Shown here one piece after another: positions 1 to 64,000 of a DNA stretch of 64,000 bases (position 1 is the stretch's first letter; every line of letters begins with the position of its first letter). The translations under genes and the position numbers were made by a program. Location of the stretch: NCBI RefSeq assembly GCF_038562415.1, contig NZ_JBCFBA010000015.1, forward strand, positions 62,001 through 126,000, written 5' to 3'. Under the pieces are notes generated by a model. It made no database searches and had not been told where the DNA came from. It saw only the letters and a list, made by a program, of their open reading frames with translations. The stretch comes from Solidesulfovibrio sp. (GTDB lineage Bacteria; Desulfobacterota; Desulfovibrionia; Desulfovibrionales; Desulfovibrionaceae).

Positions 1-89
1 GCGGCGGCCACGGCGATGCCGTCGGGCCGGGTCACGGGCTTGGCCAGGAGCATGCCGGGCCTGGCCAGGTTGAGCGGGATTTTCTGCAT
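1..89 (-). CDS. Unidentified gene, N-terminal 29 codons only
   Basis: The 5' end of a leftward gene that runs off the window. The visible peptide begins MQKIPLNLARPGMLLAKPV. The PGMxLAxPV pattern resembles the N-terminus of HD-type phosphohydrolase proteins, but 29 residues are too few to name it. The start codon lies 13 bp downstream of the dprA stop on the same strand, so it is probably co-transcribed with dprA. The product is uncertain. Confidence 0.45.
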   Translation of the reverse strand, partial: MQKIPLNLARPGMLLAKPVTRPDGIAVAA

Positions 90-102
90 GACTCTCCCGT
101 CC

Positions 103-1350
103 TTACGCGTCCCTCGTGTAGTACATGCCCGGCAATTTCCGCACAAGCCCCTTCATTTCCAAAAGGACCAGGGCCTGGCTGAGGGCGCCGGCCCCGGCCC
201 CGAGGCGGCTGCCCAGGGCGTCGATGTGCGTCCTGGCCCCGTCGTCGAGCAGTTCCAGTACGGCCGTCTCCAGGTCCGACAAGCCGGCGGGCGCGGGCCG
301 CGGGGAGGCCGCGCCCGCCGGGGCGAGGCCGGCGCCCCGGGCGACGGGCTCCGGCGGGGCGCGACGCACGGGCCGCGGCGGCGGCACCGGGCCGGCCGGC
401 CGGGGCGCGTCCACGTAGGCGGCCAGCTCCCGGGCCAGCGCGGCCACGATGTCCCCGGCCGACTGCACGAGCCGGGCCCCCTGGGTCAGCAGCGCGTGGC
501 AGCCGGCGAAGCTCGCCAGATTGACGGGCCCGGGCAGGGCGAAGACCTCGCGGCCCTGCTCCAGGGCCAGGCGGGCGGTGATGAGGCTGCCCGAGCGCGC
601 CGCCGCCTCCACGACCAGGACACCCAGGGACACCCCGGCGATGATGCGGTTGCGGATGGGAAAATTCTGGGCCTGGGGCGGCGTGCCGGGGGCGAATTCG
701 CTTATCACGGCGCCGGTTGCGGCCAGTTCCCGCCACACGTCCAGGTTGGCGTCGGGATAGACCAGATCGAGGCCGGTGCCGCACACGGCCAGCGACCGCC
801 CGGGGCCGGTCAGGCCGCCGAGGTGGGCCTGGCGGTCGATGCCGAAGGCCAGGCCCGAGACCACGGTGATGCCGGCCCCGGCCAGGCCCGAGGCGATCTC
901 GAAGGCCTGGGCGAAGCCGTAGCGCGAACACTGCCTGGCCCCGACCAGGGCCACGCAGGGGCCGGAGAGCAGCCCGACGTCGCCGACGACGTAGAGGGCG
1001 GCCGGCGGGTCGGGCAGTTCGCGCAGCCGCGCCGGATAGGCCGGGTGGAAATAGGGGATCGGGACCAGGCCCTTTTTCGCCGCCGCCTCCATCTCGCGCC
1101 GGGCGGCCGGGGTGGAGGCGCCCCGGGCCAGGGCGCCGGCGGCCGCGTCGTCGCAAAGCCCCTGGGGCCCGAAGGAACGGGCGTCGTCCAGGGCAGCCGC
1201 GGCCGAATCGTAGCGATCGAAAATCCGCTTCCAGGTCCGGGGGCCGATGCCCGGGGCGTGGCGCAGGCGCAGGCAGGCCTCGAGTTCGGCCAGAAAAGCC
1301 GCGTCGCCCGTCCAGGCGAGGGGGGGCGAAAGGGCGGCGTCCGTGGTCAT
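103..1350 (-). CDS. dprA: DNA-processing protein DprA
   Basis: DprA/Smf binds incoming single-stranded DNA and loads RecA in the cytoplasm during transformation; it is widespread even where competence is unknown. The 415-residue product has an N-terminal helix-hairpin-helix-like segment (LRLRHAPGIGPRTWKRI) and the Rossmann-like core with VALVGARQCSRYG, VVSGLAFGIDRQAH and the downstream NFPIRNRIIAG and AARSGSLITARLA signatures. A Pro/Ala-rich linker leads to a C-terminal winged-helix (DML1-like) domain at about residues 350-410. Its ATG overlaps the stop of the upstream lipoprotein gene by 4 nt (ATGA), which supports the start and translational coupling. Family identification is secure; whether the host is transformable is unknown. 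Confidence 0.93.
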   Translation of the reverse strand: MTTDAALSPPLAWTGDAAFLAELEACLRLRHAPGIGPRTWKRIFDRYDSAAAALDDARSFGPQGLCDDAAAGALARGASTPAARREMEAAAKKGLVPIPYFHPAYPARLRELPDPPAALYVVGDVGLLSGPCVALVGARQCSRYGFAQAFEIASGLAGAGITVVSGLAFGIDRQAHLGGLTGPGRSLAVCGTGLDLVYPDANLDVWRELAATGAVISEFAPGTPPQAQNFPIRNRIIAGVSLGVLVVEAAARSGSLITARLALEQGREVFALPGPVNLASFAGCHALLTQGARLVQSAGDIVAALARELAAYVDAPRPAGPVPPPRPVRRAPPEPVARGAGLAPAGAASPRPAPAGLSDLETAVLELLDDGARTHIDALGSRLGAGAGALSQALVLLEMKGLVRKLPGMYYTRDA

Positions 1351-2522
1351 TTGGGCAGGGATTGGAGTTTCTGGCGCACGACGGAGGCGAGTTCGGCCTC
1401 GGGATAGTCCTTGAGGTAGCGTTCGAGGGTGGCCCGGGCGGCGGCCATGTCGCCATCTTTTTCCTGGGCCATGGCCATCTTGTAGAGGGCGTCCGCCGCC
1501 TTGGAGTGCCCCGGCCAGCCTTTGGCCACCTTGTCGAAGTCCGTGACGGCGGCCTTGTAGTCGCCGGCGGCATAGGCGCTCTCGCCCACCCAGTACAGGG
1601 CGCTGGGGGCCAGGGGGCTCGTGGGATGAGCGGCCACGAACTGGTCGAAGGCCGCCTTGGCCGCGGCGGCATTGCCGTTGATGGCCAGTTGCAGGGCCCG
1701 GTTGTATTCCGTTTTCTCGGCCGGGGAGGCGGATTCGGCCGGAGAGCCGGGGCGGTTGCCCCTGGCCGGGGAGGCCTTGGCGGCCGCGTCCTCGGGCGAG
1801 GCGGCGGCGCTTGGCGGAGTCTGAGGTTGCGCGGCCGGTCCGGCCGGCGGTTCGGCCGAGGCCGCCGGGGCGGACGAGGGGCCGGACGGCGGCGGACCGG
1901 AGGGCCTGGCCGGGGGACCGGCCCGCTCGGCCCGGTCGGCGGCGACGGCCGCCTCGGGCGTGACCGGCGGCTCGGCCGGGCCGACATGGCCCAGGCCCCG
2001 GCGCCCCCGGGCCGGCTCGGGCGCCGGCGCGGGCGATTGGCGCCCGGGCGCGGGCGCGGCGGCGGCATTGTCGGCGACGGTTTTCCCGCCCTCCGGCACG
2101 GGCATGGGCAGGCCGCGGCCAGGTTCCGGACCGGGCTGGGCCGGCGCGGCCGAGGGGGACGGGGCGGGCTGGGCCGGCGCCGTTTCGGGGTCGGCGGCGG
2201 CGGCCGGATGGGCGAAACCCACGCCCAGGGCGCTGCCCTGGGGCGCGGCGGACGCGGCCGGTGCCAGGCCCTTGGACCGCAGCGCCGCGACCAGTTCGCC
2301 CAGGTGCTTTTGCATCTGGCCTATGGCCGCGTCATCGTGCCCTTGGCGGCCCTTGAGGTCCTTGAGTTCCGCTTGCAGCTTCTCCAGGGAGGACTCCACG
2401 GCCTTGAGGCGAAAGTCGTCGCTGCCGTCGCGCGCGCGCAAGGTATTGCCCGGCCCGCATGCGGTAACCAGACTCGCGGCGAACAGCAGCGCCGCCACCC
2501 TGTGCACGCAATTTCCCATCAT
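1347..2522 (-). CDS. CpoB/YbgF-like TPR lipoprotein
   Basis: 391 residues. It starts with a lipoprotein signal ending in the lipobox LVTAC (Cys22), followed by a short coiled-coil-like segment (about 30-75) typical of YbgF/CpoB trimerisation. A long Pro/Ala-rich low-complexity linker (about 85-255) follows, then a C-terminal TPR domain from about 260 (YNRALQLAINGNAAAAKAAFDQF). CpoB-type proteins sit at the outer membrane with the Tol-Pal system and coordinate peptidoglycan synthesis with constriction. No tol or pal gene is visible here, so the assignment rests on architecture alone. The linker is longer than usual. It overlaps dprA by 4 nt. Confidence 0.75.
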   Translation of the reverse strand: MMGNCVHRVAALLFAASLVTACGPGNTLRARDGSDDFRLKAVESSLEKLQAELKDLKGRQGHDDAAIGQMQKHLGELVAALRSKGLAPAASAAPQGSALGVGFAHPAAAADPETAPAQPAPSPSAAPAQPGPEPGRGLPMPVPEGGKTVADNAAAAPAPGRQSPAPAPEPARGRRGLGHVGPAEPPVTPEAAVAADRAERAGPPARPSGPPPSGPSSAPAASAEPPAGPAAQPQTPPSAAASPEDAAAKASPARGNRPGSPAESASPAEKTEYNRALQLAINGNAAAAKAAFDQFVAAHPTSPLAPSALYWVGESAYAAGDYKAAVTDFDKVAKGWPGHSKAADALYKMAMAQEKDGDMAAARATLERYLKDYPEAELASVVRQKLQSLPK

Positions 2523-2727
2523 GTGCGCGTCGTGTCGTTTCGTCCCGGCAACTCACTCAACTTCCAACGAGAACTACGTCAGCGGCACAGGGAGCGCAAG
2601 CCGATTCTTGGATCAGGTACGCCCGTTATCGGGTATTGTTGCATCCACGGCGAAAGTAGGGCAAAAGCCGTCGGCAAGGCGCGTCGCGCCGCGCGCGCAA
2701 TCCGCAGGCCCCAAGGAGAACGCCCTC

Positions 2728-3681
2728 ATGCCCGAAGCTATCCGCGTCGCCGTCTTCTGGGCGGTCATGATCCTTTGCGCCGTGCATCTCGGCCTGGCCT
2801 TGGCCGCCGCCGGCGTGCCCACCATCACCGCCGTCACCGGACTGCGCCAGGTCAAGCGGCTCAAGATCTTCATCGACAAGTTCGGCCAGCAGGCGGCGAC
2901 CTTCGCCCTGCTGGGCGGATTGTGGGTTTTCCTGGCCCTTTGCGCCGCCCTTTGCGCCATCCGTTTCCTCCTGCCGGCCAAGGCGCCCTATTTCCTGGGC
3001 CTGCCCTGGCCCCTGGCCGCCCTGGCCGGCCCGGTCCTGGCCGGCGCGGCCGCCTTTCTGTGCTATCGCGGCCTGTGGCAGCGGCTCAAGACCCGAAAGC
3101 CCCTGCACGGGGCCATCGGCCTTGCCGCCACGCTGCTGCTGTGGCTGGCCTTCTGGGCCGGGCTGGCCATGCTGCGGCCGCTGTCCCTGGGGCTTGCCGC
3201 GCCGGCCAACGCGCTGTTCCTGTTGCCACCGGGCGACTCCCTGTTCTGGCGGCTGCTGGCCGAGGGCCTGGCCCTGTCCGTCGGCCTGGCCGGAACCTTC
3301 ACCGGCGCCTGGCTGGTGTGGCGGCGCGACAGGGACGATTTCGGCCGCGACTACTACAATTTCACCATGCGCCTGGCCGCCCGGGTCGGCTTCGCGGGCC
3401 AGGTGCTGGCCCTTGGCGCCATGGGCTGGCTGGTTTTCGGGCTTTTGCCCCTGGTGGGCGAGCTGTCGCCCCGCCTGACCATCGCCGTGGCCCTGTACGG
3501 TAGCGGCAGCCTGGGTGCGCTCCTGTGCCTGGGCCTGGTCATGCCGCAGGAAAACGCCCTGCGCCACAAGCTCCTGTTGGTGGCCGCCTTCGCCACCTCG
3601 CTCGCGGCCGTCACGGGCCTGGTCGCCGGCCTGGTCACGGTCTTCGCGCCCGGCGTGCTGCCGGTCGTGCCCCTGCCGTAG
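2728..3681 (+). CDS. Polytopic membrane protein of unknown function
   Basis: 317 residues, almost entirely hydrophobic, with about eight or nine predicted membrane-spanning stretches separated by short loops. I do not recognise the family. The open frame extends far upstream, but the ATG at 2728 follows a good ribosome-binding site (AAGGAG, about 11 nt before) and begins a plausible first membrane helix. The short basic loop QVKRLKIFIDKFGQQ after the first helix and the RRDRDDFGRDYYNF loop are the main polar features. It is divergent from the lipoprotein gene and ends 13 bp from the convergent HDOD gene. Function unknown. Confidence 0.7.
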   Translation: MPEAIRVAVFWAVMILCAVHLGLALAAAGVPTITAVTGLRQVKRLKIFIDKFGQQAATFALLGGLWVFLALCAALCAIRFLLPAKAPYFLGLPWPLAALAGPVLAGAAAFLCYRGLWQRLKTRKPLHGAIGLAATLLLWLAFWAGLAMLRPLSLGLAAPANALFLLPPGDSLFWRLLAEGLALSVGLAGTFTGAWLVWRRDRDDFGRDYYNFTMRLAARVGFAGQVLALGAMGWLVFGLLPLVGELSPRLTIAVALYGSGSLGALLCLGLVMPQENALRHKLLLVAAFATSLAAVTGLVAGLVTVFAPGVLPVVPLP

Positions 3682-3694
3682 CGGCGCGGCGGTT

Positions 3695-4810
3695 TCAGCC
3701 CAGGCGCAGCAGGCCCCGCGCCTGGGCCAGTTCCGTGTGCAGCCGAGGGTTTCGCAGGCAGTCGGCCAAAATCGGCCCGCGCAGCAGGAACCGGTAGGAG
3801 GCCAGCACGGGCGTCGCCGCCCCGGCCTCGTCGCAGCCCCCCTCCCCCGCCTCCAGGCCATGGGCCAGCCGGTCGGCCAGGGCCAGGGCCAGGGCCAGCC
3901 GGATGTCGGCCACGGCCGCGTCCAGATCCTCCATCTCCACATAGAACGCGGCATGGTGCAGGCGCACGGCCTCGGCCAGCCCTCGCGGCAGGTCGAAATC
4001 CAGGCAGGCGGCGCCGCCGGCCACGGCGTGGTTGACGCCAAAACGCGCCGATTCCTCCCGGGGATCGTCGCAAAAGGCCGTGTCCCCCGGGCCGTAGAGG
4101 GCCAGCCGGCCGATGTCGTGCAGGATGCCGGCCGTAAACAGCATCCCGGCGTCGAGGTCCGGGAAGGCCGGGGCGATGTGGCGGGCCAGCACGGCCGTGG
4201 CCCCCAGATGGGGCCACAGTTCCCGGCGAAGCGGCGCGGCCAGCCCGGCCCTGGCCCCGGCGCTCTCCAGGATTTCGCTGTAAAGAAGCATGCGCAGGTT
4301 GCTCAGCCCCATGGTGCCGATGGCCTGGTGCAGGCTCGCAACCGAGGAGCGCAGGCCGAACAGCGGGCTGTTGGCGATCTTGAGCACGTGGCCGGTCAGC
4401 ACCGGATCGGCGGCGATACTTTCGGCCAGTTGCCGGGGGCTGACGGACGGGTCCTGCAGCCGGCGCAGCGCCTCGCCGCCGGCCGCCCCGGCGGACAGGC
4501 GGGACAGCCCCCGGGCCAGGCCCGCCGGCCAGGGGCGGGCCGGCAAGGCGAACAGCTCCGGGCCGCAATCGCCGGAAGCGTCCTCGCCGCCCAAAAGCGC
4601 GGCCAAACAGCCGGCCAGCAGCCGTCCGTCGGGGCTTTGCCCGCTGTCGGGCGCAGTCCGGGCGGAGGATTCATCCGGCCAGGGGGCGGCGGACCAGTCG
4701 CCCCCGGGCGCCGGGTCGGGCGCGGCGCGCCCCTTGCGCGAAAGGATACGGAATACGACTAGAAGACCGATCCCCGCGGCCACAACGAGCATGGCCAGGG
4801 TCAGGGACAT
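3695..4810 (-). CDS. HDOD domain protein, membrane-anchored
   Basis: 371 residues. HDOD domains are non-catalytic relatives of HD hydrolases used in signalling. One N-terminal membrane helix (MSLTLAMLVVAAGIGLLVVF) is followed by a basic stretch and a Pro/Gly-rich linker. The HDOD core begins near residue 150 with PSVSPRQLAESIAADPVLTG, then HVLKIANSPLFGL, AIGTMGLSNLRMLL, and a later GILHDIGRLALY segment that retains an HD dipeptide. I chose the ATG at 4810 because ACAGGAGAACACC precedes it. It is 23 bp downstream of the RND transporter stop on the same strand, so it may be transcribed with that operon, but its role is unknown. Confidence 0.8.
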   Translation of the reverse strand: MSLTLAMLVVAAGIGLLVVFRILSRKGRAAPDPAPGGDWSAAPWPDESSARTAPDSGQSPDGRLLAGCLAALLGGEDASGDCGPELFALPARPWPAGLARGLSRLSAGAAGGEALRRLQDPSVSPRQLAESIAADPVLTGHVLKIANSPLFGLRSSVASLHQAIGTMGLSNLRMLLYSEILESAGARAGLAAPLRRELWPHLGATAVLARHIAPAFPDLDAGMLFTAGILHDIGRLALYGPGDTAFCDDPREESARFGVNHAVAGGAACLDFDLPRGLAEAVRLHHAAFYVEMEDLDAAVADIRLALALALADRLAHGLEAGEGGCDEAGAATPVLASYRFLLRGPILADCLRNPRLHTELAQARGLLRLG

Positions 4811-4833
4811 GGTGTTCTCCTGTAAAGCGCTTT

Positions 4834-7800
4834 CTACGCCGTCCGCGCGGACCGTACCGCCCGCCGGCCGAAACGGCGCTTGAGCCAATCCTGCAACCCG
4901 TCGAGATAGACGTAATAGACGGGGGTGAAATACAGCGTCAACAACTGCGAGACAACCAGGCCGCCGACCACGCACAAGCCCAGCGGCCGCCTGGCCGCCG
5001 CCCCGGCCCCGAAACCCAGCGCAATGGGCAAGGTGCCCATGAACGCCGCCATGGTGGTCATGATGATGGGCCGAAAGCGCGTGACCGCCCCCTCGTAGAT
5101 GGCCTGGCGCGCCGGCAGGCCCTGGCCGCGCTGGGCCTCCAGGGCGAAGTCGATCATCATGATGGCGTTTTTTTTCACGATGCCGATAAGCATGATGATG
5201 CCGACGAAGCCGTAGATGTTGAGGTCCAGGCCGAAGAGCATGAGCGTGGCCAGGGCGCCCACGCCGGCCGAGGGCAGGCCCGACAGGATGGTCAGGGGGT
5301 GGATGAAGCTCTCGTAGAGGATGCCCAGCACGATGTAGATGACCAGCACGGCCATGCCCAGAAGCAGCGACAGGCCGGTCAGCGAGCTCTGGAAGGCTTG
5401 CGCCTCGCCCTGGAAGCTCGTGAAGATGGAGCCCGGCAGCTCCTTGCGGGCCAGCTCCTCCACGGCCGCAACCACGTTGCCAAGCGACGCCCCGGGGCGC
5501 AGGTTAAACGAGATGGTCACCGACGGCGACTGGCCGGAATGGTTGACGGAAAGCGGCCCCACGGCCACCGTCCGCTTGATCAGCGTATCGAGGGGCACGA
5601 GCTGGCCGTCGCCGGAGCGCACGTACAGCAGGGCCAGGGCCTCGGGGTTGGCCTGGTAGGCCGGGGCCAGCTCCATGATGACCTGGTAGGTGTCGTTGGT
5701 GGCGTAGATGGTGGAAATCTGCCGGTTGCCGTAGGACGTGGCCAGGGCGTTCTCGATCTGGTAGGCCGAGATGCCGAGCGCCGAGGCCTTGTCGCGGTCG
5801 ATGTCGATGCGCAGCTCGGGGTTGCGGATCTGCAAGTCCGAACTCACGTCCTGGATGTCGGCCAGGCCGCGCATCTTGCCCTCGAAGGCGGCCGCGGTCC
5901 TAAACAGCTCCTCCGTATCCGGCCCCTGGAGGGTGTACTGGTACTGGCCCTTGGTGGCCCGGCCGCCGATGCGGATGGGCGGCGGGTTTTGCAGGTAGGT
6001 CCGCAGCCCCGGCACCTGGGCGAATTCCCGGCGCAGGCGCTGCATGACCTCGTCGGCCGTGGCCGTGCGCTCGTGCATGGGCTTGAGCGAAAGCATCATC
6101 CGGCCGTTGTTGTTGGTGTTGTTGGGGCCGCCGGAGCCCACCACGGACATGAATTCCGCCACGTCCGGATCCTTGACCAGCAGGTCGTTGAGGCGCTTTT
6201 GGCGCTCCATCATGACGTCGAAGGCAACGCCCTCCTCGGCCTCGGTGGTGACCGACAGCTGGCCCGTGTCCTCGCTCGGCAAAAAGCCCTTGGGAATGGC
6301 CTTGAACAGCCAGACCGTCAGGCCCAGCAGGGCCAGGGAGAACAGGAACGTCGGGAAATGGTGCTTGAGCACCAGGCGCAGGCTCACGTCGTAGAAGTCG
6401 CGCAGCCCCTCGAAGGCCCGCTCGATGGCGTTGTAGACCGCGCCGTGGCGCACGACGGCATGGGGCCGCAGCACCAGGTTGCACAGCATCGGGGTCAGCG
6501 AGATGGACACGAAGCCGGAAATGAGGATGGCCACCATGATGGTCACGGCGAATTCGTGGAAAAGCCGCCCCACCACGCCGCCCATGAAAAAGACCGGCAA
6601 AAAGACGGCCGCAAGCGAAATGGTCATGGAGACGATGGTGAAGCTGATCTCCCGGGAGCCCTCCATGGCCGCGGCCAGGGCCGACTTGCCCATCTCCAGG
6701 TGGCGCACGATGTTTTCGAGCATGACGATGGCGTCGTCCACGACGAAGCCCACGGAAAGGGTGAGCGCCATGAGCGATATGTTGTCCAGGCTGAAGCCCA
6801 GGACATACATGAAGCCGAAGGTGCCGACGACGGACATGGGCAGGGCCAGGCTCGGAATGACCGTGGCCGGGATGTTGCGCAAGAAAAGGAAGATGACCAT
6901 GACCACCAGGGCCACGGTGAGAACCAGGGTGAACTTCACGTCGGACACGGAGTCGCGGATGGACACGGAGCGGTCGTAGAGGATCTTGAGCGACACCGAG
7001 GCCGGCAGTTGGGCCTGGAAGTTGGGCAGCAGCTTTTTTATGGAATCGACCACTTCCACGGTGTTGGTGCCGGGCTGGCGCTGGATGGCCAGCACGAGCC
7101 CGGGGGTGCCGGAAAACCAGTTGAAGCGGCGGGTCTCCTCCACGGAATCCGTGACCTTGGCGATCTCGGCCAGGCGCACCGGGGAGCCGTCGCGCCAGGC
7201 CACGATGAGCGGCTTGTAGCCCTCGGCCGACAGCAGCTTGCCGCTGGAGCGCACGGTGTATTCCTTGGACGGCCCGGACACCGTGCCCACGGGCAGGTTG
7301 ACGTTGCCGTTTTTGACCGCCTCGGAAGCCTCGTCCACGCCGATGCCCTTGGCGGCCATGGCCTCGGGGTCGAGCTGGATGCGCACGGCGTATTTCTTCG
7401 AGCCGTAGACCGAGACTTGCGCCACGCCCGGCACCATGGAGATGCGCTGGGCCATCATGTTCTCGGCGTATTCGTCCACGTCGGACAGGCGCATGACGTC
7501 GGAGGAGATGGCCAGGTAGAGGATGGGCGCGTCGGCCGGGTTGACCTTGCGGAAGTACGGCGGCGAGGGCAGGTCGTCGGGCAGGTCCTTGCCGGCCGTG
7601 GTCATGGCCGACTGCACGTCCAGGGCGGCGGCGTCGATGTTGCGGTCCAGCGAAAACTGCAGGGTGACGCGCGTGGAGCCGATCGAATTGATGGAGGTCA
7701 TGGAATCGAGGCCGGCGATGGTGGAAAACTGCTTTTCCAGCGGGTTGGCCACGGCGGCGGCCATGGTCTCGGGGCTGGCCCCGGGCAGGGACACCCGGAC

Positions 7801-7938
7801 CTCGATGGTGGGGAAGTCGACGTTGGGCAGGTCCGAGACCGGCAGCTTCAGGTAGGCCATGACGCCGAAGATGAGGATGGCGGCCATGACCAGGGTGGTC
7901 ATGACCGGCCGGGAGATGAAAATGGCGGCCGGGTTCAT
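4834..7938 (-). CDS. RND multidrug efflux permease (HAE1 family, MdtB/MdtC-like)
   Basis: The inner-membrane proton/drug antiporter of a tripartite pump, 1,034 residues, which is full length for the family. It begins MNPAAIFISRPVMTTLVMAA, typical of MdtB/MdtC-type pumps. It contains the paired transmembrane acidic residues of TM4 in LSVGFVVDDAIVMLENI and the second-repeat equivalents. The two large periplasmic loops are intact. Its ATG overlaps the stop of the adaptor gene by 4 nt (ATGA). Only one permease is present, unlike enterobacterial mdtBC, so it should work as a homotrimer. No outer-membrane channel gene is adjacent. The substrate is unknown. Confidence 0.93.
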   Translation of the reverse strand: MNPAAIFISRPVMTTLVMAAILIFGVMAYLKLPVSDLPNVDFPTIEVRVSLPGASPETMAAAVANPLEKQFSTIAGLDSMTSINSIGSTRVTLQFSLDRNIDAAALDVQSAMTTAGKDLPDDLPSPPYFRKVNPADAPILYLAISSDVMRLSDVDEYAENMMAQRISMVPGVAQVSVYGSKKYAVRIQLDPEAMAAKGIGVDEASEAVKNGNVNLPVGTVSGPSKEYTVRSSGKLLSAEGYKPLIVAWRDGSPVRLAEIAKVTDSVEETRRFNWFSGTPGLVLAIQRQPGTNTVEVVDSIKKLLPNFQAQLPASVSLKILYDRSVSIRDSVSDVKFTLVLTVALVVMVIFLFLRNIPATVIPSLALPMSVVGTFGFMYVLGFSLDNISLMALTLSVGFVVDDAIVMLENIVRHLEMGKSALAAAMEGSREISFTIVSMTISLAAVFLPVFFMGGVVGRLFHEFAVTIMVAILISGFVSISLTPMLCNLVLRPHAVVRHGAVYNAIERAFEGLRDFYDVSLRLVLKHHFPTFLFSLALLGLTVWLFKAIPKGFLPSEDTGQLSVTTEAEEGVAFDVMMERQKRLNDLLVKDPDVAEFMSVVGSGGPNNTNNNGRMMLSLKPMHERTATADEVMQRLRREFAQVPGLRTYLQNPPPIRIGGRATKGQYQYTLQGPDTEELFRTAAAFEGKMRGLADIQDVSSDLQIRNPELRIDIDRDKASALGISAYQIENALATSYGNRQISTIYATNDTYQVIMELAPAYQANPEALALLYVRSGDGQLVPLDTLIKRTVAVGPLSVNHSGQSPSVTISFNLRPGASLGNVVAAVEELARKELPGSIFTSFQGEAQAFQSSLTGLSLLLGMAVLVIYIVLGILYESFIHPLTILSGLPSAGVGALATLMLFGLDLNIYGFVGIIMLIGIVKKNAIMMIDFALEAQRGQGLPARQAIYEGAVTRFRPIIMTTMAAFMGTLPIALGFGAGAAARRPLGLCVVGGLVVSQLLTLYFTPVYYVYLDGLQDWLKRRFGRRAVRSARTA

Positions 7939-9095
7939 TGGACCGCCCCCGTGCGGGCCGCGCCGTTGGCCGCCGTGGCCTGGCCGCTCGGCTTGATCTC
8001 GGCCCTGGCCCCGGGCGCCAGGCGCACCTGGCCGTCCACCACCACCATTTCGCCCCCGGCCAGCCCCTTTTGCACCACGGTCCGGTCGTCGACGATGGGG
8101 CCGGGCGTGATCCGGCGGGCGTCCACCAGGCCGTCGGGGGCCACCACGTAGACGTAGGGGCCGTTGAGGCCGTCCATGACGGCCTTGGTGGGGATGACCA
8201 CGACGCCTTCAAGAAGGGACAGGTTGAGCCCCACCCGCACGAACTGCCCGGGCCACAGGCGATGGTCGGTGTTTTTGGACGCGGCCTTGAGGCGGATGGA
8301 GCCGGTCTTGGCGTCCACGGCGTTGTCCACCGAGGCCAGCTCGGCGGTCACCGGGGGCCGGCCCTCCTCGCCGGCGGGGAGGGCCGAGATGGTCAGCTCG
8401 CCCTTGGCGGCGCGTTCGCGGATGGCCGGCAGGTAGCGCTCGGGCACGGAAAAGGAAATGAAGATGGGGCTTATCTGGTTGATGACGCACATGACCCGGT
8501 CGTCGTTGGCCTTGACCACGTTGCCGACGGTGAGAAGCACCGAGCCGACCTGGCCGGCGATGGGGGCGCGGACCTCGGAATATTCGAGGTCCAGGCGGGA
8601 GCGGGCGAGGCTCGCCTCGTTGAGGCGGATGGTGCCCTCCAGGGTCTTGGCCTGGGAATAGGTCTCGTCGTACTGGCCCTGGGCCACCACGTCCTTGGCC
8701 TTGAGGGTCACGTAGCGCCGGAGGTCCTCCTCGGCCTTGACGAGCAGGGCCTTGTCCCGGTCGAGCTTGGCCTGGGCTTCGCGGATGGCCAGCTCGTAGG
8801 GGCGGGGGTCGATGCGAAAGAGCAGCTCGCCCTTGGCCACCTCGGCGCCGTCGCGCACGCGCTGCTCGGTGATGGCGCCGCCGACTTGCGGCTTGACCGT
8901 GACCGTGGCCACGGGTTCGACGTTGCCCACGGCGCGCACCACCAGGGGCAAGGTTTCCGTCGTGGCCGCCACGGCCACGACGGGCACGGGACGGACGGCG
9001 CCGGACGAAACCGTCTCGCCGTTTCCACCGCAGGACCAGACACAACAAACGGAAATCGCCAACAGGGCGGCTCGCGAAAAAGACATGCGGCTCAC
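7935..9095 (-). CDS. RND periplasmic adaptor (membrane fusion) lipoprotein
   Basis: Links the RND permease to an outer-membrane channel. The 386-residue product has a lipoprotein signal with lipobox VWSC, then the standard order: lipoyl/barrel-sandwich half (VTVKPQVGGAITEQRVRDG), a coiled-coil hairpin (AKLDRDKALLVKAEEDLRR to SLARSRLDLEYSEVRAPIAG), a beta-barrel and a membrane-proximal domain. I place the start at GTG 9095: it forms a GTGA overlap with the TetR stop and has GGAG 7 nt upstream. The in-frame ATG at 9086 lies too far from that site. The tetR-adaptor-permease order with overlapping codons indicates one tightly coupled operon. Confidence 0.92.
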   Translation of the reverse strand: MSRMSFSRAALLAISVCCVWSCGGNGETVSSGAVRPVPVVAVAATTETLPLVVRAVGNVEPVATVTVKPQVGGAITEQRVRDGAEVAKGELLFRIDPRPYELAIREAQAKLDRDKALLVKAEEDLRRYVTLKAKDVVAQGQYDETYSQAKTLEGTIRLNEASLARSRLDLEYSEVRAPIAGQVGSVLLTVGNVVKANDDRVMCVINQISPIFISFSVPERYLPAIRERAAKGELTISALPAGEEGRPPVTAELASVDNAVDAKTGSIRLKAASKNTDHRLWPGQFVRVGLNLSLLEGVVVIPTKAVMDGLNGPYVYVVAPDGLVDARRITPGPIVDDRTVVQKGLAGGEMVVVDGQVRLAPGARAEIKPSGQATAANGAARTGAVQ

Positions 9096-9772
9096 AAGGC
9101 GTCTCCACAAACGGGTTCGAGGATTGGGGGAACGAAGTCCCGGGCCCCGGGGCAACCGAAGGCGGCCAGGGAAAAACGGACGATGTGCCGGGCGATTTCC
9201 TCCACCCCTCCCTGGCGGGGGTCGCAGTCCGGATAGAGCCGCTCCAGCACGGGCCCGTCCAGGACGAAATGCCGGCACTGGCCGACGACGCTCTGGGCGT
9301 GCCGGGCCACGGCCAGGGGCTCGGCGCCGGGGCCCAGCAGCTCGGCCACGATGTCGCGCAGCACGGCGCTGGACGGGGCCAGGCAACGTTCCACCACCAG
9401 GCTCAGGTTGGGCGAGGGCTCGGCCATTTCCCGGGCCATGAGCCGGTTGAGCCAGGCGTGGCGGCTTTTGTCCCGAAGGCGCAGGAGCAGGGCGCGCACG
9501 TAGGCGTACAGGCGCGCCTTGGCGTCGGCCCCGGGAGGCAGGCCCATGTCCGGCGGAAAGCGGCGGCAGGCTTCGCGGTGGGCGTGTTCGAGGACGGCCT
9601 GGTACAGGCGGTCCTTGCTGCCGAAATGGTAGTGGATGGCGGCCAGGTTGGCCTTGGCCACCTTGGTTATCTCGCGGACGGTGGCGGCCTGGTAGCCCTT
9701 GCAGGAGAAGATTTCGCCGGCGGCATCGAGCAGCCGCACCCGGGTTTCGTCCTCGCGACCGTTGCCAGTCAT
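9092..9772 (-). CDS. TetR-family regulator of the efflux operon
   Basis: 226 residues. The N-terminal TetR helix-turn-helix (TRVRLLDAAGEIFSCKGY, then ATVREITKVAKANLAAIHYHF) is followed by a ligand-binding domain resembling the CecR/YbiH (DUF1956) type. It is the first gene of the operon and is translationally coupled to the adaptor gene by a GTGA overlap, so it most likely represses its own promoter and the pump genes together. A candidate sigma70 promoter lies at 9805-9833. No convincing operator palindrome was found, although GGTCAAC occurs twice near the promoter (9784-9790 and 9829-9835). Confidence 0.9.
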   Translation of the reverse strand: MTGNGREDETRVRLLDAAGEIFSCKGYQAATVREITKVAKANLAAIHYHFGSKDRLYQAVLEHAHREACRRFPPDMGLPPGADAKARLYAYVRALLLRLRDKSRHAWLNRLMAREMAEPSPNLSLVVERCLAPSSAVLRDIVAELLGPGAEPLAVARHAQSVVGQCRHFVLDGPVLERLYPDCDPRQGGVEEIARHIVRFSLAAFGCPGARDFVPPILEPVCGDAL

Positions 9773-9804
9773 CAGCCCGCCTTGGTCAACGCGTGTTCGA
9801 TGTG

Positions 9805-9833
9805 AATTTACGGACGATAGCCAGGCCGGTCAA
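9805..9833 (-). promoter_or_regulatory. Candidate sigma70 promoter of the tetR-RND operon
   Basis: On the minus strand TTGACC and TAAATT are separated by exactly 17 bp, placing transcription start about 25 bp upstream of the tetR ATG. The spacing is ideal and both boxes are good for a GC-rich genome. No experiment supports it. Confidence 0.5.
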
Positions 9834-9961
9834 CCCTTCCCGGCGACGACGCCAAACGGTTACGCCTTTGTCATTCTCGGCCCGGACCGGCGTTGACGGC
9901 GGCGCCGAAACGGCCTAGCCCGGAGTATCCTTGCGGCAAACCCAAACGAAGGAGCACGCCC

Positions 9962-10267
9962 ATGGCCGACGGCATCATCAACGTGGTGGCCAAGTTCGTC
10001 GCCAAACCGGGACAGGAGGCGGCGCTAAAAACCGCCCTGACCGCCCTGGTCGCCCCGACGCAAAAAGACCCGGGCTACATCGCCTACGACCTCTACGCAT
10101 CCGCGGCCCGGCCCGGGGAATTCGTCCTGGTCGAGGCCTGGCAGAGCCGGGAACTGCTCGCCAGCCACCTCGACACCCCGCACTTAAACGGCTTCAAGGC
10201 CAAGGCCCCGGAACTGCTGGCCGAACCCATGTCCGTGAAACTGTTCGCCGAGCTGCCCGGATTCTAG
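9962..10267 (+). CDS. Antibiotic biosynthesis monooxygenase (ABM/YgiN-like) domain protein
   Basis: 101 residues forming a single ABM ferredoxin-like fold: INVVAKFVAKPGQEAALKTA, then DPGYIAYDLY, FVLVEAWQSRELLASHL and a C-terminal strand. Family members act as small quinol or haem monooxygenases or have no known activity; the substrate cannot be read from sequence. The ATG at 9962 has GAAGGAG about 7 nt upstream. It is divergent from tetR across a 189-bp gap and is followed 52 bp later by the CYTH gene on the same strand. Confidence 0.85.
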   Translation: MADGIINVVAKFVAKPGQEAALKTALTALVAPTQKDPGYIAYDLYASAARPGEFVLVEAWQSRELLASHLDTPHLNGFKAKAPELLAEPMSVKLFAELPGF

Positions 10268-10319
10268 CGTGCCCGGCGGTCCGGCCCCGGGCCGGGCCGC
10301 CCTTCCCCGCATAGCCGCC

Positions 10320-10874
10320 ATGGCCCGAAACGTCGAAATCAAGGCCCGCATCGACAGCGTCGAGGCCTGGCTGCCCCGGGTGCGCGCCCTGGCCGACGGC
10401 GCAGCCGAGGCGCTTGCCCAGGACGACACGTTTTTCGCCTGCGCCAACGGCCGGCTCAAGCTTCGCGATTTCGGCGACGGGCGCGGCCAGCTCATCTTCT
10501 ACCAGCGCCCGGACGGCCCCGGACCCAAGGAAAGCCGCTACCGGATTCACGAAACAGCCCATCCCGGGGAGTTGCGCGACACCCTGGCCGCGGCCCTCGG
10601 CGTCATCGGCCGGGTCGTCAAGCGCCGGCTGGTCTTTCGGCGCGGCCGCACGCGCCTCCACCTGGACCGGGTGGACGGGCTCGGCGATTTCCTGGAACTG
10701 GAAGTGGTGCTTGGCGAGGGGCAGACGACCGAGGCGGGCATGGCCATCGCCGAGGAGCTCTGTTCCCGGCTGGGCATCGACGCGGCCTCGCGCCTGGCCG
10801 GGGCCTACCGGGACCTGCTCGAAGCGGCCGGGGCGTTCCCCGCCGCCCCGCCCGGCGGCGGGGACGGCGCCTGA
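10320..10874 (+). CDS. CYTH-domain protein (class IV adenylate cyclase-like)
   Basis: 184 residues. CYTH proteins fold into a triphosphate-tunnel barrel that handles nucleotide triphosphates, thiamine triphosphate or polyphosphate. The N-terminal strand MARNVEIKARI is the class IV cyclase-like version of the ExExK signature. Later charged strands include RLKLRDFG, ESRYRIHET, VVKRRLVFRRGRTRLHLD and DFLELEVVL, which match the tunnel pattern. The Ala/Gly/Pro tail after about residue 170 is low complexity. The product (cAMP, hydrolysis or other) is undetermined. It converges on a histidine kinase gene 34 bp away. Confidence 0.85.
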   Translation: MARNVEIKARIDSVEAWLPRVRALADGAAEALAQDDTFFACANGRLKLRDFGDGRGQLIFYQRPDGPGPKESRYRIHETAHPGELRDTLAAALGVIGRVVKRRLVFRRGRTRLHLDRVDGLGDFLELEVVLGEGQTTEAGMAIAEELCSRLGIDAASRLAGAYRDLLEAAGAFPAAPPGGGDGA

Positions 10875-10908
10875 GGCCGGCCGGGCGGTTCGCCAGCGCC
10901 CCCCGGCC

Positions 10909-12063
10909 CTATTTCCCGGCCAGGCCGACGGCGGCAGGCAGGCGCAGGAAAAACAGGGTGCCCGCGTCGGCGTCGCTCGTAAACCCCACCTCGCCCTCCA
11001 GGTAGTTCTCGGCGAAAAGCTTCATGCCGTAGGTGCCCAGGCCCCGGCCGGCGCCCTTGGTGGAAAAGGCTCGGCGAAAAATCTGCGGCCGGGCCGCCTC
11101 GGGCACGACGCCGGGGTTGTTGACCCAAAACCGCACGTGCCCGCCGTCCCCGTCGCAGCCCACGGTCACGGTCTGACCGGGCTTGACGGCCTCCAGGGCG
11201 TTTTTTTGCATGTTGACCAGGATGCGGGTGACGAGCTTGCGGTCCGAGGCGAAATAGGCGTCCAGGCACTCCGGGTCGATGCGCAATTCCTTGCCCCGGG
11301 CCGAGGGCTCCCGGCGCATGAGCCCGGTGACGTCGGTGAGCAGCGAAAGCGTGCCCATCTTGACGGGCGTGACCTCGTACTCGCCGTGCTCGGCCAGGCT
11401 GAAGTCGCGCTGGGACAGGATCAGGTCGTTGACGCGTTCGGCGGCGAAGGCGAGCAGTTCCACTTCGGTGTTGTGGGCGCACTCCTTTTCCTCGCGCATG
11501 ATCTCGCAGATGCCGCGCATGCCCGAAACCATGTTGAGGATGTCGTGGTAGAAGATGCGCTCCATCAGCAGCAGGCGCTTCTCGGCCCGGATGTCCGTCA
11601 GGATGGCGGCGTGGAACATCTCGCCGCCATAGGCCATGGCCCAGATCCAGATACGGAAATCCAGGCTGTCGAGCTTGTTGCCGTCCTGGCGGGCCAGGGA
11701 GCATTCCCCCTGGGCCATGTCGCCCCCGGCCAGGCTCTCGGCCAGGGCCCGGGCCATGCCGCAGGAGCGGCACAGTTCGCTCGTGCCGCAGCCGCCGACC
11801 TCCAGCCCCGCCCCCAGGCAGGAGAACGCCTCGCCCAGCCGCTGGCCGATCAGCGTTTGCGCCTCGGCGTCACCGGCCGTCAGTTCGCGGAATTTCTCGT
11901 TGGAGTAGACGATTTGGCGCGTGATGTTGCACACCGCCACGCCCAGGGGCAACCGGTCGAGCACGCCGGCGGCCGGACTCGAAGCGAAAAGCCTGGCCTG
12001 AGAAGCCACCTTGTCCGGGGACAGGCGCTTGGCCGTGAAAAGGGGTACGACTCCGGCGTTCAC
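10909..12063 (-). CDS. PAS-domain sensor histidine kinase
   Basis: 384 residues, without membrane segments. An N-terminal PAS-like domain (VLDRLPLGVAVCNITRQIVYSNEKFREL) contains a CxxC-rich insert (CGTSELCRSCGMARAL) common in Desulfovibrio kinases and possibly metal- or redox-responsive. The H-box is unusual but present (FYHDILNMVSGMRG). The ATPase domain has an N-box (ILVNMQKNALEAV) and a G-box (GRGLGTYGMKLF). I chose the GTG at 12063 because GGAGG precedes it by 7 nt. The TTG at 12114 would extend the frame but has no such site. No response regulator is adjacent, so it is an orphan. Confidence 0.85.
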   Translation of the reverse strand: MNAGVVPLFTAKRLSPDKVASQARLFASSPAAGVLDRLPLGVAVCNITRQIVYSNEKFRELTAGDAEAQTLIGQRLGEAFSCLGAGLEVGGCGTSELCRSCGMARALAESLAGGDMAQGECSLARQDGNKLDSLDFRIWIWAMAYGGEMFHAAILTDIRAEKRLLLMERIFYHDILNMVSGMRGICEIMREEKECAHNTEVELLAFAAERVNDLILSQRDFSLAEHGEYEVTPVKMGTLSLLTDVTGLMRREPSARGKELRIDPECLDAYFASDRKLVTRILVNMQKNALEAVKPGQTVTVGCDGDGGHVRFWVNNPGVVPEAARPQIFRRAFSTKGAGRGLGTYGMKLFAENYLEGEVGFTSDADAGTLFFLRLPAAVGLAGK

Positions 12064-12132
12064 GTAAAAACCTCCAGGCGAAAGCGCCGTCGCCGAGTCA
12101 TAGCCCACGGCCAAGCGTCCCGTAAACCACTT

Positions 12133-12444
12133 TCAGGCGGCCGCCTCCCGCTGGAACACGGCCGCCAGATCGGGCAGGGCCGCCTGGCCCGTGGCCACGC
12201 GGCGCACCTCCGGCAGGGCGGCCAGTTCGGCCACAAGCCGCGGCAGGCGCCCGTCGTCGGCCACGGCCAGGACCAGCCGGCCCTCCTCCCCGGCCCCGGG
12301 CAGGCACAGCAGGCCCAGGAGGGCCTGGGCCCGCCGGGCCAGGCAGGCCGTCACATGCCGCGCGGCGGCCATCATGTCGCTGACGGACAGTTCCAGCACG
12401 GCCCGCTCCGGCCGCCCCACCGTCGAAGGCTCCGTCCTAGGCAT
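12133..12444 (-). CDS. ilvN: Acetolactate synthase small (regulatory) subunit, ACT domain
   Basis: 103 residues comprising one ACT-like domain (AVLELSVSDMMAAARHVTAC, GRLVLAVADDGRLPRL). It is short like IlvM or the IlvN core and lacks the C-terminal domain of longer IlvH/IlvN proteins. The ACT domain binds the catalytic subunit and normally mediates valine feedback. It overlaps ilvB by 8 nt on the same strand, which fixes its identity better than its own weakly conserved sequence. Confidence 0.8.
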   Translation of the reverse strand: MPRTEPSTVGRPERAVLELSVSDMMAAARHVTACLARRAQALLGLLCLPGAGEEGRLVLAVADDGRLPRLVAELAALPEVRRVATGQAALPDLAAVFQREAAA

Positions 12445-14113
12445 GGCGTTTCTCCAGGATCATTTCACTGTTGGCGGCGCCGGGGGGCACCATGGGGTAG
12501 ACGTGGGCGTCGGGGTCCACGGCCAGGCGCACCAGGGCCGGGCCGGGGGCGGTCAGGGCGGCGGCCAGGGTCCCCCGGGCGTCGCGGCAGTGCTCCAGGT
12601 CCACGCAGGCCATGCCGAAGGCCGCGGCCAGGGCCGGAAAATCCGGCCGGGCGGCGAACGTCGAGGCGGTATGCCGCCCGCCCATGAGGAATTCCTGCTG
12701 CTGGCGCACCAGGCCCAGCACGCCGTTGTCCATGAGCAGGATCTTGACCGGCAGCCCCAACTCCACCAGGGTGGCCATCTCCTGGATGTTCATGAGCAGG
12801 CCGCCGTCGCCGGTGACGCAGGCCACCGGCGTGCCGGGCTCGGCCAGGGCGGCGCCGATGGCCGAGGGCAGGCCGAAGCCCATGGTGCCCAGCCCACCGG
12901 AAGTGAGGAAGCGGCCCGGCCGGGTGCAGGGCCAGACCTGCGCCGCGCGCATCTGGTTCTGGCCCACGTCCGTGGTCACGATGGCCTCGGGCCCGAGGAT
13001 GTCGGCCGCGGCCACGAGCACGCCGTAGGGGCTTTTGGGGTCGCCAAGGCCCGGCGGGACGAAGGCGTGCTCCCGGCGGATGCCGGCCCGGTGGCCGGCC
13101 CAGTCGTGGCGCGGCCGGGCCGGCACCAGGGGCAAAAGCGCCTCCACCACCCGGCCGGCGTCCCCGGCCAGGGCCACGTGGGCCCGGCGATTTTTGTGGT
13201 GCTCGGCCGGGTCGATGTCGATGTGGACCACGGCCGCCTCGGGGCAGAAGCGCTTGGCGTCGCCGGTTGCCCGGTCGTCGAAGCGCGCGCCCACGGCCAC
13301 CAGCAGGTCGCAGTGGCCCAGGGCGTGGTTGACGGCCGGCCGGCCGTGCATGCCGACCATGCCGGCATTGCGGGGATGGTCGTGGGGCAAAAGCCCCAGG
13401 CCCATCAGCGTGGTCACCACCGGGGCGTCCAGGGCCTCGGCCAGGGCGGCCACGGCCGCGCCCGCGCCGCAACGGGCCGCGCCGCCGCCGCACAGGAGCA
13501 CCGGCCGGTCGCTTGCGGCCATGTGCGCCGCCGCCCGGGCCAGATCGGCCGGCGAGGGCATGGGCTGGACATCGGGGCGGGCCGGCTCGGGCCAGGCATC
13601 GAGGGTCACGGCCTCGAGCTGGACGTCGCGGGGCACGTCGATGACCACCGGCCCGGGCCGGCCCGAGGCGGCGATGCGGAAGGCCTCGGTCATCAGGCGA
13701 GGCAGGTCGGCCGCCCGGCGGGCCAGCATGTTGTGCTTGGCGATGGGGATGGTCAGGCCATAGACGTCGACCTCCTGGAAGGCGTCCGTGCCCATGAGCC
13801 CGCGCGGCACCTGGCCGGTAAGGCACACCAGGGGCACGGAATCGGCCTTGGCGTCGGCGATGGCCGTCAGCAGGTTCATGGCCCCCGGGCCGGACGTGGC
13901 CAGGCAGACCTGCGGCCGGCCCGTGACCCGGGCCATGCCCTGGCTGATGAATCCCGCCCCCTGTTCGTGGCGGGCGAGCACGATGCGGATGGGGGTTTCG
14001 GCGAGGGCGTCGAACAGCGGCAGGTTGGCCCCGCCGGGAATGCCCGACACCACCTCGATGCCGTGGCGCACGAGACTCTGGGCGATAATCCGCGCTCCGG
14101 TCGTCTGGATCAT
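12437..14113 (-). CDS. ilvB: Acetolactate synthase large (catalytic) subunit
   Basis: 558 residues. A ThDP- and FAD-dependent enzyme condensing two pyruvates to acetolactate, or pyruvate with 2-ketobutyrate, the first common step of valine, leucine and isoleucine synthesis. Visible landmarks: the catalytic ThDP-activating Glu in LARHEQGAGFISQGMARVTG, the LATSGPGAMNLLTAIADA segment, and the ThDP/Mg motif starting VTGDGGLLMNIQEMATL and ending in LLMDN. It is translated just downstream of an attenuator (leader peptide 14216-14299, terminator 14155-14185), so expression should fall when branched-chain aminoacyl-tRNAs are plentiful. Confidence 0.96.
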   Translation of the reverse strand: MIQTTGARIIAQSLVRHGIEVVSGIPGGANLPLFDALAETPIRIVLARHEQGAGFISQGMARVTGRPQVCLATSGPGAMNLLTAIADAKADSVPLVCLTGQVPRGLMGTDAFQEVDVYGLTIPIAKHNMLARRAADLPRLMTEAFRIAASGRPGPVVIDVPRDVQLEAVTLDAWPEPARPDVQPMPSPADLARAAAHMAASDRPVLLCGGGAARCGAGAAVAALAEALDAPVVTTLMGLGLLPHDHPRNAGMVGMHGRPAVNHALGHCDLLVAVGARFDDRATGDAKRFCPEAAVVHIDIDPAEHHKNRRAHVALAGDAGRVVEALLPLVPARPRHDWAGHRAGIRREHAFVPPGLGDPKSPYGVLVAAADILGPEAIVTTDVGQNQMRAAQVWPCTRPGRFLTSGGLGTMGFGLPSAIGAALAEPGTPVACVTGDGGLLMNIQEMATLVELGLPVKILLMDNGVLGLVRQQQEFLMGGRHTASTFAARPDFPALAAAFGMACVDLEHCRDARGTLAAALTAPGPALVRLAVDPDAHVYPMVPPGAANSEMILEKRHA

Positions 14114-14154
14114 TGCGGCCTCCGGTTGTGCCCCGGGCGCGCGGCGGAAGACGC

Positions 14155-14185
14155 AAAAAGCCCCCGCCGGCGCGCCGGCGGGGGC
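14155..14185 (-). terminator. Attenuator terminator upstream of ilvB
   Basis: On the minus strand a perfect 26-nt palindrome (14160-14185) is followed by TTTTT, giving an intrinsic terminator between the leader peptide stop and ilvB. The 5' arm contains CCCCGC, complementary to GCGGGG at 14211-14216, which overlaps the leader stop codon. That pairing could serve as the antiterminator (inference). Confidence 0.85.
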
Positions 14186-14215
14186 TTCAAGGACGTTACG
14201 AAAAAAGGTTCCCCG

Positions 14216-14299
14216 CTAAGGCGCCGCTCTGGCGACGCCTACTACGACCGCGCGCATCGCGTGGGAAAGGGGTAGCAGGGCGCGGCTCGCAACAGGCAT
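14216..14299 (-). CDS. ilvBN leader peptide (attenuation), 27 residues
   Basis: A short frame starting at ATG 14299 with GGAGGAA 8-9 nt upstream. It encodes a 27-residue peptide with Leu-Leu-Pro-Leu (8-11) and Val-Val-Val-Gly-Val (18-22), ending Ala-Arg-Ala-Ala-Pro. The clustered Val and Leu codons and the -AP ending parallel the enterobacterial ilvB leader peptide IvbL. Stalling at the Val/Leu codons when charged tRNA is scarce would prevent the terminator at 14155-14185 from forming. The position between a good promoter and an intrinsic terminator strongly supports the call; it would be missed by most automated annotation. Confidence 0.82.
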   Translation of the reverse strand: MPVASRALLPLSHAMRAVVVGVARAAP

Positions 14300-14327
14300 G
14301 GCAGGGATTCCTCCGACGTTTTGGGAA

Positions 14328-14356
14328 TTAATACGCCTACCGGCCCGGCCCGTCAA
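14328..14356 (-). promoter_or_regulatory. Sigma70 promoter of the ilv leader-ilvBN operon
   Basis: On the minus strand TTGACG (14351-14356) and TATTAA (14328-14333) are 17 bp apart. Start of transcription would fall about 20 nt upstream of the leader peptide ATG, leaving just enough room for its ribosome-binding site, as expected for an attenuated operon. Confidence 0.72.
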
Positions 14357-14380
14357 GAGGCCCCAGGGGCCCAGCAATAA

Positions 14381-14429
14381 GGCCAACCAGCCGAGCCCTG
14401 CTTCCGGTGCAGGCTCGGGCTGGTTGGCC
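14381..14429 (-). terminator. Long inverted repeat, probable terminator of the 14606-15103 gene
   Basis: Two arms of about 21 nt (14381-14401 and 14409-14429) pair almost completely, with one-base bulges, around a 7-nt loop. It lies downstream of the leftward gene ending at 14606 and just upstream of the ilv promoter, followed on the minus strand by TTATTGCT, a weak U-tract. The remaining 14430-14605 stretch is AT-rich at 14440-14520 and shows no gene. Confidence 0.55.
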
Positions 14430-14605
14430 GGGGGCAATATGGCAAGACGGATTCTATAATCTTTCAATCCATAAGTAACGTTTCAATTCATCAAGATAAT
14501 GAAATAGTTGTCACTTTCCTCCCGAAACAACTTCCCCGCCCCGGCGCCGCGAACGCGTTTCCCCGCTCGCGGCGCCGGCCGGCCGTCGGGGCCGGCGCGG
14601 CACGA

Positions 14606-15103
14606 TCAGCTTTCGGTCGAGCCGACGCCCGACAGCACGCCGGAGATGATGCTGTCGACGTTGGCCATGGGGTTGCCGCCCGAGGTATTGGCGGCCGTGT
14701 TGCCGTAGGCCTGGGCGGCGGCCTGGGCGCCGCTGCCGTTGGCGGGTGCCTTGGGCGGAGTCAGGGAGGACATGCTGCCGGACTTGGCCGCTGCGGCGAA
14801 CTTGCCGGCCATGTCGCTGTAGAGCTTGGCCTCGTTCGAATCCGAGGCCTTGCCGGCCGCTTCGCTGAGGCTGTCGGAAATCTGCTGGGCCGCCTCCTTG
14901 AACTTCTCGGGGTCCGAGGAAGCGAGGTCGCTGAGCTTTTTCATGGTCTCGGCGCCCTTGGAAAAATTCGCGTCGTCGCCGGAAACCTTGAGTCCGTCGC
15001 TGTCCGACGAAGCGGCGCTCGTGCTCGACGTCGTCGCGGCCCCGGTGAGGGAGCTCAGCGTGGTGGAACTGGAATAGTTCAAGCTGACGAGATCCGTGGT
15101 CAT
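14606..15103 (-). CDS. Ser/Ala-rich protein of unknown function
   Basis: 165 residues, starting MTTDLVSLNYSSSTTLSSL after a strong AAAGGAG site. The N-terminal 45 residues are Ser/Thr/Ala-rich. The centre is a charged helix (PEKFKEAAQQISDSLSEAAG, AKLYSDMAGKFAAAAKSG). The C-terminus is Gly/Ala/Asn-rich (NTSGGNPMANVDSIISGVL). There are no signal peptide, membrane helix or Cys residues. The composition recalls secreted or surface-associated proteins, but I do not recognise a family. It is monocistronic, flanked upstream by an AT-rich region. Confidence 0.65.
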   Translation of the reverse strand: MTTDLVSLNYSSSTTLSSLTGAATTSSTSAASSDSDGLKVSGDDANFSKGAETMKKLSDLASSDPEKFKEAAQQISDSLSEAAGKASDSNEAKLYSDMAGKFAAAAKSGSMSSLTPPKAPANGSGAQAAAQAYGNTAANTSGGNPMANVDSIISGVLSGVGSTES

Positions 15104-15119
15104 GGCCGTTCTCCTTTGG

Positions 15120-15415
15120 TGTCGTGCAACCTTGCCGGGCTTATCGGCCGCCTTCCGGTGAGCAATAGAGGGGAAACGATTAATTTTCCATGTAACCATT
15201 TGAAATAACGGACGTCACAAAAGCAATAAAAGGAAAATCCCGGAATAGATCGTCGCATCACCAAAGATGTACCGAACTGTTTCCCGAATATTTTCTTTTT
15301 TCACCTGTCGTATTTTTCATCATTCCTGCTGTATTGCTACGATTTTTTACAACAGACCTGATTTTTTGTTTTCACTGCTTACCCACGTATTGTTGTTTTG
15401 CGAGCATGCATTGCC
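15120..15415. other. AT-rich intergenic island
   Basis: Roughly 300 bp with runs of T and A, standing out sharply from the GC-rich surroundings. It holds the upstream region of the 14606-15103 gene. I see no credible coding sequence in it, nor a promoter I would defend. The GC-rich part from 15416 to 15548 holds nothing recognisable before the PBP1A terminator. Confidence 0.6.
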
Positions 15416-15548
15416 ACTCGCCCCGGACAGCCCCCCCGGGCCGCCTGTCCGCTTCGACAGCCGCCTCCCCGCCCCCTCCCGCGCCGCCGCGAACCCGGCC
15501 ACGCCCCGCGCCGCCGGCCTGCCCCGACCGGTCATGGCCGCGAAACAA

Positions 15549-15582
15549 GACGCCCCGTCGACCGTGCGGCCGGCGGGGCGTC
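15549..15582 (-). terminator. Terminator downstream of PBP1A
   Basis: GACGCCCCG at 15549-15557 pairs with CGGGGCGTC at 15574-15582. On the minus strand the stem is followed by TTGTTT. It starts 21 nt after the PBP1A stop. Confidence 0.6.
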
Positions 15583-15603
15583 GCAAAAGCCAGGAACAAC
15601 CGG

Positions 15604-17988
15604 CTAGAACATCTGCTTGAGCAGGTCCTCGCCCTTGCCCAGGGGGGCGTTGGGATCGGTGAAAAAGGCCTTCTCCTGCTCCTCGTCCATGATGGCCATG
15701 GAGCCGCGCTCGGTGCCTTCCTTGAAGGCCATGGGCACGCCGTCCACCGTGCCCATGACGATGCCGGGCGGACGCGAGAAGTCCTCCACCGGATAGTCGT
15801 CCTCCACGGCCTTGCGGTAGGTGAGCCAAATGGGCAGGGCCGCCCGGCCGCCGGTCTCGCCCTTGCCCATGGGCTTGGGCTGGTCGAAGCCGATGTAGCA
15901 GCCGGTGAGCAGATAGGGCGAAAAGCCCATGAACCAGGCGTCCTGGAAGTCGTTGGTGGTGCCGGTCTTGCCGGCCAGGGGCCGGCCCAGGACCTTGGCC
16001 GCCGTGGCCGTGCCGGCCCGCACGACCTCCTTGAGCAGGCAGTCCATGATGTAGGCGGTCTGGGGCGAAAGGACCTGCTTGACCTCGGGCTTGTTGACGT
16101 AGATTTCCTCGCCCCAGGGGCTTTTCACGTCCAGGATGAAGCGGGGCTTGATGGTGGAGCCGTCCCGGGCGAAGGCCGAATAGGCCTGGATCATGTCCAG
16201 GAGGTTGACGGCCACCGCGCCCAGGCTCACCGGCAGGTACGGCACGAACTCGCCGCGAAGCCCCAGCTCCTGGGCCCGCTCCACGATCTTTTTCATGCCC
16301 ACCTGCTGGGCCACCCGCACCGTGACCAGGTTTTTGGACTTGGCCAGGGCCGAGCGGATGGTCATGGGGCCGCCGTAGTCGCCCTCGTAGTTGCCCGGCG
16401 ACCAGACCTGGCCGCTCCAGGGGTCGCGGTAGGAAAAGGGGCCGTCCATGACCACCGTGGCCGGGGTCATGCCGTTGTCCATGGCCGTGGAATAGACGAT
16501 GGGCTTAAACGAGGAGCCGGGCTGGCGAAAGGACTGGGTGGCCCGGTTGAACTGGCTTTTCTCGAAGGAAAAGCCGCCCACGCAGGCCAGCACCTCGCCC
16601 GTGCGCGGGTCCATGGACACGATGGCCCCCTCGATGCGCGGCTCGAGCTGCATGGCCAGCTTCCACACCGGCCGGCCGGGCTTGACCGAGGCCGGGGCCG
16701 GGGCGGGCTGGGCCGTCTTGGCCGCCTTGGCCTTGGCCGGCGGGGCGGGCGGGGCCGGGGTTTCGGCCGGCTTTTGCGCCGCGCCCTTGTCCGGCACGGC
16801 CAGGACCGAAGCCCAGACCAGGTCCCCGGGCTCGACCTTGCCCTTGGCGAAACTCATCTCCTCGGCCGGGATGAAGCCGTACTTGTCGCCGAAGCGCACC
16901 GTGGCCCCCTGCCCCGTGACCTCCTGGACCAGGGCCTTGACCCAGCGGCCGGGCACGAGCAGCGATTCCGGCACGTTGCTGCGGGCGAAAAATTCCTCGG
17001 CATGGTCCTTGTCCAGCTTTTCCAGGGCGGGCTTGTAGCCCCGGCGCTTCTCCGAGGCGACCAGGCCCTCGCGCAGGCCCCGCTCGGCCGCCTCCTGGTG
17101 CTTGAGGTCCACGGCGGCGCGCACGTGCAGGCCGCCGTTGTAGACCTGGTCCTCGCCGAAGCGGTCGATGAGCTCGCGGCGCACCTCTTCCAGGTAAAAC
17201 GGGGCCACTTCCCAGGACGGGTCGGGCATGCTTTTAAAAACCAGCGGCTCGGCCACGGCCGCGTCATGCTGGGCTTGCGTGATCCAGCCCTGGACCAGCA
17301 TGCGGCCGAGCACGTATTTCTGGCGGTTCTTGGCCGATTCGAAGTCCCGGAAGGGGCTGTAGCGGGTGGGGGCTTGCGGCAGGCCGGCCAGCAGGGCCGC
17401 CTGGGCGATGGTCAGGTCACCGACGTGGACGCCGAAATAGGTGCGGGCGGCCGCCTCCACGCCGTAAGCCCGCGAGCCCAGGTAGATCTGGTTCAGGTAG
17501 ATGGTGAGGATCTCGTCCTTGGTCAGGTACTTTTCCAGCCGGTAGGCCAGGATGGCTTCCTTGATCTTGCGCTTGTAGCTTTTTTCCGAGGAGAGCAGCA
17601 GGCGCTTGATGATCTGCTGGGTGATGGTGGAGCCGCCCTGCTTGATGCCGCCGCGCTGGAGGTTTTTTATCATGGCCCGGACAATGGCCGAGATGTCCAC
17701 GCCCTCGTGCTGGTAGAAGGTGGAGTCCTCGGCGGCCAGAAAGGCCTTGGGCAAAAATTCCGGCATCTCGGAGAGCGTCACCAGAAAGCGCTTTTCGGAA
17801 TAGAGGTAGCCCAGGACCTTGTTTTCCCGGGTGTAGATGGTGGTCACCAGCGGCGGGCGGTAATCGGTGATTTTCCGAAAGCTCGGCAAATCGCTGGACG
17901 CCCAGTAGTACAGGCCCACCAGCCCGGCCGCGGCGGTGATGGCGCCGACGACGGCCAGGAGGACGAAAAGGAGGAGCAGCTTTTTCAC
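15604..17988 (-). CDS. mrcA: Penicillin-binding protein 1A (bifunctional transglycosylase/transpeptidase)
   Basis: 794 residues. Polymerises and cross-links peptidoglycan at the periplasmic face of the inner membrane. Order: one N-terminal membrane anchor (KKLLLLFVLLAVVGAITAAA); GT51 domain with AAEDSTFYQHEGVD (catalytic Glu about 88) and GGSTITQQ; an OB-like/Pro-Ala-rich insert around 390-430; then transpeptidase motifs SSFK (about 492), SKN and KTGTT (about 673). The GTG at 17988 forms a GTGA overlap with the upstream YkgJ-like gene, which fixes the start despite a weak ribosome-binding site; the open frame itself runs further upstream. Confidence 0.95.
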   Translation of the reverse strand: MKKLLLLFVLLAVVGAITAAAGLVGLYYWASSDLPSFRKITDYRPPLVTTIYTRENKVLGYLYSEKRFLVTLSEMPEFLPKAFLAAEDSTFYQHEGVDISAIVRAMIKNLQRGGIKQGGSTITQQIIKRLLLSSEKSYKRKIKEAILAYRLEKYLTKDEILTIYLNQIYLGSRAYGVEAAARTYFGVHVGDLTIAQAALLAGLPQAPTRYSPFRDFESAKNRQKYVLGRMLVQGWITQAQHDAAVAEPLVFKSMPDPSWEVAPFYLEEVRRELIDRFGEDQVYNGGLHVRAAVDLKHQEAAERGLREGLVASEKRRGYKPALEKLDKDHAEEFFARSNVPESLLVPGRWVKALVQEVTGQGATVRFGDKYGFIPAEEMSFAKGKVEPGDLVWASVLAVPDKGAAQKPAETPAPPAPPAKAKAAKTAQPAPAPASVKPGRPVWKLAMQLEPRIEGAIVSMDPRTGEVLACVGGFSFEKSQFNRATQSFRQPGSSFKPIVYSTAMDNGMTPATVVMDGPFSYRDPWSGQVWSPGNYEGDYGGPMTIRSALAKSKNLVTVRVAQQVGMKKIVERAQELGLRGEFVPYLPVSLGAVAVNLLDMIQAYSAFARDGSTIKPRFILDVKSPWGEEIYVNKPEVKQVLSPQTAYIMDCLLKEVVRAGTATAAKVLGRPLAGKTGTTNDFQDAWFMGFSPYLLTGCYIGFDQPKPMGKGETGGRAALPIWLTYRKAVEDDYPVEDFSRPPGIVMGTVDGVPMAFKEGTERGSMAIMDEEQEKAFFTDPNAPLGKGEDLLKQMF

Positions 17989-18584
17989 GTGCCAAATCTC
18001 GCTGGGGAGGGAGTGACCGTCGGCATGCCTTCCCGGGGGGGCAGACCCCAGGCCAGGCGCAGTCGGCCATGCAGATCCCGTACCTGGGCTTCGGTCATAT
18101 CGAGCAGCGCGAGCATGCCGGCCACGGTGCGCCCTTCGCGGTGGACCAGGCAGGTCGTGGCGGCAAAGGCCGACACCCGTCCGGCGGCCATCCAGAACGG
18201 GAAGAGGCGGCAATAATACGGCCGCACCGGCCTTGGCAAGCCGCAGCCGTCGGCCCGCAGGAAGACGCACCGCCCCGAAGGGCCGGTCGACAGGCGCAAA
18301 TGGCGGCCGCCCGGCGGGAAAAGCGCCTCGACGGCCTGGCGCTCGCCCGGGAAAAGCCGGCGCAGGCTGGCCAGGAAGGAGGCGCCGTTGGCCTCGGGCG
18401 TGAACGTCCCGCGCGAAAGCCCGACCTGCTCCACGATGCGCTGCCGCTCCATTTCGGAAACGGGGAAGCACTGGTCCTCATGCCCGGGGGTCATCACGCA
18501 GCAGGTGGGGCCGACGGCGGCGCACCGGGCGCAACTGTCCGCCGCGGGCGCGCCCCGGGCCTTCCCCGGCCGATCCATGGACAT
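17985..18584 (-). CDS. YkgJ-family cysteine-cluster protein
   Basis: 199 residues from ATG 18584, which has GGAGGG 5 nt upstream; a longer in-frame start at 18614 is less likely. The family (CxxxCxxCC, UPF0153-like) is thought to bind zinc or an iron-sulfur cluster. Seen here: an N-terminal CARC...CC cluster, a central segment CVFLRADGCGLPRPVRPYYC and a later TTCLVH. The function of the family is not established. It overlaps the PBP1A gene by 4 nt, so the two are co-translated. Confidence 0.8.
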   Translation of the reverse strand: MSMDRPGKARGAPAADSCARCAAVGPTCCVMTPGHEDQCFPVSEMERQRIVEQVGLSRGTFTPEANGASFLASLRRLFPGERQAVEALFPPGGRHLRLSTGPSGRCVFLRADGCGLPRPVRPYYCRLFPFWMAAGRVSAFAATTCLVHREGRTVAGMLALLDMTEAQVRDLHGRLRLAWGLPPREGMPTVTPSPARFGT

Positions 18585-18725
18585 GCATACCCTCCCGGCG
18601 CGCGGCGCGGCCAAGCCCCGGCCCCGCGACGCCCGAGGGGTACATAATACCGCCCCCTCCGGCCGTAAAGCCCGGCCCGGTCGCCGGCCACCCCGCCGCG
18701 GCCGCTCTGCCGAGGCGCCGGCCGG

Positions 18726-18992
18726 CTACAGGCCGAGCTTTTCCACGGCCAATTCGGTCAGGCTCAGCCGGCCCTCGACCTCCTTGAGCAGCCCCAGGTG
18801 CACCAGGTCGCGCACCATGGGCTCCACCTGGGAGAAATGGCGCACCAGGGCCCGGCTGATGTCTTCCTCGGTGGCCGGGGGGTCGCAGGCGCGCAGGATG
18901 TCCCTGGCGGTCTGGGTCAGGGATCCGTCGGGCTTGATGGCGGCAATGCTTTCGTCGGCGTCGATACGCTGATCCCGCTCTTCGGGCGTCAT
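18726..18992 (-). CDS. Small winged-helix-like protein
   Basis: 88 residues, Asp/Glu-rich at the N-terminus, then DISRALVRHFSQVEPMVRDL and HLGLLKEVEGRLSLTELAVE, which looks like a winged-helix fold. It has no recognised family. Its ATG overlaps the peroxiredoxin stop (ATGA), so it is translated with that gene and may have a related role, which is unproven. Confidence 0.7.
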   Translation of the reverse strand: MTPEERDQRIDADESIAAIKPDGSLTQTARDILRACDPPATEEDISRALVRHFSQVEPMVRDLVHLGLLKEVEGRLSLTELAVEKLGL

Positions 18993-19642
18993 GACGTCTC
19001 CTTTGTGCGGTAATACCAGTCCGGGCCGGCCGCGCCGACGGCCGTGGCCCGTTCCGCGGCCATGGCCTGGGTGCGCGGCGGCGGAGCCAGGACAGGCTCG
19101 CCGGGCTTCCAGCCGGCCGGAGTGGCGACGCCGTGGGCGTCGGTGGTCTGAAGCGCCGTCACCAGGCGCACGATTTCGCCCACGTCGCGCCCCGTGGTCA
19201 TGGGGTAGGCCATGAAGGCCCGCACGACCTGGCGGTCGTCGATGACATAGGTCATGCGAACGGGTTCGTTGGGCGATTCGGCGGACATGCGCATGCCGTA
19301 GCGCCTGGCCATCTCGCCGGTGACGTCGGCAATCAGGGGAAAGTCGATGGTCACGCCGAACTTGTCCTCCAGGGAGCGCACCCAGGCGATGTGGGAGAAG
19401 ACCGAATCCACGGACAGCCCCAGCAGTTCGCAGCCAAGCGACTTGAGCTTGCCGCGGACCCCGGCGAAGGCGACCAGCTCCGAGGCGCACACGGGCGTGA
19501 AGTCCGCCGGGTGCGAAAAAAGCACCAGCCAGCTTCCCTGGAAATCCTCCAGGCGCAGGATGCCCTGGGTGGTTTCCGCCTCGAAATCCGGCGCCGGCTC
19601 GCCGAGGCGCGGCGTGGCCGGCAAAACGTCGCTCGCGGTCAT
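18989..19642 (-). CDS. Peroxiredoxin, 1-Cys (Prx6/AhpC) type
   Basis: 217 residues. Reduces hydrogen peroxide and organic peroxides in the cytoplasm. Peroxidatic Cys52 lies in the signature SHPADFTPVCASEL. The other Cys is in KSLGCELLG and there is no C-terminal VCP resolving motif, so this is a Prx6-like 1-Cys enzyme. The C-terminal arm ends GWKPGEPVL, as in Prx6 proteins. ATG 19642 follows AAGGAGCC. It is coupled to the small downstream protein by a 4-nt overlap. Confidence 0.92.
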   Translation of the reverse strand: MTASDVLPATPRLGEPAPDFEAETTQGILRLEDFQGSWLVLFSHPADFTPVCASELVAFAGVRGKLKSLGCELLGLSVDSVFSHIAWVRSLEDKFGVTIDFPLIADVTGEMARRYGMRMSAESPNEPVRMTYVIDDRQVVRAFMAYPMTTGRDVGEIVRLVTALQTTDAHGVATPAGWKPGEPVLAPPPRTQAMAAERATAVGAAGPDWYYRTKETS

Positions 19643-19764
19643 GGAGGCTCCTTGTCGGTCGTGCGGCACGGCCTGTACGCCCAAGGTATCGCCGCTTCGC
19701 CGGCCGGCGTCAAGAGCCGGCGCCCCGCCCCATTCCCGAGCCTGAAAGGAGGAATCCGCCGGGC

Positions 19765-22422
19765 TCAGTGCAGGGCGCACAGGTCGTCGGACAGGCGGTG
19801 CATGAGCGCCGCCTCGATCTCCCCGGCCTGTTCGGGGTCCTCCACGCGCCGGCCGTCGGCGCCGCGCACGTAGAACACGTCGCGCACCCGGCCGGCCGGG
19901 GTCATGACCTTGGCCAGGTGCGTCTCCAGGCGCAGCTCGTGCAGCGTGCGGGCGATGTCGTAGAGCAGCCCCACCCGGTCGTCGCAGGCGACCTCGATGA
20001 CGGAAAAAAGGTCCGAGGCCCGGTTGTTCAGGGAAACCACCGGCGGGTTGCGCGGCCCGGCCACGGCCGGGCCGGACAACAGCGAGGCCCGCTTGCGGGC
20101 CAGGCGGTAGGCCAGGAAGAGCTTGCCGGAAAGCGCGTAGCGGATGGCCCGGGCCACCCGGGCGAAGACCTCGTCGGCATAGAGCACGTCGGGCGGATTG
20201 GCCGTGCGCAGCGACAGGATGGTCACGCCGTCGTCCCAGACGAACACGTCGGCCTCGTGGATGGACAGGTCGTGCAGGGCCAGGGCCCCGGCCACCGTCG
20301 GGAAAAGCCCCCGGACATGGCGGCCGGCCACGGTCACCTGGAAGCCCGCGCCGCCGGACAGGGCCTCGTTGGCCACGGCCACCACGTCCCGGCCGCCGCC
20401 CTCCCGGTTGCTCGGCCGCATGCGGCGCCCCTCGGCCTCGGCCGCGTCGAGCTCGGAAAGCAGGCGCAAGTGGGCCAGGATGGTTTCCGGCGTCTCCACC
20501 ACGAGGTAGCGCGGCGGCATGGCCAGCAGGGCCTTCTCCAGGGCCTCGGGGTCCAGGCGGCCCCGGGCCGCCTCCCGGAGCCGGTCGCGGGTGGCCAGCA
20601 TGACCCGGGCGTCGCCCCGGCCGAAAAGCCGGCCCTGCTCGATGACCGCGCGCACCTTGCCGGCCAGGTCGTAGACCAGGGACTCCTTCCAGGCCGTCCA
20701 GGCCTGCGGCCCGGTGGCCAGGCCGTCGCAGCGGGCAAGGAGCGTGAGCATGTCGAGCCGTTCCACCGTGGCCACGCGCGAAGCCACCCGGGCCACCACG
20801 TCGCGGTCGGCCAGGTCGCGGCCGGTGGCCGTCTCGGGCAGCAGCAAATGTTCGCGCACGAGCGCGGCCACGGCATGGCGCGCCTCGGGCGGGGCGGACA
20901 GGCGGCCGAGCATGGTCTCGGCCAGTTCGGCCCCCTTTTCGGCGTGGCCGCCGCCCAGGCCCTTGCCCACGTCGTGCAGCAGCGCCCCCCAGAACACGAG
21001 CTCCGGCCGGGGCAGGCCCGCCAAGAGACGGCGGGCGCGCGCGTCGCCGCCGCCGGCGCGCATTTCGGCCAGAAGGCGCACCGCCTCCAGGCTGTGCCGG
21101 CCCACGGGATGGACGTGGTAGATGTCGAAGGCCACGATGTCCTCGACCCGGGCGAATTCCGGCAAGGCCGCCCGCAACAGCCCCGTGGCCATGACCGCGT
21201 CCATGGCCGCCCCGGTGGGGTCGGCCAGCATGAGCCCGCCCAGGCCCTCGAAAAGCAGCCGCCCGGTGCGCGGCGACACGTCGGCCAGCCGGGACAGCTC
21301 CTCGGCCAGGCCCCGCAAGCGGCGCAACGTCTCGTGGGACGGGGGGAGCCCGGACGCGGCGCAGGCGAACAGCAGGTCGAAAACGGCCTCCATGGCCGCG
21401 GCGTCGGACAGGCCCGGGGCAAAGCGCAAGCCCTCGGGCGCCCGCTCCACGCCGGCGGCCACGGGCACGGCCGGGGCGGCCAGGTCGATGGCCCCCAGCG
21501 CCCCGGCCAGAAGCGGCCAGGCCGACAGGCGCAGGGCCTTGATGTCGGCCATGCGGCGCAGCAGTCGCGCGAGGTACCGTTCCACCCCGGCCCGGTCGCC
21601 CCGCTGGCCGAAGCCCATGGCCTCGGCCAGGCGCTCCTGGAACTCGAAATAGAGCTTGTCGTTTTTGCGGCCGCACAGCCGGTGCAGGTGGACCCGGGAA
21701 AAAAGCACGAAGGCGACGTCGCCGGCCAGGGCCTCCAGTTCCGGGGCGAGGGTGGCCGCGTCGCCGTCGCGGCCGGCGTCCAGGGCCAGCAGCCAGCGGA
21801 CCTGATGGGCGTCGCGCAGGCCGCCCAGGCCGTTTTTGAGGTTGGGTTCGAGCATGCCCCCGGCGTCGCCGTAGGTCGTCTTGCGGCCCTCGTTGGCCGA
21901 CTCCAGCCAGCGGGCGAAATCGGCGCCCCGTTCGGGATAGACCTCCCGGCCCAGGGCGGCGGTCAGGCCCTCGCAGACCGACAGGTCGCCGGCCAAAAAC
22001 CGCAGGTCGAGAAAGGAGGCCAACACCTGGTGGTCGCCCCGGGCCAGGTCCAGGCATTCGCGGATGGCCCGCACGCCGTGGCCCAGGTCCACGCCCAGGT
22101 CCCACAAGGGGAAAAACAGGAACCGGGCCAGCTCGGGCGCGTCGCCCGGGGCCTCGCCGCCGTAGACGACCAGCACGTCGATGTCCGAGGCCGGGCACAG
22201 CTCGCGCCGGCCGTAGCCGCCCACGGCCACCAGGGCGAAGGTGGCCGAAACGGGCGCCGTGGCCCGGTATTCGTCCAGCCGGTCGCGGAAATAACGGTCG
22301 TAGACGTCGGACAGGGCGGACACGTAGGCCACGTCCACCTGCCCGGCGGCCAGGGCCGTGTCGAGCAGGGCCTTGCCCTCGACGAGCAGGGCGGCGCTTT
22401 GCGGCCTGTCGGTTGCGGCCAT
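19765..22422 (-). CDS. glnD: [Protein-PII] uridylyltransferase/uridylyl-removing enzyme
   Basis: 885 residues. Senses glutamine and adds or removes UMP on PII. Domains in order: nucleotidyltransferase (VAVGGYGRRELCPASDIDVL, residues about 66-85), a helical linker, HD hydrolase (LLHDVGKGLGGGHAEKG, about 480), and two C-terminal ACT domains (GLFPTVAGALALHDLSIHEA; GLLYDIARTLHELRLETHLA). All catalytic motifs look intact. It lies 103 bp downstream of glnB on the same strand. With amt-glnB it forms a complete local ammonium-sensing set. Confidence 0.94.
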   Translation of the reverse strand: MAATDRPQSAALLVEGKALLDTALAAGQVDVAYVSALSDVYDRYFRDRLDEYRATAPVSATFALVAVGGYGRRELCPASDIDVLVVYGGEAPGDAPELARFLFFPLWDLGVDLGHGVRAIRECLDLARGDHQVLASFLDLRFLAGDLSVCEGLTAALGREVYPERGADFARWLESANEGRKTTYGDAGGMLEPNLKNGLGGLRDAHQVRWLLALDAGRDGDAATLAPELEALAGDVAFVLFSRVHLHRLCGRKNDKLYFEFQERLAEAMGFGQRGDRAGVERYLARLLRRMADIKALRLSAWPLLAGALGAIDLAAPAVPVAAGVERAPEGLRFAPGLSDAAAMEAVFDLLFACAASGLPPSHETLRRLRGLAEELSRLADVSPRTGRLLFEGLGGLMLADPTGAAMDAVMATGLLRAALPEFARVEDIVAFDIYHVHPVGRHSLEAVRLLAEMRAGGGDARARRLLAGLPRPELVFWGALLHDVGKGLGGGHAEKGAELAETMLGRLSAPPEARHAVAALVREHLLLPETATGRDLADRDVVARVASRVATVERLDMLTLLARCDGLATGPQAWTAWKESLVYDLAGKVRAVIEQGRLFGRGDARVMLATRDRLREAARGRLDPEALEKALLAMPPRYLVVETPETILAHLRLLSELDAAEAEGRRMRPSNREGGGRDVVAVANEALSGGAGFQVTVAGRHVRGLFPTVAGALALHDLSIHEADVFVWDDGVTILSLRTANPPDVLYADEVFARVARAIRYALSGKLFLAYRLARKRASLLSGPAVAGPRNPPVVSLNNRASDLFSVIEVACDDRVGLLYDIARTLHELRLETHLAKVMTPAGRVRDVFYVRGADGRRVEDPEQAGEIEAALMHRLSDDLCALH

Positions 22423-22525
22423 AGCATTTCTCCGGTTCTCGCACGCAAAAACCGGGGAGAAGCGTAGGTGCTCCCCCCCGGTACGGTGCGGTTGTCTTTG
22501 CGGCGGGAACGCGTCCCGGGAAGGC

Positions 22526-24102
<1,577 letters not shown>

Positions 24103-24373
24103 GGTTCCCCCCTCTTGTAACGTTTTTGTCGAATCAACCCTTGCCGACGTCGCGTCTCCACCCGCCCGTCCGGCGGGCCCCGTCGCCTTGCCCAGCGGTG
24201 GGGCCACCTTTCGCGGGACGGCACGACGGCTTTTTTTCTAAAGCGAAGTTAACACTTTTGCAACAACAAAAATCACCCGCCCGTCACAACCCCGTTTCCC
24301 GCCGTCCCCCCTGGCGAGCCGGGCCGTCTTGGGGTAGGCTTTCCCCGCAAGCAGTCCCCCTCGGAGCCGGGCC

Positions 24374-25891
24374 ATGACCGACAAAAAAGCAAAAATACTT
24401 GTGGTCGAGGACGATGACGACGTGCGCCGGGCCATCGGCCTGTGGCTGGCCGGTTCGGGCTATGCGGTCGTCGAGGCCGGGGACGGACAGGCCGGGCTCG
24501 ACCTGACCCGGCGGGAAAAACCCGAGGCCGTGCTCCTGGACCTGCGCCTGCCGGTCCTCGACGGCTTCGAGGTTCTGGCCGCCCTGGCCCGCGAGGGCGG
24601 CCAGCCGCCGCCGGTGATCGTCATCTCCGGCCAGGACGAGATCGCCGGCGTCATCCAGGCCTTCCGCATGGGCGCGGCGGACTACCTGCAAAAGCCCATC
24701 CTCAGCTTCGACCTGCTGGGCCATGCCCTGGAGGCGGTCCTGGAACGGCGGATGCTGTCGCGGGCCGTGCGCCTGGCCGAGATGCGCTACTTCAACCTGG
24801 TCCAGAACCTGCCCCTGCTGGTCTTCGTCCTGGACGCCTCGGGCAACCTGGCCTTCATCAACAAGTTCTGCCGCTCGCTTCTGGGCTATTCCCGGGGCGA
24901 GGCCCTCACCGAACAGGACTGGCTGCTGACCCGGGTCCACCCCGACGACCGGCAGCGGGTGGACGAACTGTTGCGGCGAAGCTTCTCGCCCAGGGAGCGG
25001 GCCCGCACCGAGGAATGCCGGCTGCTGCACAAAAACGGGGCCACCATCCACGCCCTGCTGCGGGCCATCCCCTCGGCCCGGGCCGGCGGCGACGGCCAGG
25101 CCCCGGCCATCGAGGGCATCGTCGTGGACATCACCGACCGGGTGGAACTGGAGCGTTTCGTGGTCCAGGAGGAAAAGCTCAAAACGCTGGGCGCCATCTC
25201 GGCCGAGGTGGCCCACGAGATACGCAATCCGCTGTTTTCCATCGCCGGCTTCGCCCACCGCCTCCAGGCCAGGCTGCCCGAAAACCGCGAGGCGGCCATC
25301 ATCCTGTCCGAGGCCCGGCGCCTGGAGGACATCCTCGACCGCATCAGCACCTACCTGCACCCGGTGGACCTGCGGCCGCGCCAATGCGCCTTAAACGCCA
25401 TCGTGTCCGCGGCCGTGGACTTCCTGGCCCCGGAATTCTCCGCCCGGGACGTGTCCGCCCAGGCACGCCTGGCCGCCGGGCTGCCGGATCTGCAACTCGA
25501 TCCGGACCTGCTCACCCAAGTGGTCACGAGCCTGCTGCGCTACGCCGCCCGCCGCCTGCCCGAAGGCGGGCAGGTGTCGCTCACCTCCTCGCGCCACGCC
25601 CGGTTCGTCCACCTCGACGTGGCCTTCGCCGCCGCCGCGCCCATCCCCGAGCCGGAGCTGGTCTTCCTGCCTTTCCTGGAGGGCGAGGAGCGCAGCGGGC
25701 TGCCGCTGTCCCACCGCATCGTGAAAAACATGGGCGGCTCCCTGACCTTTTCCCAGATCGCCGGCGAGGCCGTCTTCACGGTGCAGTTTCCGCTGGGGCC
25801 GCTGACCGAGCCCCTGCCCCCGGCCGAGGACCCGGACTGGGACGGCGACGAGGACGACGCCGGTCCGGCGCCGGGCGGGGGCACGGCGTGA
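24374..25891 (+). CDS. Response regulator-PAS-histidine kinase fusion with degraded ATPase domain
   Basis: 505 residues. Receiver domain (ILVVEDDDDVRRA, phospho-acceptor Asp in VLLDLRLP near 56), PAS domain (about 135-255) and HisKA with an intact H-box (EVAHEIRNPLFSIAGFAHRL, His about 281). The C-terminal ATPase-like domain has lost key residues. The N-box reads VVTSLLRYAARR, with Ser and Tyr where the two conserved Asn should be. The DxGxG motif reads DVAFAAAAP, and the G-box is reduced to ERSGLPLSHR. It may therefore accept phosphate rather than make it. It is divergent from amt and overlaps the FkbM gene by 4 nt. Confidence 0.87.
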   Translation: MTDKKAKILVVEDDDDVRRAIGLWLAGSGYAVVEAGDGQAGLDLTRREKPEAVLLDLRLPVLDGFEVLAALAREGGQPPPVIVISGQDEIAGVIQAFRMGAADYLQKPILSFDLLGHALEAVLERRMLSRAVRLAEMRYFNLVQNLPLLVFVLDASGNLAFINKFCRSLLGYSRGEALTEQDWLLTRVHPDDRQRVDELLRRSFSPRERARTEECRLLHKNGATIHALLRAIPSARAGGDGQAPAIEGIVVDITDRVELERFVVQEEKLKTLGAISAEVAHEIRNPLFSIAGFAHRLQARLPENREAAIILSEARRLEDILDRISTYLHPVDLRPRQCALNAIVSAAVDFLAPEFSARDVSAQARLAAGLPDLQLDPDLLTQVVTSLLRYAARRLPEGGQVSLTSSRHARFVHLDVAFAAAAPIPEPELVFLPFLEGEERSGLPLSHRIVKNMGGSLTFSQIAGEAVFTVQFPLGPLTEPLPPAEDPDWDGDEDDAGPAPGGGTA

Positions 25892-26523
25892 GCCGCGAGG
25901 CCTGGCTCGACCGGCTCACCGCCCTGCCCCTGCCGCCGGCGCCCGTCATCGTGGACGGCGGGGCCAACAAGGGCAATGTGGCCGCCCGGCTGCTGGCCGC
26001 CTTTCCCGGGGCGCGCCTCGAGGCCTTCGAGCCCCAGCCGCGCCTGGCCCGCAAGCTGTCCAAGCGCTTCGCCGACGACGCCCGGGTGCGCGTCCACGCC
26101 CTGGCGCTGGGCGAGGCGCCGGCCGTGCTTTCCCTTTCGGTCATGAGCCGCCCGACCCTGTCGTCGCTGCTGCCGCCCACGGGCATCCGCGACAAATACG
26201 CCGGCCAGGCCCTGGCCGTGACCGACACCCTCGACGTGCCGGTGGCCCGCCTGGACGCGGTCCTTTCCCGGGCCGACGTGGTGAAGCTCGATTTGCAGGG
26301 CTACGAGTTGCCGGCGCTTCGCGGCGCGACAGGGCTGCTTCGCGGGGTGGCGGCCGTCGTGGCCGAGGCGGCGCTCGTCCCGTTGTACGCCGGACAGGCG
26401 TTGTTGCCGGAACTGGAGGCCTTTTTGGGGGAATTCGGATTGGCCCTGGACGGGGTCTACGAATGCTTCCGGGACGGGGACGGACGGATCGTCTCCGGGG
26501 ACGCGCTGTTTCGCCGCGCCTAG
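25888..26523 (+). CDS. FkbM-family methyltransferase
   Basis: 211 residues. A SAM-dependent O-methyltransferase of the FkbM type, often acting on glycans or lipids. Seen: SAM-binding VIVDGGANKGNVAARLL, the acidic strand LEAFEPQP, and the family hallmark VVKLDLQGYELPALRG. The start GTG at 25888 overlaps the upstream TGA (GTGA). It ends only 3 bp before a convergent glycosyltransferase gene, consistent with a glycan-modification neighbourhood, but the substrate is unknown. Confidence 0.87.
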   Translation: MSREAWLDRLTALPLPPAPVIVDGGANKGNVAARLLAAFPGARLEAFEPQPRLARKLSKRFADDARVRVHALALGEAPAVLSLSVMSRPTLSSLLPPTGIRDKYAGQALAVTDTLDVPVARLDAVLSRADVVKLDLQGYELPALRGATGLLRGVAAVVAEAALVPLYAGQALLPELEAFLGEFGLALDGVYECFRDGDGRIVSGDALFRRA

Positions 26524-26526
26524 GCC

Positions 26527-27678
26527 TCAGGCGCCGGCCAGGGCGGCCAGGGCCACGGCCGTGCCCCGCGCCCCGTCCAGATCGACCGCCGCCCGGGGCG
26601 GCTTGGGGGCGTCCAGGGCGGCCAGCAGCCGGCCGGCCAAACGGTCCGGGGCAAGCTCGGGCGGGTCGAGGAGCCCGAGCAGGCCGTGATCGGCCAGGCG
26701 CGCCGCCCGCAGCCGCTGCTCCCGGTTCTGGTCGAAGGGCGCAACCAGCCCCCGCGCCCCGGCGGCGAGCAACCCCATGACCGTGTTGTAGCCGGCCAGG
26801 CTCACCGACAGGTCGCAGGCGGCCAGGATGTCGGCGAAGTCCGGGGCGAAGCGGCTCACCCGGGCGTCGGGCAGGCCGGCGGCCGCCGCCGTGAGGGCCG
26901 CATAGGCCGCGTCCGGGCAGTACGGGCCGGAAAACACCCGCACCGCCGCTTCCCGCAGCCGGGGATGGGCCCGGCAGGCGTCAAGTGTCGCCGCCAGCAA
27001 TTGCGAGCCCACCTTGCCGCCGCCGGCGCTGGCCACGACCAGTTCCCGGCCCGGCCCGACGCCAAGCTCCCGGCGCACCGCCGCCGCTTCGCGCGTTTGC
27101 CCCGGCGCCACGGCCACGTAGCCGGTGTAGCGCACGGGCACGGGAATCTCCCCGGCCCGGGCGAAGGTTTCCCCAAACGGGAAAAGCGCCGGGTCGGCAT
27201 GGACGCAGACAGCGTCGAAAAAGCGCCGAAGCCGGTCGAGCACCCGGGCCTCGTAGGCGGCCTGGTCCTTTTTTTCGACCAGAATGTCGCGCACGCCGCT
27301 CACCACCCGGCACCCCCGCGCCCGCACCGCCTCGATGGCCGGCACGAGCTCGCATTCGAAGGCTTTCCTGCCGAAGGGATAGAGCTCCACGAAAAAAACC
27401 TCCGGGCGAAAGGCGGCCAGGGCGTCCAGCAGCCGTTGCCGCCGGTCGGCCTTGACCGCCTCCAGGGCCGGCCCGGAAAGGGAAAACCTGGTAAAATCCG
27501 CGTCCATGGCCAACTGCGGCAGGCGGACCACGGCCACGCCGCCGGGCGTCCCCGCGGGCGCGGGCGGGCCGCCGAGCACCAGCAGGCGTTCGTGGCCGGC
27601 CAGGGCCTCGACGATGGCCAGGGTGCGGAACAGATGGCCCATGCCCAGCACGTGCTGGCAATAGACGGCGATCCTCAC
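26527..27678 (-). CDS. GT-B fold glycosyltransferase (MurG-like C-terminus)
   Basis: 383 residues. The N-terminal Rossmann half begins with IAVYCQHVLGMGHLFRTLAI, the glycine-rich acceptor-loop pattern of MurG/GT28 enzymes. The C-terminal half has RELVVASAGGGKVGSQLL and the donor-site segment DLSVSLAGYNTVMGLLAAG followed by PFDQNREQRLRA. The GTG start at 27678 overlaps the histidine phosphatase stop (GTGA). It probably transfers a sugar in envelope or capsule glycan synthesis; donor and acceptor are unknown. Confidence 0.8.
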   Translation of the reverse strand: MRIAVYCQHVLGMGHLFRTLAIVEALAGHERLLVLGGPPAPAGTPGGVAVVRLPQLAMDADFTRFSLSGPALEAVKADRRQRLLDALAAFRPEVFFVELYPFGRKAFECELVPAIEAVRARGCRVVSGVRDILVEKKDQAAYEARVLDRLRRFFDAVCVHADPALFPFGETFARAGEIPVPVRYTGYVAVAPGQTREAAAVRRELGVGPGRELVVASAGGGKVGSQLLAATLDACRAHPRLREAAVRVFSGPYCPDAAYAALTAAAAGLPDARVSRFAPDFADILAACDLSVSLAGYNTVMGLLAAGARGLVAPFDQNREQRLRAARLADHGLLGLLDPPELAPDRLAGRLLAALDAPKPPRAAVDLDGARGTAVALAALAGA

Positions 27679-28289
27679 GCGGCGTCCGGGGGCGCGGGCA
27701 GGGCCACGTCCAGGCCGTCCACGGCGAGCGCCCCGTCCTGGCAGACGAGACGCTGGGGCAGGTTGGGGTCGAAGGCCGGGGCTTCGTCGGGCAGGTAGGC
27801 CCGGCCGAGCAAATGGTAGCACACGGCCTTGATCACGCCCTGGTGGGTCACGACCAGCACGGTCTTGCCGGCGCCCGCCCGGGCGGCGTCGGTCAGCGCG
27901 TGGACGGCCCGCAGGCGCACCTCGGTGCGCGATTCGCCCTCGGGCGGGGTGAAACCCCAACCGGCGGCCTCGGCGGCCCGGCGGTCGGCCTCGGGCACGT
28001 CGCGCCAGTACCTGCCGGTCCACAGCCCGAAATGCTGCTCGCGCAACCGCTTGTCCAGGGTCACCGGCAGGCGCAGGCGCAGGTTCAAGATGCCGACCGT
28101 GGCCCGGCAGCGGCCCAGGTCGCTGGCGACGATGCGGGAAAAGCCGAGCCCGGCCAGACGCCGGGCCAGGTCGGCGGCCGCCGCCTGGCCGGCCGGCGAC
28201 AGCTCGCTGTCCCATTGCCCCTGGATGCGCTTTTGCTCGTTCCAGACCGTGGCGGCGTGCCGCGAAAGATAAAACACCGTGCGTGCCAT
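27675..28289 (-). CDS. Histidine phosphatase family protein (phosphoglycerate mutase-like)
   Basis: 204 residues. Catalytic His in YLSRHAATVWNEQKRIQGQ (the RHxxT version of the RHG motif), then the partner segment ERLREQHFGLWTGR-like (RLREQHFGLWTGR) and the second His in VLVVTHQGVIKAV. The family includes mutases, CobC-type and sugar-phosphate phosphatases. Coupling by a 4-nt overlap to the glycosyltransferase suggests it removes phosphate from a sugar intermediate (inference). Start ATG 28289 with GAGGGG upstream. Confidence 0.85.
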   Translation of the reverse strand: MARTVFYLSRHAATVWNEQKRIQGQWDSELSPAGQAAAADLARRLAGLGFSRIVASDLGRCRATVGILNLRLRLPVTLDKRLREQHFGLWTGRYWRDVPEADRRAAEAAGWGFTPPEGESRTEVRLRAVHALTDAARAGAGKTVLVVTHQGVIKAVCYHLLGRAYLPDEAPAFDPNLPQRLVCQDGALAVDGLDVALPAPPDAA

Positions 28290-28327
28290 CGCATCCCCTC
28301 GCCCGCGGCCGACCGCAAGCCCGCCGC

Positions 28328-32308
<3,981 letters not shown>

Positions 32309-32436
32309 GGTTGTGCTCCAGGCTTTCCCGGCAGGCCACGCCACCCGTTCAGGAAGACCTCGACGTGCAAGCTGACAAAAACGAAATGTATTTTTCTATC
32401 TTACCCAAAAAGCATCCGGTTCGGCCAGAAGCAATT

Positions 32437-33552
32437 TCAGGCCCGGCCGGCCAGCCGGCGCAGAATGGCCGCCACCGTTCCATAATTGATGGAACGGTCG
32501 TGCTCGGCCCGGACGTAGGCGCCGGCCGCCTCGCCCATGCCGCGCCGCCGGGCCTTGTCCACGAGCAGGGCGCGCAGGGCCTCGCGGTAGGCCCCGGCCT
32601 CGCCGGGCGGGGTCAGCAGTCCGGTGATCCCGTCCTCCACCACCTCGGGCACGCCGCCGTCGGCCAGGGCGACCACGGGCAACCCGGCCGCCTGGGCCTC
32701 CAGGTAGACCATGCCCAGCGACTCCCGGATGCCCGGAAAGGCGAACAGGTCCCCGGCGCCGTAGACCGCGCCGAGCTCCTCGCGCGCCACGAGCCCCAAA
32801 AATCGGTGCCGGCCCGGCAACTCCCGCTCGGCCAGGGCGGCCAGCGGCCCGCGCATCTCGCCGTCCCCGGCCACGACCAGGAAAAACGGCACCCCCTCCC
32901 GGGCCAGCTCCCCCAGGCGCGTGAACAGATAGGCCAGGCTTTTCGATTTGACGTCGTCGCGAAACATGGCCGCCGTGACCACGACCGGCACCTCGCCCAC
33001 GGCCCAGGCCCGGCGCAGTTCCCGGCGGGCGGCCGCGTCGAAGGCAAAAAGGGCCGGATCGATGCCCGGGCGCACGGCGACGATCCGATCGCCCGGCAAC
33101 AGCCGCCGCAAATTGACCGCGTCCAGGCGGCGGTTGGTGAACACCACCCGGGCGGCCAGCAAGGCCCGGCGGTTGAGCTCGAAGCCCAGGCGCGTGGCCA
33201 ACCGGCGGCGCGGCTTGGTGGAATAGATGCCCTGGAAGATCACGTAGGGAATGCCGAGGGTCCGGGCGACATACGGGCCGACCACATCCGGGGACTTGTA
33301 GTAGGCGTGGTAGGTGACAAAGGCCGCCACCCCCTCCCGCCGGGCCGTTGCCAAGGCCTCGCGCCGGGCGGCCAGGGCCTTGAACCAGAGTGTCGGCCGG
33401 GCCGAAAACCAGCGGGAACGGAACCGGGTCGGCACCACCGCCTCGATGCCCTGTTCGGCCAGGGCGGCGGCCAGCTCCCGGCCGATGGTCCGGTCGCCCG
33501 AGGGCGCGGGGTGGTCCAGGGGCTTGAAGGGCGCGTACAGGGCGACCTTCAC
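32437..33552 (-). CDS. Glycosyltransferase family 4
   Basis: 371 residues. GT-B fold: N-terminal KVALYAPFKPLDHPAPSGDR and FVTYHAYYKSPDVVGPYV; C-terminal GT4 signature FPGIRESLGMVYLEAQAAGLPVVALADGGVPEVVEDG with the conserved ExxxxE pair. The GTG start at 33552 forms a GTGA overlap with the next glycosyltransferase. The two probably act in sequence on the same surface glycan. The substrate is not predictable. Confidence 0.87.
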   Translation of the reverse strand: MKVALYAPFKPLDHPAPSGDRTIGRELAAALAEQGIEAVVPTRFRSRWFSARPTLWFKALAARREALATARREGVAAFVTYHAYYKSPDVVGPYVARTLGIPYVIFQGIYSTKPRRRLATRLGFELNRRALLAARVVFTNRRLDAVNLRRLLPGDRIVAVRPGIDPALFAFDAAARRELRRAWAVGEVPVVVTAAMFRDDVKSKSLAYLFTRLGELAREGVPFFLVVAGDGEMRGPLAALAERELPGRHRFLGLVAREELGAVYGAGDLFAFPGIRESLGMVYLEAQAAGLPVVALADGGVPEVVEDGITGLLTPPGEAGAYREALRALLVDKARRRGMGEAAGAYVRAEHDRSINYGTVAAILRRLAGRA

Positions 33553-34835
33553 GGCGCGCCCCGCCGGGCGGCGGCGAAGATCCCGGCCGGGGCGCCGGCA
33601 TGGCGCCGAAAGATGTCGGCCAGGGCCAGGGTATTGGCGGCGTTGTCGAAATCGCGGGCCACGGCCGCTTGCCCCGCCCGCACCAGCCGCTCCCGCAGGG
33701 GCGCGTCCTCGGCCAGGCGCCGGATGGCCGCGGCCAGGGCGGCCGGATCGTCGGGGGGGCAGGTCAGCGCCGTCTCGCCGTCCCTGGCCAGCTCCGGCAG
33801 GGCCGAGACGTTGGTCGCGGCCACGGGCACACCCATGGCCATGGCCTCGACCAGGACGTTGGGCACGCCGTCGCGGTCGCCGTTTGGCAGCACCCGGCAG
33901 CCCAGGGCGAAGACGTGGGCTCGGCGGTACAGGTGCAGGACGGCCTCGTGGGGCAGCGCCCCGTGGAAGGTCACCCGGTCGGCCAGGCCAAGGGCGCGGG
34001 CCTGGGCTTGGAGGGCCGGCCGGTCCTCGCCCTCGCCGACCAGATCGTAGGTACAATCGAAGCCCTGCCGGACCAGCTCCCCCAGGGCGGCCAGCACCGT
34101 GTCCAGGCCCTTCTTGGCCGTAAGCCTGGCCACGGTCAGCACGCGCCAGGGCGGGCCGGCCGGGGCGTCGGCGCGGTCGCCGTCGAAAAGCCGCAGGTCG
34201 ATGCCGTGGTAGACGGGGAAAACGGGCGTGCCGTTTGGCGAGAGCCGCCGCAGGTAGGCGGCGTTGGCTCGCGTGCAGGTGACGACGAAGGCCGCCCGGC
34301 CGATTTTATCGGCCAGCTTGCGCGGGTCCTGGGTCCAGACGTCCTTGGCGTGGCCGGTGAAGCTCACGGGCGCACCGCGCATGAGCCCGGCATACAGCGC
34401 GACCGAGGTCGGCGAATGGGCGAAATGGGCGTGGAGATGGACGGCCTCGCCCGGCCCCAGGGCCCGGCGGCACAGGAACCCGGCCTGGAGCAGGTGCTTG
34501 AGCGTGGCCGAGCGGCGGGTTTTCACCAACTGGCCGAGCAGGCGCCACACGGCCCGGGCGTAGCCGGCCGGGGCGTCGGCCGCCGCCCGGAGGTTCTCGT
34601 AGAGCAGCTCGCCCAGGGCCGGCAGGATGCGGTCCGGCAGGTACACCACGTCGGCCTTGATGCGGTAGACCGAGGCGTGGCGGGCGGCCTCGCGGGGGTC
34701 GCGCATGGACACGATGCGCACCCGCAAGCCCAGGGACTCCAGGAGCTCGATCTCGTTGGAAATAAACGTCTCGGACAGGCGTGGATAGCCCTTGAGGACC
34801 ATGACCAGCACCGGGGTCTTTTGCCGTTGCGTCAT
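33549..34835 (-). CDS. Glycosyltransferase family 4 (colanic acid/exopolysaccharide type)
   Basis: 428 residues. Begins LVMVLKGYPRLSETFISNEI, typical of WcaL/AmsK-like GT4 enzymes of exopolysaccharide pathways. It continues with HLHAHFAHSPTSVALYAGL and SFTGHAKDVW. The C-terminal donor site has VLTVARLTAKKGLD and GDRDGVPNVLVEAMAMGVPV. It is translationally coupled to the second GT4 gene downstream. Start MTQRQKTPVLV at 34835 lacks a strong ribosome-binding site. Upstream AT-rich bases at 34905-34925 may hold the promoter. Confidence 0.87.
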   Translation of the reverse strand: MTQRQKTPVLVMVLKGYPRLSETFISNEIELLESLGLRVRIVSMRDPREAARHASVYRIKADVVYLPDRILPALGELLYENLRAAADAPAGYARAVWRLLGQLVKTRRSATLKHLLQAGFLCRRALGPGEAVHLHAHFAHSPTSVALYAGLMRGAPVSFTGHAKDVWTQDPRKLADKIGRAAFVVTCTRANAAYLRRLSPNGTPVFPVYHGIDLRLFDGDRADAPAGPPWRVLTVARLTAKKGLDTVLAALGELVRQGFDCTYDLVGEGEDRPALQAQARALGLADRVTFHGALPHEAVLHLYRRAHVFALGCRVLPNGDRDGVPNVLVEAMAMGVPVAATNVSALPELARDGETALTCPPDDPAALAAAIRRLAEDAPLRERLVRAGQAAVARDFDNAANTLALADIFRRHAGAPAGIFAAARRGAP

Positions 34836-34932
34836 GCCCGCGCCTGCCTTCCCGCCCCTGTCGCTCCGTGGCCGCCCCCGGTCGCCCGACCAGAGGACAT
34901 CCCGTATTCATTGATTAATTTCAAAACGACCC

Positions 34933-36390
34933 TCATAGGTCCGTCGGACCGCGCCCCCGGTAGCCCAAGACCACACCCAGCAGGCGCCGCACCGGCGGGG
35001 AAAACAATTTTCGCGAAAGCGGCTGTCCGGCCGCCCGTTTCCCGATTTCGGCCAGGGTCGGATAGGGCAGCACCGCCCCGGCCAGGCTGCCCAGGCCGAG
35101 CCTGCCGGCCAGGGCCACGGCAAAGGGCGCGGCCAGTTCCCCGGCCGCCGGGCCGACGATGCCCACGCCCAAAAGCCTGCCGCGCCGGCCGAGCACCAGC
35201 TTGCACAGCCCTTCGGCCGTCCCTTCGGCCCGGGCCCGGTCGTTGCCGGCAAAGGGCTCGACCACCACCTCGCCAAGCTCGCCGGCCCCGCGCGCCTCGG
35301 CCTCGGTCATGCCGACCACGGCCAACTGCGGTTCGGTGTAGAGGCAGCGCGGCAAATGGCGATAGTCGGCCTTGCGCGGCAACCGCAGCACCGCCCCGGC
35401 CACCACCACCCCGCCTTCGTAACCGGCGGCGTGGGTGAAAAGGTGGCTGCCCGTGACGTCGCCGGCCCCGAAAATATGCCCCCGCGACGTCCGCAGCCGG
35501 GCGTCCAGGACAAGGCCTTTTTGTGTATGGTCAACCCCGGCCGCGTCAAGGCCCAGGCCGTCCAGGTTGGCCAGGCGCCCCTGGGCGGCGAGGATGTGCG
35601 TGCCGACGACCGTCTCGCGCCGGCCGTCGCGTTCGAAGACCACTTGCCTGGTCCCGCCCGGGCCGGCGGCGGCCGCGACCAGCCGCGCCCCCAGGCGCAG
35701 ATCCACCCCCTCGGCGGCCAGGCGCCCGGCCACCACCGCGGCCAGGTCCGGGTCCTCGCGAGACAGCAGGCGCGGGCCGCGCTGCACCAGGGTCACCCGC
35801 GCCCCCAGCCGTGCGAAGGCCTGCCCCATCTCCACGGCCACGGCCCCGCCGCCCAGGATGACGAGATGTTCGGGCAGGGCCTCCAGGGAAAATAGCTCGC
35901 GGTTGGTCAGCCAGCCGGTTTCGGCCAGGCCCGGCAGGTCGGGGACGGCCGCCCGGGAGCCCGTGGCGATGACGATGCGGTCGGCGTCGATGCGCCGGCC
36001 GTCGAGCGCGATCTCGTGGTCGCCCACGAACCGGGCTTCGCCGAAACGCACGTCCGCGCCCAGGCGCCGGAAGCGCTCGGGGGAGTCGTGTTCCTGGATA
36101 CCGGCCACAACCGCCTCGATGCGGCGGCGCACGGCGGCAAAATCCACCGGCGGCGCGGCTACGGCCGGCAGGCCGAAGTCCCCGGCCCGGGCCAGCAGAT
36201 GCCGGGCATGGGCCGTGGCCAGCAGCGCCTTGCTCGGCACGCAGCCGTAATGCAGGCAGTCGCCGCCCAGGCGCCCCTCGCGCTCGACCAAAAGTGTCCT
36301 GGCGCCCAGTTGGGCCGCCCCGGAGGCAACCGTCAGCCCGGCCGCCCCGCCGCCCAGAACCAACACGTCGTACGCATGCCGTTTGGCCAT
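34933..36390 (-). CDS. Flavin disulfide reductase, mercuric reductase/lipoamide dehydrogenase-like
   Basis: 485 residues. FAD-binding LVLGGGAAGLTVASGAAQLG, redox disulfide Cys45/Cys50 in GGDCLHYGCVPSK, NAD(P)-binding LVILGGGAVAVEMGQAFARL and FAD loop IFGAGDVTGSHLFTHAAGYE. The C-terminal dimerisation domain has AVLPYPTLAEIGKR in place of the HPTxxE catalytic loop of glutathione or lipoamide enzymes, and the C-terminal Cys pair of MerA is absent. This points to the MerA-like subgroup of unknown substrate. ATG 36390 follows GGAGGCGGGT. It is divergent from a second enzyme of the same superfamily. Confidence 0.87.
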   Translation of the reverse strand: MAKRHAYDVLVLGGGAAGLTVASGAAQLGARTLLVEREGRLGGDCLHYGCVPSKALLATAHARHLLARAGDFGLPAVAAPPVDFAAVRRRIEAVVAGIQEHDSPERFRRLGADVRFGEARFVGDHEIALDGRRIDADRIVIATGSRAAVPDLPGLAETGWLTNRELFSLEALPEHLVILGGGAVAVEMGQAFARLGARVTLVQRGPRLLSREDPDLAAVVAGRLAAEGVDLRLGARLVAAAAGPGGTRQVVFERDGRRETVVGTHILAAQGRLANLDGLGLDAAGVDHTQKGLVLDARLRTSRGHIFGAGDVTGSHLFTHAAGYEGGVVVAGAVLRLPRKADYRHLPRCLYTEPQLAVVGMTEAEARGAGELGEVVVEPFAGNDRARAEGTAEGLCKLVLGRRGRLLGVGIVGPAAGELAAPFAVALAGRLGLGSLAGAVLPYPTLAEIGKRAAGQPLSRKLFSPPVRRLLGVVLGYRGRGPTDL

Positions 36391-36503
36391 ACCCGCCTCC
36401 GATTTCCCCGCTTTGCGCCCCTGTCCACGACACCGCAACCATGCTATGCCAGAAGCGTGGGAAAAAGCCAAAGTCCGGGCCTGGCCCCGGCAAGGGATAG
36501 GGC

Positions 36504-37838
36504 ATGAAGCAGGCATACGATCTGGTGGTGCTGGGCGGCGGCCCGGCCTGCGGCCCGGCGGCGAGGCTTTGCCGCGAGGCCGGCTGGTCCGTGGCCGTGG
36601 TCGAGGCGGGGCTTCTGGGTGGGGTCTGCCCGCATACGGGCTGCAACCCCAAAAAGGTGCTCATGGCCGCTCCCGAGGCCATGGCCGCCGCCGCCCATCT
36701 GGCCGGCAAGGGGCTCACGGGCGGCCCGAGCGTCGATTGGCCGGCGCTGATGGCCTTCAAGCGCACCTTCACCGCGCCCATCGAGGCGCGCATCGAGGCC
36801 TATTACAAGGAACTCGGCGTCGCCGTCCTGCGCGGCCGGGGCGTGTTCACCGGCCCGACCACGGTGCGGGTGGGCGAGGAGGAGATCGCGGCCCAAAAAA
36901 TCCTCATCGCCGTGGGCGCCGCCCCGCAAACCTTCACCTTCCCCGGGGCCGAACACCTGGCCACCAGCGACGATTTCCTGGACCTGGACCGCCTGCCCGG
37001 ACGAATCGCCTTCCTCGGCGGCGGGTTCATCGCCTTCGAGCTGGCCCACATCGCGGCCGTGTGCGGCGCCCGGGCGACGATCCTCAGCCATGGCGACAAG
37101 GCCCTGCGCCGCTTCGACCAGGACGCGGTCTCGCGGCTGGTCACGGCCACCCGCGCCCTGGGCATCGACGTGCGCCTCGAGGCCCCGGTCGGCCGCATCC
37201 GCCGGGAAGCCGGCGGCCTCGTCGTCGAGACCCCCCAGGGCGAAGTGGCGGCCGACCTGGTGGTCAACGCCGCCGGCCGGCCGCCGCACCTGGCCGGGCT
37301 GGGCCTGGAGGCGGCGGGCATCGAGGCCAACGCGCGCGGCATCGTGGTCAACGAATTCCTGCAATGCCCGGGCAACCCCGACGTCTACGCCGCCGGCGAC
37401 TGCCTGGACGCGCCGTATGCGTTGACCCCCACGGCGGACCTGGAAAGCCGGGTGGCCGGCGAGAACATGGTTGCCGGCAACACGACGGCCATCGACCGCA
37501 CCGGCACGCCGAGCGTCCTGTTCACCCTGCCCCCCCTGGCGTTCGTCGGGCTCACCGAGGACGCATGCCGCAAGCGGGGCGTCGCCTATCACAAAAAGGA
37601 AACCGACCTGGCCGATTCCTTTCCCTGGAAACGCCTGGGCGAGGACACCGGCTACGCCAAGACGCTGGTCTCTCCCGAGGACGACCGCATCCTCGGCGCC
37701 CACATCCTGGGCCACGCCGGCGAGGAGGTCATCAACGTCGTGGCCCTGGCCATGCGCCAGCACATCCCGGCCGAGGCCCTGCGCCAGGGCATCTGGGCCT
37801 ATCCCACGGCCGGCTACTACCTGCGCTACCTGTTCTAG
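36504..37838 (+). CDS. Flavin disulfide reductase, glutathione reductase-like
   Basis: 444 residues. FAD motif LVVLGGGPACGPAARLCREA, redox pair Cys42/Cys47 in GGVCPHTGCNPKK, NAD(P) site IAFLGGGFIAFELAHIA and VYAAGDCLDAPYALTPTADLE. The C-terminus ends GIWAYPTAGYYLRYLF. The usual HPTxxEE loop with catalytic His is missing, so it is unlikely to reduce glutathione in the classical way. An extra Cys16 sits in the dinucleotide loop. It is separated by 113 bp from the divergent MerA-like gene, so the two may share control. Substrate unknown. Confidence 0.87.
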   Translation: MKQAYDLVVLGGGPACGPAARLCREAGWSVAVVEAGLLGGVCPHTGCNPKKVLMAAPEAMAAAAHLAGKGLTGGPSVDWPALMAFKRTFTAPIEARIEAYYKELGVAVLRGRGVFTGPTTVRVGEEEIAAQKILIAVGAAPQTFTFPGAEHLATSDDFLDLDRLPGRIAFLGGGFIAFELAHIAAVCGARATILSHGDKALRRFDQDAVSRLVTATRALGIDVRLEAPVGRIRREAGGLVVETPQGEVAADLVVNAAGRPPHLAGLGLEAAGIEANARGIVVNEFLQCPGNPDVYAAGDCLDAPYALTPTADLESRVAGENMVAGNTTAIDRTGTPSVLFTLPPLAFVGLTEDACRKRGVAYHKKETDLADSFPWKRLGEDTGYAKTLVSPEDDRILGAHILGHAGEEVINVVALAMRQHIPAEALRQGIWAYPTAGYYLRYLF

Positions 37839-37841
37839 GCG

Positions 37842-37886
37842 GCAGCGGCGGGGCGGCGGACTTGAAGCGCCGCCCCGTTGCCGCTA
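37842..37886 (+). terminator. GC-rich hairpin after the flavoprotein gene
   Basis: CGGGGCGGCG (37850-37859) pairs with CGCCGCCCCG (37869-37878), extended by flanking GCGGCA/TGCCGC. There is no U-tract, so it could be a weak or factor-assisted terminator, or a 3' stabilising stem. Confidence 0.4.
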
Positions 37887-37946
37887 CAAGCCCGGCCGGG
37901 GACGGCAGGCACGACGGTCCCACACGGTTCCAAACGGCGGCCAACC

Positions 37947-38720
37947 ATGCTCGACGCTTTGACCATCGTCCTTTTCCGGCCGAAATTTTCCGAAAACGTC
38001 GGCGCCGCCGCCCGGGCCTGCGCCAACATGGGCGTGTCGCGCCTGGTGCTCGTCGATCCCCCGGCCTTCGACATCGACCGGGCCCGGCCCATGGCCACGA
38101 GCAAGGGCGGGCTGCTGCTCGACCGGCTGGCCGTCGTGCCGACGTTGGCCCGGGCCGTGGCCGAGGCCCGGCTGGTGCTCGGCACCACGGCCCGCCTGGG
38201 CGGCTGGCGCTCGGCCATCCTGAGCCCCGAGCAGGCGGCGGCCGCCGCCCGGGACAGCCTGGCCGGCGGCGACGGCGTGGCCGTGGTCTTCGGCCCGGAG
38301 GACGCCGGGCTCACCAACCGGGAAACGCAACTGTGCGCCCACCTGGTCAACATCCCCACGGCCGGCGAGGCCACCTCGCTCAATCTGGCCCAGGCCGTGC
38401 TCATCGTCTGCTACGAGATCTTCAAGGCGACTCAGGGGCTCGCTGCCGCCCCGGCCGGGCCCACGCCCTCGCGGGCCGTCAGCCATGCCGAAGGCGAGGC
38501 CCTTTTTTCCGCCCTGCGCCGGATGCTGCTCACCATCGACTGCATCAAGCCCGACAATCCGGACTACTGGATGCTGCCCGTGCGGCGGTTCATCGAGCGG
38601 GTGGGGCTCAAGCGCAAGGAGTACAACCTCCTCATGGGCATCTGCCGCCAGATCGACTGGGCCGTGGCCACGGGCGGGAAAAAGCCGGCTGCGGGCGACC
38701 CCATGGACAGCCGGCCGTGA
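37947..38720 (+). CDS. trmJ: tRNA (cytidine/uridine-2'-O-)-methyltransferase TrmJ-like
   Basis: 257 residues. SPOUT-class enzyme that 2'-O-methylates the tRNA wobble-side anticodon-loop position 32. It starts MLDALTIVLFRPKFSENVGA, as in the family, with the knot motifs NVGAAARACANMG, VFGPEDAGLTNRE and IPTAGEATSLNLAQAV, and a C-terminal helical extension with RRFIERVGLKRKE. The frame stays open further upstream, but this start matches the family and no better site is seen. It is close to the following MscS gene and probably in one transcript. Confidence 0.88.
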   Translation: MLDALTIVLFRPKFSENVGAAARACANMGVSRLVLVDPPAFDIDRARPMATSKGGLLLDRLAVVPTLARAVAEARLVLGTTARLGGWRSAILSPEQAAAAARDSLAGGDGVAVVFGPEDAGLTNRETQLCAHLVNIPTAGEATSLNLAQAVLIVCYEIFKATQGLAAAPAGPTPSRAVSHAEGEALFSALRRMLLTIDCIKPDNPDYWMLPVRRFIERVGLKRKEYNLLMGICRQIDWAVATGGKKPAAGDPMDSRP

Positions 38721-38739
38721 TGCCCGTATCGGACGTGTC

Positions 38740-41184
38740 ATGACGCCCGGGCGCGCCGTCCTTCTCCCCCTGCTTGCCATCCTCGTCCTGTGGGCGGGTG
38801 TCGCCCCGCTTGGCGCCGCCGAGGACACCGACTGGCAACTCGTCCTCGAGACCCTGCGCAAGCAGGACCAGCTCGTCCACGAACGCCTCGAAGCCTTTCG
38901 CGCCCGCCACGCCGCCGACGCGGCCGACGAAGCCCTGGAAATGGATCGGCTGCTCCATGTCCGGGCTCGCCTGGCCCTGTGGCAGGCCACGGCCTCGGAT
39001 CCCTGGGAGATCCGCGACGTCCTGGCCGGGTTCGCCCGGCTGCGCCAGGACGTGGAACGCCTGTCCCAGCGGCCCCAGCAGGCCTGGGCCAGCCTGGAAC
39101 AAAGCGTGGCCATCCTCGACACCTACAAGGAACGGCTCACGGAAATCAGCCGCCAGGCCATTCCCGACCGTTTCCTCAAGGACATCGAGAACTCACGGGA
39201 TTCCATGGCCTCCCTGGGCCTGGCCATCGCCGGCATGCGCGACGCCATCGCCGCCCAGACCACGCCCCTGCGCGACCTGGCCGGCCAGATCGCCGGCGCC
39301 GAGGCCGAACTGAGCGCCGCCCTGGCCCCGGCCTGGAAACGCTACTATGCCACGGTGTTTCCCACTCCGTTCTCGCCTGTTTTCCTCCATGCCCTTTCCC
39401 AGGAACTGGAGGACTGGGACCTGTGGAAGGACCTCGGCTGGGACCTGATCCGGACACCGCACAATTCGCGGTTGCTATCCAGCGGCGCCCTGGCCTCGGC
39501 CGAACTGGCCCTGGCCTCCATGGTCCTTTGCCTGGGGCTGTTGTGGTACCTGGTCCGAAAGGGCCTGTCGCCGGCGGCCCGTACGATCCTGCGCCGGGCC
39601 GCCGGCTGCCTGTCGGTGGGCGTTTTCTTCCTGGCCTTTTCCCTGCGCGCGCCGTTTTTCCTGTTTACGAGCCTGAGTTCCGTGGGGGAAATCGCGCTCA
39701 CCGCCGCCCTGGTCCTGCTGACGCGGCTGCGCGGGCCAAGCGCCAAGGGCTTCCGCCCGCCGGTGCTGTGGCCCACCTGGCGCCTGTTCGCCCTGGGGCT
39801 GCTGCTCGAGACCCTGCGCGTGCCCGAGCCGCTCATGACGCCCTTGCTGTGCGCCTTTTTCCTCGTCTCCGCCCTGGCCTTCAACCGGCGCCACGCGGCC
39901 ACGCCGGCCAAGCTGCGGCTGGACCGGGCCGTCACCCGGGCCATGACCCTGCTTCTGCCGCTGCTCGCGCTTTTGTCCCTGTGCGGCCTGCCGCAAACGG
40001 CCATCCTCGGCGCCTCGTCGCTGTTCTACATCGCCCTGGCCCTGCGCTACGCGAGCCTCACCACCGCCTTTCTGGGCGAAAAGACCGTCGAGCACCGCCA
40101 CGGCCGGCCGCCGGTGCTGCTCGGCATCGCCGCCGGCGCGGGCTACCCGTTTTTCTTCCTGTGCTTCCTGTTCGGCTTCCTGTGGCTGCTTTCGACCCAA
40201 TACGGCGGCGAGAACGTCTTCCTGGAACTGCTCACCACCGAGGCCCACGTGGAATCCGTGGGCATCAGCCTGCAAAAGCTGGCCATGCTGCTCGGTGGGT
40301 TCTACGTGGCCAAGGCCATGATCGCCCTTTCGGCCAACTTCATCGCCGAGCTGACCGGCCGCCGCCGGGCCGTGGAACGCGGCGCCAAGGAATCGCTTCT
40401 GACCATCAACACCTATGCCTGGTGGGGGCTCTACGCCCTTTTCGTCATGTCGGTGCTGGGGCTTTCCCTGACCAGCGTGGCCGTGGTGGCCGGCGGCTTG
40501 TCGGTGGGCATCGGTTTCGGCCTGCAGACCATGGTCAATAATTTCATCAGCGGCCTGATCCTGCTGTTCGGCCGCTCGGTCCAGGCCGGGGACACCCTGC
40601 AACTCGGCGACCTGTGGGGCGTGGTCAGGGAGGTCAACATCCGCAACACCGAGGTGCTCACCCTGGACAACGCCACGGTGTTCGTGCCCAACTCCGAGCT
40701 CATTTCCGGCAAGATCGTCAACTGGAGCCACCAGGACCCGAGCGTGCGCCGCGACATCTGCCTGGGCGTGGCCTACGGCTCGGACATCGCCAAGGTGCGC
40801 GAACTGCTGCTGGCCGCCGCCGCCACCTGCCCGGCCGTGCTGGAGGTCCCCGCCCCCAGCGTGCTGCACTGGGACTTCGGGGCCAGCAGCCTGGATTTCC
40901 GGCTGCGGGTCTGGCTGGCCGACGTGTCCAATGCCGTCACCAACACCTGCGCCATCCGCGAGGCCATCGACGGGCTTTTCCGCCAGGCCGGCATCGAGAT
41001 CGCCTTTCCCCAGGCCGACCTCCACCTGCGTTCGGCCCCGGCCCTGGAGGCACTCGCCCAAACCCTGCAACCCGAGGGGCGCGACCGCCTGGAGGCACTC
41101 GCCACCAGGCTCGCGGCCCTGGAACGACGCGTCGGCGCAACGGCCCCCGCCGCCGACCAGGAAACGAAGGACGAAACCACATGA
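38740..41184 (+). CDS. Large mechanosensitive channel, MscS/MscK family
   Basis: 814 residues. Signal peptide (AVLLPLLAILVLWAGVAPLGAAE), a periplasmic coiled-coil-rich domain to about 250, multiple membrane helices at about 250-600, then the MscS pore helix and beta domain (VVAGGLSVGIGFGLQTMVNN, FGRSVQAGDTLQL, NTEVLTLDNATVFVPNSELI). It opens on membrane tension to release solutes during osmotic downshock. A C-terminal coiled coil is likely. The ATG at 38740 has a weak ribosome-binding site. The stop overlaps the next start (ATGA). Confidence 0.9.
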   Translation: MTPGRAVLLPLLAILVLWAGVAPLGAAEDTDWQLVLETLRKQDQLVHERLEAFRARHAADAADEALEMDRLLHVRARLALWQATASDPWEIRDVLAGFARLRQDVERLSQRPQQAWASLEQSVAILDTYKERLTEISRQAIPDRFLKDIENSRDSMASLGLAIAGMRDAIAAQTTPLRDLAGQIAGAEAELSAALAPAWKRYYATVFPTPFSPVFLHALSQELEDWDLWKDLGWDLIRTPHNSRLLSSGALASAELALASMVLCLGLLWYLVRKGLSPAARTILRRAAGCLSVGVFFLAFSLRAPFFLFTSLSSVGEIALTAALVLLTRLRGPSAKGFRPPVLWPTWRLFALGLLLETLRVPEPLMTPLLCAFFLVSALAFNRRHAATPAKLRLDRAVTRAMTLLLPLLALLSLCGLPQTAILGASSLFYIALALRYASLTTAFLGEKTVEHRHGRPPVLLGIAAGAGYPFFFLCFLFGFLWLLSTQYGGENVFLELLTTEAHVESVGISLQKLAMLLGGFYVAKAMIALSANFIAELTGRRRAVERGAKESLLTINTYAWWGLYALFVMSVLGLSLTSVAVVAGGLSVGIGFGLQTMVNNFISGLILLFGRSVQAGDTLQLGDLWGVVREVNIRNTEVLTLDNATVFVPNSELISGKIVNWSHQDPSVRRDICLGVAYGSDIAKVRELLLAAAATCPAVLEVPAPSVLHWDFGASSLDFRLRVWLADVSNAVTNTCAIREAIDGLFRQAGIEIAFPQADLHLRSAPALEALAQTLQPEGRDRLEALATRLAALERRVGATAPAADQETKDETT

Positions 41185-42311
41185 CGGATGATCCCAGGCA
41201 AGAGCCCGCCAAAGTCTATTTCGCCGACCTGCGCGCCCGGGCGGCCAACAAGAACCGCACGGCGAAAATCAAGAAGCTCTTCGAGGCGGCGGGATTTGCC
41301 GACACCGTGGCCAAGGGCGACCTGACGGCCATCAAGGTCCATTTCGGCGAGCGCGGCTGCGACACCCACATAAGCCCCAGCCACGCCCGTACCGTGGTGG
41401 AGCTGGTCAAGGCCCGGGGCGGCAAGCCCTTCGTCACCGACACCAACACCCTCTATTCCGGCAGCCGCCACAACGCCGTGGACCACCTGGCCACGGCCGT
41501 GGAACACGGCTTCGACTACGCCGTGCTCGGCGCGCCGGTGGTCATCGCCGACGGCCTGGACAGCAGCAACGTCATCGAGGTGGAAATCGCCGGCAAGCAT
41601 TTCCGGAAGGTGAAAATCGCCGGCGACATCGTGCGCGCCGACGGGCTTATGGTCCTGTCGCACTTCAAGGGCCACGAGCTGGCCGGCTTCGGCGGCGCGG
41701 TCAAAAACCTGGCCATGGGCTGCGCCCCCCGGGCCGGCAAGCAGGACCAGCACTGCGTGCGCTTCGCCGTGGACCTCAAAAAATGCATCGGCTGTGGCGA
41801 GTGCGTGGCCGTGTGTCCGGTTGGTGCGGCGGCCTTGCACGGCAAGAAGGCCCTCATCGAAAAAAGCCTGTGCATCGGCTGCGGCGAATGCCTGACGGTG
41901 TGCCCCAAAAAAGCCATGCGCATCGACTGGCACACGGAAATCGTGCCGTTCATGGAACGCCTGGTGGAATACGCCCTGGGCGCGGTGACGGGAAAGGCCG
42001 GCAAGACGGCGTTTCTCAATTTCCTGACCAACGTCACCCCGGACTGCGACTGCGTGCCCTGGTCCGACGCGCCCATCGTGCCGGACATCGGCTTTCTGGC
42101 CTCCACCGACCCGGTGGCCCTGGATCGGGCCTGCCTCGACCTGGTCAACGAGCAGGCCGCCTGCCCGGACTGCAAGCTCGAACACGGCCTGGCCACGGGC
42201 GAGGACAAGTTCACCGCCCTGTGGAAATGGACGCGCGGCGATGTGACCTTCGTCCACGGCCAGGCCGTGGGCCTGGGCAGGCCGCGCTACGAACTGGTGC
42301 GCATCGAGTAG
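41181..42311 (+). CDS. DUF362 protein with two 4Fe-4S clusters
   Basis: 376 residues. The N-terminal DUF362 domain (AIKVHFGERGCDTHISPSHA, HFKGHELAGFGGAVKNLAMG) surrounds a ferredoxin insert with two CxxCxxCxxxC motifs (CIGCGECVAVCPVGA and CIGCGECLTVCPKKA). A C-terminal segment with VTPDCDCVPWSDAPIVPDIG completes the fold. Proteins of this kind occur widely in anaerobes; their reaction is not established, though electron transfer is likely. It is co-translated with the MscS gene (ATGA overlap). Confidence 0.87.
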   Translation: MTDDPRQEPAKVYFADLRARAANKNRTAKIKKLFEAAGFADTVAKGDLTAIKVHFGERGCDTHISPSHARTVVELVKARGGKPFVTDTNTLYSGSRHNAVDHLATAVEHGFDYAVLGAPVVIADGLDSSNVIEVEIAGKHFRKVKIAGDIVRADGLMVLSHFKGHELAGFGGAVKNLAMGCAPRAGKQDQHCVRFAVDLKKCIGCGECVAVCPVGAAALHGKKALIEKSLCIGCGECLTVCPKKAMRIDWHTEIVPFMERLVEYALGAVTGKAGKTAFLNFLTNVTPDCDCVPWSDAPIVPDIGFLASTDPVALDRACLDLVNEQAACPDCKLEHGLATGEDKFTALWKWTRGDVTFVHGQAVGLGRPRYELVRIE

Positions 42312-42344
42312 GGGAAAAAAAGAAGAATCGGGGCGCTGCCCCGA

Positions 42345-42391
42345 GCCCCGCCGGGGGGCATGATGCCCCCCGGACCCCCTCGAAGGGGGGT
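42345..42391. repeat. REP-like palindromic element C, possible terminator of the DUF362 gene
   Basis: Centre: CCGGGGGGCAT (42351-42361), one base, then ATGCCCCCCGG (42363-42373), followed by ACCCCCT...AGGGGGGT as a second small hairpin. The architecture parallels the reverse complement of elements A (42789-42832) and B (49620-49666): a GC-rich lead, a long perfect stem around one base, then an ACC(C/T)CC tail. It lies 34 bp after the DUF362 stop and may also stop transcription. Confidence 0.65.
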
Positions 42392-42402
42392 GTGGGGCCG
42401 TT

Positions 42403-42738
42403 TCATGGCGCGGGTGGGCGGGTGTTGGCCTTGATGCAGGCGGCGGTGGCCGAGGCGGCCTTGCGCTGCATGTCCGGGGGCATGGCCCCGTTTCTCAGGA
42501 TGTAGTCCACGGTCTGGGAATTGATCAGCGCCCCGGTCTGCTGCATGGCGCACTTGCAGATGGCGGCGGTCTGGGCCTTGTTGTAGCCCTTCCTGGCGAA
42601 TTCCGCCTCCCGGGCCAGGCACTGCTGGGTCAGTTTCTCCGTCAGGTCCTTGCGCATGCCCGGCGTGACCTGCACCCCGGCCGCGCCGGCCAGGCCCGGC
42701 AGGCACACCACCACCAACAACAGTACCACATACCGCAT
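42403..42738 (-). CDS. Small secreted protein with three Cys, unknown function
   Basis: 111 residues with a clear signal peptide (VVLLLVVVCLPGLAGAAG). The mature part is helical and charged with Cys in LTQQCLARE, ICKCAMQQTG and TAACIKAN. The YNKAQTAAICKCAMQQTGAL segment looks like a small conserved periplasmic domain, but I cannot name a family. It lies downstream of the CydA-like/octahaem operon on the same strand, separated by REP-like DNA and a 47-base G run on its sense strand. That run lies about 130-180 bp upstream of its start and could affect expression. Confidence 0.72.
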   Translation of the reverse strand: MRYVVLLLVVVCLPGLAGAAGVQVTPGMRKDLTEKLTQQCLAREAEFARKGYNKAQTAAICKCAMQQTGALINSQTVDYILRNGAMPPDMQRKAASATAACIKANTRPPAP

Positions 42739-42788
42739 ACCGCACCCCGCTCAACCGAATGCTTCCATGGATAATACTCCCCCCATCG

Positions 42789-42832
42789 GGGAGGTCCAGG
42801 AGGGGATCATCCCCTCCTGGCCGCCGGAGGCC
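42789..42832. repeat. REP-like palindromic element A
   Basis: Contains CCAGGAGGGGAT, one base, ATCCCCTCCTGG: a perfect 12-bp stem. The flanks GAGGT and CCGCCGGAGGC are identical to those of element B inside mqnB. Located between the octahaem cytochrome gene and the small secreted protein gene. Confidence 0.75.
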
Positions 42833-42868
42833 TCTTCCCTCCCCTCCCCCCCCGCGCCCCCCCCCCCG

Positions 42869-42916
<48 letters not shown>

Positions 42917-42965
42917 CCGGAGGCATCTCCCCTCCCTTCTCCCCCATCTCCCCCGCCCCTTCCCC

Positions 42966-45611
42966 CTACTCCCGTTCCATATTCGGGTGATGGACGTCGC
43001 CGCCCTGCATCTCCACGGTGTGGCAGACGTCGCAGCGCTTGGCCGAGCCGACGACGCCCGGGAATCCCATGTACTGCATGGCCGGGATGTTGTTGCCGTC
43101 GAGGCCATAGCCGTTGGCGGCCACGAAGGTGGCATGGGGGCTGCCGTGGCAGGCCGCGCAGGGGATGTTGCCCGTGTCTTCCTTGCGGTTGCGGAAAAGC
43201 CCGGCCGCGTCCTTGGTCCAGGTGTTAAACGCCGAGGCCTTCGCCTCCGGCCGGGTGAAGTCCTTGTGGCAGGTCAGGCAGTCGGGCTCCTGCGTCCAGG
43301 CCGCCCGGGGCCGCACGTCGGCCACGGCCGCCACGCTTCGGGGCGAAAGCGGCGCCATGAGCCGGGCGGCGGCCGGCTTGCCGGCGGCCTTCTCGAAGGC
43401 CAAAAGCGACAGGGCGTGGTCTTCCATGTACCCGTGGCAGCGCGCGCAGCCGATGCCGGCGGCGGCATGGTTGTCGCGCTGGGCTTGGGTCACGCCGTCC
43501 GGGGAGGTCGGGTGGCAGTTGGAGCAGGCCGTTGCGTCCCCGCCGGCGAGGTAGGAGGCGTGGAAACCGTGGACCGCGGCGGACAGGCTCAAAAGGCCCG
43601 GCAGCCCCTTGCTGTCGATACCGGCGTTGGGGCTGGCGCTTTGGTGGCAGCCCTGGCAGGTCACGGGCGCGCCGGCCCTGGCCCGGGAAGCCAGGTCGGT
43701 GCCGTTTCGCTTGTCGTGGACGGCGAGAATCCCCTTGGCCGTGTCCGCGGAAACGCCGGTCACCCCGTCCACGGCGAAGGCGCCGCCGTGGCAGGTGAAG
43801 CAACGCATTTCCGTGGAGGCCGGGGCCAGGGCCTTGGTCACGGCCAGGGTTTCGCCGGTCTTGGCGTCCTTGGCCGTCAGCGTGAACACGGGGTAGGGAT
43901 CGACCCCGCCCTTGTCCGGATAGGGAGTCACGGGGATGCCGGCGGCACTGTAGAGCTTGTCGCCGGCGGCCATGGTTCCGTCCGGGGCGAGCCCGGTAAA
44001 CGACACGTCGGCGTCGAGCTTTTTGCCGATGATCTCCTTGGCATACTTCCAGAAGTCCGAGCGCGCCGCCGGGTGCTTGAAGCCCTCGGGCGCCTCGTAG
44101 GTCACGGTGACGTCCTGGGTGACGACCTCGGGCATGACGTCTCGCTTGACCAGCACGGCCGCCAGCGTGTTGCCGGGCACGCCCAGGGAAAACGAGCCGT
44201 CGCAGCCGGCCGTGGCCACAACGCCCAGGGAATTGAAGCCGATGAGCAGATAGGGCGCGCTGGCCGCGTCGAAGGGCGGCAGGTCGATCGCCGTCGGGGT
44301 CACGTCCACGGGCTTTTGGGCTACCGGCTTTTGGCCGTTTATGCCCTGGGCCAGGTAGGCGGCCAGGGCGGCCTTTTCCTCGGCGCTGCCGAGAAAGGGC
44401 GGCATGTGGGTAAAAAGCTTGCCCTGGCCGGTGAGGTAGGCCTCCAGGCCCGGGGCGTCGATGTGGGCGGTGTAGGCGCGGATGTCCTTGAACGGGCCGC
44501 CCACGCTGTGGCAGGCCAGGCACTGCATGGCGTAGAGTTCGCGGCCGGCCTCCTGGCCGTTTTGGGCCGTGACCTGCTTGACCTTGGCAAAGCGCGCCCG
44601 GGGCAGGAAGGGCGCGTCGTAGGGCGCGGCCTGGCCGGGGCGGATGTCCGTGGACCAGATCTGGCCGTGGACGAGCCAGGGCTTGCGGGCGGCCTCGCGG
44701 ATGGTCTCGAAGGTGCCGACGAGCCCCAGGCCGAGGACGAGCAGGATGACGGTCAGGGCCCGGCGCAGGGGCAGCGGCAGCCCGGTGACCAGGGCCATGG
44801 CCCCGGCGGCCAGGGCCACGAGCAGGAAGGGATAGCTCGTGCGCCAGGCCGCGATCTCGCCCGAGCGGCGCAGCACGAAGTCCCGCACCGCCTCGGGCAG
44901 CACGCCCACGTACCACCAGCCCGAAAGCAGCAGCACCGGGGCGCAGGCCACCACCCAGCGGCAGGCGCCGCGCAGCATGGTCTCCCGGGCCTTGGCGTCC
45001 GGGATGCCCAGCGCCGTGGCGAAGCCGAACAGCCCGGCCAGCAGCAAGGCCAGGGCAGAGCGCAGCACCAGGGACGGCCAGAAGGTGGGGTTGAAAAAGC
45101 CGTCCCAGAAGTCATGCGTCACCGGCCAGTCGCCCGGGGTGAGCATGAAGCCGATGATGCCGTTGACCGTGAAAAGCGACAGGAAGGCGAAGAGGAAATA
45201 GAGCCAGCCCACGCGCAGGTGGGTCTTCGCGTCCAGGCGGTCGAAGCCGTAGTAGTAAACGAGCAGGGCCGCGATCTCGCCGGCGAAAAACGCCCACTCC
45301 GTGGCCCAGCCCCAGGCGAAGGTGCGCACCAGGGTCAGCGTCGCCTGGGGGGAGAGGACGGAAATGGTCAGCCAGATGCCCACGCCCGAAAGCCCGCCGA
45401 AGACCATGGTCAAAAGCAGGAAGAAGCGGGTGTGGCGGTGCAGGTAGTCAAGCAGGGGTTTGGAGCCGAGCCGGCGGGCCTTGCGTTCGGTCAGGACCAG
45501 GAACAGGCCGCCGCCCACGGCGAAATGGGCCACGTAGACGTGGAGCACGGCAATGACGATGATCCAGAAGCCGCCACCGAAGGCGGACAGTTGCCAGACG
45601 GGGTATTCCAT
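42966..45611 (-). CDS. Cytochrome bd subunit I-like membrane protein fused to octahaem cytochrome c domain
   Basis: 881 residues. The N-terminal 330 residues form about eight membrane helices that align with CydA. AVLHVYVAHFAVGGGLFLVL places His24 at the haem b595 ligand position. TEWAFFAGEIAALLVYYYGF and FDRL correspond to the CydA Glu99/Glu107 helix and its GWDRL turn. At the equivalent of the haem b558 His186, FWPSLVLRSALALLLAG has no His. From about 360 to 881 a periplasmic domain carries eight CXXCH sites: CLACH, CFTCH, CQGCH, CSNCH, CARCH, CLTCH, CAACH and CDVCH. It probably passes electrons between the quinone pool and periplasmic cytochromes rather than reducing oxygen (inference). 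Second gene of a two-gene operon, 3 bp after its partner. Confidence 0.82.
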   Translation of the reverse strand: MEYPVWQLSAFGGGFWIIVIAVLHVYVAHFAVGGGLFLVLTERKARRLGSKPLLDYLHRHTRFFLLLTMVFGGLSGVGIWLTISVLSPQATLTLVRTFAWGWATEWAFFAGEIAALLVYYYGFDRLDAKTHLRVGWLYFLFAFLSLFTVNGIIGFMLTPGDWPVTHDFWDGFFNPTFWPSLVLRSALALLLAGLFGFATALGIPDAKARETMLRGACRWVVACAPVLLLSGWWYVGVLPEAVRDFVLRRSGEIAAWRTSYPFLLVALAAGAMALVTGLPLPLRRALTVILLVLGLGLVGTFETIREAARKPWLVHGQIWSTDIRPGQAAPYDAPFLPRARFAKVKQVTAQNGQEAGRELYAMQCLACHSVGGPFKDIRAYTAHIDAPGLEAYLTGQGKLFTHMPPFLGSAEEKAALAAYLAQGINGQKPVAQKPVDVTPTAIDLPPFDAASAPYLLIGFNSLGVVATAGCDGSFSLGVPGNTLAAVLVKRDVMPEVVTQDVTVTYEAPEGFKHPAARSDFWKYAKEIIGKKLDADVSFTGLAPDGTMAAGDKLYSAAGIPVTPYPDKGGVDPYPVFTLTAKDAKTGETLAVTKALAPASTEMRCFTCHGGAFAVDGVTGVSADTAKGILAVHDKRNGTDLASRARAGAPVTCQGCHQSASPNAGIDSKGLPGLLSLSAAVHGFHASYLAGGDATACSNCHPTSPDGVTQAQRDNHAAAGIGCARCHGYMEDHALSLLAFEKAAGKPAAARLMAPLSPRSVAAVADVRPRAAWTQEPDCLTCHKDFTRPEAKASAFNTWTKDAAGLFRNRKEDTGNIPCAACHGSPHATFVAANGYGLDGNNIPAMQYMGFPGVVGSAKRCDVCHTVEMQGGDVHHPNMERE

Positions 45612-45614
45612 GGC

Positions 45615-46664
45615 TTAGGGCCTCCCCGCCTGGCCGCGGTAGCGGCAAACCGCCCAGGCGACAGCCGCCCCGACCGCGGCGCAAGCGGCCAGGAACATGA
45701 AAAACGGGCCATACTGCGCCGCGACGGGCAACGAGGCCGGGGAAAAAACCGGGGCCAGGCTGGCCAGCCTGGCCAACTCGCGCACCGCCACCATGGCGCA
45801 GGCCGTGGCCACGGCGAAAAAGGCCGCCCCGCCCACCGCACCCCGAAGCCCCTGGATAAGCGCCGCGCCGGCCAGGCACACGCCGATGGCCAGCACGGCC
45901 GTGGCCAGGCCGTCGCCGCCCAGAAACGCCCAGTGCACCGCGCGCGGCTGGGCGAAAAGGTACCACGGCCCGAGCGCGAACTGGGCCATGGTCGCCCGGG
46001 TGAACCAGGCCAGGCCCAGGCGCGCGCGTTCACCGGCCGCCGCGTCGCCCCGGGCCGCCGCCTTGCGGTTGAGGATGGCCAGGAACAGCCCGGCCACGGC
46101 CAGGGAGGCGGCCACGAAATGGAGCCAGCGGGGCAGAAAGGTGGCGTCGCCGAAATTGAGGATGGTGCCGCCCGGGTTGTCGAAATAGGCCATCCAGGCG
46201 GCCGGCCGCACGGCCAGGGAGGAGACGTTGACCAGGATGCCGCTTGCCGCCGCGAGCAGTACGGCGGCCACGGCCAGGGCCGGTTTCGAGGCCGAAAGGG
46301 CCAGGCGCGGCTGGGCCTTGTAGAGCAGCGCGTAGGCGAGCATGACCACCAGGAAAAGCGACAGCCAGAAGGCGGCCGAAAGCACGGCGGCGGTATAGAG
46401 GTATTGGCCGTAGAGCACCGAGGCGAACAACAGCGGCGGGATGGCCAGGTTGACGCCCACGGCCACGGCCGTGGGCAGTTTGCCGCCGAGGGAAACGGCC
46501 GCCCCCCGGTCCCGGCCGGGGGTGAACAGGGCGATGAGCGTGCCGCCGAGGACGACGTTGACGACCAGCAGGTGGGCCGCGAACGTCGGCAACAACAGCA
46601 GTTCGAACATCCCCCAGGGAGCGGGCAGGGCCAGCCCGGGGGGCGCGGCAAGGGGCGGATGCAT
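45615..46664 (-). CDS. Polytopic membrane protein, partner subunit of the octahaem fusion (distant CydA-like)
   Basis: 349 residues, about nine membrane helices, no cytoplasmic domain. The first helix LLPTFAAHLLVVNVVLGGTL places a His and a following Gly-Gly in the same pattern as the first helix of the fusion protein and of CydA, so it may be a second, divergent CydA-like subunit (inference). Further His residues occur in FLPRWLHFVAASLAVAGL and QPRAVHWAFLGGD and could ligate haem b. I take ATG 46664 with AAGGAG 12 nt upstream; a TTG at 46691 is less likely. It is transcribed just ahead of the octahaem gene. Confidence 0.72.
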   Translation of the reverse strand: MHPPLAAPPGLALPAPWGMFELLLLPTFAAHLLVVNVVLGGTLIALFTPGRDRGAAVSLGGKLPTAVAVGVNLAIPPLLFASVLYGQYLYTAAVLSAAFWLSLFLVVMLAYALLYKAQPRLALSASKPALAVAAVLLAAASGILVNVSSLAVRPAAWMAYFDNPGGTILNFGDATFLPRWLHFVAASLAVAGLFLAILNRKAAARGDAAAGERARLGLAWFTRATMAQFALGPWYLFAQPRAVHWAFLGGDGLATAVLAIGVCLAGAALIQGLRGAVGGAAFFAVATACAMVAVRELARLASLAPVFSPASLPVAAQYGPFFMFLAACAAVGAAVAWAVCRYRGQAGRP

Positions 46665-46982
46665 GGCGGACGATCTCCTTGTTGCGGGCAAGCCGACGGC
46701 CGGGCGCGGCCAGGGCGGACACCAGGCGTCTGATCACGGTTTTTCCCACGGTACTACATGAACGAGTTGTCAGAAACAACATCGGCGGCGCAAGAGGCCC
46801 TTGCCCGGCCGGGATTGCCGCCCCCCGCCCCCTCGACGCCGCCGGCCGGCCATGCTAGAGGCGGCGCAAAAAAGGGGAGTGCCTCCCCTGGTTTTTCCCT
46901 TTTCCCGCCCGGCCCTTGCCCTTGGACGGTCCAAGGCCATTTCCCCAACCGGGCGGGTTTTTCTTTTCCGGAGGTTTTCGCC
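46665..46982. other. Divergent intergenic region with several dyad elements
   Basis: 318 bp between the leftward cytochrome operon and the rightward 46983 gene. It contains GTTGT-N5-ACAAC at 46766-46780, a bidirectional terminator-like hairpin at 46873-46889 and the palindrome CCTTGGAC-G-GTCCAAGG at 46920-46936. No gene was found in it. Confidence 0.55.
46873..46889. terminator. Bidirectional terminator-like hairpin
   Basis: AGGGGAG-TGC-CTCCCCT flanked by A5 on the left and GGTTTTT on the right, so it could stop transcription in either direction. No recognised gene ends into it on either strand. Confidence 0.5.
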
Positions 46983-47165
46983 ATGGACAAGCGGGAGAAC
47001 CTGGCCTTGCAGGTGACCAAGGAAATCGTGGTCAAATTCGTGGAAACCGGGCGCATCTCGCCCGGCAACTTCACCGAGCATTTCGGCCCCATCTACGAAG
47101 AGGTGCTGCGCGTGATCACACGCGGCGAAACCGGCGCGGGCAAGGACGGGCGCGACGATGGCTGA
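46983..47165 (+). CDS. Small conserved-looking protein upstream of ubiE
   Basis: 60 residues: MDKRENLALQVTKEIVVKFV, then ETGRISPGNFTEHFGPIYEE and a charged tail. A strong GGAGG lies 8 nt before the ATG, and the stop overlaps the ubiE start by 8 nt. Helical, soluble and without a recognised family. The coupling to ubiE suggests a link to menaquinone synthesis, without direct evidence. Confidence 0.78.
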   Translation: MDKRENLALQVTKEIVVKFVETGRISPGNFTEHFGPIYEEVLRVITRGETGAGKDGRDDG

Positions 47166-47877
47166 TCTGCCCGTTCCCGGCGACTCGGGCCGGGTGGCCG
47201 GCATGTTCGGCCGGGTGGCCGGCCATTACGACCTGCTCAACCACCTGCTGTCGGCCGGGCTGGACATCGCCTGGCGCCGGGCCATGGTCCGGGGGCTGCT
47301 CGCCCCGGGGCTGCCGTCCGGGCCGGTCCTGGACCTGGCCGCCGGCACCCTGGACGTGTCGCTGCTGCTGTCGCGCCAGGGCCGGCGGGACATCGTGGCC
47401 GTGGACCCCTGCCTGCCCATGCTGGCCCGGGGCCGGTCCAAGATCCCGGCCGGACCGGGCGCGGCCATCCACCCCGTGCTCGGCGACGGGCTGGCCCTGC
47501 CGCTGCCCGACGGGGCCCTCGCCGGCGCCACCATCGCGTTTGGCATCCGCAACATCCGGCCCCGGCCGGCGGCCTTCGCGGAGCTCGCCCGGGTGGTCAA
47601 ACCCGGCGGCCGGCTGATGGTGCTGGAATTCGGCACGGGCAAGCGCCGGCTGTGGGGCGGGGCCTACAACTTCTACCTGCGAAACGTGCTGCCCCGAATC
47701 GGCAAGCTGGTCTCGGGCGACGACGAGGCCTACCGCTACCTGGCCGCAACGATCCGGGAATTCCCCGACGAGGCGACCCTGGCCACGGAGATGCGCCGGG
47801 CCGGCTTTCGGGACGTGACCTACCGGGCCATGACCGGGGGGATCGTCTTCCTGCACGCCGGGGTCAAGGCCCCATAA
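47158..47877 (+). CDS. ubiE: Demethylmenaquinone methyltransferase (UbiE/MenG)
   Basis: 239 residues. SAM-dependent C-methylation of demethylmenaquinone, the last step of menaquinone synthesis. Family features: VAGMFGRVAGHYDLLNHLLS near the N-terminus, SAM site VLDLAAGTLDVSLLLS, LALPLPDGALAGATIAFGIRN, and ELARVVKPGGRLMVLEFG. Sulfate reducers of this group use menaquinone, so menG is the functional name. It lies near mqnB, mqnD and a polyprenyl diphosphate synthase, which fits one pathway, although a leftward DUF2065 gene and a sugar dehydrogenase intervene. Confidence 0.92.
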   Translation: MADLPVPGDSGRVAGMFGRVAGHYDLLNHLLSAGLDIAWRRAMVRGLLAPGLPSGPVLDLAAGTLDVSLLLSRQGRRDIVAVDPCLPMLARGRSKIPAGPGAAIHPVLGDGLALPLPDGALAGATIAFGIRNIRPRPAAFAELARVVKPGGRLMVLEFGTGKRRLWGGAYNFYLRNVLPRIGKLVSGDDEAYRYLAATIREFPDEATLATEMRRAGFRDVTYRAMTGGIVFLHAGVKAP

Positions 47878-47884
47878 CGACGCG

Positions 47885-48088
47885 TCAGCCCATGGCGCGC
47901 AGGATGAAGAGGAGCGCCAGGCCGGCCAGCATGGCCGTCATGCCCAGGGTCCGCAGTTCGCGGGGCCGGCGCTCGGACAGGGCGCGCAGGACCGTGGGCA
48001 TTTTTTCGGCCGCCAGGAAATACGGCAGCCCCTCGAGAATGAAGGCCAGGCCCAGGGCCGTGAGAAAAAGCTTCCAGTCGAAGTGCAT
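47885..48088 (-). CDS. DUF2065 small membrane protein (YjeT-like)
   Basis: 67 residues. Two membrane helices: FLTALGLAFILEGLPYFLAA and LGMTAMLAGLALLFILRAMG, separated by MPTVLRALSERRPRELR, the DUF2065 pattern. I start at ATG 48088 (MHFDWKLFL), which matches family length, although GGGAG abuts the codon. The alternative ATG at 48118 adds ten residues and has no better site. Function unknown. It converges on ubiE with a 7-bp gap. Confidence 0.75.
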   Translation of the reverse strand: MHFDWKLFLTALGLAFILEGLPYFLAAEKMPTVLRALSERRPRELRTLGMTAMLAGLALLFILRAMG

Positions 48089-48227
48089 CTCCCAACGATA
48101 CGGCCTCGGCCGGAACATGTAAATACGCCCGTCTTGCCGGCCGGCCCGCTTTGCGCTATCGGGCGATCGGGGCCTTCCCCACACCGCTTCCGGAGCCTTC
48201 CCCTTTCCCGTAAAAGGAGCCTTTCCA

Positions 48228-49541
48228 TTGATCCAATTCGAGGACATCCGCGCGAAAAACGCGCCCATGGCCGTCATCGGCCTCGGCTATGTCGGCCTGC
48301 CCCTGGCCGTGGCCCTGGCCCGGCACTTCGACGTGGTCGGCTTCGACATCAAGCCCGAGCGTATCGAAGAACTGCGAGCGGGCCGCGACAACACCCTGGA
48401 AGTCGACCCGGCCGACCTGGCCGCCGTCTCCATCCGCTACACCGCCGAGGCGGCCGACCTCGCCCCGTGCAAGCTCTTCATCGTGGCCGTGCCCACGCCG
48501 ATAAACGCCAACCGCGTGCCGGACCTCGGCCCCCTGGTCGGGGCCTCGCGGCTTCTCGCCGGCTATTTGAGCGACGGCTGCGTGGTGGTCTACGAATCCA
48601 CGGTCTACCCCGGGCTCACCGAGGAAGTCTGCCAGCCCCTGCTGGAAAAAGGCTCGGGACTGTGCGCCGGCAAGGATTTCTTCCTCGGCTACTCCCCGGA
48701 GCGCATCAACCCCGGCGACAAGGTCCACACGCTGCAGACCGTGGTGAAAATCGTCTCCGGCCAGACCCCGGAAGTCACGGACCTGCTGGCCGACGTCTAC
48801 GGCACGGTGGTTACGGCCGGCATCCACAAGGCCCCGTCCATCAAGGTGGCCGAGGCGGCGAAGGTCATCGAAAACACCCAGCGCGACATCAACATCGCGC
48901 TGATGAACGAGTTGTCGCTTATCTGCGAACGCCTGGACATCGACACCGTCGAGGTGCTGCGCGCGGCCGAGACCAAGTGGAACTTCCTGCCCTTCCGCCC
49001 CGGCCTGGTCGGCGGCCACTGCATCGGCGTGGACCCCTACTACCTGCTGTACAAGGCCCAGAGCCTCAACCTGCACCCGCAGGTCATCCCGGCCGGCCGG
49101 CGCATCAACGACTCCATCGGCAAGCACATCGCCGAGGCCACGGTCAAGATGCTCATCCGTTCGGAGTGCCGGGCCTCGTGCGCCCGGGTCGGGGTGCTTG
49201 GGCTGACGTTCAAGGAAAACGTGCCGGACCTGCGCAACACCAAGGTCGTGGATATCGTGCGCGAACTGTGCGAGTTCCGCATCCGGGTCCTCGTCCACGA
49301 CCCCATGGCCGATCCCGAGGAGGCCCGCGAGGAATACAACCTCACGCTGGCCCCGCGCGAGGAACTGCGCGAACTCGACGCGCTGATCGTGGCCGTGGCC
49401 CACGACGCCTTCAAGGCCCTCACCCTGGCCGAACTGGCGACCTGGTTCCGGCCCAGCGCCGAGCCCATCCTGGTGGACGTCAAGGGCCTCTACCACCGCC
49501 AGGCCGCCGAGGCCGCCGGCTTCCGCTACTGGCGGCTCTAG
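48228..49541 (+). CDS. Nucleotide-sugar dehydrogenase (TviB/WbpA/UDP-glucose dehydrogenase family)
   Basis: 437 residues. NAD-dependent oxidation of a UDP-sugar, most like UDP-N-acetylhexosamine 6-dehydrogenases of the Vi/WbpA type. NAD site PMAVIGLGYVGLPLAVALAR; YESTVYPGLTEEVC; FFLGYSPERINPGDK; catalytic Cys in VGGHCIGVDPYYLLYKAQ; VGVLGLTFKENVPDLRN. It begins with TTG at 48228, which has AAAAGGAG 8 nt upstream; no ATG fits the family N-terminus. It probably supplies a uronic sugar for surface glycan. Confidence 0.9.
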   Translation: MIQFEDIRAKNAPMAVIGLGYVGLPLAVALARHFDVVGFDIKPERIEELRAGRDNTLEVDPADLAAVSIRYTAEAADLAPCKLFIVAVPTPINANRVPDLGPLVGASRLLAGYLSDGCVVVYESTVYPGLTEEVCQPLLEKGSGLCAGKDFFLGYSPERINPGDKVHTLQTVVKIVSGQTPEVTDLLADVYGTVVTAGIHKAPSIKVAEAAKVIENTQRDINIALMNELSLICERLDIDTVEVLRAAETKWNFLPFRPGLVGGHCIGVDPYYLLYKAQSLNLHPQVIPAGRRINDSIGKHIAEATVKMLIRSECRASCARVGVLGLTFKENVPDLRNTKVVDIVRELCEFRIRVLVHDPMADPEEAREEYNLTLAPREELRELDALIVAVAHDAFKALTLAELATWFRPSAEPILVDVKGLYHRQAAEAAGFRYWRL

Positions 49542-49558
49542 CCGTCTTTCGACGCACC

Positions 49559-50368
49559 ATGAGCGAATCCGACGCAACACCCGCCGCACCGACGCCTCCG
49601 GGCGCCAGCCCCCGGGACGGGAGGTCCAGGAGGGACAGTGTCCCTCCTGGCCGCCGGAGGCATCTTCTCTTCGCCCTCGCCACGGCCAGGGAATACGCCG
49701 CCGCCTTCGGCCCCCTGGGCGCGCCGGCCGCCCCGCCGCCCGGGCAGGCCGTGGCCTGGGGCCGGGGGGGCCTCGACTGCCTGCTCCTCGTGACCGGCGT
49801 CGGGCCGGTGGCCGCCGCCCTGACCGTGGGCCGCGTACTGGGCCGGTTCGAGGGGGATATCGGCGGCGTGGTCAACAGCGGCATCGCCGGCGGCTACGAC
49901 CTGGCCGCGACACCGCTGGCCTCCCTGGTGGCGGCCACCAGCGAAGCCCTGCCCGAATACGGCATCCGCACCGGCGCCGGCACGGACAGCGCCGGCCTGG
50001 CCTTTCCCCAACTGTGCCCGGCGGGCGCCCCGGTCTTCGACCGCCTGCCCCTCGATCCGGCCGCCGCCGTCGCGGCCATGGGGCTTGCCCCGCCGCCCGG
50101 CGTCATCCCCGGCCCGGCCGTGACCGTGGCCGGCGTTTCGGGCGATCCCGACCGGGCGGCCATCCTGTGCCGCAAATACCGGGCCCGAAGCGAATCCATG
50201 GAAGGCTTCGCCGTGGCCCTGGCCGCCGCCGCCGCCGGGCTGCCCTTCCTGGAACTGCGCGCCATTTCCAACCGGGTCGGCTGCCGGCCGCCCGAGGCCT
50301 GGGACCTGCCCGGGGCGCTGGCCGCCCTGGGCCGGGCCGTGGCCGGACTTTTTCCCAAGCGAGGCTGA
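49559..50368 (+). CDS. mqnB: Futalosine hydrolase, with a REP-derived N-terminal extension
   Basis: 269 residues. Splits futalosine to hypoxanthine and dehypoxanthine futalosine in the menaquinone route. The purine nucleoside phosphorylase-like core starts at HLLFALATAREYAAAFG (about residue 35) and includes LLVTGVGPVAAALT, VVNSGIAGGYD and ARSESMEGFAVALAAA. The first 34 residues are Pro/Arg/Ser-rich. Codons about 21-36 are encoded by a palindromic repeat (49620-49666), so the extension probably came from repeat insertion. ATG 49559 is the only start in frame that I see, with a poor ribosome-binding site. It precedes mqnD by 4 bp. Confidence 0.87.
   Translation: MSESDATPAAPTPPGASPRDGRSRRDSVPPGRRRHLLFALATAREYAAAFGPLGAPAAPPPGQAVAWGRGGLDCLLLVTGVGPVAAALTVGRVLGRFEGDIGGVVNSGIAGGYDLAATPLASLVAATSEALPEYGIRTGAGTDSAGLAFPQLCPAGAPVFDRLPLDPAAAVAAMGLAPPPGVIPGPAVTVAGVSGDPDRAAILCRKYRARSESMEGFAVALAAAAAGLPFLELRAISNRVGCRPPEAWDLPGALAALGRAVAGLFPKRG
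49620..49666. repeat. REP-like palindromic element B, inside the mqnB frame
   Basis: CCAGGAGGGACA, one base, TGTCCCTCCTGG: a perfect 12-bp stem. The outer flanks GAGGT and CCGCCGGAGGC match element A exactly. The inner three base pairs differ from element A on both arms in a compensating way. It is read in frame as part of mqnB. Confidence 0.8.
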
Positions 50369-50372
50369 CACC

Positions 50373-51239
50373 ATGTCCGACGTCATCACCGTGGCCATTT
50401 CCCCCTGCCCCAACGACGTGGTCATTTTCGGGGCCTGGCTCCTCGGCCTGGTCGGCCTGCCCGACGCCCGGGCCGCCTTCGCCTTCGAGGACGTGGAAAC
50501 CCTCAACGAGGCGGCCATGGCCGGCGCCTACGACGTGGTCAAGGTCTCGGCGGCCATGGCCGCGCCGCTGGCCGAAACCTACGACGTCCTGCCCTCGGGC
50601 GCGGCCTTCGGCTTCGGCGCCGGGCCGAAGCTGGTCGTGGCCCGGGATTTCTCCGGCCGGCCCGGCACGGTCGCCGTGCCCGGGCTTCGCACCACGGCGG
50701 CCACGCTGTTGCGCGCCGCCCTGGCCGAGGACCACGGCCGGGCCGACCTGCCCCCGCCCGACGCAACCTTCGTGCCCGTGCGCTACGACGCCATCGTGGC
50801 GGCGGTGCAGGATGGCCGGGCTCAGGCGGGGCTTCTTATCCACGAAACGGCCCTGGCCGCCGCCGGCCACGGCCTGCGCCTGGTCCTGGACATGGGCCGG
50901 TGGTGGCAACAGCGCGTGCCGGCCTCGCCCGTGCCGCTGGGCGTGATCCTGGCCAAAAAGAGTCTGGGGCCGGCCCGCGTGGCCGCCGTGGCCGAGGTGC
51001 TGCGGGCAAGCCTGGCCGCCGCCCGGGAGAAACCTGGCGAAGTGGCGCCCCTGGCCAGGCTGCTGGCCCGCGAAAAGGACCGGGCCGTCATCGAGGCCCA
51101 TATCGCGGCCTATGTCGGGGAGCTGAGCGTCGAGATGGGCGAAACGGGTCGCCTGGCCCTGGCGCAACTCGAAAAGCTGGCCCGGCACGGCCGTTTCCCG
51201 GCCGCCCCCCCCTTGCCAGCCCGGGACATTAGCTGTTAA
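50373..51239 (+). CDS. mqnD: 1,4-dihydroxy-6-naphthoate synthase
   Basis: 288 residues. Converts cyclic dehypoxanthine futalosine to 1,4-dihydroxy-6-naphthoate in the futalosine route. The family signature SPCPNDVVIF is at residues 10-19. Then VETLNEAAMAGAYDVVKVSA, the GPKLVVARDF strand and LIHETAL follow, in the periplasmic binding-protein-like fold. A fold-conserved GRWW and the C-terminal helices complete it. It lies between mqnB and a polyprenyl synthase, all within a few bases, so they form an operon. mqnA and mqnC are not in the window. Confidence 0.92.
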   Translation: MSDVITVAISPCPNDVVIFGAWLLGLVGLPDARAAFAFEDVETLNEAAMAGAYDVVKVSAAMAAPLAETYDVLPSGAAFGFGAGPKLVVARDFSGRPGTVAVPGLRTTAATLLRAALAEDHGRADLPPPDATFVPVRYDAIVAAVQDGRAQAGLLIHETALAAAGHGLRLVLDMGRWWQQRVPASPVPLGVILAKKSLGPARVAAVAEVLRASLAAAREKPGEVAPLARLLAREKDRAVIEAHIAAYVGELSVEMGETGRLALAQLEKLARHGRFPAAPPLPARDISC

Positions 51240-51249
51240 ACGCCAGCGG

Positions 51250-52218
51250 ATGAGCGATTTCGCGGACATTTTATCTCGGGAAGTCCCGGCCATCAACGAC
51301 TACCTGGAGGAAAAGGCCGCCACCCTTTCCCCCCTGGTCCAGCCGGTGGTGCGCCATGTGCTGTTGGCCGGCGGCAAGCGCCTGCGTCCGCTGCTCACGA
51401 TCCTCGTGGCCAGGGCTCTGGGCTACCGCGGCGACGACGTCTATCCCCTGGCCTGCTCCCTGGAATTCCTGCATTCCGCCACGCTGCTCCACGACGACAT
51501 CGTCGACGGCGCGCCGCTTCGCCGGGGCCGCGAATCCGCCCATGTGCGCTTCGGCTCCACCCACACCATCCTGGCCGGCGACGTGCTGCTGGCCCTGGCC
51601 AACCGCACCGTGGCCGAATACGACAACCCGCAGCTGACCCGCATCCTGTCCGAGGCGCTGCTCCAGACCGCCACCGGCGAGATTCTCGAAATCGCCCACC
51701 TGCGCGACGTGGACCTGCCGCTGCAAACCTATCTTTCCATCATCACCGGCAAGACCGCCTACCTGCTGCAGGCGGCCTGCCAATGCGGCGCGGTCCTGGC
51801 CGGCGCGGACGAGACCCGTTGCGAAGCGGCCCAGAGCCTCGGCGTCAACTGCGGCATCGCCTTTCAGCTCGTGGACGACGCCCTGGACTACACCTCCCCG
51901 GCCGCCGTTTCCGGCAAGCCCACCGGCGGCGACCTCAAGGAAGGCAAGGTCACCCTGCCGCTGATCCTCTACCTGGCCGAACTGCCCTTCGACGCCCGCC
52001 GCCGCCTGGCCGAGGACTTCCGCCAGGACCAGCTTTCCGCCGAGGACATCGAATATTTGCGCGGCAACATCGTCGCCGGCGGGCACGCCGAGAAGACCCG
52101 GGAAATGGCCGCCGCGTACCTGGAGAAAGCGCAAACCGCCCTGGCCCACTTTCCGCCCTCGCCCGAGGCCGAGCTGATCGGCCAGGTGCTGGCGCCCATG
52201 CTCGCCCGGGACAAATAG
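51250..52218 (+). CDS. Long-chain polyprenyl diphosphate synthase
   Basis: 322 residues. Builds the isoprenoid tail of menaquinone by head-to-tail condensation of IPP. First aspartate-rich motif LLHDDIVDGAPLRRG, second motif QLVDDALDYTSP, with GGKRLRPLL at the N-terminus and KLTLP-like GKVTLPLIL. Two residues upstream of the first DDxxD motif are small, consistent with a long-chain (C30-C40) product, but chain length is not certain. It is 10 bp after mqnD and probably the final gene of the menaquinone operon. Confidence 0.9.
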   Translation: MSDFADILSREVPAINDYLEEKAATLSPLVQPVVRHVLLAGGKRLRPLLTILVARALGYRGDDVYPLACSLEFLHSATLLHDDIVDGAPLRRGRESAHVRFGSTHTILAGDVLLALANRTVAEYDNPQLTRILSEALLQTATGEILEIAHLRDVDLPLQTYLSIITGKTAYLLQAACQCGAVLAGADETRCEAAQSLGVNCGIAFQLVDDALDYTSPAAVSGKPTGGDLKEGKVTLPLILYLAELPFDARRRLAEDFRQDQLSAEDIEYLRGNIVAGGHAEKTREMAAAYLEKAQTALAHFPPSPEAELIGQVLAPMLARDK

Positions 52219-52278
52219 GCCGGCCACGCCGGCGGCTGGCCGGCTACACCTCGCACCACTACCAGGATAGGAACCGCC

Positions 52279-55275
52279 ATGCTCACACGCCTCGCCGTGG
52301 GCCTTCGCCCAAGCGTGACCGACGTCGTCGGCCAGCGCGTCGCCGCCAAGATCGAAAGCGAACTCCACCTGCCCGTGCGCTGGGTGCGCATCGTCAAAAT
52401 CTTCACCATCGACGGCCTGTCCGCCGACGAGGTGGACACCCTGGCCGCCGCCGGCGTGCTCCACGACCCCGTGGTCCAGGAGGCGTCCCTGGCGCCCCTT
52501 TCCCCGGGCGGCGCCGAGACGGACTGGGTGGTCGAAATCGCCTTCCGGCCCGGCGTGACCGACAACGAGGGCCGCACCGCCCGCGACACCGTGGCCCTGG
52601 CCCTGGGGCTCTCCGAGGCCCGCCGCCGGGAACTGGCCGTCTACACCGCCGGCCAGTACCACATCGCGGGACTCCCCGACGCGGCCGCCGCCCGGCGCGT
52701 GGCCGTGGACCTTTTGGGCAACGACCTGCTCCAGCGCCACGAGATCGCCTCGGGCGAGGCCTGGCGGGCCGCGCCCGGCTTTTCGCCCAAGGCGGCCAAG
52801 GTCACCGGCCAGGCCAGTTCCAAGGTCGAGACGCCGGACCTGTTCAACATGCTCGAGGACCAGATGCTGGCCCTCGGGCGCGAGCGGACCCTGGCCCTGG
52901 CCCTGCCCGAATGGTGGGCCATCCGCGAATATTTCGGCCGGCCGGGCTTCAAGATGCGCCGGGTGGTCTGGGGGCTCATCCACAACCCCACGGACGTGGA
53001 GCTCGAATGCATCGCCCAGACCTGGTCCGAGCACTGCAAGCACAAGATCTTCAACGCCGTCATCGACTACCGCGACGAGGAAGCCGGCACGGACGAGGTC
53101 GTCGAGAGCCTGTACAAGACCTTCATTCAAGGCTCCACCCGGGACATCCGCCAGGCCCTGGGCAAGGACGACTTCTGCCTGTCGGTTTTTTCCGACAACG
53201 CCGGCGTGGTGCGCTTCACCGACGAGCTGCACCTGTGCATCAAGGTCGAGACCCACAACAGCCCTTCGGCCCTGGACCCCTACGGCGGGGCGCTGACCGG
53301 CATCGTCGGCGTCAACCGCGACCCCATGGGCACGGGCATGGGCGCCAACCTGTTATGCAACACCGACGTGTTCTGCTTTGCCTCGCCCTTTTTCGAGGGC
53401 CAGCTGCCGCCGCGCCTGCTCCACCCCCGCCGGGTGTTCGAGGGCGTACGCGAGGGCGTGGAGCACGGCGGCAACAAGTCCGGCGTGCCCACGGTCAACG
53501 GCTCCCTCGTCTTCGACGAACGGTTCCTGGGCAAGCCGCTGGTTTTTTGCGGCACGGTGGGCACGCTGCCGGCGACCCTCGGCGGTAAGCCGAGCCACGA
53601 GAAAAAGGCCCTGCCCGGGGACTACATCGTCATGGTCGGCGGCCGGGTGGGCAAGGACGGCATCCACGGCGCGACCTTCTCCTCCGAGGAGCTCCACGAG
53701 GGCTCCCCGGCCACGGCCGTGCAGATCGGCGACCCCATCACCCAGCGCCGCATGTACGACTTCCTCATGCGCGCCCGGGATCTCGGCCTCTATCACGCCA
53801 TCACGGACAACGGCGCCGGCGGGCTGTCGAGTTCCGTCGGCGAAATGGCCCGGGACAGCGGCGGCTGCGAACTGCACCTGGACCGGGTGCCGCTCAAATA
53901 CGACGGCCTGGCCCCCTGGGAGATCCTCACCTCCGAGGCCCAGGAGCGCATGACCGTGGCCGTGCCGCCCGAGCACATCCCGGCTTTCATGAAGCTTTCC
54001 CGGGAAATGGGCGTCGAGTCCACGGAACTGGGGCTTTTCACCAATTCGGGCTACCTGCGCGTGCATTACGGCAACCGCACGGTGGCCTACATCGACATGG
54101 ACTTCCTGCACGACGGCACGCCGCGCATGCGCCTGGCCGCCACCTGGAAGCGCCCGGCCATCGCCCACACCGAACCGGTCCTGCCGGCCGGCGGGCATGG
54201 TCCCCTGCTGCGGCGCATGCTCTCGCGCCTCAACATCTGCAGCAAGGAATACGTGGTGCGCCAGTACGACCACGAGGTCAAGGGCGGCTCGGCGGTCAAG
54301 CCCTTGTGCGGCGTGCGCCGCGACGGCCCGTCCGACGCCGGCGTACTGCGGCCCGACCTCTCCCGGCCCGAGGGCGTGGCGCTGTCCCACGGCATCTGCC
54401 CGCGCTACTCCGACATCGACACCTACTGGATGATGGCCGCGGCCATCGACGAGGCCGTGCGCGGCGCCGTGGCCGTGGGCGCCGACCCCGCCCGCCTGGC
54501 CGGCGTGGACAACTTCTGCTGGTGCGACCCCGTGGAATCCGAAAAGACCCCCGACGGCCGCTACAAGCTGGCCCAACTGGTGCGGGCCAACAAGGCCCTG
54601 GCCCATTTCTGCCGGGCCTTCAGGGTCCCCTGCGTCTCGGGCAAGGATTCCATGAAAAACGACTACTCCGGCGGCGGGGCCAAGATCTCCATCCCGCCCA
54701 CGGTGCTTTTTTCCGTCATGGGCTTCGTGCCGGACGTGGCCCGGGTCGTGACCTCCGACTTCAAGGCCCCGGGCGAGCTGGTCTACGTACTCGGCGTCAC
54801 CCGGGCCGAGCTCGGCGCCTCGGAGCTGGCCGGCGAACTGGGCTTCACCTCGCCCGACGTGCCCCAGGTCGAGGCCGTGCCGGCCCGGGAGCGCTACCGC
54901 AGCCTCCACGCCGCCATCCGCCAGGGGCTGGTGACCGCCTGCCACGACTGCTCCGACGGCGGCCTGGCCGTGGCCCTGGCCGAGATGGCCCTGGGCGGGC
55001 GCCTGAGCGCCGACCTGGACCTGGCCGCCGCCCCGGTCGCGCCGGGGCTGTCCGACCTGGAGCTTTTGTACAGCGAATCCCAAAGCCGGCTGGTGGTCAC
55101 GGTGGCGCCGCAGCACCGGGCCGCCTTCGAGGCCCTGTTCGCCGGCCAGGCGGTCGGGCTCCTCGGGGCCGTGACCGACGGCGACGTGCTCATCCTGCGC
55201 CGGGGCGACGCCATCCTGTGCGCCGAGACACCCGAGGCCCTGGCCCAGGCCTTCAAGTCCACCCTCGACTGGTAA
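52279..55275 (+). CDS. purL: Phosphoribosylformylglycinamidine synthase, PurS-PurL fusion without glutaminase
   Basis: 998 residues. ATP-dependent FGAM synthesis in purine biosynthesis. An N-terminal PurS-like region (about 1-170) is followed by the PurL core with TWSEHCKHKIFNAVIDYRD, CIKVETHNSPSALDPYGGAL, DNGAGGLSSSVGEMARDSGG and the second half GKDSMKNDYSGGG and CHDCSDGGLAVALAEM. It ends after the second ATP-binding half. There is no C-terminal class I glutamine amidotransferase domain, so a separate PurQ elsewhere must supply ammonia. It lies 60 bp after the polyprenyl synthase. Confidence 0.94.
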   Translation: MLTRLAVGLRPSVTDVVGQRVAAKIESELHLPVRWVRIVKIFTIDGLSADEVDTLAAAGVLHDPVVQEASLAPLSPGGAETDWVVEIAFRPGVTDNEGRTARDTVALALGLSEARRRELAVYTAGQYHIAGLPDAAAARRVAVDLLGNDLLQRHEIASGEAWRAAPGFSPKAAKVTGQASSKVETPDLFNMLEDQMLALGRERTLALALPEWWAIREYFGRPGFKMRRVVWGLIHNPTDVELECIAQTWSEHCKHKIFNAVIDYRDEEAGTDEVVESLYKTFIQGSTRDIRQALGKDDFCLSVFSDNAGVVRFTDELHLCIKVETHNSPSALDPYGGALTGIVGVNRDPMGTGMGANLLCNTDVFCFASPFFEGQLPPRLLHPRRVFEGVREGVEHGGNKSGVPTVNGSLVFDERFLGKPLVFCGTVGTLPATLGGKPSHEKKALPGDYIVMVGGRVGKDGIHGATFSSEELHEGSPATAVQIGDPITQRRMYDFLMRARDLGLYHAITDNGAGGLSSSVGEMARDSGGCELHLDRVPLKYDGLAPWEILTSEAQERMTVAVPPEHIPAFMKLSREMGVESTELGLFTNSGYLRVHYGNRTVAYIDMDFLHDGTPRMRLAATWKRPAIAHTEPVLPAGGHGPLLRRMLSRLNICSKEYVVRQYDHEVKGGSAVKPLCGVRRDGPSDAGVLRPDLSRPEGVALSHGICPRYSDIDTYWMMAAAIDEAVRGAVAVGADPARLAGVDNFCWCDPVESEKTPDGRYKLAQLVRANKALAHFCRAFRVPCVSGKDSMKNDYSGGGAKISIPPTVLFSVMGFVPDVARVVTSDFKAPGELVYVLGVTRAELGASELAGELGFTSPDVPQVEAVPARERYRSLHAAIRQGLVTACHDCSDGGLAVALAEMALGGRLSADLDLAAAPVAPGLSDLELLYSESQSRLVVTVAPQHRAAFEALFAGQAVGLLGAVTDGDVLILRRGDAILCAETPEALAQAFKSTLDW

Positions 55276-55305
55276 TGCCCCGGGCCCGCCCGGCCCGCGT
55301 CCCTT

Positions 55306-55345
55306 CCCGGCCGGCGCCCCAAGCGGCGCCGGCCGGGGTCCTTTC
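55306..55345 (+). terminator. Terminator downstream of purL
   Basis: CCCGGCCGGCGCC (55306-55318), 6-nt loop, perfect complement (55325-55337), then GTCCTTT. It begins 31 bp after the purL stop. Confidence 0.75.
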
Positions 55346-55368
55346 CCCCTTCGCGCCCGGCCCAAAGA

Positions 55369-55483
55369 GCATGCCTTCGTCTCGCGGGCCTGCCTCTCGC
55401 CGTGGGCTCCGCCCTGGTTGGCCCCTCCGGTTCCTGCGGCCACCGGGGAACGGCCGCCGCGGGGCAGGCCGTAACCGGCATGC
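55369..55483 (+). ncRNA. Structured RNA candidate in the leader of the cytochrome-chemoreceptor operon
   Basis: GCATGCC (55369-55375) pairs with GGCATGC (55477-55483), and inside it GGCCTGCC (55387-55394) pairs with GGCAGGCC (55463-55470). A small GGGC-TCC-GCCC hairpin (55404-55414), a CCGGT/ACCGG hairpin (55427-55446) and a GGCC/GGCC pairing fill the interior. Unpaired-looking tracts CTCCGCC, GGGGAACGG and GTAACC recall conserved segments of the Moco/Tuco riboswitch class, from memory and unverified. It lies 130 bp before the cytochrome c gene, behind a separate terminator. The rest of 55276-55612 holds the purL terminator and no gene. Confidence 0.4.
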
Positions 55484-55612
55484 CCCGCGCCGAAAAACCG
55501 TCCGCCACGCCGCGACTTCCCGCTTCCCGGGGCGATACCGCCTTGATCGGCCGCAGGAAGTAGGGTAATGGCAACGGCAATTTCCCCCACCCTCAGCAGA
55601 GGAGCCGTGATC

Positions 55613-56119
55613 ATGTCGGTCCGTCGGAGCTCTCTTGTGGCAACCTTTCTGGCTGCGGGCCTGCTGACCTGCCCGCTCGGCTCCGTTTTGGCCCAGCAAA
55701 CCGGTGACTCGACGCCACGGGCGGCCACGCCCGTCGCCTACGTCGGCTCGGCGGCCTGCAAGGACTGCCACGCCAAGGAGTATGAATCCTACTCCAAATA
55801 CTCGAAAAAGGCCCATTCTTCCCAGTCGGTGAAAATCATGGCCCCCAAGCTCACCGCCGAGGAACTGACGGGGTGCTATGCCTGCCATACCACGGGCTAC
55901 GGCCAGCCCGGCGGCTTCGTGAGCTTCGAGAAAACCCCCGAGCTGGCCAATGCCGGCTGCGAGGTCTGCCACGGCCCGGGCGCGGCCCATGTCGATTCCG
56001 GCGGCGACCCGGGGCTGATCAAAAACAAGCTGTCCATGTCCGAGTGCGAGCGCTGCCACAACGCCGAACGGGTGCGCAACTTCAACTTCAAACCCATGCT
56101 CTTCGCCGGGGCGCACTAG
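55613..56119 (+). CDS. Periplasmic tetrahaem cytochrome c (c554-like)
   Basis: 168 residues with a signal peptide ending near LGSVLAQQ, so it is exported and matured in the periplasm. Four CXXCH motifs: CKDCH, CYACH, CEVCH and CERCH. The order and spacing resemble cytochrome c554-like domains (YVGSAACKDCHAKEY). ATG 55613 has GAGGAG 8 nt upstream. It is 6 bp before the haem-c chemoreceptor gene. The two probably form an operon, suggesting the cytochrome exchanges electrons with, or is sensed alongside, that receptor (inference). Confidence 0.9.
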   Translation: MSVRRSSLVATFLAAGLLTCPLGSVLAQQTGDSTPRAATPVAYVGSAACKDCHAKEYESYSKYSKKAHSSQSVKIMAPKLTAEELTGCYACHTTGYGQPGGFVSFEKTPELANAGCEVCHGPGAAHVDSGGDPGLIKNKLSMSECERCHNAERVRNFNFKPMLFAGAH

Positions 56120-56125
56120 GAGGTC

Positions 56126-58141
56126 ATGATGGGCGTTATTTCCCGCTCCCTCGGCCTCAAGGTGCTGCTGCTGGTTTCGGGCCTGACCGTCCTGGCCTTC
56201 ACCGGGCTTTTTTTGGCCAACGCCCACTGGCAGCGCCAGGGCTCGGTGACCCAGATCGACCGCGCCTCCAGGCGCGCCAGCGACATGCTGCGCATGGCCA
56301 TCGAGGAGCCCATGCGCCTGGGCAAGAACGCCGAGACCACGGCCCAATTCGCCAGGGTGGCCGCCGCGCAAAAAGACATCAAGGTCTTCCTGACGGATTT
56401 CCGGGGCAATGTGACCTATTCCACGGACGCCTCGGCCGTGCGCCGCGATTTTTCCAGCATCACCACCGACGCCGACATCGCCACCCTGGTGCGCAAGACC
56501 CTTTCCGGCGAATTCCACGGCGGCGACATCCTGCCCTGGGAAGGCAAACCGGCCTACCTCGCCGTCAATTCCGTCAAAAACGAGCCCGAATGCCACCATT
56601 GCCACGGTGCCTCCAAACCCATCCTCGGCGCCATGGTCGTGGTTCAGGACATCACCCCGGAATTGTCGCGCCTGTCGGCCGACCAGTTTAAAAGCGCCGG
56701 GCTGTCCCTGGCCGGCATGGTCGCCCTGCTGGCCGCCCTGCTCCTTTTCATGAAGTATTCCGTGGTCGGCCGGGTCCGGAAACTGGCCGCCGTGTCCGAC
56801 GCCATCAGCCGCGGCTCCCTGGACATCGCCTTCAACGTGCCGGGGCACGACGAGATCGCCGCCCTGGCCAAGAACCTCTCGGCCATGGTCGGCAACATCA
56901 AGGACCAGCTCGAATACAACCGGGGCATCTTAAACGGCGTCATCATCCCCATCTTCGTGGCCGACAAGGAGCGCCGCTTCGAATTCGTCAACACCCCCCT
57001 GCAAAACATTCTCGGCAAAACCGACGCCGAAATGCTCGGCCGCCTGGTCTCCGACAGCTTCATCCGCGAGGACGGCCGGTCGGGCTGCGCCGCGGTGCTC
57101 GCTTCCGGGGAGTGCGCCAGCGGCTTCACCCGCTTCACCCGGGCCGACGGCCGCGTCTTTCCCCTGCATTACGAGATCTCGCCGCTCAAAAACGCCGGCG
57201 GCGACGTGGTGGGAGTCATCGGCGTGCTCATCGACCTGACCCAGGAGGAAAAGGACAAGGACCACATCCGCGCCCAGCGGGCCAAGCTGCTCACCGTGGC
57301 CGACGAGGTCACGGCCGTGGCCCGGGAACTCTCCGACGCCTCCGACGCCCTGACCGCCCGCATGGAGGAACTCACCGGCGGCGTGGAAAATACCGCCCGG
57401 GAGACCGAACGCGTGGCCACGGCCATGGAGGAGATGAACGCCACGGTCCTGGAAGTGGCCCAGAACGCCGGCGATACGGCCCAGGCCTCGGATACGGCCA
57501 CCCAGGCGGCCATGGAGGGCGGCCAGGAGGTGGCGCGCACCGTGGAGGAAACGCGCCAGGTTTCGGCCAAGACCACCGACCTGGCCAGTTCCTTGACCAC
57601 CCTGGAAAACCGGGCCGTGGGCATCGGCCAGGTGCTTTCGGTCATCGGCGACATCGCCGACCAGACCAACCTGCTGGCCTTAAACGCCGCCATCGAGGCG
57701 GCCCGGGCCGGCGAGGCCGGCCGGGGCTTCGCCGTGGTGGCCGACGAGGTGCGCAAGCTGGCCGAAAAGACCATGACGGCCACGGGCGAGGTGGCCACGG
57801 CCGTCAGCGACATCCAGGCCAGCACCCGCCAGGCCGTGGCCGGCATGAACGACACCAAGTCCAAGGTGGAGATGACCGCCGCGATGGCCGAACGCTCGGG
57901 CACGGTGCTCACGCGCATCGTCGAGCAGTCCAACCGCATCGCCGACATGGTGCGCAACATCGCCGCGGCCTCGGAACAGCAGTCGGCCACCAGCGAGGAG
58001 GTCAACAGCAGCGTGAGCCACATCAACGAGCTGTCCAAGGACATCTCCCGCCGGATCGCGGAGGCCAACGGCCGCATCGGCGAAGTGCGTTCCATGGCCC
58101 ACCAGCTGGCCAAGCTCGTGGAACAGTTCCGGGAAGCGTAG
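56126..58141 (+). CDS. Methyl-accepting chemotaxis protein with haem c sensory domain (DcrA-like)
   Basis: 671 residues. TM1 at about 8-30, a periplasmic domain to about 190 with a CXXCH site (CHHCH, Cys156-His160) in the region [22 protein letters not shown]2 at about 191-211, HAMP, a cytoplasmic PAS domain (about 270-380), then a full MCP signalling domain with hairpin tip [20 protein letters not shown]. DcrA of Desulfovibrio vulgaris senses oxygen or redox through such a haem c. The gene is directly coupled to a tetrahaem cytochrome gene. Start ATG 56126 follows TAGGAGG; ATG 56129 also possible. Confidence 0.92.
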
Positions 58142-58162
58142 GCAGGCCTGGGAACTGCCTTC

Positions 58163-58197
58163 TTGACAATCCGGTCCAAACTGAAAGATAGACTTGG
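58163..58197 (+). promoter_or_regulatory. Possible promoter of rub-roo
   Basis: A consensus TTGACA (58163-58168) lies at the end of the MCP gene. The expected -10 region only offers weak matches (GATAGA at spacing 18, TAGACT at spacing 20). It would leave a leader of about 200 nt before rubredoxin containing a 7-bp hairpin (58248-58267). Weak call. Confidence 0.35.
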
Positions 58198-58396
58198 GCA
58201 GGCGTGATCGGTACTTTCGGTTGCGCGCACTGTCGACAAGGCGCAGGCCGCCGGCGCGAACCGGCGGTGTTCCCGGGCGGGCTCGTCCGTTTTCGGGGAC
58301 ATGACCTTGTTGCCGCTCAGGCAAGGGCGCCAGGCGGACCCGGCGCTGAGGGCAAATAAGGACCGCCCGACGATGCAACCTCAAAAGGAGCCTCCC

Positions 58397-58555
58397 ATGG
58401 ACAAATACGAATGCAGCATCTGCGGCTACGTCTACGACCCCGCCGCCGGCGATCCGGACAACGGCGTGGCCCCCGGCACCAAGTTCGAGGACATCCCCGA
58501 AGAGTGGGTCTGCCCGGTCTGCGGCGCGCCCAAAAGCGAATTCAACAAGGCCTAA
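58397..58555 (+). CDS. rub: Rubredoxin
   Basis: 52 residues, classical length. One Fe bound by four Cys: CSIC (Cys6, Cys9) and CPVC (Cys39, Cys42), with aromatic core residues in [15 protein letters not shown]. Transfers electrons to the adjacent flavodiiron oxygen reductase in the cytoplasm. ATG 58397 has AAAAGGAG 8 nt upstream. Encoded 51 bp ahead of roo, forming the classical oxygen-detoxification pair of Desulfovibrio. Confidence 0.97.
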
Positions 58556-58606
58556 CCCCAATCCCTTTTCGGCCGCGCCCCAAGCGGCGGCCTGTCGAGG
58601 AATCCC

Positions 58607-59812
58607 ATGCGACCCGTGGAAATCTGCCCGGACGTCTATTGGGTGGGAGCCGTGGACTGGGAGTGTCGCAACTTCCATGGCTACATGACCGCCCCCACCG
58701 GGACGACCTACAATGCCTTCCTGATCAAGGACGAGAAGATCGCCCTGTTCGACTCGGTCAAGGCCGGTCACGGCGACGAGATGCTCTGCCGCGTCGCCCA
58801 CGTCACCCCCCTGGACAAAGTCGACTACCTGGTCGTCAACCATGTGGAAATGGACCACTCCGGCTCCCTGCCGGAACTCGTGGCCCGCACCAAACCCGAA
58901 AAAATCCTGACCTCGCCCATGGGCGAACGGGCCATGCGCGCCCATTTCGACTGCGAGGGCTGGCCCATCGAGGTGGTCAAGACCGGCTCGTCGATTTCGC
59001 TCGGCAAGCGCACCCTCCGGTTCCTGGAGACGCGCATGCTGCACTGGCCCGACAACATGGCCACGTTCATCCCCGAGGACGGACTGCTCATCTCCTCCGA
59101 CGCCTTCGGCCAGAACTGGGCCACCAGCGAACGCTTCGCCGACCAGGTGGACCGGTCCCTGCTGCGCAAGCAGCTCGACCGCTACTTCGCCAACATCGTC
59201 CTGCCCTTTAGCCCCATCGCCCAGAAGACCATCGAGACCATCGAGTCCATGGGCCTTGATGTCCGCGCCGTCTGCCCGGACCATGGCCTGATGTTCCGCA
59301 CGAAGGACGACGTGGCCTGGGTGATCGCGCGCTACAAGGAGTTGGCCGCCCAGAAGCAGAAGAAAAAGGCGGTCCTGGTCTACGACACCATGTGGCATTC
59401 CACCGAGCGCATGGCCCATGCCATCGCCACGGGGCTCGCCGAGCACGGGGTGTCCTTCAAGCTCATGAACCTGCACGTCTTCGACCATTCCGACGTCATG
59501 GAGGAGGTCTGGGACGCGGCGGCGGTCTTCGTGGGCTCGCCCACCCACAACAACGGCATGCTGCCCAAGGTGGCGGACATGCTGACCTACATGAAGGGCC
59601 TCAAGCCCAAGGGCAAGATCGGCGGCGCCTTCGGCTCCTACGGCTGGAGCGGCGAGGCCGTCAAGGACATCACCGCCTGGCTGGAGGCCATGGGCATGGA
59701 CCTGCCCGTGGACGGGGTGCGCATCCTGTACGTGCCCACCCACGAACAGCTTGCCGCCTGCGTGGAGATGGGCCGGACCATCGGCAAGGCCATCGCCGAC
59801 AAGCTCGGCTAG
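58607..59812 (+). CDS. roo: Rubredoxin:oxygen oxidoreductase (flavodiiron protein)
   Basis: 401 residues. Reduces oxygen to water (some members also reduce NO) using electrons from rubredoxin. The metallo-beta-lactamase-like domain has the diiron ligands His79, Glu81, Asp83 and His84 in NHVEMDHSGSLPEL, plus His in TRMLHWPDNM, Asp in SSDAFGQN and His in CPDHGLMF. This numbering matches the D. gigas enzyme. The C-terminal flavodoxin-like domain has FMN loops DTMWHSTERMAHA and GSPTHNNGMLP. A strong terminator follows. Confidence 0.96.
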   Translation: MRPVEICPDVYWVGAVDWECRNFHGYMTAPTGTTYNAFLIKDEKIALFDSVKAGHGDEMLCRVAHVTPLDKVDYLVVNHVEMDHSGSLPELVARTKPEKILTSPMGERAMRAHFDCEGWPIEVVKTGSSISLGKRTLRFLETRMLHWPDNMATFIPEDGLLISSDAFGQNWATSERFADQVDRSLLRKQLDRYFANIVLPFSPIAQKTIETIESMGLDVRAVCPDHGLMFRTKDDVAWVIARYKELAAQKQKKKAVLVYDTMWHSTERMAHAIATGLAEHGVSFKLMNLHVFDHSDVMEEVWDAAAVFVGSPTHNNGMLPKVADMLTYMKGLKPKGKIGGAFGSYGWSGEAVKDITAWLEAMGMDLPVDGVRILYVPTHEQLAACVEMGRTIGKAIADKLG

Positions 59813-59835
59813 CCGCCCCTCCCCTTCGTCCCCCG

Positions 59836-59868
59836 AGGACCCGCCCACCTGGGCGGGTCCTTTTTTTT
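59836..59868 (+). terminator. Strong intrinsic terminator after roo
   Basis: AGGACCCGCCCA, 3-nt loop region, GGGCGGGTCCT followed by eight T. It is 23 bp after the roo stop. The following 59878-59938 stretch is AT-rich and holds the upstream region of the next gene. Confidence 0.9.
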
Positions 59869-59951
59869 ACCCACCCCACGACTTTACTTCGTCAAAAAGA
59901 TATGCGTTAGTGTATTTGATCTCTCAAATCCGCTCCAGGAGGAGAACAACC

Positions 59952-61181
59952 ATGCCCGCGACGGAAGCATTCCTACGGCTTGTCGATTGCTACGCCCGAA
60001 AGGAGGCGTATTCCGCGGCGCTCAAGGCCGCCTCCCTGGCCCAGTGGATTCTGGAGTCGGGCCGGGGAACCAGCGCCTTGGCCCGGCAACACCACAACTA
60101 CGGTGGGCTCAAATACCGGGAGCGCATGGCCGGCTTTGCCAGCAACGTTCCCCATGAAGCCCACGACGGTTTGGCCGGATATTGCCATTTCGACAATGAG
60201 GAGCAGTTCATCAAGGGCTACTGGCAGTTCATCGAATCCGGCCCGTATGGCGGCTGGGAGTTCTTCGCCGACGACGCGCCAGGCTATGTCCGCCATGTGC
60301 AAAAATGCGGCTATTGTCCCGAGGCCGATTACGCGGCCAGGGTCGAGGCCCTTTTCCCGGAAGCCTGCCACCTGTTGCGCCTGGACAGCGAGACGGTGCT
60401 GGACGAGGCCGGCGGCCGGCCGCCCCGGCTCGCGTACGGCAACTGGGCCCCTCCCGTCATCGAGACGGTCCCGGGCATCCGCCACAAGGTACAGGGCAAA
60501 CGCCCCAACGGGCTGGAAGGCCTCATCGTCCATTTCGACGCCTTTCGCATCCGCCAGGCCGGCAACGGCCCGGAAAACGCCGACCAGCGCAGCAAGCAAA
60601 CCCTGCTGTTCGGCCAGGAAAACGGCTGGGGCTACGGCGCCATCAGCCGCACGGGCCGTATCTTCGTGCCCGAGGGCTTCTCCTTCGACGACTGGTGTCA
60701 CCACGCCGGCGAAAGCCTGTGCCCAGTGACGGGCCGCGCGGGGGTTTCGCGCTATTACGTCGGCTTCGAATGCAACAACCCCGGCCTGCTCTACGAATGC
60801 GAAGAGGACGGCATCTTTTGCCCCTGGTACAATTCCAAGCATGATCCCAAAACCAAAAAAATCATCTTCAAGGACCACCGGGTCATCCGTCAAAGCGTCG
60901 ATGACGAGTGGTACACCAAGGACCAAGTCCGTCACGTCGAGAAGCGGGGCAACATCCAGCCGGGCTGGTATCTCCCCTTCACCGCCCCCCAGTTGGAGGC
61001 CCTGCTCCATCTGGTCTGCCATCTGGCCACCGCCAACCCGAGCAGCTTTTCCGTGGACCGCGTCCTCGGCCACGACGAAGTGGCCCCGGGTCGCAAGAAC
61101 GATCCCGGCGGCGCGCTCGGCTCTCCGGGCCTGGTGCTGCCCATGGAGGCATTCCGGCAACAGGTCAAAGCGATGCTGTAA
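59952..61181 (+). CDS. Glucosaminidase-like / N-acetylmuramoyl-L-alanine amidase fusion
   Basis: 409 residues. The N-terminal part (about 15-140) resembles bacterial glucosaminidases: AASLAQWILESGRGTSALAR contains a likely catalytic Glu (in LESG) and is followed by HHNYGGLK. The C-terminal part (about 180-400) resembles amidase_2 enzymes: GLIVHFDAFRIR, a WCHHAGES segment and VLGHDEVAPGRKNDPGGAL, offering His/Asp zinc ligands. No signal peptide or membrane helix is seen. It could be a lysin needing a holin or a secretion system, or a cytoplasmic recycling enzyme. No phage or secretion genes are adjacent. Confidence 0.75.
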   Translation: MPATEAFLRLVDCYARKEAYSAALKAASLAQWILESGRGTSALARQHHNYGGLKYRERMAGFASNVPHEAHDGLAGYCHFDNEEQFIKGYWQFIESGPYGGWEFFADDAPGYVRHVQKCGYCPEADYAARVEALFPEACHLLRLDSETVLDEAGGRPPRLAYGNWAPPVIETVPGIRHKVQGKRPNGLEGLIVHFDAFRIRQAGNGPENADQRSKQTLLFGQENGWGYGAISRTGRIFVPEGFSFDDWCHHAGESLCPVTGRAGVSRYYVGFECNNPGLLYECEEDGIFCPWYNSKHDPKTKKIIFKDHRVIRQSVDDEWYTKDQVRHVEKRGNIQPGWYLPFTAPQLEALLHLVCHLATANPSSFSVDRVLGHDEVAPGRKNDPGGALGSPGLVLPMEAFRQQVKAML

Positions 61182-61283
61182 ATTGCGTTCGACGTCTGCG
61201 GCTTGAGAAAACCACCGGCGCGGCGTATCCTTCCACGGGTATGCCGCGCCGGCGTGCTCGGTCATCCGCCCAGGAGGAGCCCC

Positions 61284-61736
<453 letters not shown>

Positions 61737-61789
61737 GGCCGCCCCGGCTCCGCTTCCCCGCCAGCCGCTTGCAAACCCGCCCAACGCAA

Positions 61790-61816
61790 AAAGGCCGTGG
61801 TCTCCCACGGCCTTTC
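61790..61816. terminator. Bidirectional terminator between the PPC gene and hup
   Basis: GGCCGTGG-TCTC-CCACGGCC with A5 on the left and TTTCC on the right. On the minus strand it gives a strong U-tract terminator 26 bp after the hup stop, and it can also serve the rightward PPC gene. Confidence 0.85.
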
Positions 61817-61841
61817 CACATCGCCTCAACTGCGGCGAAAA

Positions 61842-62117
61842 CTACTTCACGGCGTCCTTGAGGGTCTTGCCCGGAGTGAAACGGACGGCCTTGGAAGCCG
61901 GGATGTCGATGGTTTTCCCACTACGGGGATCGCGGCCGGTGCGGGCGGCCCGCTCGGAAACCTTGAACGTGCCGAAACCGGTCAGGGTCAGCGCCTCGCC
62001 AGCGGCCAACGACTCCTGAATGGATTCCAGGACGGCGTCGAGGACCTTGCCCGCCTCGGCCTTGGTGGCAATGCCGGCGTTGGCCTGGATCTTGGCGATG
62101 ATGTCAGTTTTAGCCAT
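61842..62117 (-). CDS. hup: HU-family DNA-binding protein
   Basis: 91 residues, the normal length. Nucleoid protein that bends DNA as a dimer. Conserved core LTLTGFGTFKVSERAARTGR and the DNA-binding arm RDPRSGKTIDIPASKAVRFTPGK are intact. ATG 62117 follows AAGGAG. The 118 bp between it and mucR on the same strand likely carry its own promoter; I did not find clear boxes. Confidence 0.95.
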   Translation of the reverse strand: MAKTDIIAKIQANAGIATKAEAGKVLDAVLESIQESLAAGEALTLTGFGTFKVSERAARTGRDPRSGKTIDIPASKAVRFTPGKTLKDAVK

Positions 62118-62235
62118 ATGCGTGCGATCTCCTTATCGTGTGATTGCCGGGCTGTTTCGCGACCAGGGAAGGCCGGCGTCCGGGACGCGGCTCCCGCTCC
62201 CGAATTGCGCCCCACGTATAACGAAATCCCCCGCC

Positions 62236-62634
62236 TTAGGCCACCACTTTTCCCTTCTTCTCCCACAGCCGCATATCCTTCATCTTTTTGCGGCGGTCGC
62301 GCTGCAACGACTTGCACACCAGCGGCATCGACTTCTTGTAGCCGTGCTTGGCCTTGTACGTCTCCGGCGTCAGCCCGTGGCTGGCCAGATGCTTTTTGGT
62401 GATCACCTTAAACGACTTGCCGCACTCCAGACAGGTGACGGTTTTTTCCTTGACCGCTTTCTTGGGATCCATGTCCACGGCCTGCTCCGTCTCCCCGGCC
62501 AACTCGTCGCCGCTGATGTCACGGATGCCGGCGGCCAGACGCCGCACCATGGAGGTGATCTCCTCGTCGGTCATGGTGCGCACCGAAGCCTGGGCCTTGA
62601 CGATCTCCAAAGCACATTTCAGATATTCTTCCAT
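62236..62634 (-). CDS. MucR/Ros-family zinc-finger transcriptional regulator
   Basis: 132 residues. MucR-family regulators repress surface-polysaccharide and other genes in alphaproteobacteria and are multiplied in Desulfovibrio. The zinc finger is seen as CLECGKSFKVITKKHLASHG followed by LTPETYKAKHG, giving a C-x2-C-x9-H-x2/3-H set. The N-terminal helical region (VRTMTDEEITSMVRRLAAGI) would mediate oligomerisation. An AT-rich upstream region is the expected target of such proteins and may contain an autoregulatory site. Confidence 0.9.
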   Translation of the reverse strand: MEEYLKCALEIVKAQASVRTMTDEEITSMVRRLAAGIRDISGDELAGETEQAVDMDPKKAVKEKTVTCLECGKSFKVITKKHLASHGLTPETYKAKHGYKKSMPLVCKSLQRDRRKKMKDMRLWEKKGKVVA

Positions 62635-63003
62635 ACCGTCTCCTTCGAAATAGCCTGGGCATAGTTAAAGACGGTCGACCATGGAGATTACTGCTGAATT
62701 TGTCAACAACCTTTCTCATGGTCATGCGGTTCTAAAGAAATATCGTCTTGCACAACCTTAACAGTGACAAGCCTAATTGCCGTATTGTTACAGTTTTGAA
62801 ATTCGATTTTCTCATTGTGATAGTACCGAAATCCTCTGCGCACGAATCCCTCCCCTGGCTGCGGGCCAGGGTGCTGGAAAGACAAAACACGTCTTCATCT
62901 TTCTGAAAAGTTATGAGGCCGCCGGGGGGAGAAGCTCAAGAAAACCTTCTCCCCCCGGCGAGAAACAGCGGGTGTTTCGAGGCACCGCGGCCTGATCGCC
63001 GCG
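62635..63003. other. AT-rich upstream region of mucR plus Hsp20 terminator
   Basis: 369 bp. 62650-62890 is unusually AT-rich. On the minus strand TTGACA occurs at 62701-62706, but a good -10 at proper spacing is lacking (CATGGT at 62678-62683). Several T-rich tracts suit MucR binding (inference). 62921-62959 is the hairpin annotated separately. No gene seen. Confidence 0.5.
62921..62959 (-). terminator. Terminator of the hsp20 pair
   Basis: A perfect 14-bp stem (62921-62934 with 62946-62959) around an 11-nt loop, 45 bp after the hsp20 stop on the minus strand. It is followed by CGGCCTCATAACTTTTC, so the U-tract is weak and displaced. Confidence 0.6.
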
Positions 63004-63372
63004 TCAGCCGGCCTGGATCTCGATTTTGCGCGGCTGCGCCTTTTCGTGGCGAGGCAGATAGAGTTCCAGCACGCCGTCCTTGAGCGTGGCCCGGATGCGC
63101 TCCTTGTCCACGATGTGCGACATGGTGAAACTGCGGAAGTACTCGCCCCCGCCGAACTCCACATGGCCGAGCTTGCGCCCCTCAGGCATGGCGTAGTCGG
63201 CCCGTCCCGAAACCTTCAACTCGTCCTCGTTGAGGTCGATGACCAGGGTGTCCTTGCCCACGCCCGGCATGTCGACATAGATGAAAAAACCGTCTTCTCG
63301 TTCGATGATGTCCGTGGCCGGCTTGACCCGGGGCAGCCGACGCTCTTCGTTGGGCGACGCATTGTCCGTCAT
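63004..63372 (-). CDS. Hsp20/alpha-crystallin small heat shock protein (second of pair)
   Basis: 122 residues. ATP-independent holdase. The alpha-crystallin domain runs from GFFIYVDMPGVGKDTLVIDL through EYFRSFTMSHIVDKERIRAT to the classic DGVLELYLPR strand. The C-terminal IxI-like tail (KIEIQAG) mediates oligomerisation. ATG 63372 follows CCAGGAGG; a longer frame upstream overlaps the other hsp20 and is not used. It lies 29 bp after the first hsp20 gene. Confidence 0.93.
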   Translation of the reverse strand: MTDNASPNEERRLPRVKPATDIIEREDGFFIYVDMPGVGKDTLVIDLNEDELKVSGRADYAMPEGRKLGHVEFGGGEYFRSFTMSHIVDKERIRATLKDGVLELYLPRHEKAQPRKIEIQAG

Positions 63373-63401
63373 GTCCGTCCTCCTGGGTTGGGCGCTGGCG
63401 A

Positions 63402-63815
63402 TTAGACCGCCTCGATGGTGATCTTCTTGGGCCTGCTCTCGTCGGATTTGGGCAGCACCACCTCCAGCACGCCGTCGCGCATGCTGGCCGTCACCCGGTC
63501 CCGGGCCACGGCGGCCTGGATGTTGACCACGCGCTGGAAAAAGCCCGTCGGCCGCTCCTGACGATAGTACTTGCCCTTGACCGCCTTGCGTTCGCCCTTG
63601 ATGACCAGGCTCGAATCCGTAAGCGTCAGATCGAGGTCCGCAATGTCCATGCCGGGGATTTCGCAACTCACGTAAATATTCGCGTCATCCTCGCCGATGT
63701 TGAGGGGAGGATAGGCCAGGCTGCGCTGGCTTATGGCCATGGACGGCAGCAAGGACTCGAACAGCCGGTCCAAAGGCGTCCCAGGGCCGTAAAACGGACT
63801 CAGATCAATGACCAT
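63402..63815 (-). CDS. Hsp20/alpha-crystallin small heat shock protein (first of pair)
   Basis: 137 residues. N-terminal arm MVIDLSPFYGPGTPLDRLFE, then the alpha-crystallin domain with NIYVSCEIPGMDIADLDLTL, SLVIKGERKAVKGKYYRQE, FFQRVVNIQAAVARDRVTAS, DGVLEVVLPK and the KKITIEA tail. Tandem Hsp20 genes of this kind commonly make hetero-oligomers. Driven by the promoter at 63852-63879. I saw no CIRCE element and no clear sigma32 promoter. Confidence 0.94.
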   Translation of the reverse strand: MVIDLSPFYGPGTPLDRLFESLLPSMAISQRSLAYPPLNIGEDDANIYVSCEIPGMDIADLDLTLTDSSLVIKGERKAVKGKYYRQERPTGFFQRVVNIQAAVARDRVTASMRDGVLEVVLPKSDESRPKKITIEAV

Positions 63816-63851
63816 CTCTGCACCTCCGGGAATGGTTGTTCTTCACAGCCG

Positions 63852-63879
63852 AAAATAAACAACCCCGTGGGCCTGTCAA
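63852..63879 (-). promoter_or_regulatory. Sigma70 promoter of the hsp20 operon
   Basis: On the minus strand TTGACA (63874-63879) and TATTTT (63852-63857) are 16 bp apart, about 40 bp upstream of the first hsp20 ATG, which has GGAGG just before it. Housekeeping-type rather than heat-shock-type. Confidence 0.65.
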
Positions 63880-63925
63880 TGGTCCCGCACTCTTTTTCGC
63901 ACCGCCTCCGCCGTCCCCGACGGCC

Positions 63926-63953
63926 TTGACAACCACCGCCCCCTGCTTATTTT
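63926..63953 (+). promoter_or_regulatory. Candidate rightward promoter leaving the window
   Basis: TTGACA (63926-63931), 16-bp spacer, TATTTT (63948-63953) on the plus strand, arranged like the opposing hsp20 promoter 47 bp to the left. It would drive a gene beyond 64000. No coding start is visible in the remaining bases. Confidence 0.4.
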
Positions 63954-64000
63954 TTTGGCCATCATCGCCCAGGGGCCCGCCCCCCCAAGGCCCGAACCCG

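What the first reader, a model, noticed from the sequence alone, without database searches (positions are those of the whole stretch)
42966..46664. Two-gene complex: CydA-like membrane subunit fused to eight c-type haems, with a second CydA-like partner
The N-terminal 330 residues of the larger protein align with cytochrome bd subunit I around the b595 His, the helix carrying Glu99/Glu107 and the GWDRL turn. The b558 His position appears to hold no His. The C-terminus has eight CXXCH sites. The partner also has a first-helix His in the same pattern. There is no CydB-like gene and no oxygen-reductase context. The combination suggests a quinone-linked membrane complex feeding or draining a periplasmic multihaem wire, a variant of the bd superfamily with probably a different reaction. 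I recall that divergent bd-superfamily members have been reported from genome surveys, but not a defined function for this arrangement.
Basis: partly seen in the sequence, partly recalled or inferred. Interest (0 to 1): 0.85.

Follow-up and report, generated by a model that had tools for sequence, protein, structure and literature searches.

The report
Octahaem-fused cytochrome bd-like oxidase pair
A sulfate-reducing bacterium carries a relative of the oxygen-consuming enzyme cytochrome bd whose main subunit is fused to eight c-type haems and seems to have lost its quinol site, so it probably burns oxygen with electrons from periplasmic cytochromes instead of membrane quinol; this is a prediction, not yet tested.

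Summary
Genes 42966-45611 (P1, 881 aa) and 45615-46664 (P2), minus strand, form a two-gene unit in a Solidesulfovibrio-like genome. P1 has a cytochrome bd subunit I fold: Pfam is marginal, but profile comparison with CydA gives E 5.6e-11 and the 20 best solved structures are bd chains. The b558 histidine is absent in all 47 and the Q-loop is gone. P2 is a P1 paralogue with no sequence tie to CydB and has its own invariant H40, H191 and M300. A His/Met mono-haem c domain is universal; the other seven haems are optional. Some relatives lie next to oxygen-defence genes, more often than expected. Best reading: a quinol-independent, cytochrome-c-fed bd-type oxygen reductase of the CydAA' kind (OR-C/OR-N families in print), here with a fused heptahaem antenna. 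The quinone-linked, different-reaction reading is not supported. New variant of a known kind. O2 activity, haem content and the complex are untested.

The parts
42966..45611 (-). P1: bd subunit I-like membrane protein fused to eight c-type haems, 881 aa
44622..45611 (-). P1 residues 1-330: membrane domain with bd fold, eight long helices in the model
45540..45542 (-). P1 H24, equivalent of E. coli CydA H19 (oxygen-site haem ligand)
   Evidence: alignment; 47 of 47 rows; 63 of 63
45276..45299 (-). P1 E105 to E112, equivalents of E99 and E107 (oxygen site / proton path)
   Evidence: 47 of 47 each; 63 and 62 of 63
45060..45065 (-). P1 L183-R184: column of the b558 ligand H186 (no His in 47 rows) and the invariant Arg beside it
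   Evidence: alignments
44676..44708 (-). P1 residues 302-312 ETIREAARKPW: E306 and R309 stand for E445 and R448; extra invariant E302 (where CydA has W441) and R305
   Evidence: E 5.5e-6 over 18 columns
44337..44552 (-). P1 residues 354-425: mono-haem cytochrome c domain, C364-x-x-C367-H368 with M403
   Evidence: invariant in 47 of 47 rows
43017..43814 (-). P1 residues 600-865: seven further CXXCH haems (c7/c3/MtrC-like profiles)
   Evidence: six kept in 30 of 30 long rows, the last in 22 of 22 that reach it
45615..46664 (-). P2: second bd-fold subunit (CydA'-like), 349 aa from its likely start; residue numbers in the text count from the ORF start at 46691
46572..46574 (-). P2 H40, first-helix His
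   Evidence: 55 of 55 rows; kept in 4 of 4 type C partners
46119..46121 (-). P2 H191, aligned with the b558 ligand H186 of CydA
45792..45794 (-). P2 M300, invariant Met in the helix matching the E445 helix; candidate haem ligand
46675..46680 (-). Shine-Dalgarno-like AAGGAG ahead of P2

Best explanation
P1 and P2 are the two core subunits of a quinol-independent bd-type oxygen reductase of the CydAA' kind. Periplasmic cytochromes of the c3 type (reduced by hydrogenase or formate dehydrogenase; inferred) give electrons to the seven C-terminal haems of P1. These pass them to the universal His/Met haem c at C364, which takes the place of haem b558, and on to the b595/d-type haem pair held by H24 and E306 in P1, where O2 is reduced to water with protons drawn through E105/E112. 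P2, a duplicated CydA-type subunit without that glutamate set, fills the CydB place and probably holds one or two b haems (H40, H191, M300). The unit would let a sulfate reducer consume O2 straight from its periplasmic cytochrome pool. Shown: homology, fold, residue conservation, pairing, haem motifs, gene context. Inferred: donors, electron order, haem type, O2 as substrate, P2's haems and its place in the complex.
For: bd membership: pairwise hhalign to CydA prob 97.1, E 5.6e-11; hmmsearch hit on solved bd subunit I 5doq_A, E 1.8e-13; the 20 best Foldseek hits of the P1 model (pLDDT 89.2) are bd chains. Oxygen-site residues invariant in 47 of 47 rows, E445 motif aligned separately. b558 and quinol features absent. 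Haem c domain with C364/C367/H368/M403 in 47 of 47, including 15 of 15 short rows that have no other CXXCH. P2 is a P1 paralogue (E 5.2e-11) and unrelated to CydB by sequence. The pair is stable: 43 genomes hold both among 56 with P1 and 45 with P2 of 297, adjacent in 41 of 43. Oxygen-defence context: in family f13 the pair lies in a run of peroxiredoxin, flavodoxin and flavodiiron-type genes (4 of 4 loci read), with rubrerythrin and desulfoferrodoxin at two of them and a Fur-type regulator close by at three; flavodiiron gene within 5 kb in 6 of 55 genomes against 0.33 expected.
Against: No biochemistry, no haem placed, no two-chain model. 49 of 55 genomes have no flavodiiron gene within 5 kb, this one included (11.9 kb), and the 6 come from only 3 families. 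The clearest oxygen-defence runs belong to mono-haem relatives 34-35% identical, not to the octahaem form. In G161 P1 and P2 lie 1.8 Mb apart, and its nearby flavodiiron gene is beside P2 alone. W441 of CydA is an invariant Glu (E302) in P1, so the site is not identical. The same genome already has two canonical CydA genes, so the need for a third is unexplained.
Confidence: 0.66

Rival explanations
1. Quinone-linked complex: quinol is oxidised, or quinone reduced, in the membrane part and electrons leave or enter through the multihaem chain, as proposed for the Ohc complex; no O2 chemistry.
For: Menaquinone genes lie next door (47.2-52.2 kb). P2 keeps a b558-like His H191. P2's model also resembles, more weakly, the quinone-binding subunit 2vpw_C (rank 12, E 0.045). 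CydB of E. coli can hold a quinone in the matching fold (PMC8951039, passages).
Against: No Q-loop in P1 or P2: helices 6 and 7 are 13-14 residues apart in the models, against a long loop with invariant K244 and E249 in canonical CydA; b558 His gone from P1; a conserved oxygen-site set would have no purpose; I recognised no menaquinone gene beside the pair outside the genus in the flanks I could see, which were not scanned systematically.
Confidence: 0.15
2. Reductase of another small oxidant (NO, peroxide) at the bd-type site, fed by cytochrome c, as part of oxidative or nitrosative defence.
For: Flavodiiron proteins such as those next door can reduce NO as well as O2 (D. gigas ROO, PMC4287179 passage); peroxiredoxin and rubrerythrin neighbours; invariant E302 where CydA has W441.
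Against: The residue set otherwise equals that of O2-reducing bd enzymes. I recognised no nitrite or NO gene among the neighbours seen, but ran no search for such genes.
Confidence: 0.13
3. Extracellular-electron-transfer conduit that uses a bd fold only as membrane anchor, the haem pocket being a relic.
For: MtrC/MtrF-like and c7 profile matches in the C-terminal haems and an OmcA match in the same region; separate multihaem genes next to the pair in some relatives (L070, L088, L094, L095).
Against: Oxygen-site residues strictly kept, also in relatives with one haem c only. I recognised no porin gene beside the pair in the flanks seen, but did not search for one.
Confidence: 0.05

Closest known systems
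CydAA'-type bd-superfamily enzymes, OR-C and OR-N families (Murali, Gennis and Hemp 2021; recalled, paper not held; families named in passages of PMC10839748, PMC12342949, PMC13189123, PMC11707229)
   Same: No quinol site, partner derived from CydA, cytochrome c expected as donor (said of OR-N in PMC10839748).
   Different: Here a heptahaem extension is fused behind the mono-haem c domain; whether OR-C or OR-N could not be tested.
Canonical cytochrome bd (CydAB, qOR families)
   Same: Fold and oxygen-site residues H19, E99, E107, E445, R448.
   Different: No b558 His, no Q-loop, no CydB; W441 replaced by Glu; fused c haems.
Octahaem cytochrome complex Ohc of sulfate reducers (PMC4287179, passage)
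   Same: Eight-haem c-type part with a membrane part in Desulfovibrio-type bacteria.
   Different: Proposed there to feed the quinone pool; here the membrane part is bd-fold and an oxygen site is kept. No Ohc sequence was compared.
cbb3 and caa3 cytochrome c oxidases
   Same: Works alike if the reading is right: periplasmic haem c domain (CBB3-type profile) feeding an O2 site in the membrane.
   Different: Those have a haem-copper catalytic subunit (background knowledge), unrelated to the bd fold found here.

Membership tests
Cytochrome bd superfamily (CydA fold) | Significant profile match to subunit I | tested here: met
   Pfam 26.7 bits vs 26.2; hhalign E 5.6e-11; 5doq_A E 1.8e-13
Cytochrome bd superfamily (CydA fold) | bd fold in predicted structure | tested here: met
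   P1: top 20 PDB hits all bd chains; P2: top 11 all bd chains, best E 1.1e-3
Cytochrome bd superfamily (CydA fold) | Oxygen-site residues H19, E99, E107, E445, R448 | tested here: met
   H24, E105, E112, E306, R309 in 47 of 47 rows; W441 is Glu
Canonical CydAB quinol oxidase (qOR) | b558 His and Met ligands in subunit I | tested here: not met
   His column holds F, L, M or Y in 47 rows; no His or Met conserved in half or more of the rows between residues 157 and 300
Canonical CydAB quinol oxidase (qOR) | Q-loop with quinol site | tested here: not met
   13-14 residues, mostly a short helix, between helices 6 and 7 in the P2 and P1 models; canonical loop of some 80 residues as read from the alignment
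Canonical CydAB quinol oxidase (qOR) | CydB partner | tested here: not met
   P2 vs CydB hhalign prob 0.2, E 0.25; CydA vs CydB also fails in this test, so it cannot exclude a distant tie
CydAA'-type OR-C/OR-N | Second subunit is a CydA-type paralogue, no quinol site | tested here: met
   P2 vs P1 hhalign prob 97.1, E 5.2e-11; P2 vs CydA directly only prob 65.9, E 5.7e-5
CydAA'-type OR-C/OR-N | Placement in the published OR-C or OR-N tree or HMMs | not testable with these tools
   Paper not held
Oxygen reductase (function) | O2 reduced with cytochrome c as donor | not testable with these tools
   needs bench work
Ohc octahaem complex | Sequence relation to the Ohc subunits | not tested
   No Ohc sequence was at hand; the membrane part here is bd-fold

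The most novel reading that the evidence does not exclude
A bd-type oxygen reductase wired directly to the periplasmic (perhaps extracellular) multihaem network, with haem c replacing b558 and a second, redox-active haem-bearing CydA-type subunit, in all perhaps eight c and three or four b/d haems: an energy-conserving H2/formate-to-O2 path in strict anaerobes that bypasses the quinone pool.
Probability: 0.35. Interest if true: 0.75.

Novelty: new variant of a known kind. Interest (0 to 1): 0.55.

Why it matters
Desulfovibrio-type sulfate reducers respire O2 although they are called strict anaerobes, and how electrons from periplasmic cytochromes reach O2 is not settled (background knowledge). 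This unit is common there: 121 of 199 sampled family genomes have a P1-type match, 94 of the 199 with a frame of 800 aa or more as in the octahaem form. It gives a directly testable candidate for that path, and a natural case in which a bd oxidase lost its quinol site and gained a cytochrome chain.

Tried and rejected
Literature: eight paper searches were answered; in the listings and passages seen I met no description of a bd-type subunit fused to a multihaem domain. This covers only the open-licence library searched, and no paper was read whole: passages were seen of PMC12342949, PMC10839748, PMC9040806, PMC10732223, PMC8951039, PMC13189123, PMC11707229 and PMC4287179; of PMC7618691, PMC12569097 and PMC4215793 only reference lists. 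Murali et al. 2021 could not be read.

CydB as partner: rejected by sequence, but the same test also finds no CydA-CydB tie, so the fold likeness to CydB stands beside it. P2 has no Pfam or NCBIfam match and no significant PDB sequence match.

Menaquinone neighbours as functional link: dropped, because I recognised none beside the pair outside the genus in the flanks I could see; this was not a systematic scan.

R184 as the residue at the b558 His position: my first hand alignment; the profile alignments put L183 there and R184 next to it.

Tree: separates the mono-haem relatives, the relatives with a dihaem partner and the multihaem clade, but its A/M labels are wrong for loci cut at 4 kb, and long branches meet, so its change counts are not used.

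Promoter and terminator scan: nothing decisive. One search's output was cut, so not every locus context was seen.
Full report
What is there. The window lies in a 5.07 Mb genome. The three named-collection matches to P1 are 81-84% identical; two are Solidesulfovibrio, one a Desulfovibrio MAG. On the minus strand P2 (ATG at 46664 with AAGGAG ahead) is followed after 3 bp by P1 (42966-45611). P1 has eight CXXCH motifs; 2000 shuffles gave at most one.

P1 is a bd protein. Pfam is marginal (26.7 bits, cut-off 26.2, residues 19-232). An alignment of 47 rows (A2: the window and 46 relatives) against 17 canonical CydA sequences of the same genus (A3) gives pairwise hhalign probability 97.1, E 5.6e-11; the profile hits the solved subunit 5doq_A at E 1.8e-13. 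The AlphaFold model (pLDDT 89.2) has cytochrome bd chains as its 20 best PDB matches, best E 2e-7.

The oxygen site is kept. The alignment pairs H24, E105 and E112 with the canonical residues that correspond to E. coli H19, E99 and E107 (E. coli numbers recalled). Its local match stops before the last helix, so I aligned that part separately: IREAARKPWLVHG pairs with VAEVGRQPWIVYG, E 5.5e-6 over 18 columns, whereas a control against the N-terminal part of CydA gave nothing. Thus E306 and R309 stand for E445 and R448. H24, E105, E112, E302, R305, E306, R309 and P311 are the same in 47 of 47 rows; in the wider set of 63, E112 and E302 are in 62 and the others named here in 63 (rows under 80% cover, duplicates and own-genome copies dropped before). 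Where CydA has W441, P1 has the invariant E302, a real difference.

The quinol side is lost. The column of the b558 histidine falls on L183 (F 25, L 19, M 2, Y 1 of 47; no His), beside the invariant R184, and no His or Met is conserved in half or more of the rows between residues 157 and 300. Canonical CydA has R318-x-M320 and a long loop with the invariant K244 and E249; in the models of P1 and P2 helices 6 and 7 are 14 and 13 residues apart.

The c domains. Residues 354-425 match CBB3-type and c6-type cytochrome c; C364, C367, H368 and M403 are invariant in all 47 rows, including 15 rows of 480 aa or less that have no other CXXCH. The other seven motifs are kept in the long rows that reach them: 30 of 30 for six, 22 of 22 for the last; one frame of 870 aa, L092, has only seven motifs in all. 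In some relatives a multihaem protein related to P1's C-terminal part is a separate gene next door (L088, L094, L095), in others none was seen, and in another clade P2 carries two haems and a gene for a dihaem SoxA/TsdA-like cytochrome adjoins the pair (L084, L086, L096). So the mono-haem domain is the core entry and the heptahaem part an add-on.

P2. No Pfam, NCBIfam or significant PDB sequence match. Its model (pLDDT 92.6) has bd chains as its 11 best PDB matches and 14 of the best 15 (rank 12 is a polysulfide reductase subunit), but weakly: E 1.1e-3 to 1.4e-2 for the 11. By profile it is a paralogue of P1 (prob 97.1, E 5.2e-11), weakly like CydA (prob 65.9, E 5.7e-5, pairing H40 with H19 and H191 with H186), and shows no tie to CydB (CydA itself shows none in the same test). 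H40, H191, M300 and R304 are invariant in 55 of 55 rows and kept in 4 of 4 type C partners looked at. These are candidate haem ligands; no haem was placed.

A conserved pair. Among 297 genomes sampled over the phylum, 56 have P1-type and 45 P2-type matches, 43 both; in 41 of the 43 the genes lie within 2 kb. Exceptions: G155 (pieces on two contigs) and G161 (1.8 Mb apart). The 13 P1-only genomes include at least one whose partner is too divergent for a one-sequence search (G053), and some very weak hits. In the family, 121 of 199 genomes have a P1 match; 110 of these are strong, 94 with a frame of 800 aa or more, 16 shorter only.

Context. At one f13 locus (L128) the order is rubrerythrin, desulfoferrodoxin, ferritin, flavodoxin, peroxiredoxin, flavodoxin, P1, P2, flavodiiron-type protein; L131 is alike without the ferritin, L129 and L130 are shorter; a Fur-type gene is nearby at L129, L130 and L131. 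At three f9 loci (L074, L141, L147; L147 starts at P2) a peroxiredoxin and a flavodoxin lie next to it. Over 55 genomes with P1 or P2, 6 have a flavodiiron gene within 5 kb, against 0.33 expected for random places (Poisson 1.3e-6; counting only the three families involved, 0.005). I had seen two of these contexts before choosing the test, and 49 of 55 genomes do not show it. In the window, rubredoxin and a flavodiiron protein lie 12 kb off.

How it most likely works. Electrons from the periplasmic cytochrome pool enter the heptahaem part, pass to haem C364, then to the haem pair of H24/E306, where O2 is reduced with protons taken through E105/E112. Everything beyond homology, residues, pairing and context is inference.

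Known or new. Print knows three bd families, qOR, OR-C and OR-N (passages of PMC13189123; PMC11707229; PMC10839748; PMC12342949), with OR-N thought to use cytochrome c and to pair two CydA-type subunits; poorly characterised bd-like terminal oxidase complexes also occur in Manganitrophaceae (PMC9040806, passages). The founding paper was not held, so placement in OR-C or OR-N is untested; that OR-C carries haem c is recalled. The fused octahaem form did not turn up in the searches listed. I call it a new variant of a known kind.

Noticed in passing
42869-42915, + strand: A run of 47 consecutive C (G on the coding strand) in the gap just downstream of P1's stop; could be a slippage-prone repeat or an assembly artefact.
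   Followed up: partly
42403-42738, - strand: Small secreted-looking 111 aa protein without Pfam match; relatives lie downstream of the pair in L004 and L006, after another gene.
   Followed up: partly
47158-52218, + strand: Menaquinone genes that look like the futalosine type (UbiE family, a PNP_UDP_1 phosphorylase, VitK2_biosynth, polyprenyl synthase) beside the pair.
   Followed up: partly
55568-58141, + strand: Tetrahaem c554-like cytochrome followed by a PAS/HAMP/MCP signalling protein that carries one CXXCH; possibly a haem-based redox sensor.
   Followed up: no
L084, L086, L096, L098; P1-type frame also in G409 and G351 of the same genus: A second clade of such pairs: P1 with one haem c and a 521-523 aa partner with two CXXCH, with a SoxA/TsdA-like dihaem cytochrome gene at L084, L086 and L096. 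In G409 and G351 only the 451 aa P1-type frame was seen.
   Followed up: partly
L128:2302-3009 and L141:8514-9230: The peroxiredoxin beside the pair is in two consecutive pieces of one frame, split by TGA in both loci; perhaps a selenocysteine codon.
   Followed up: partly
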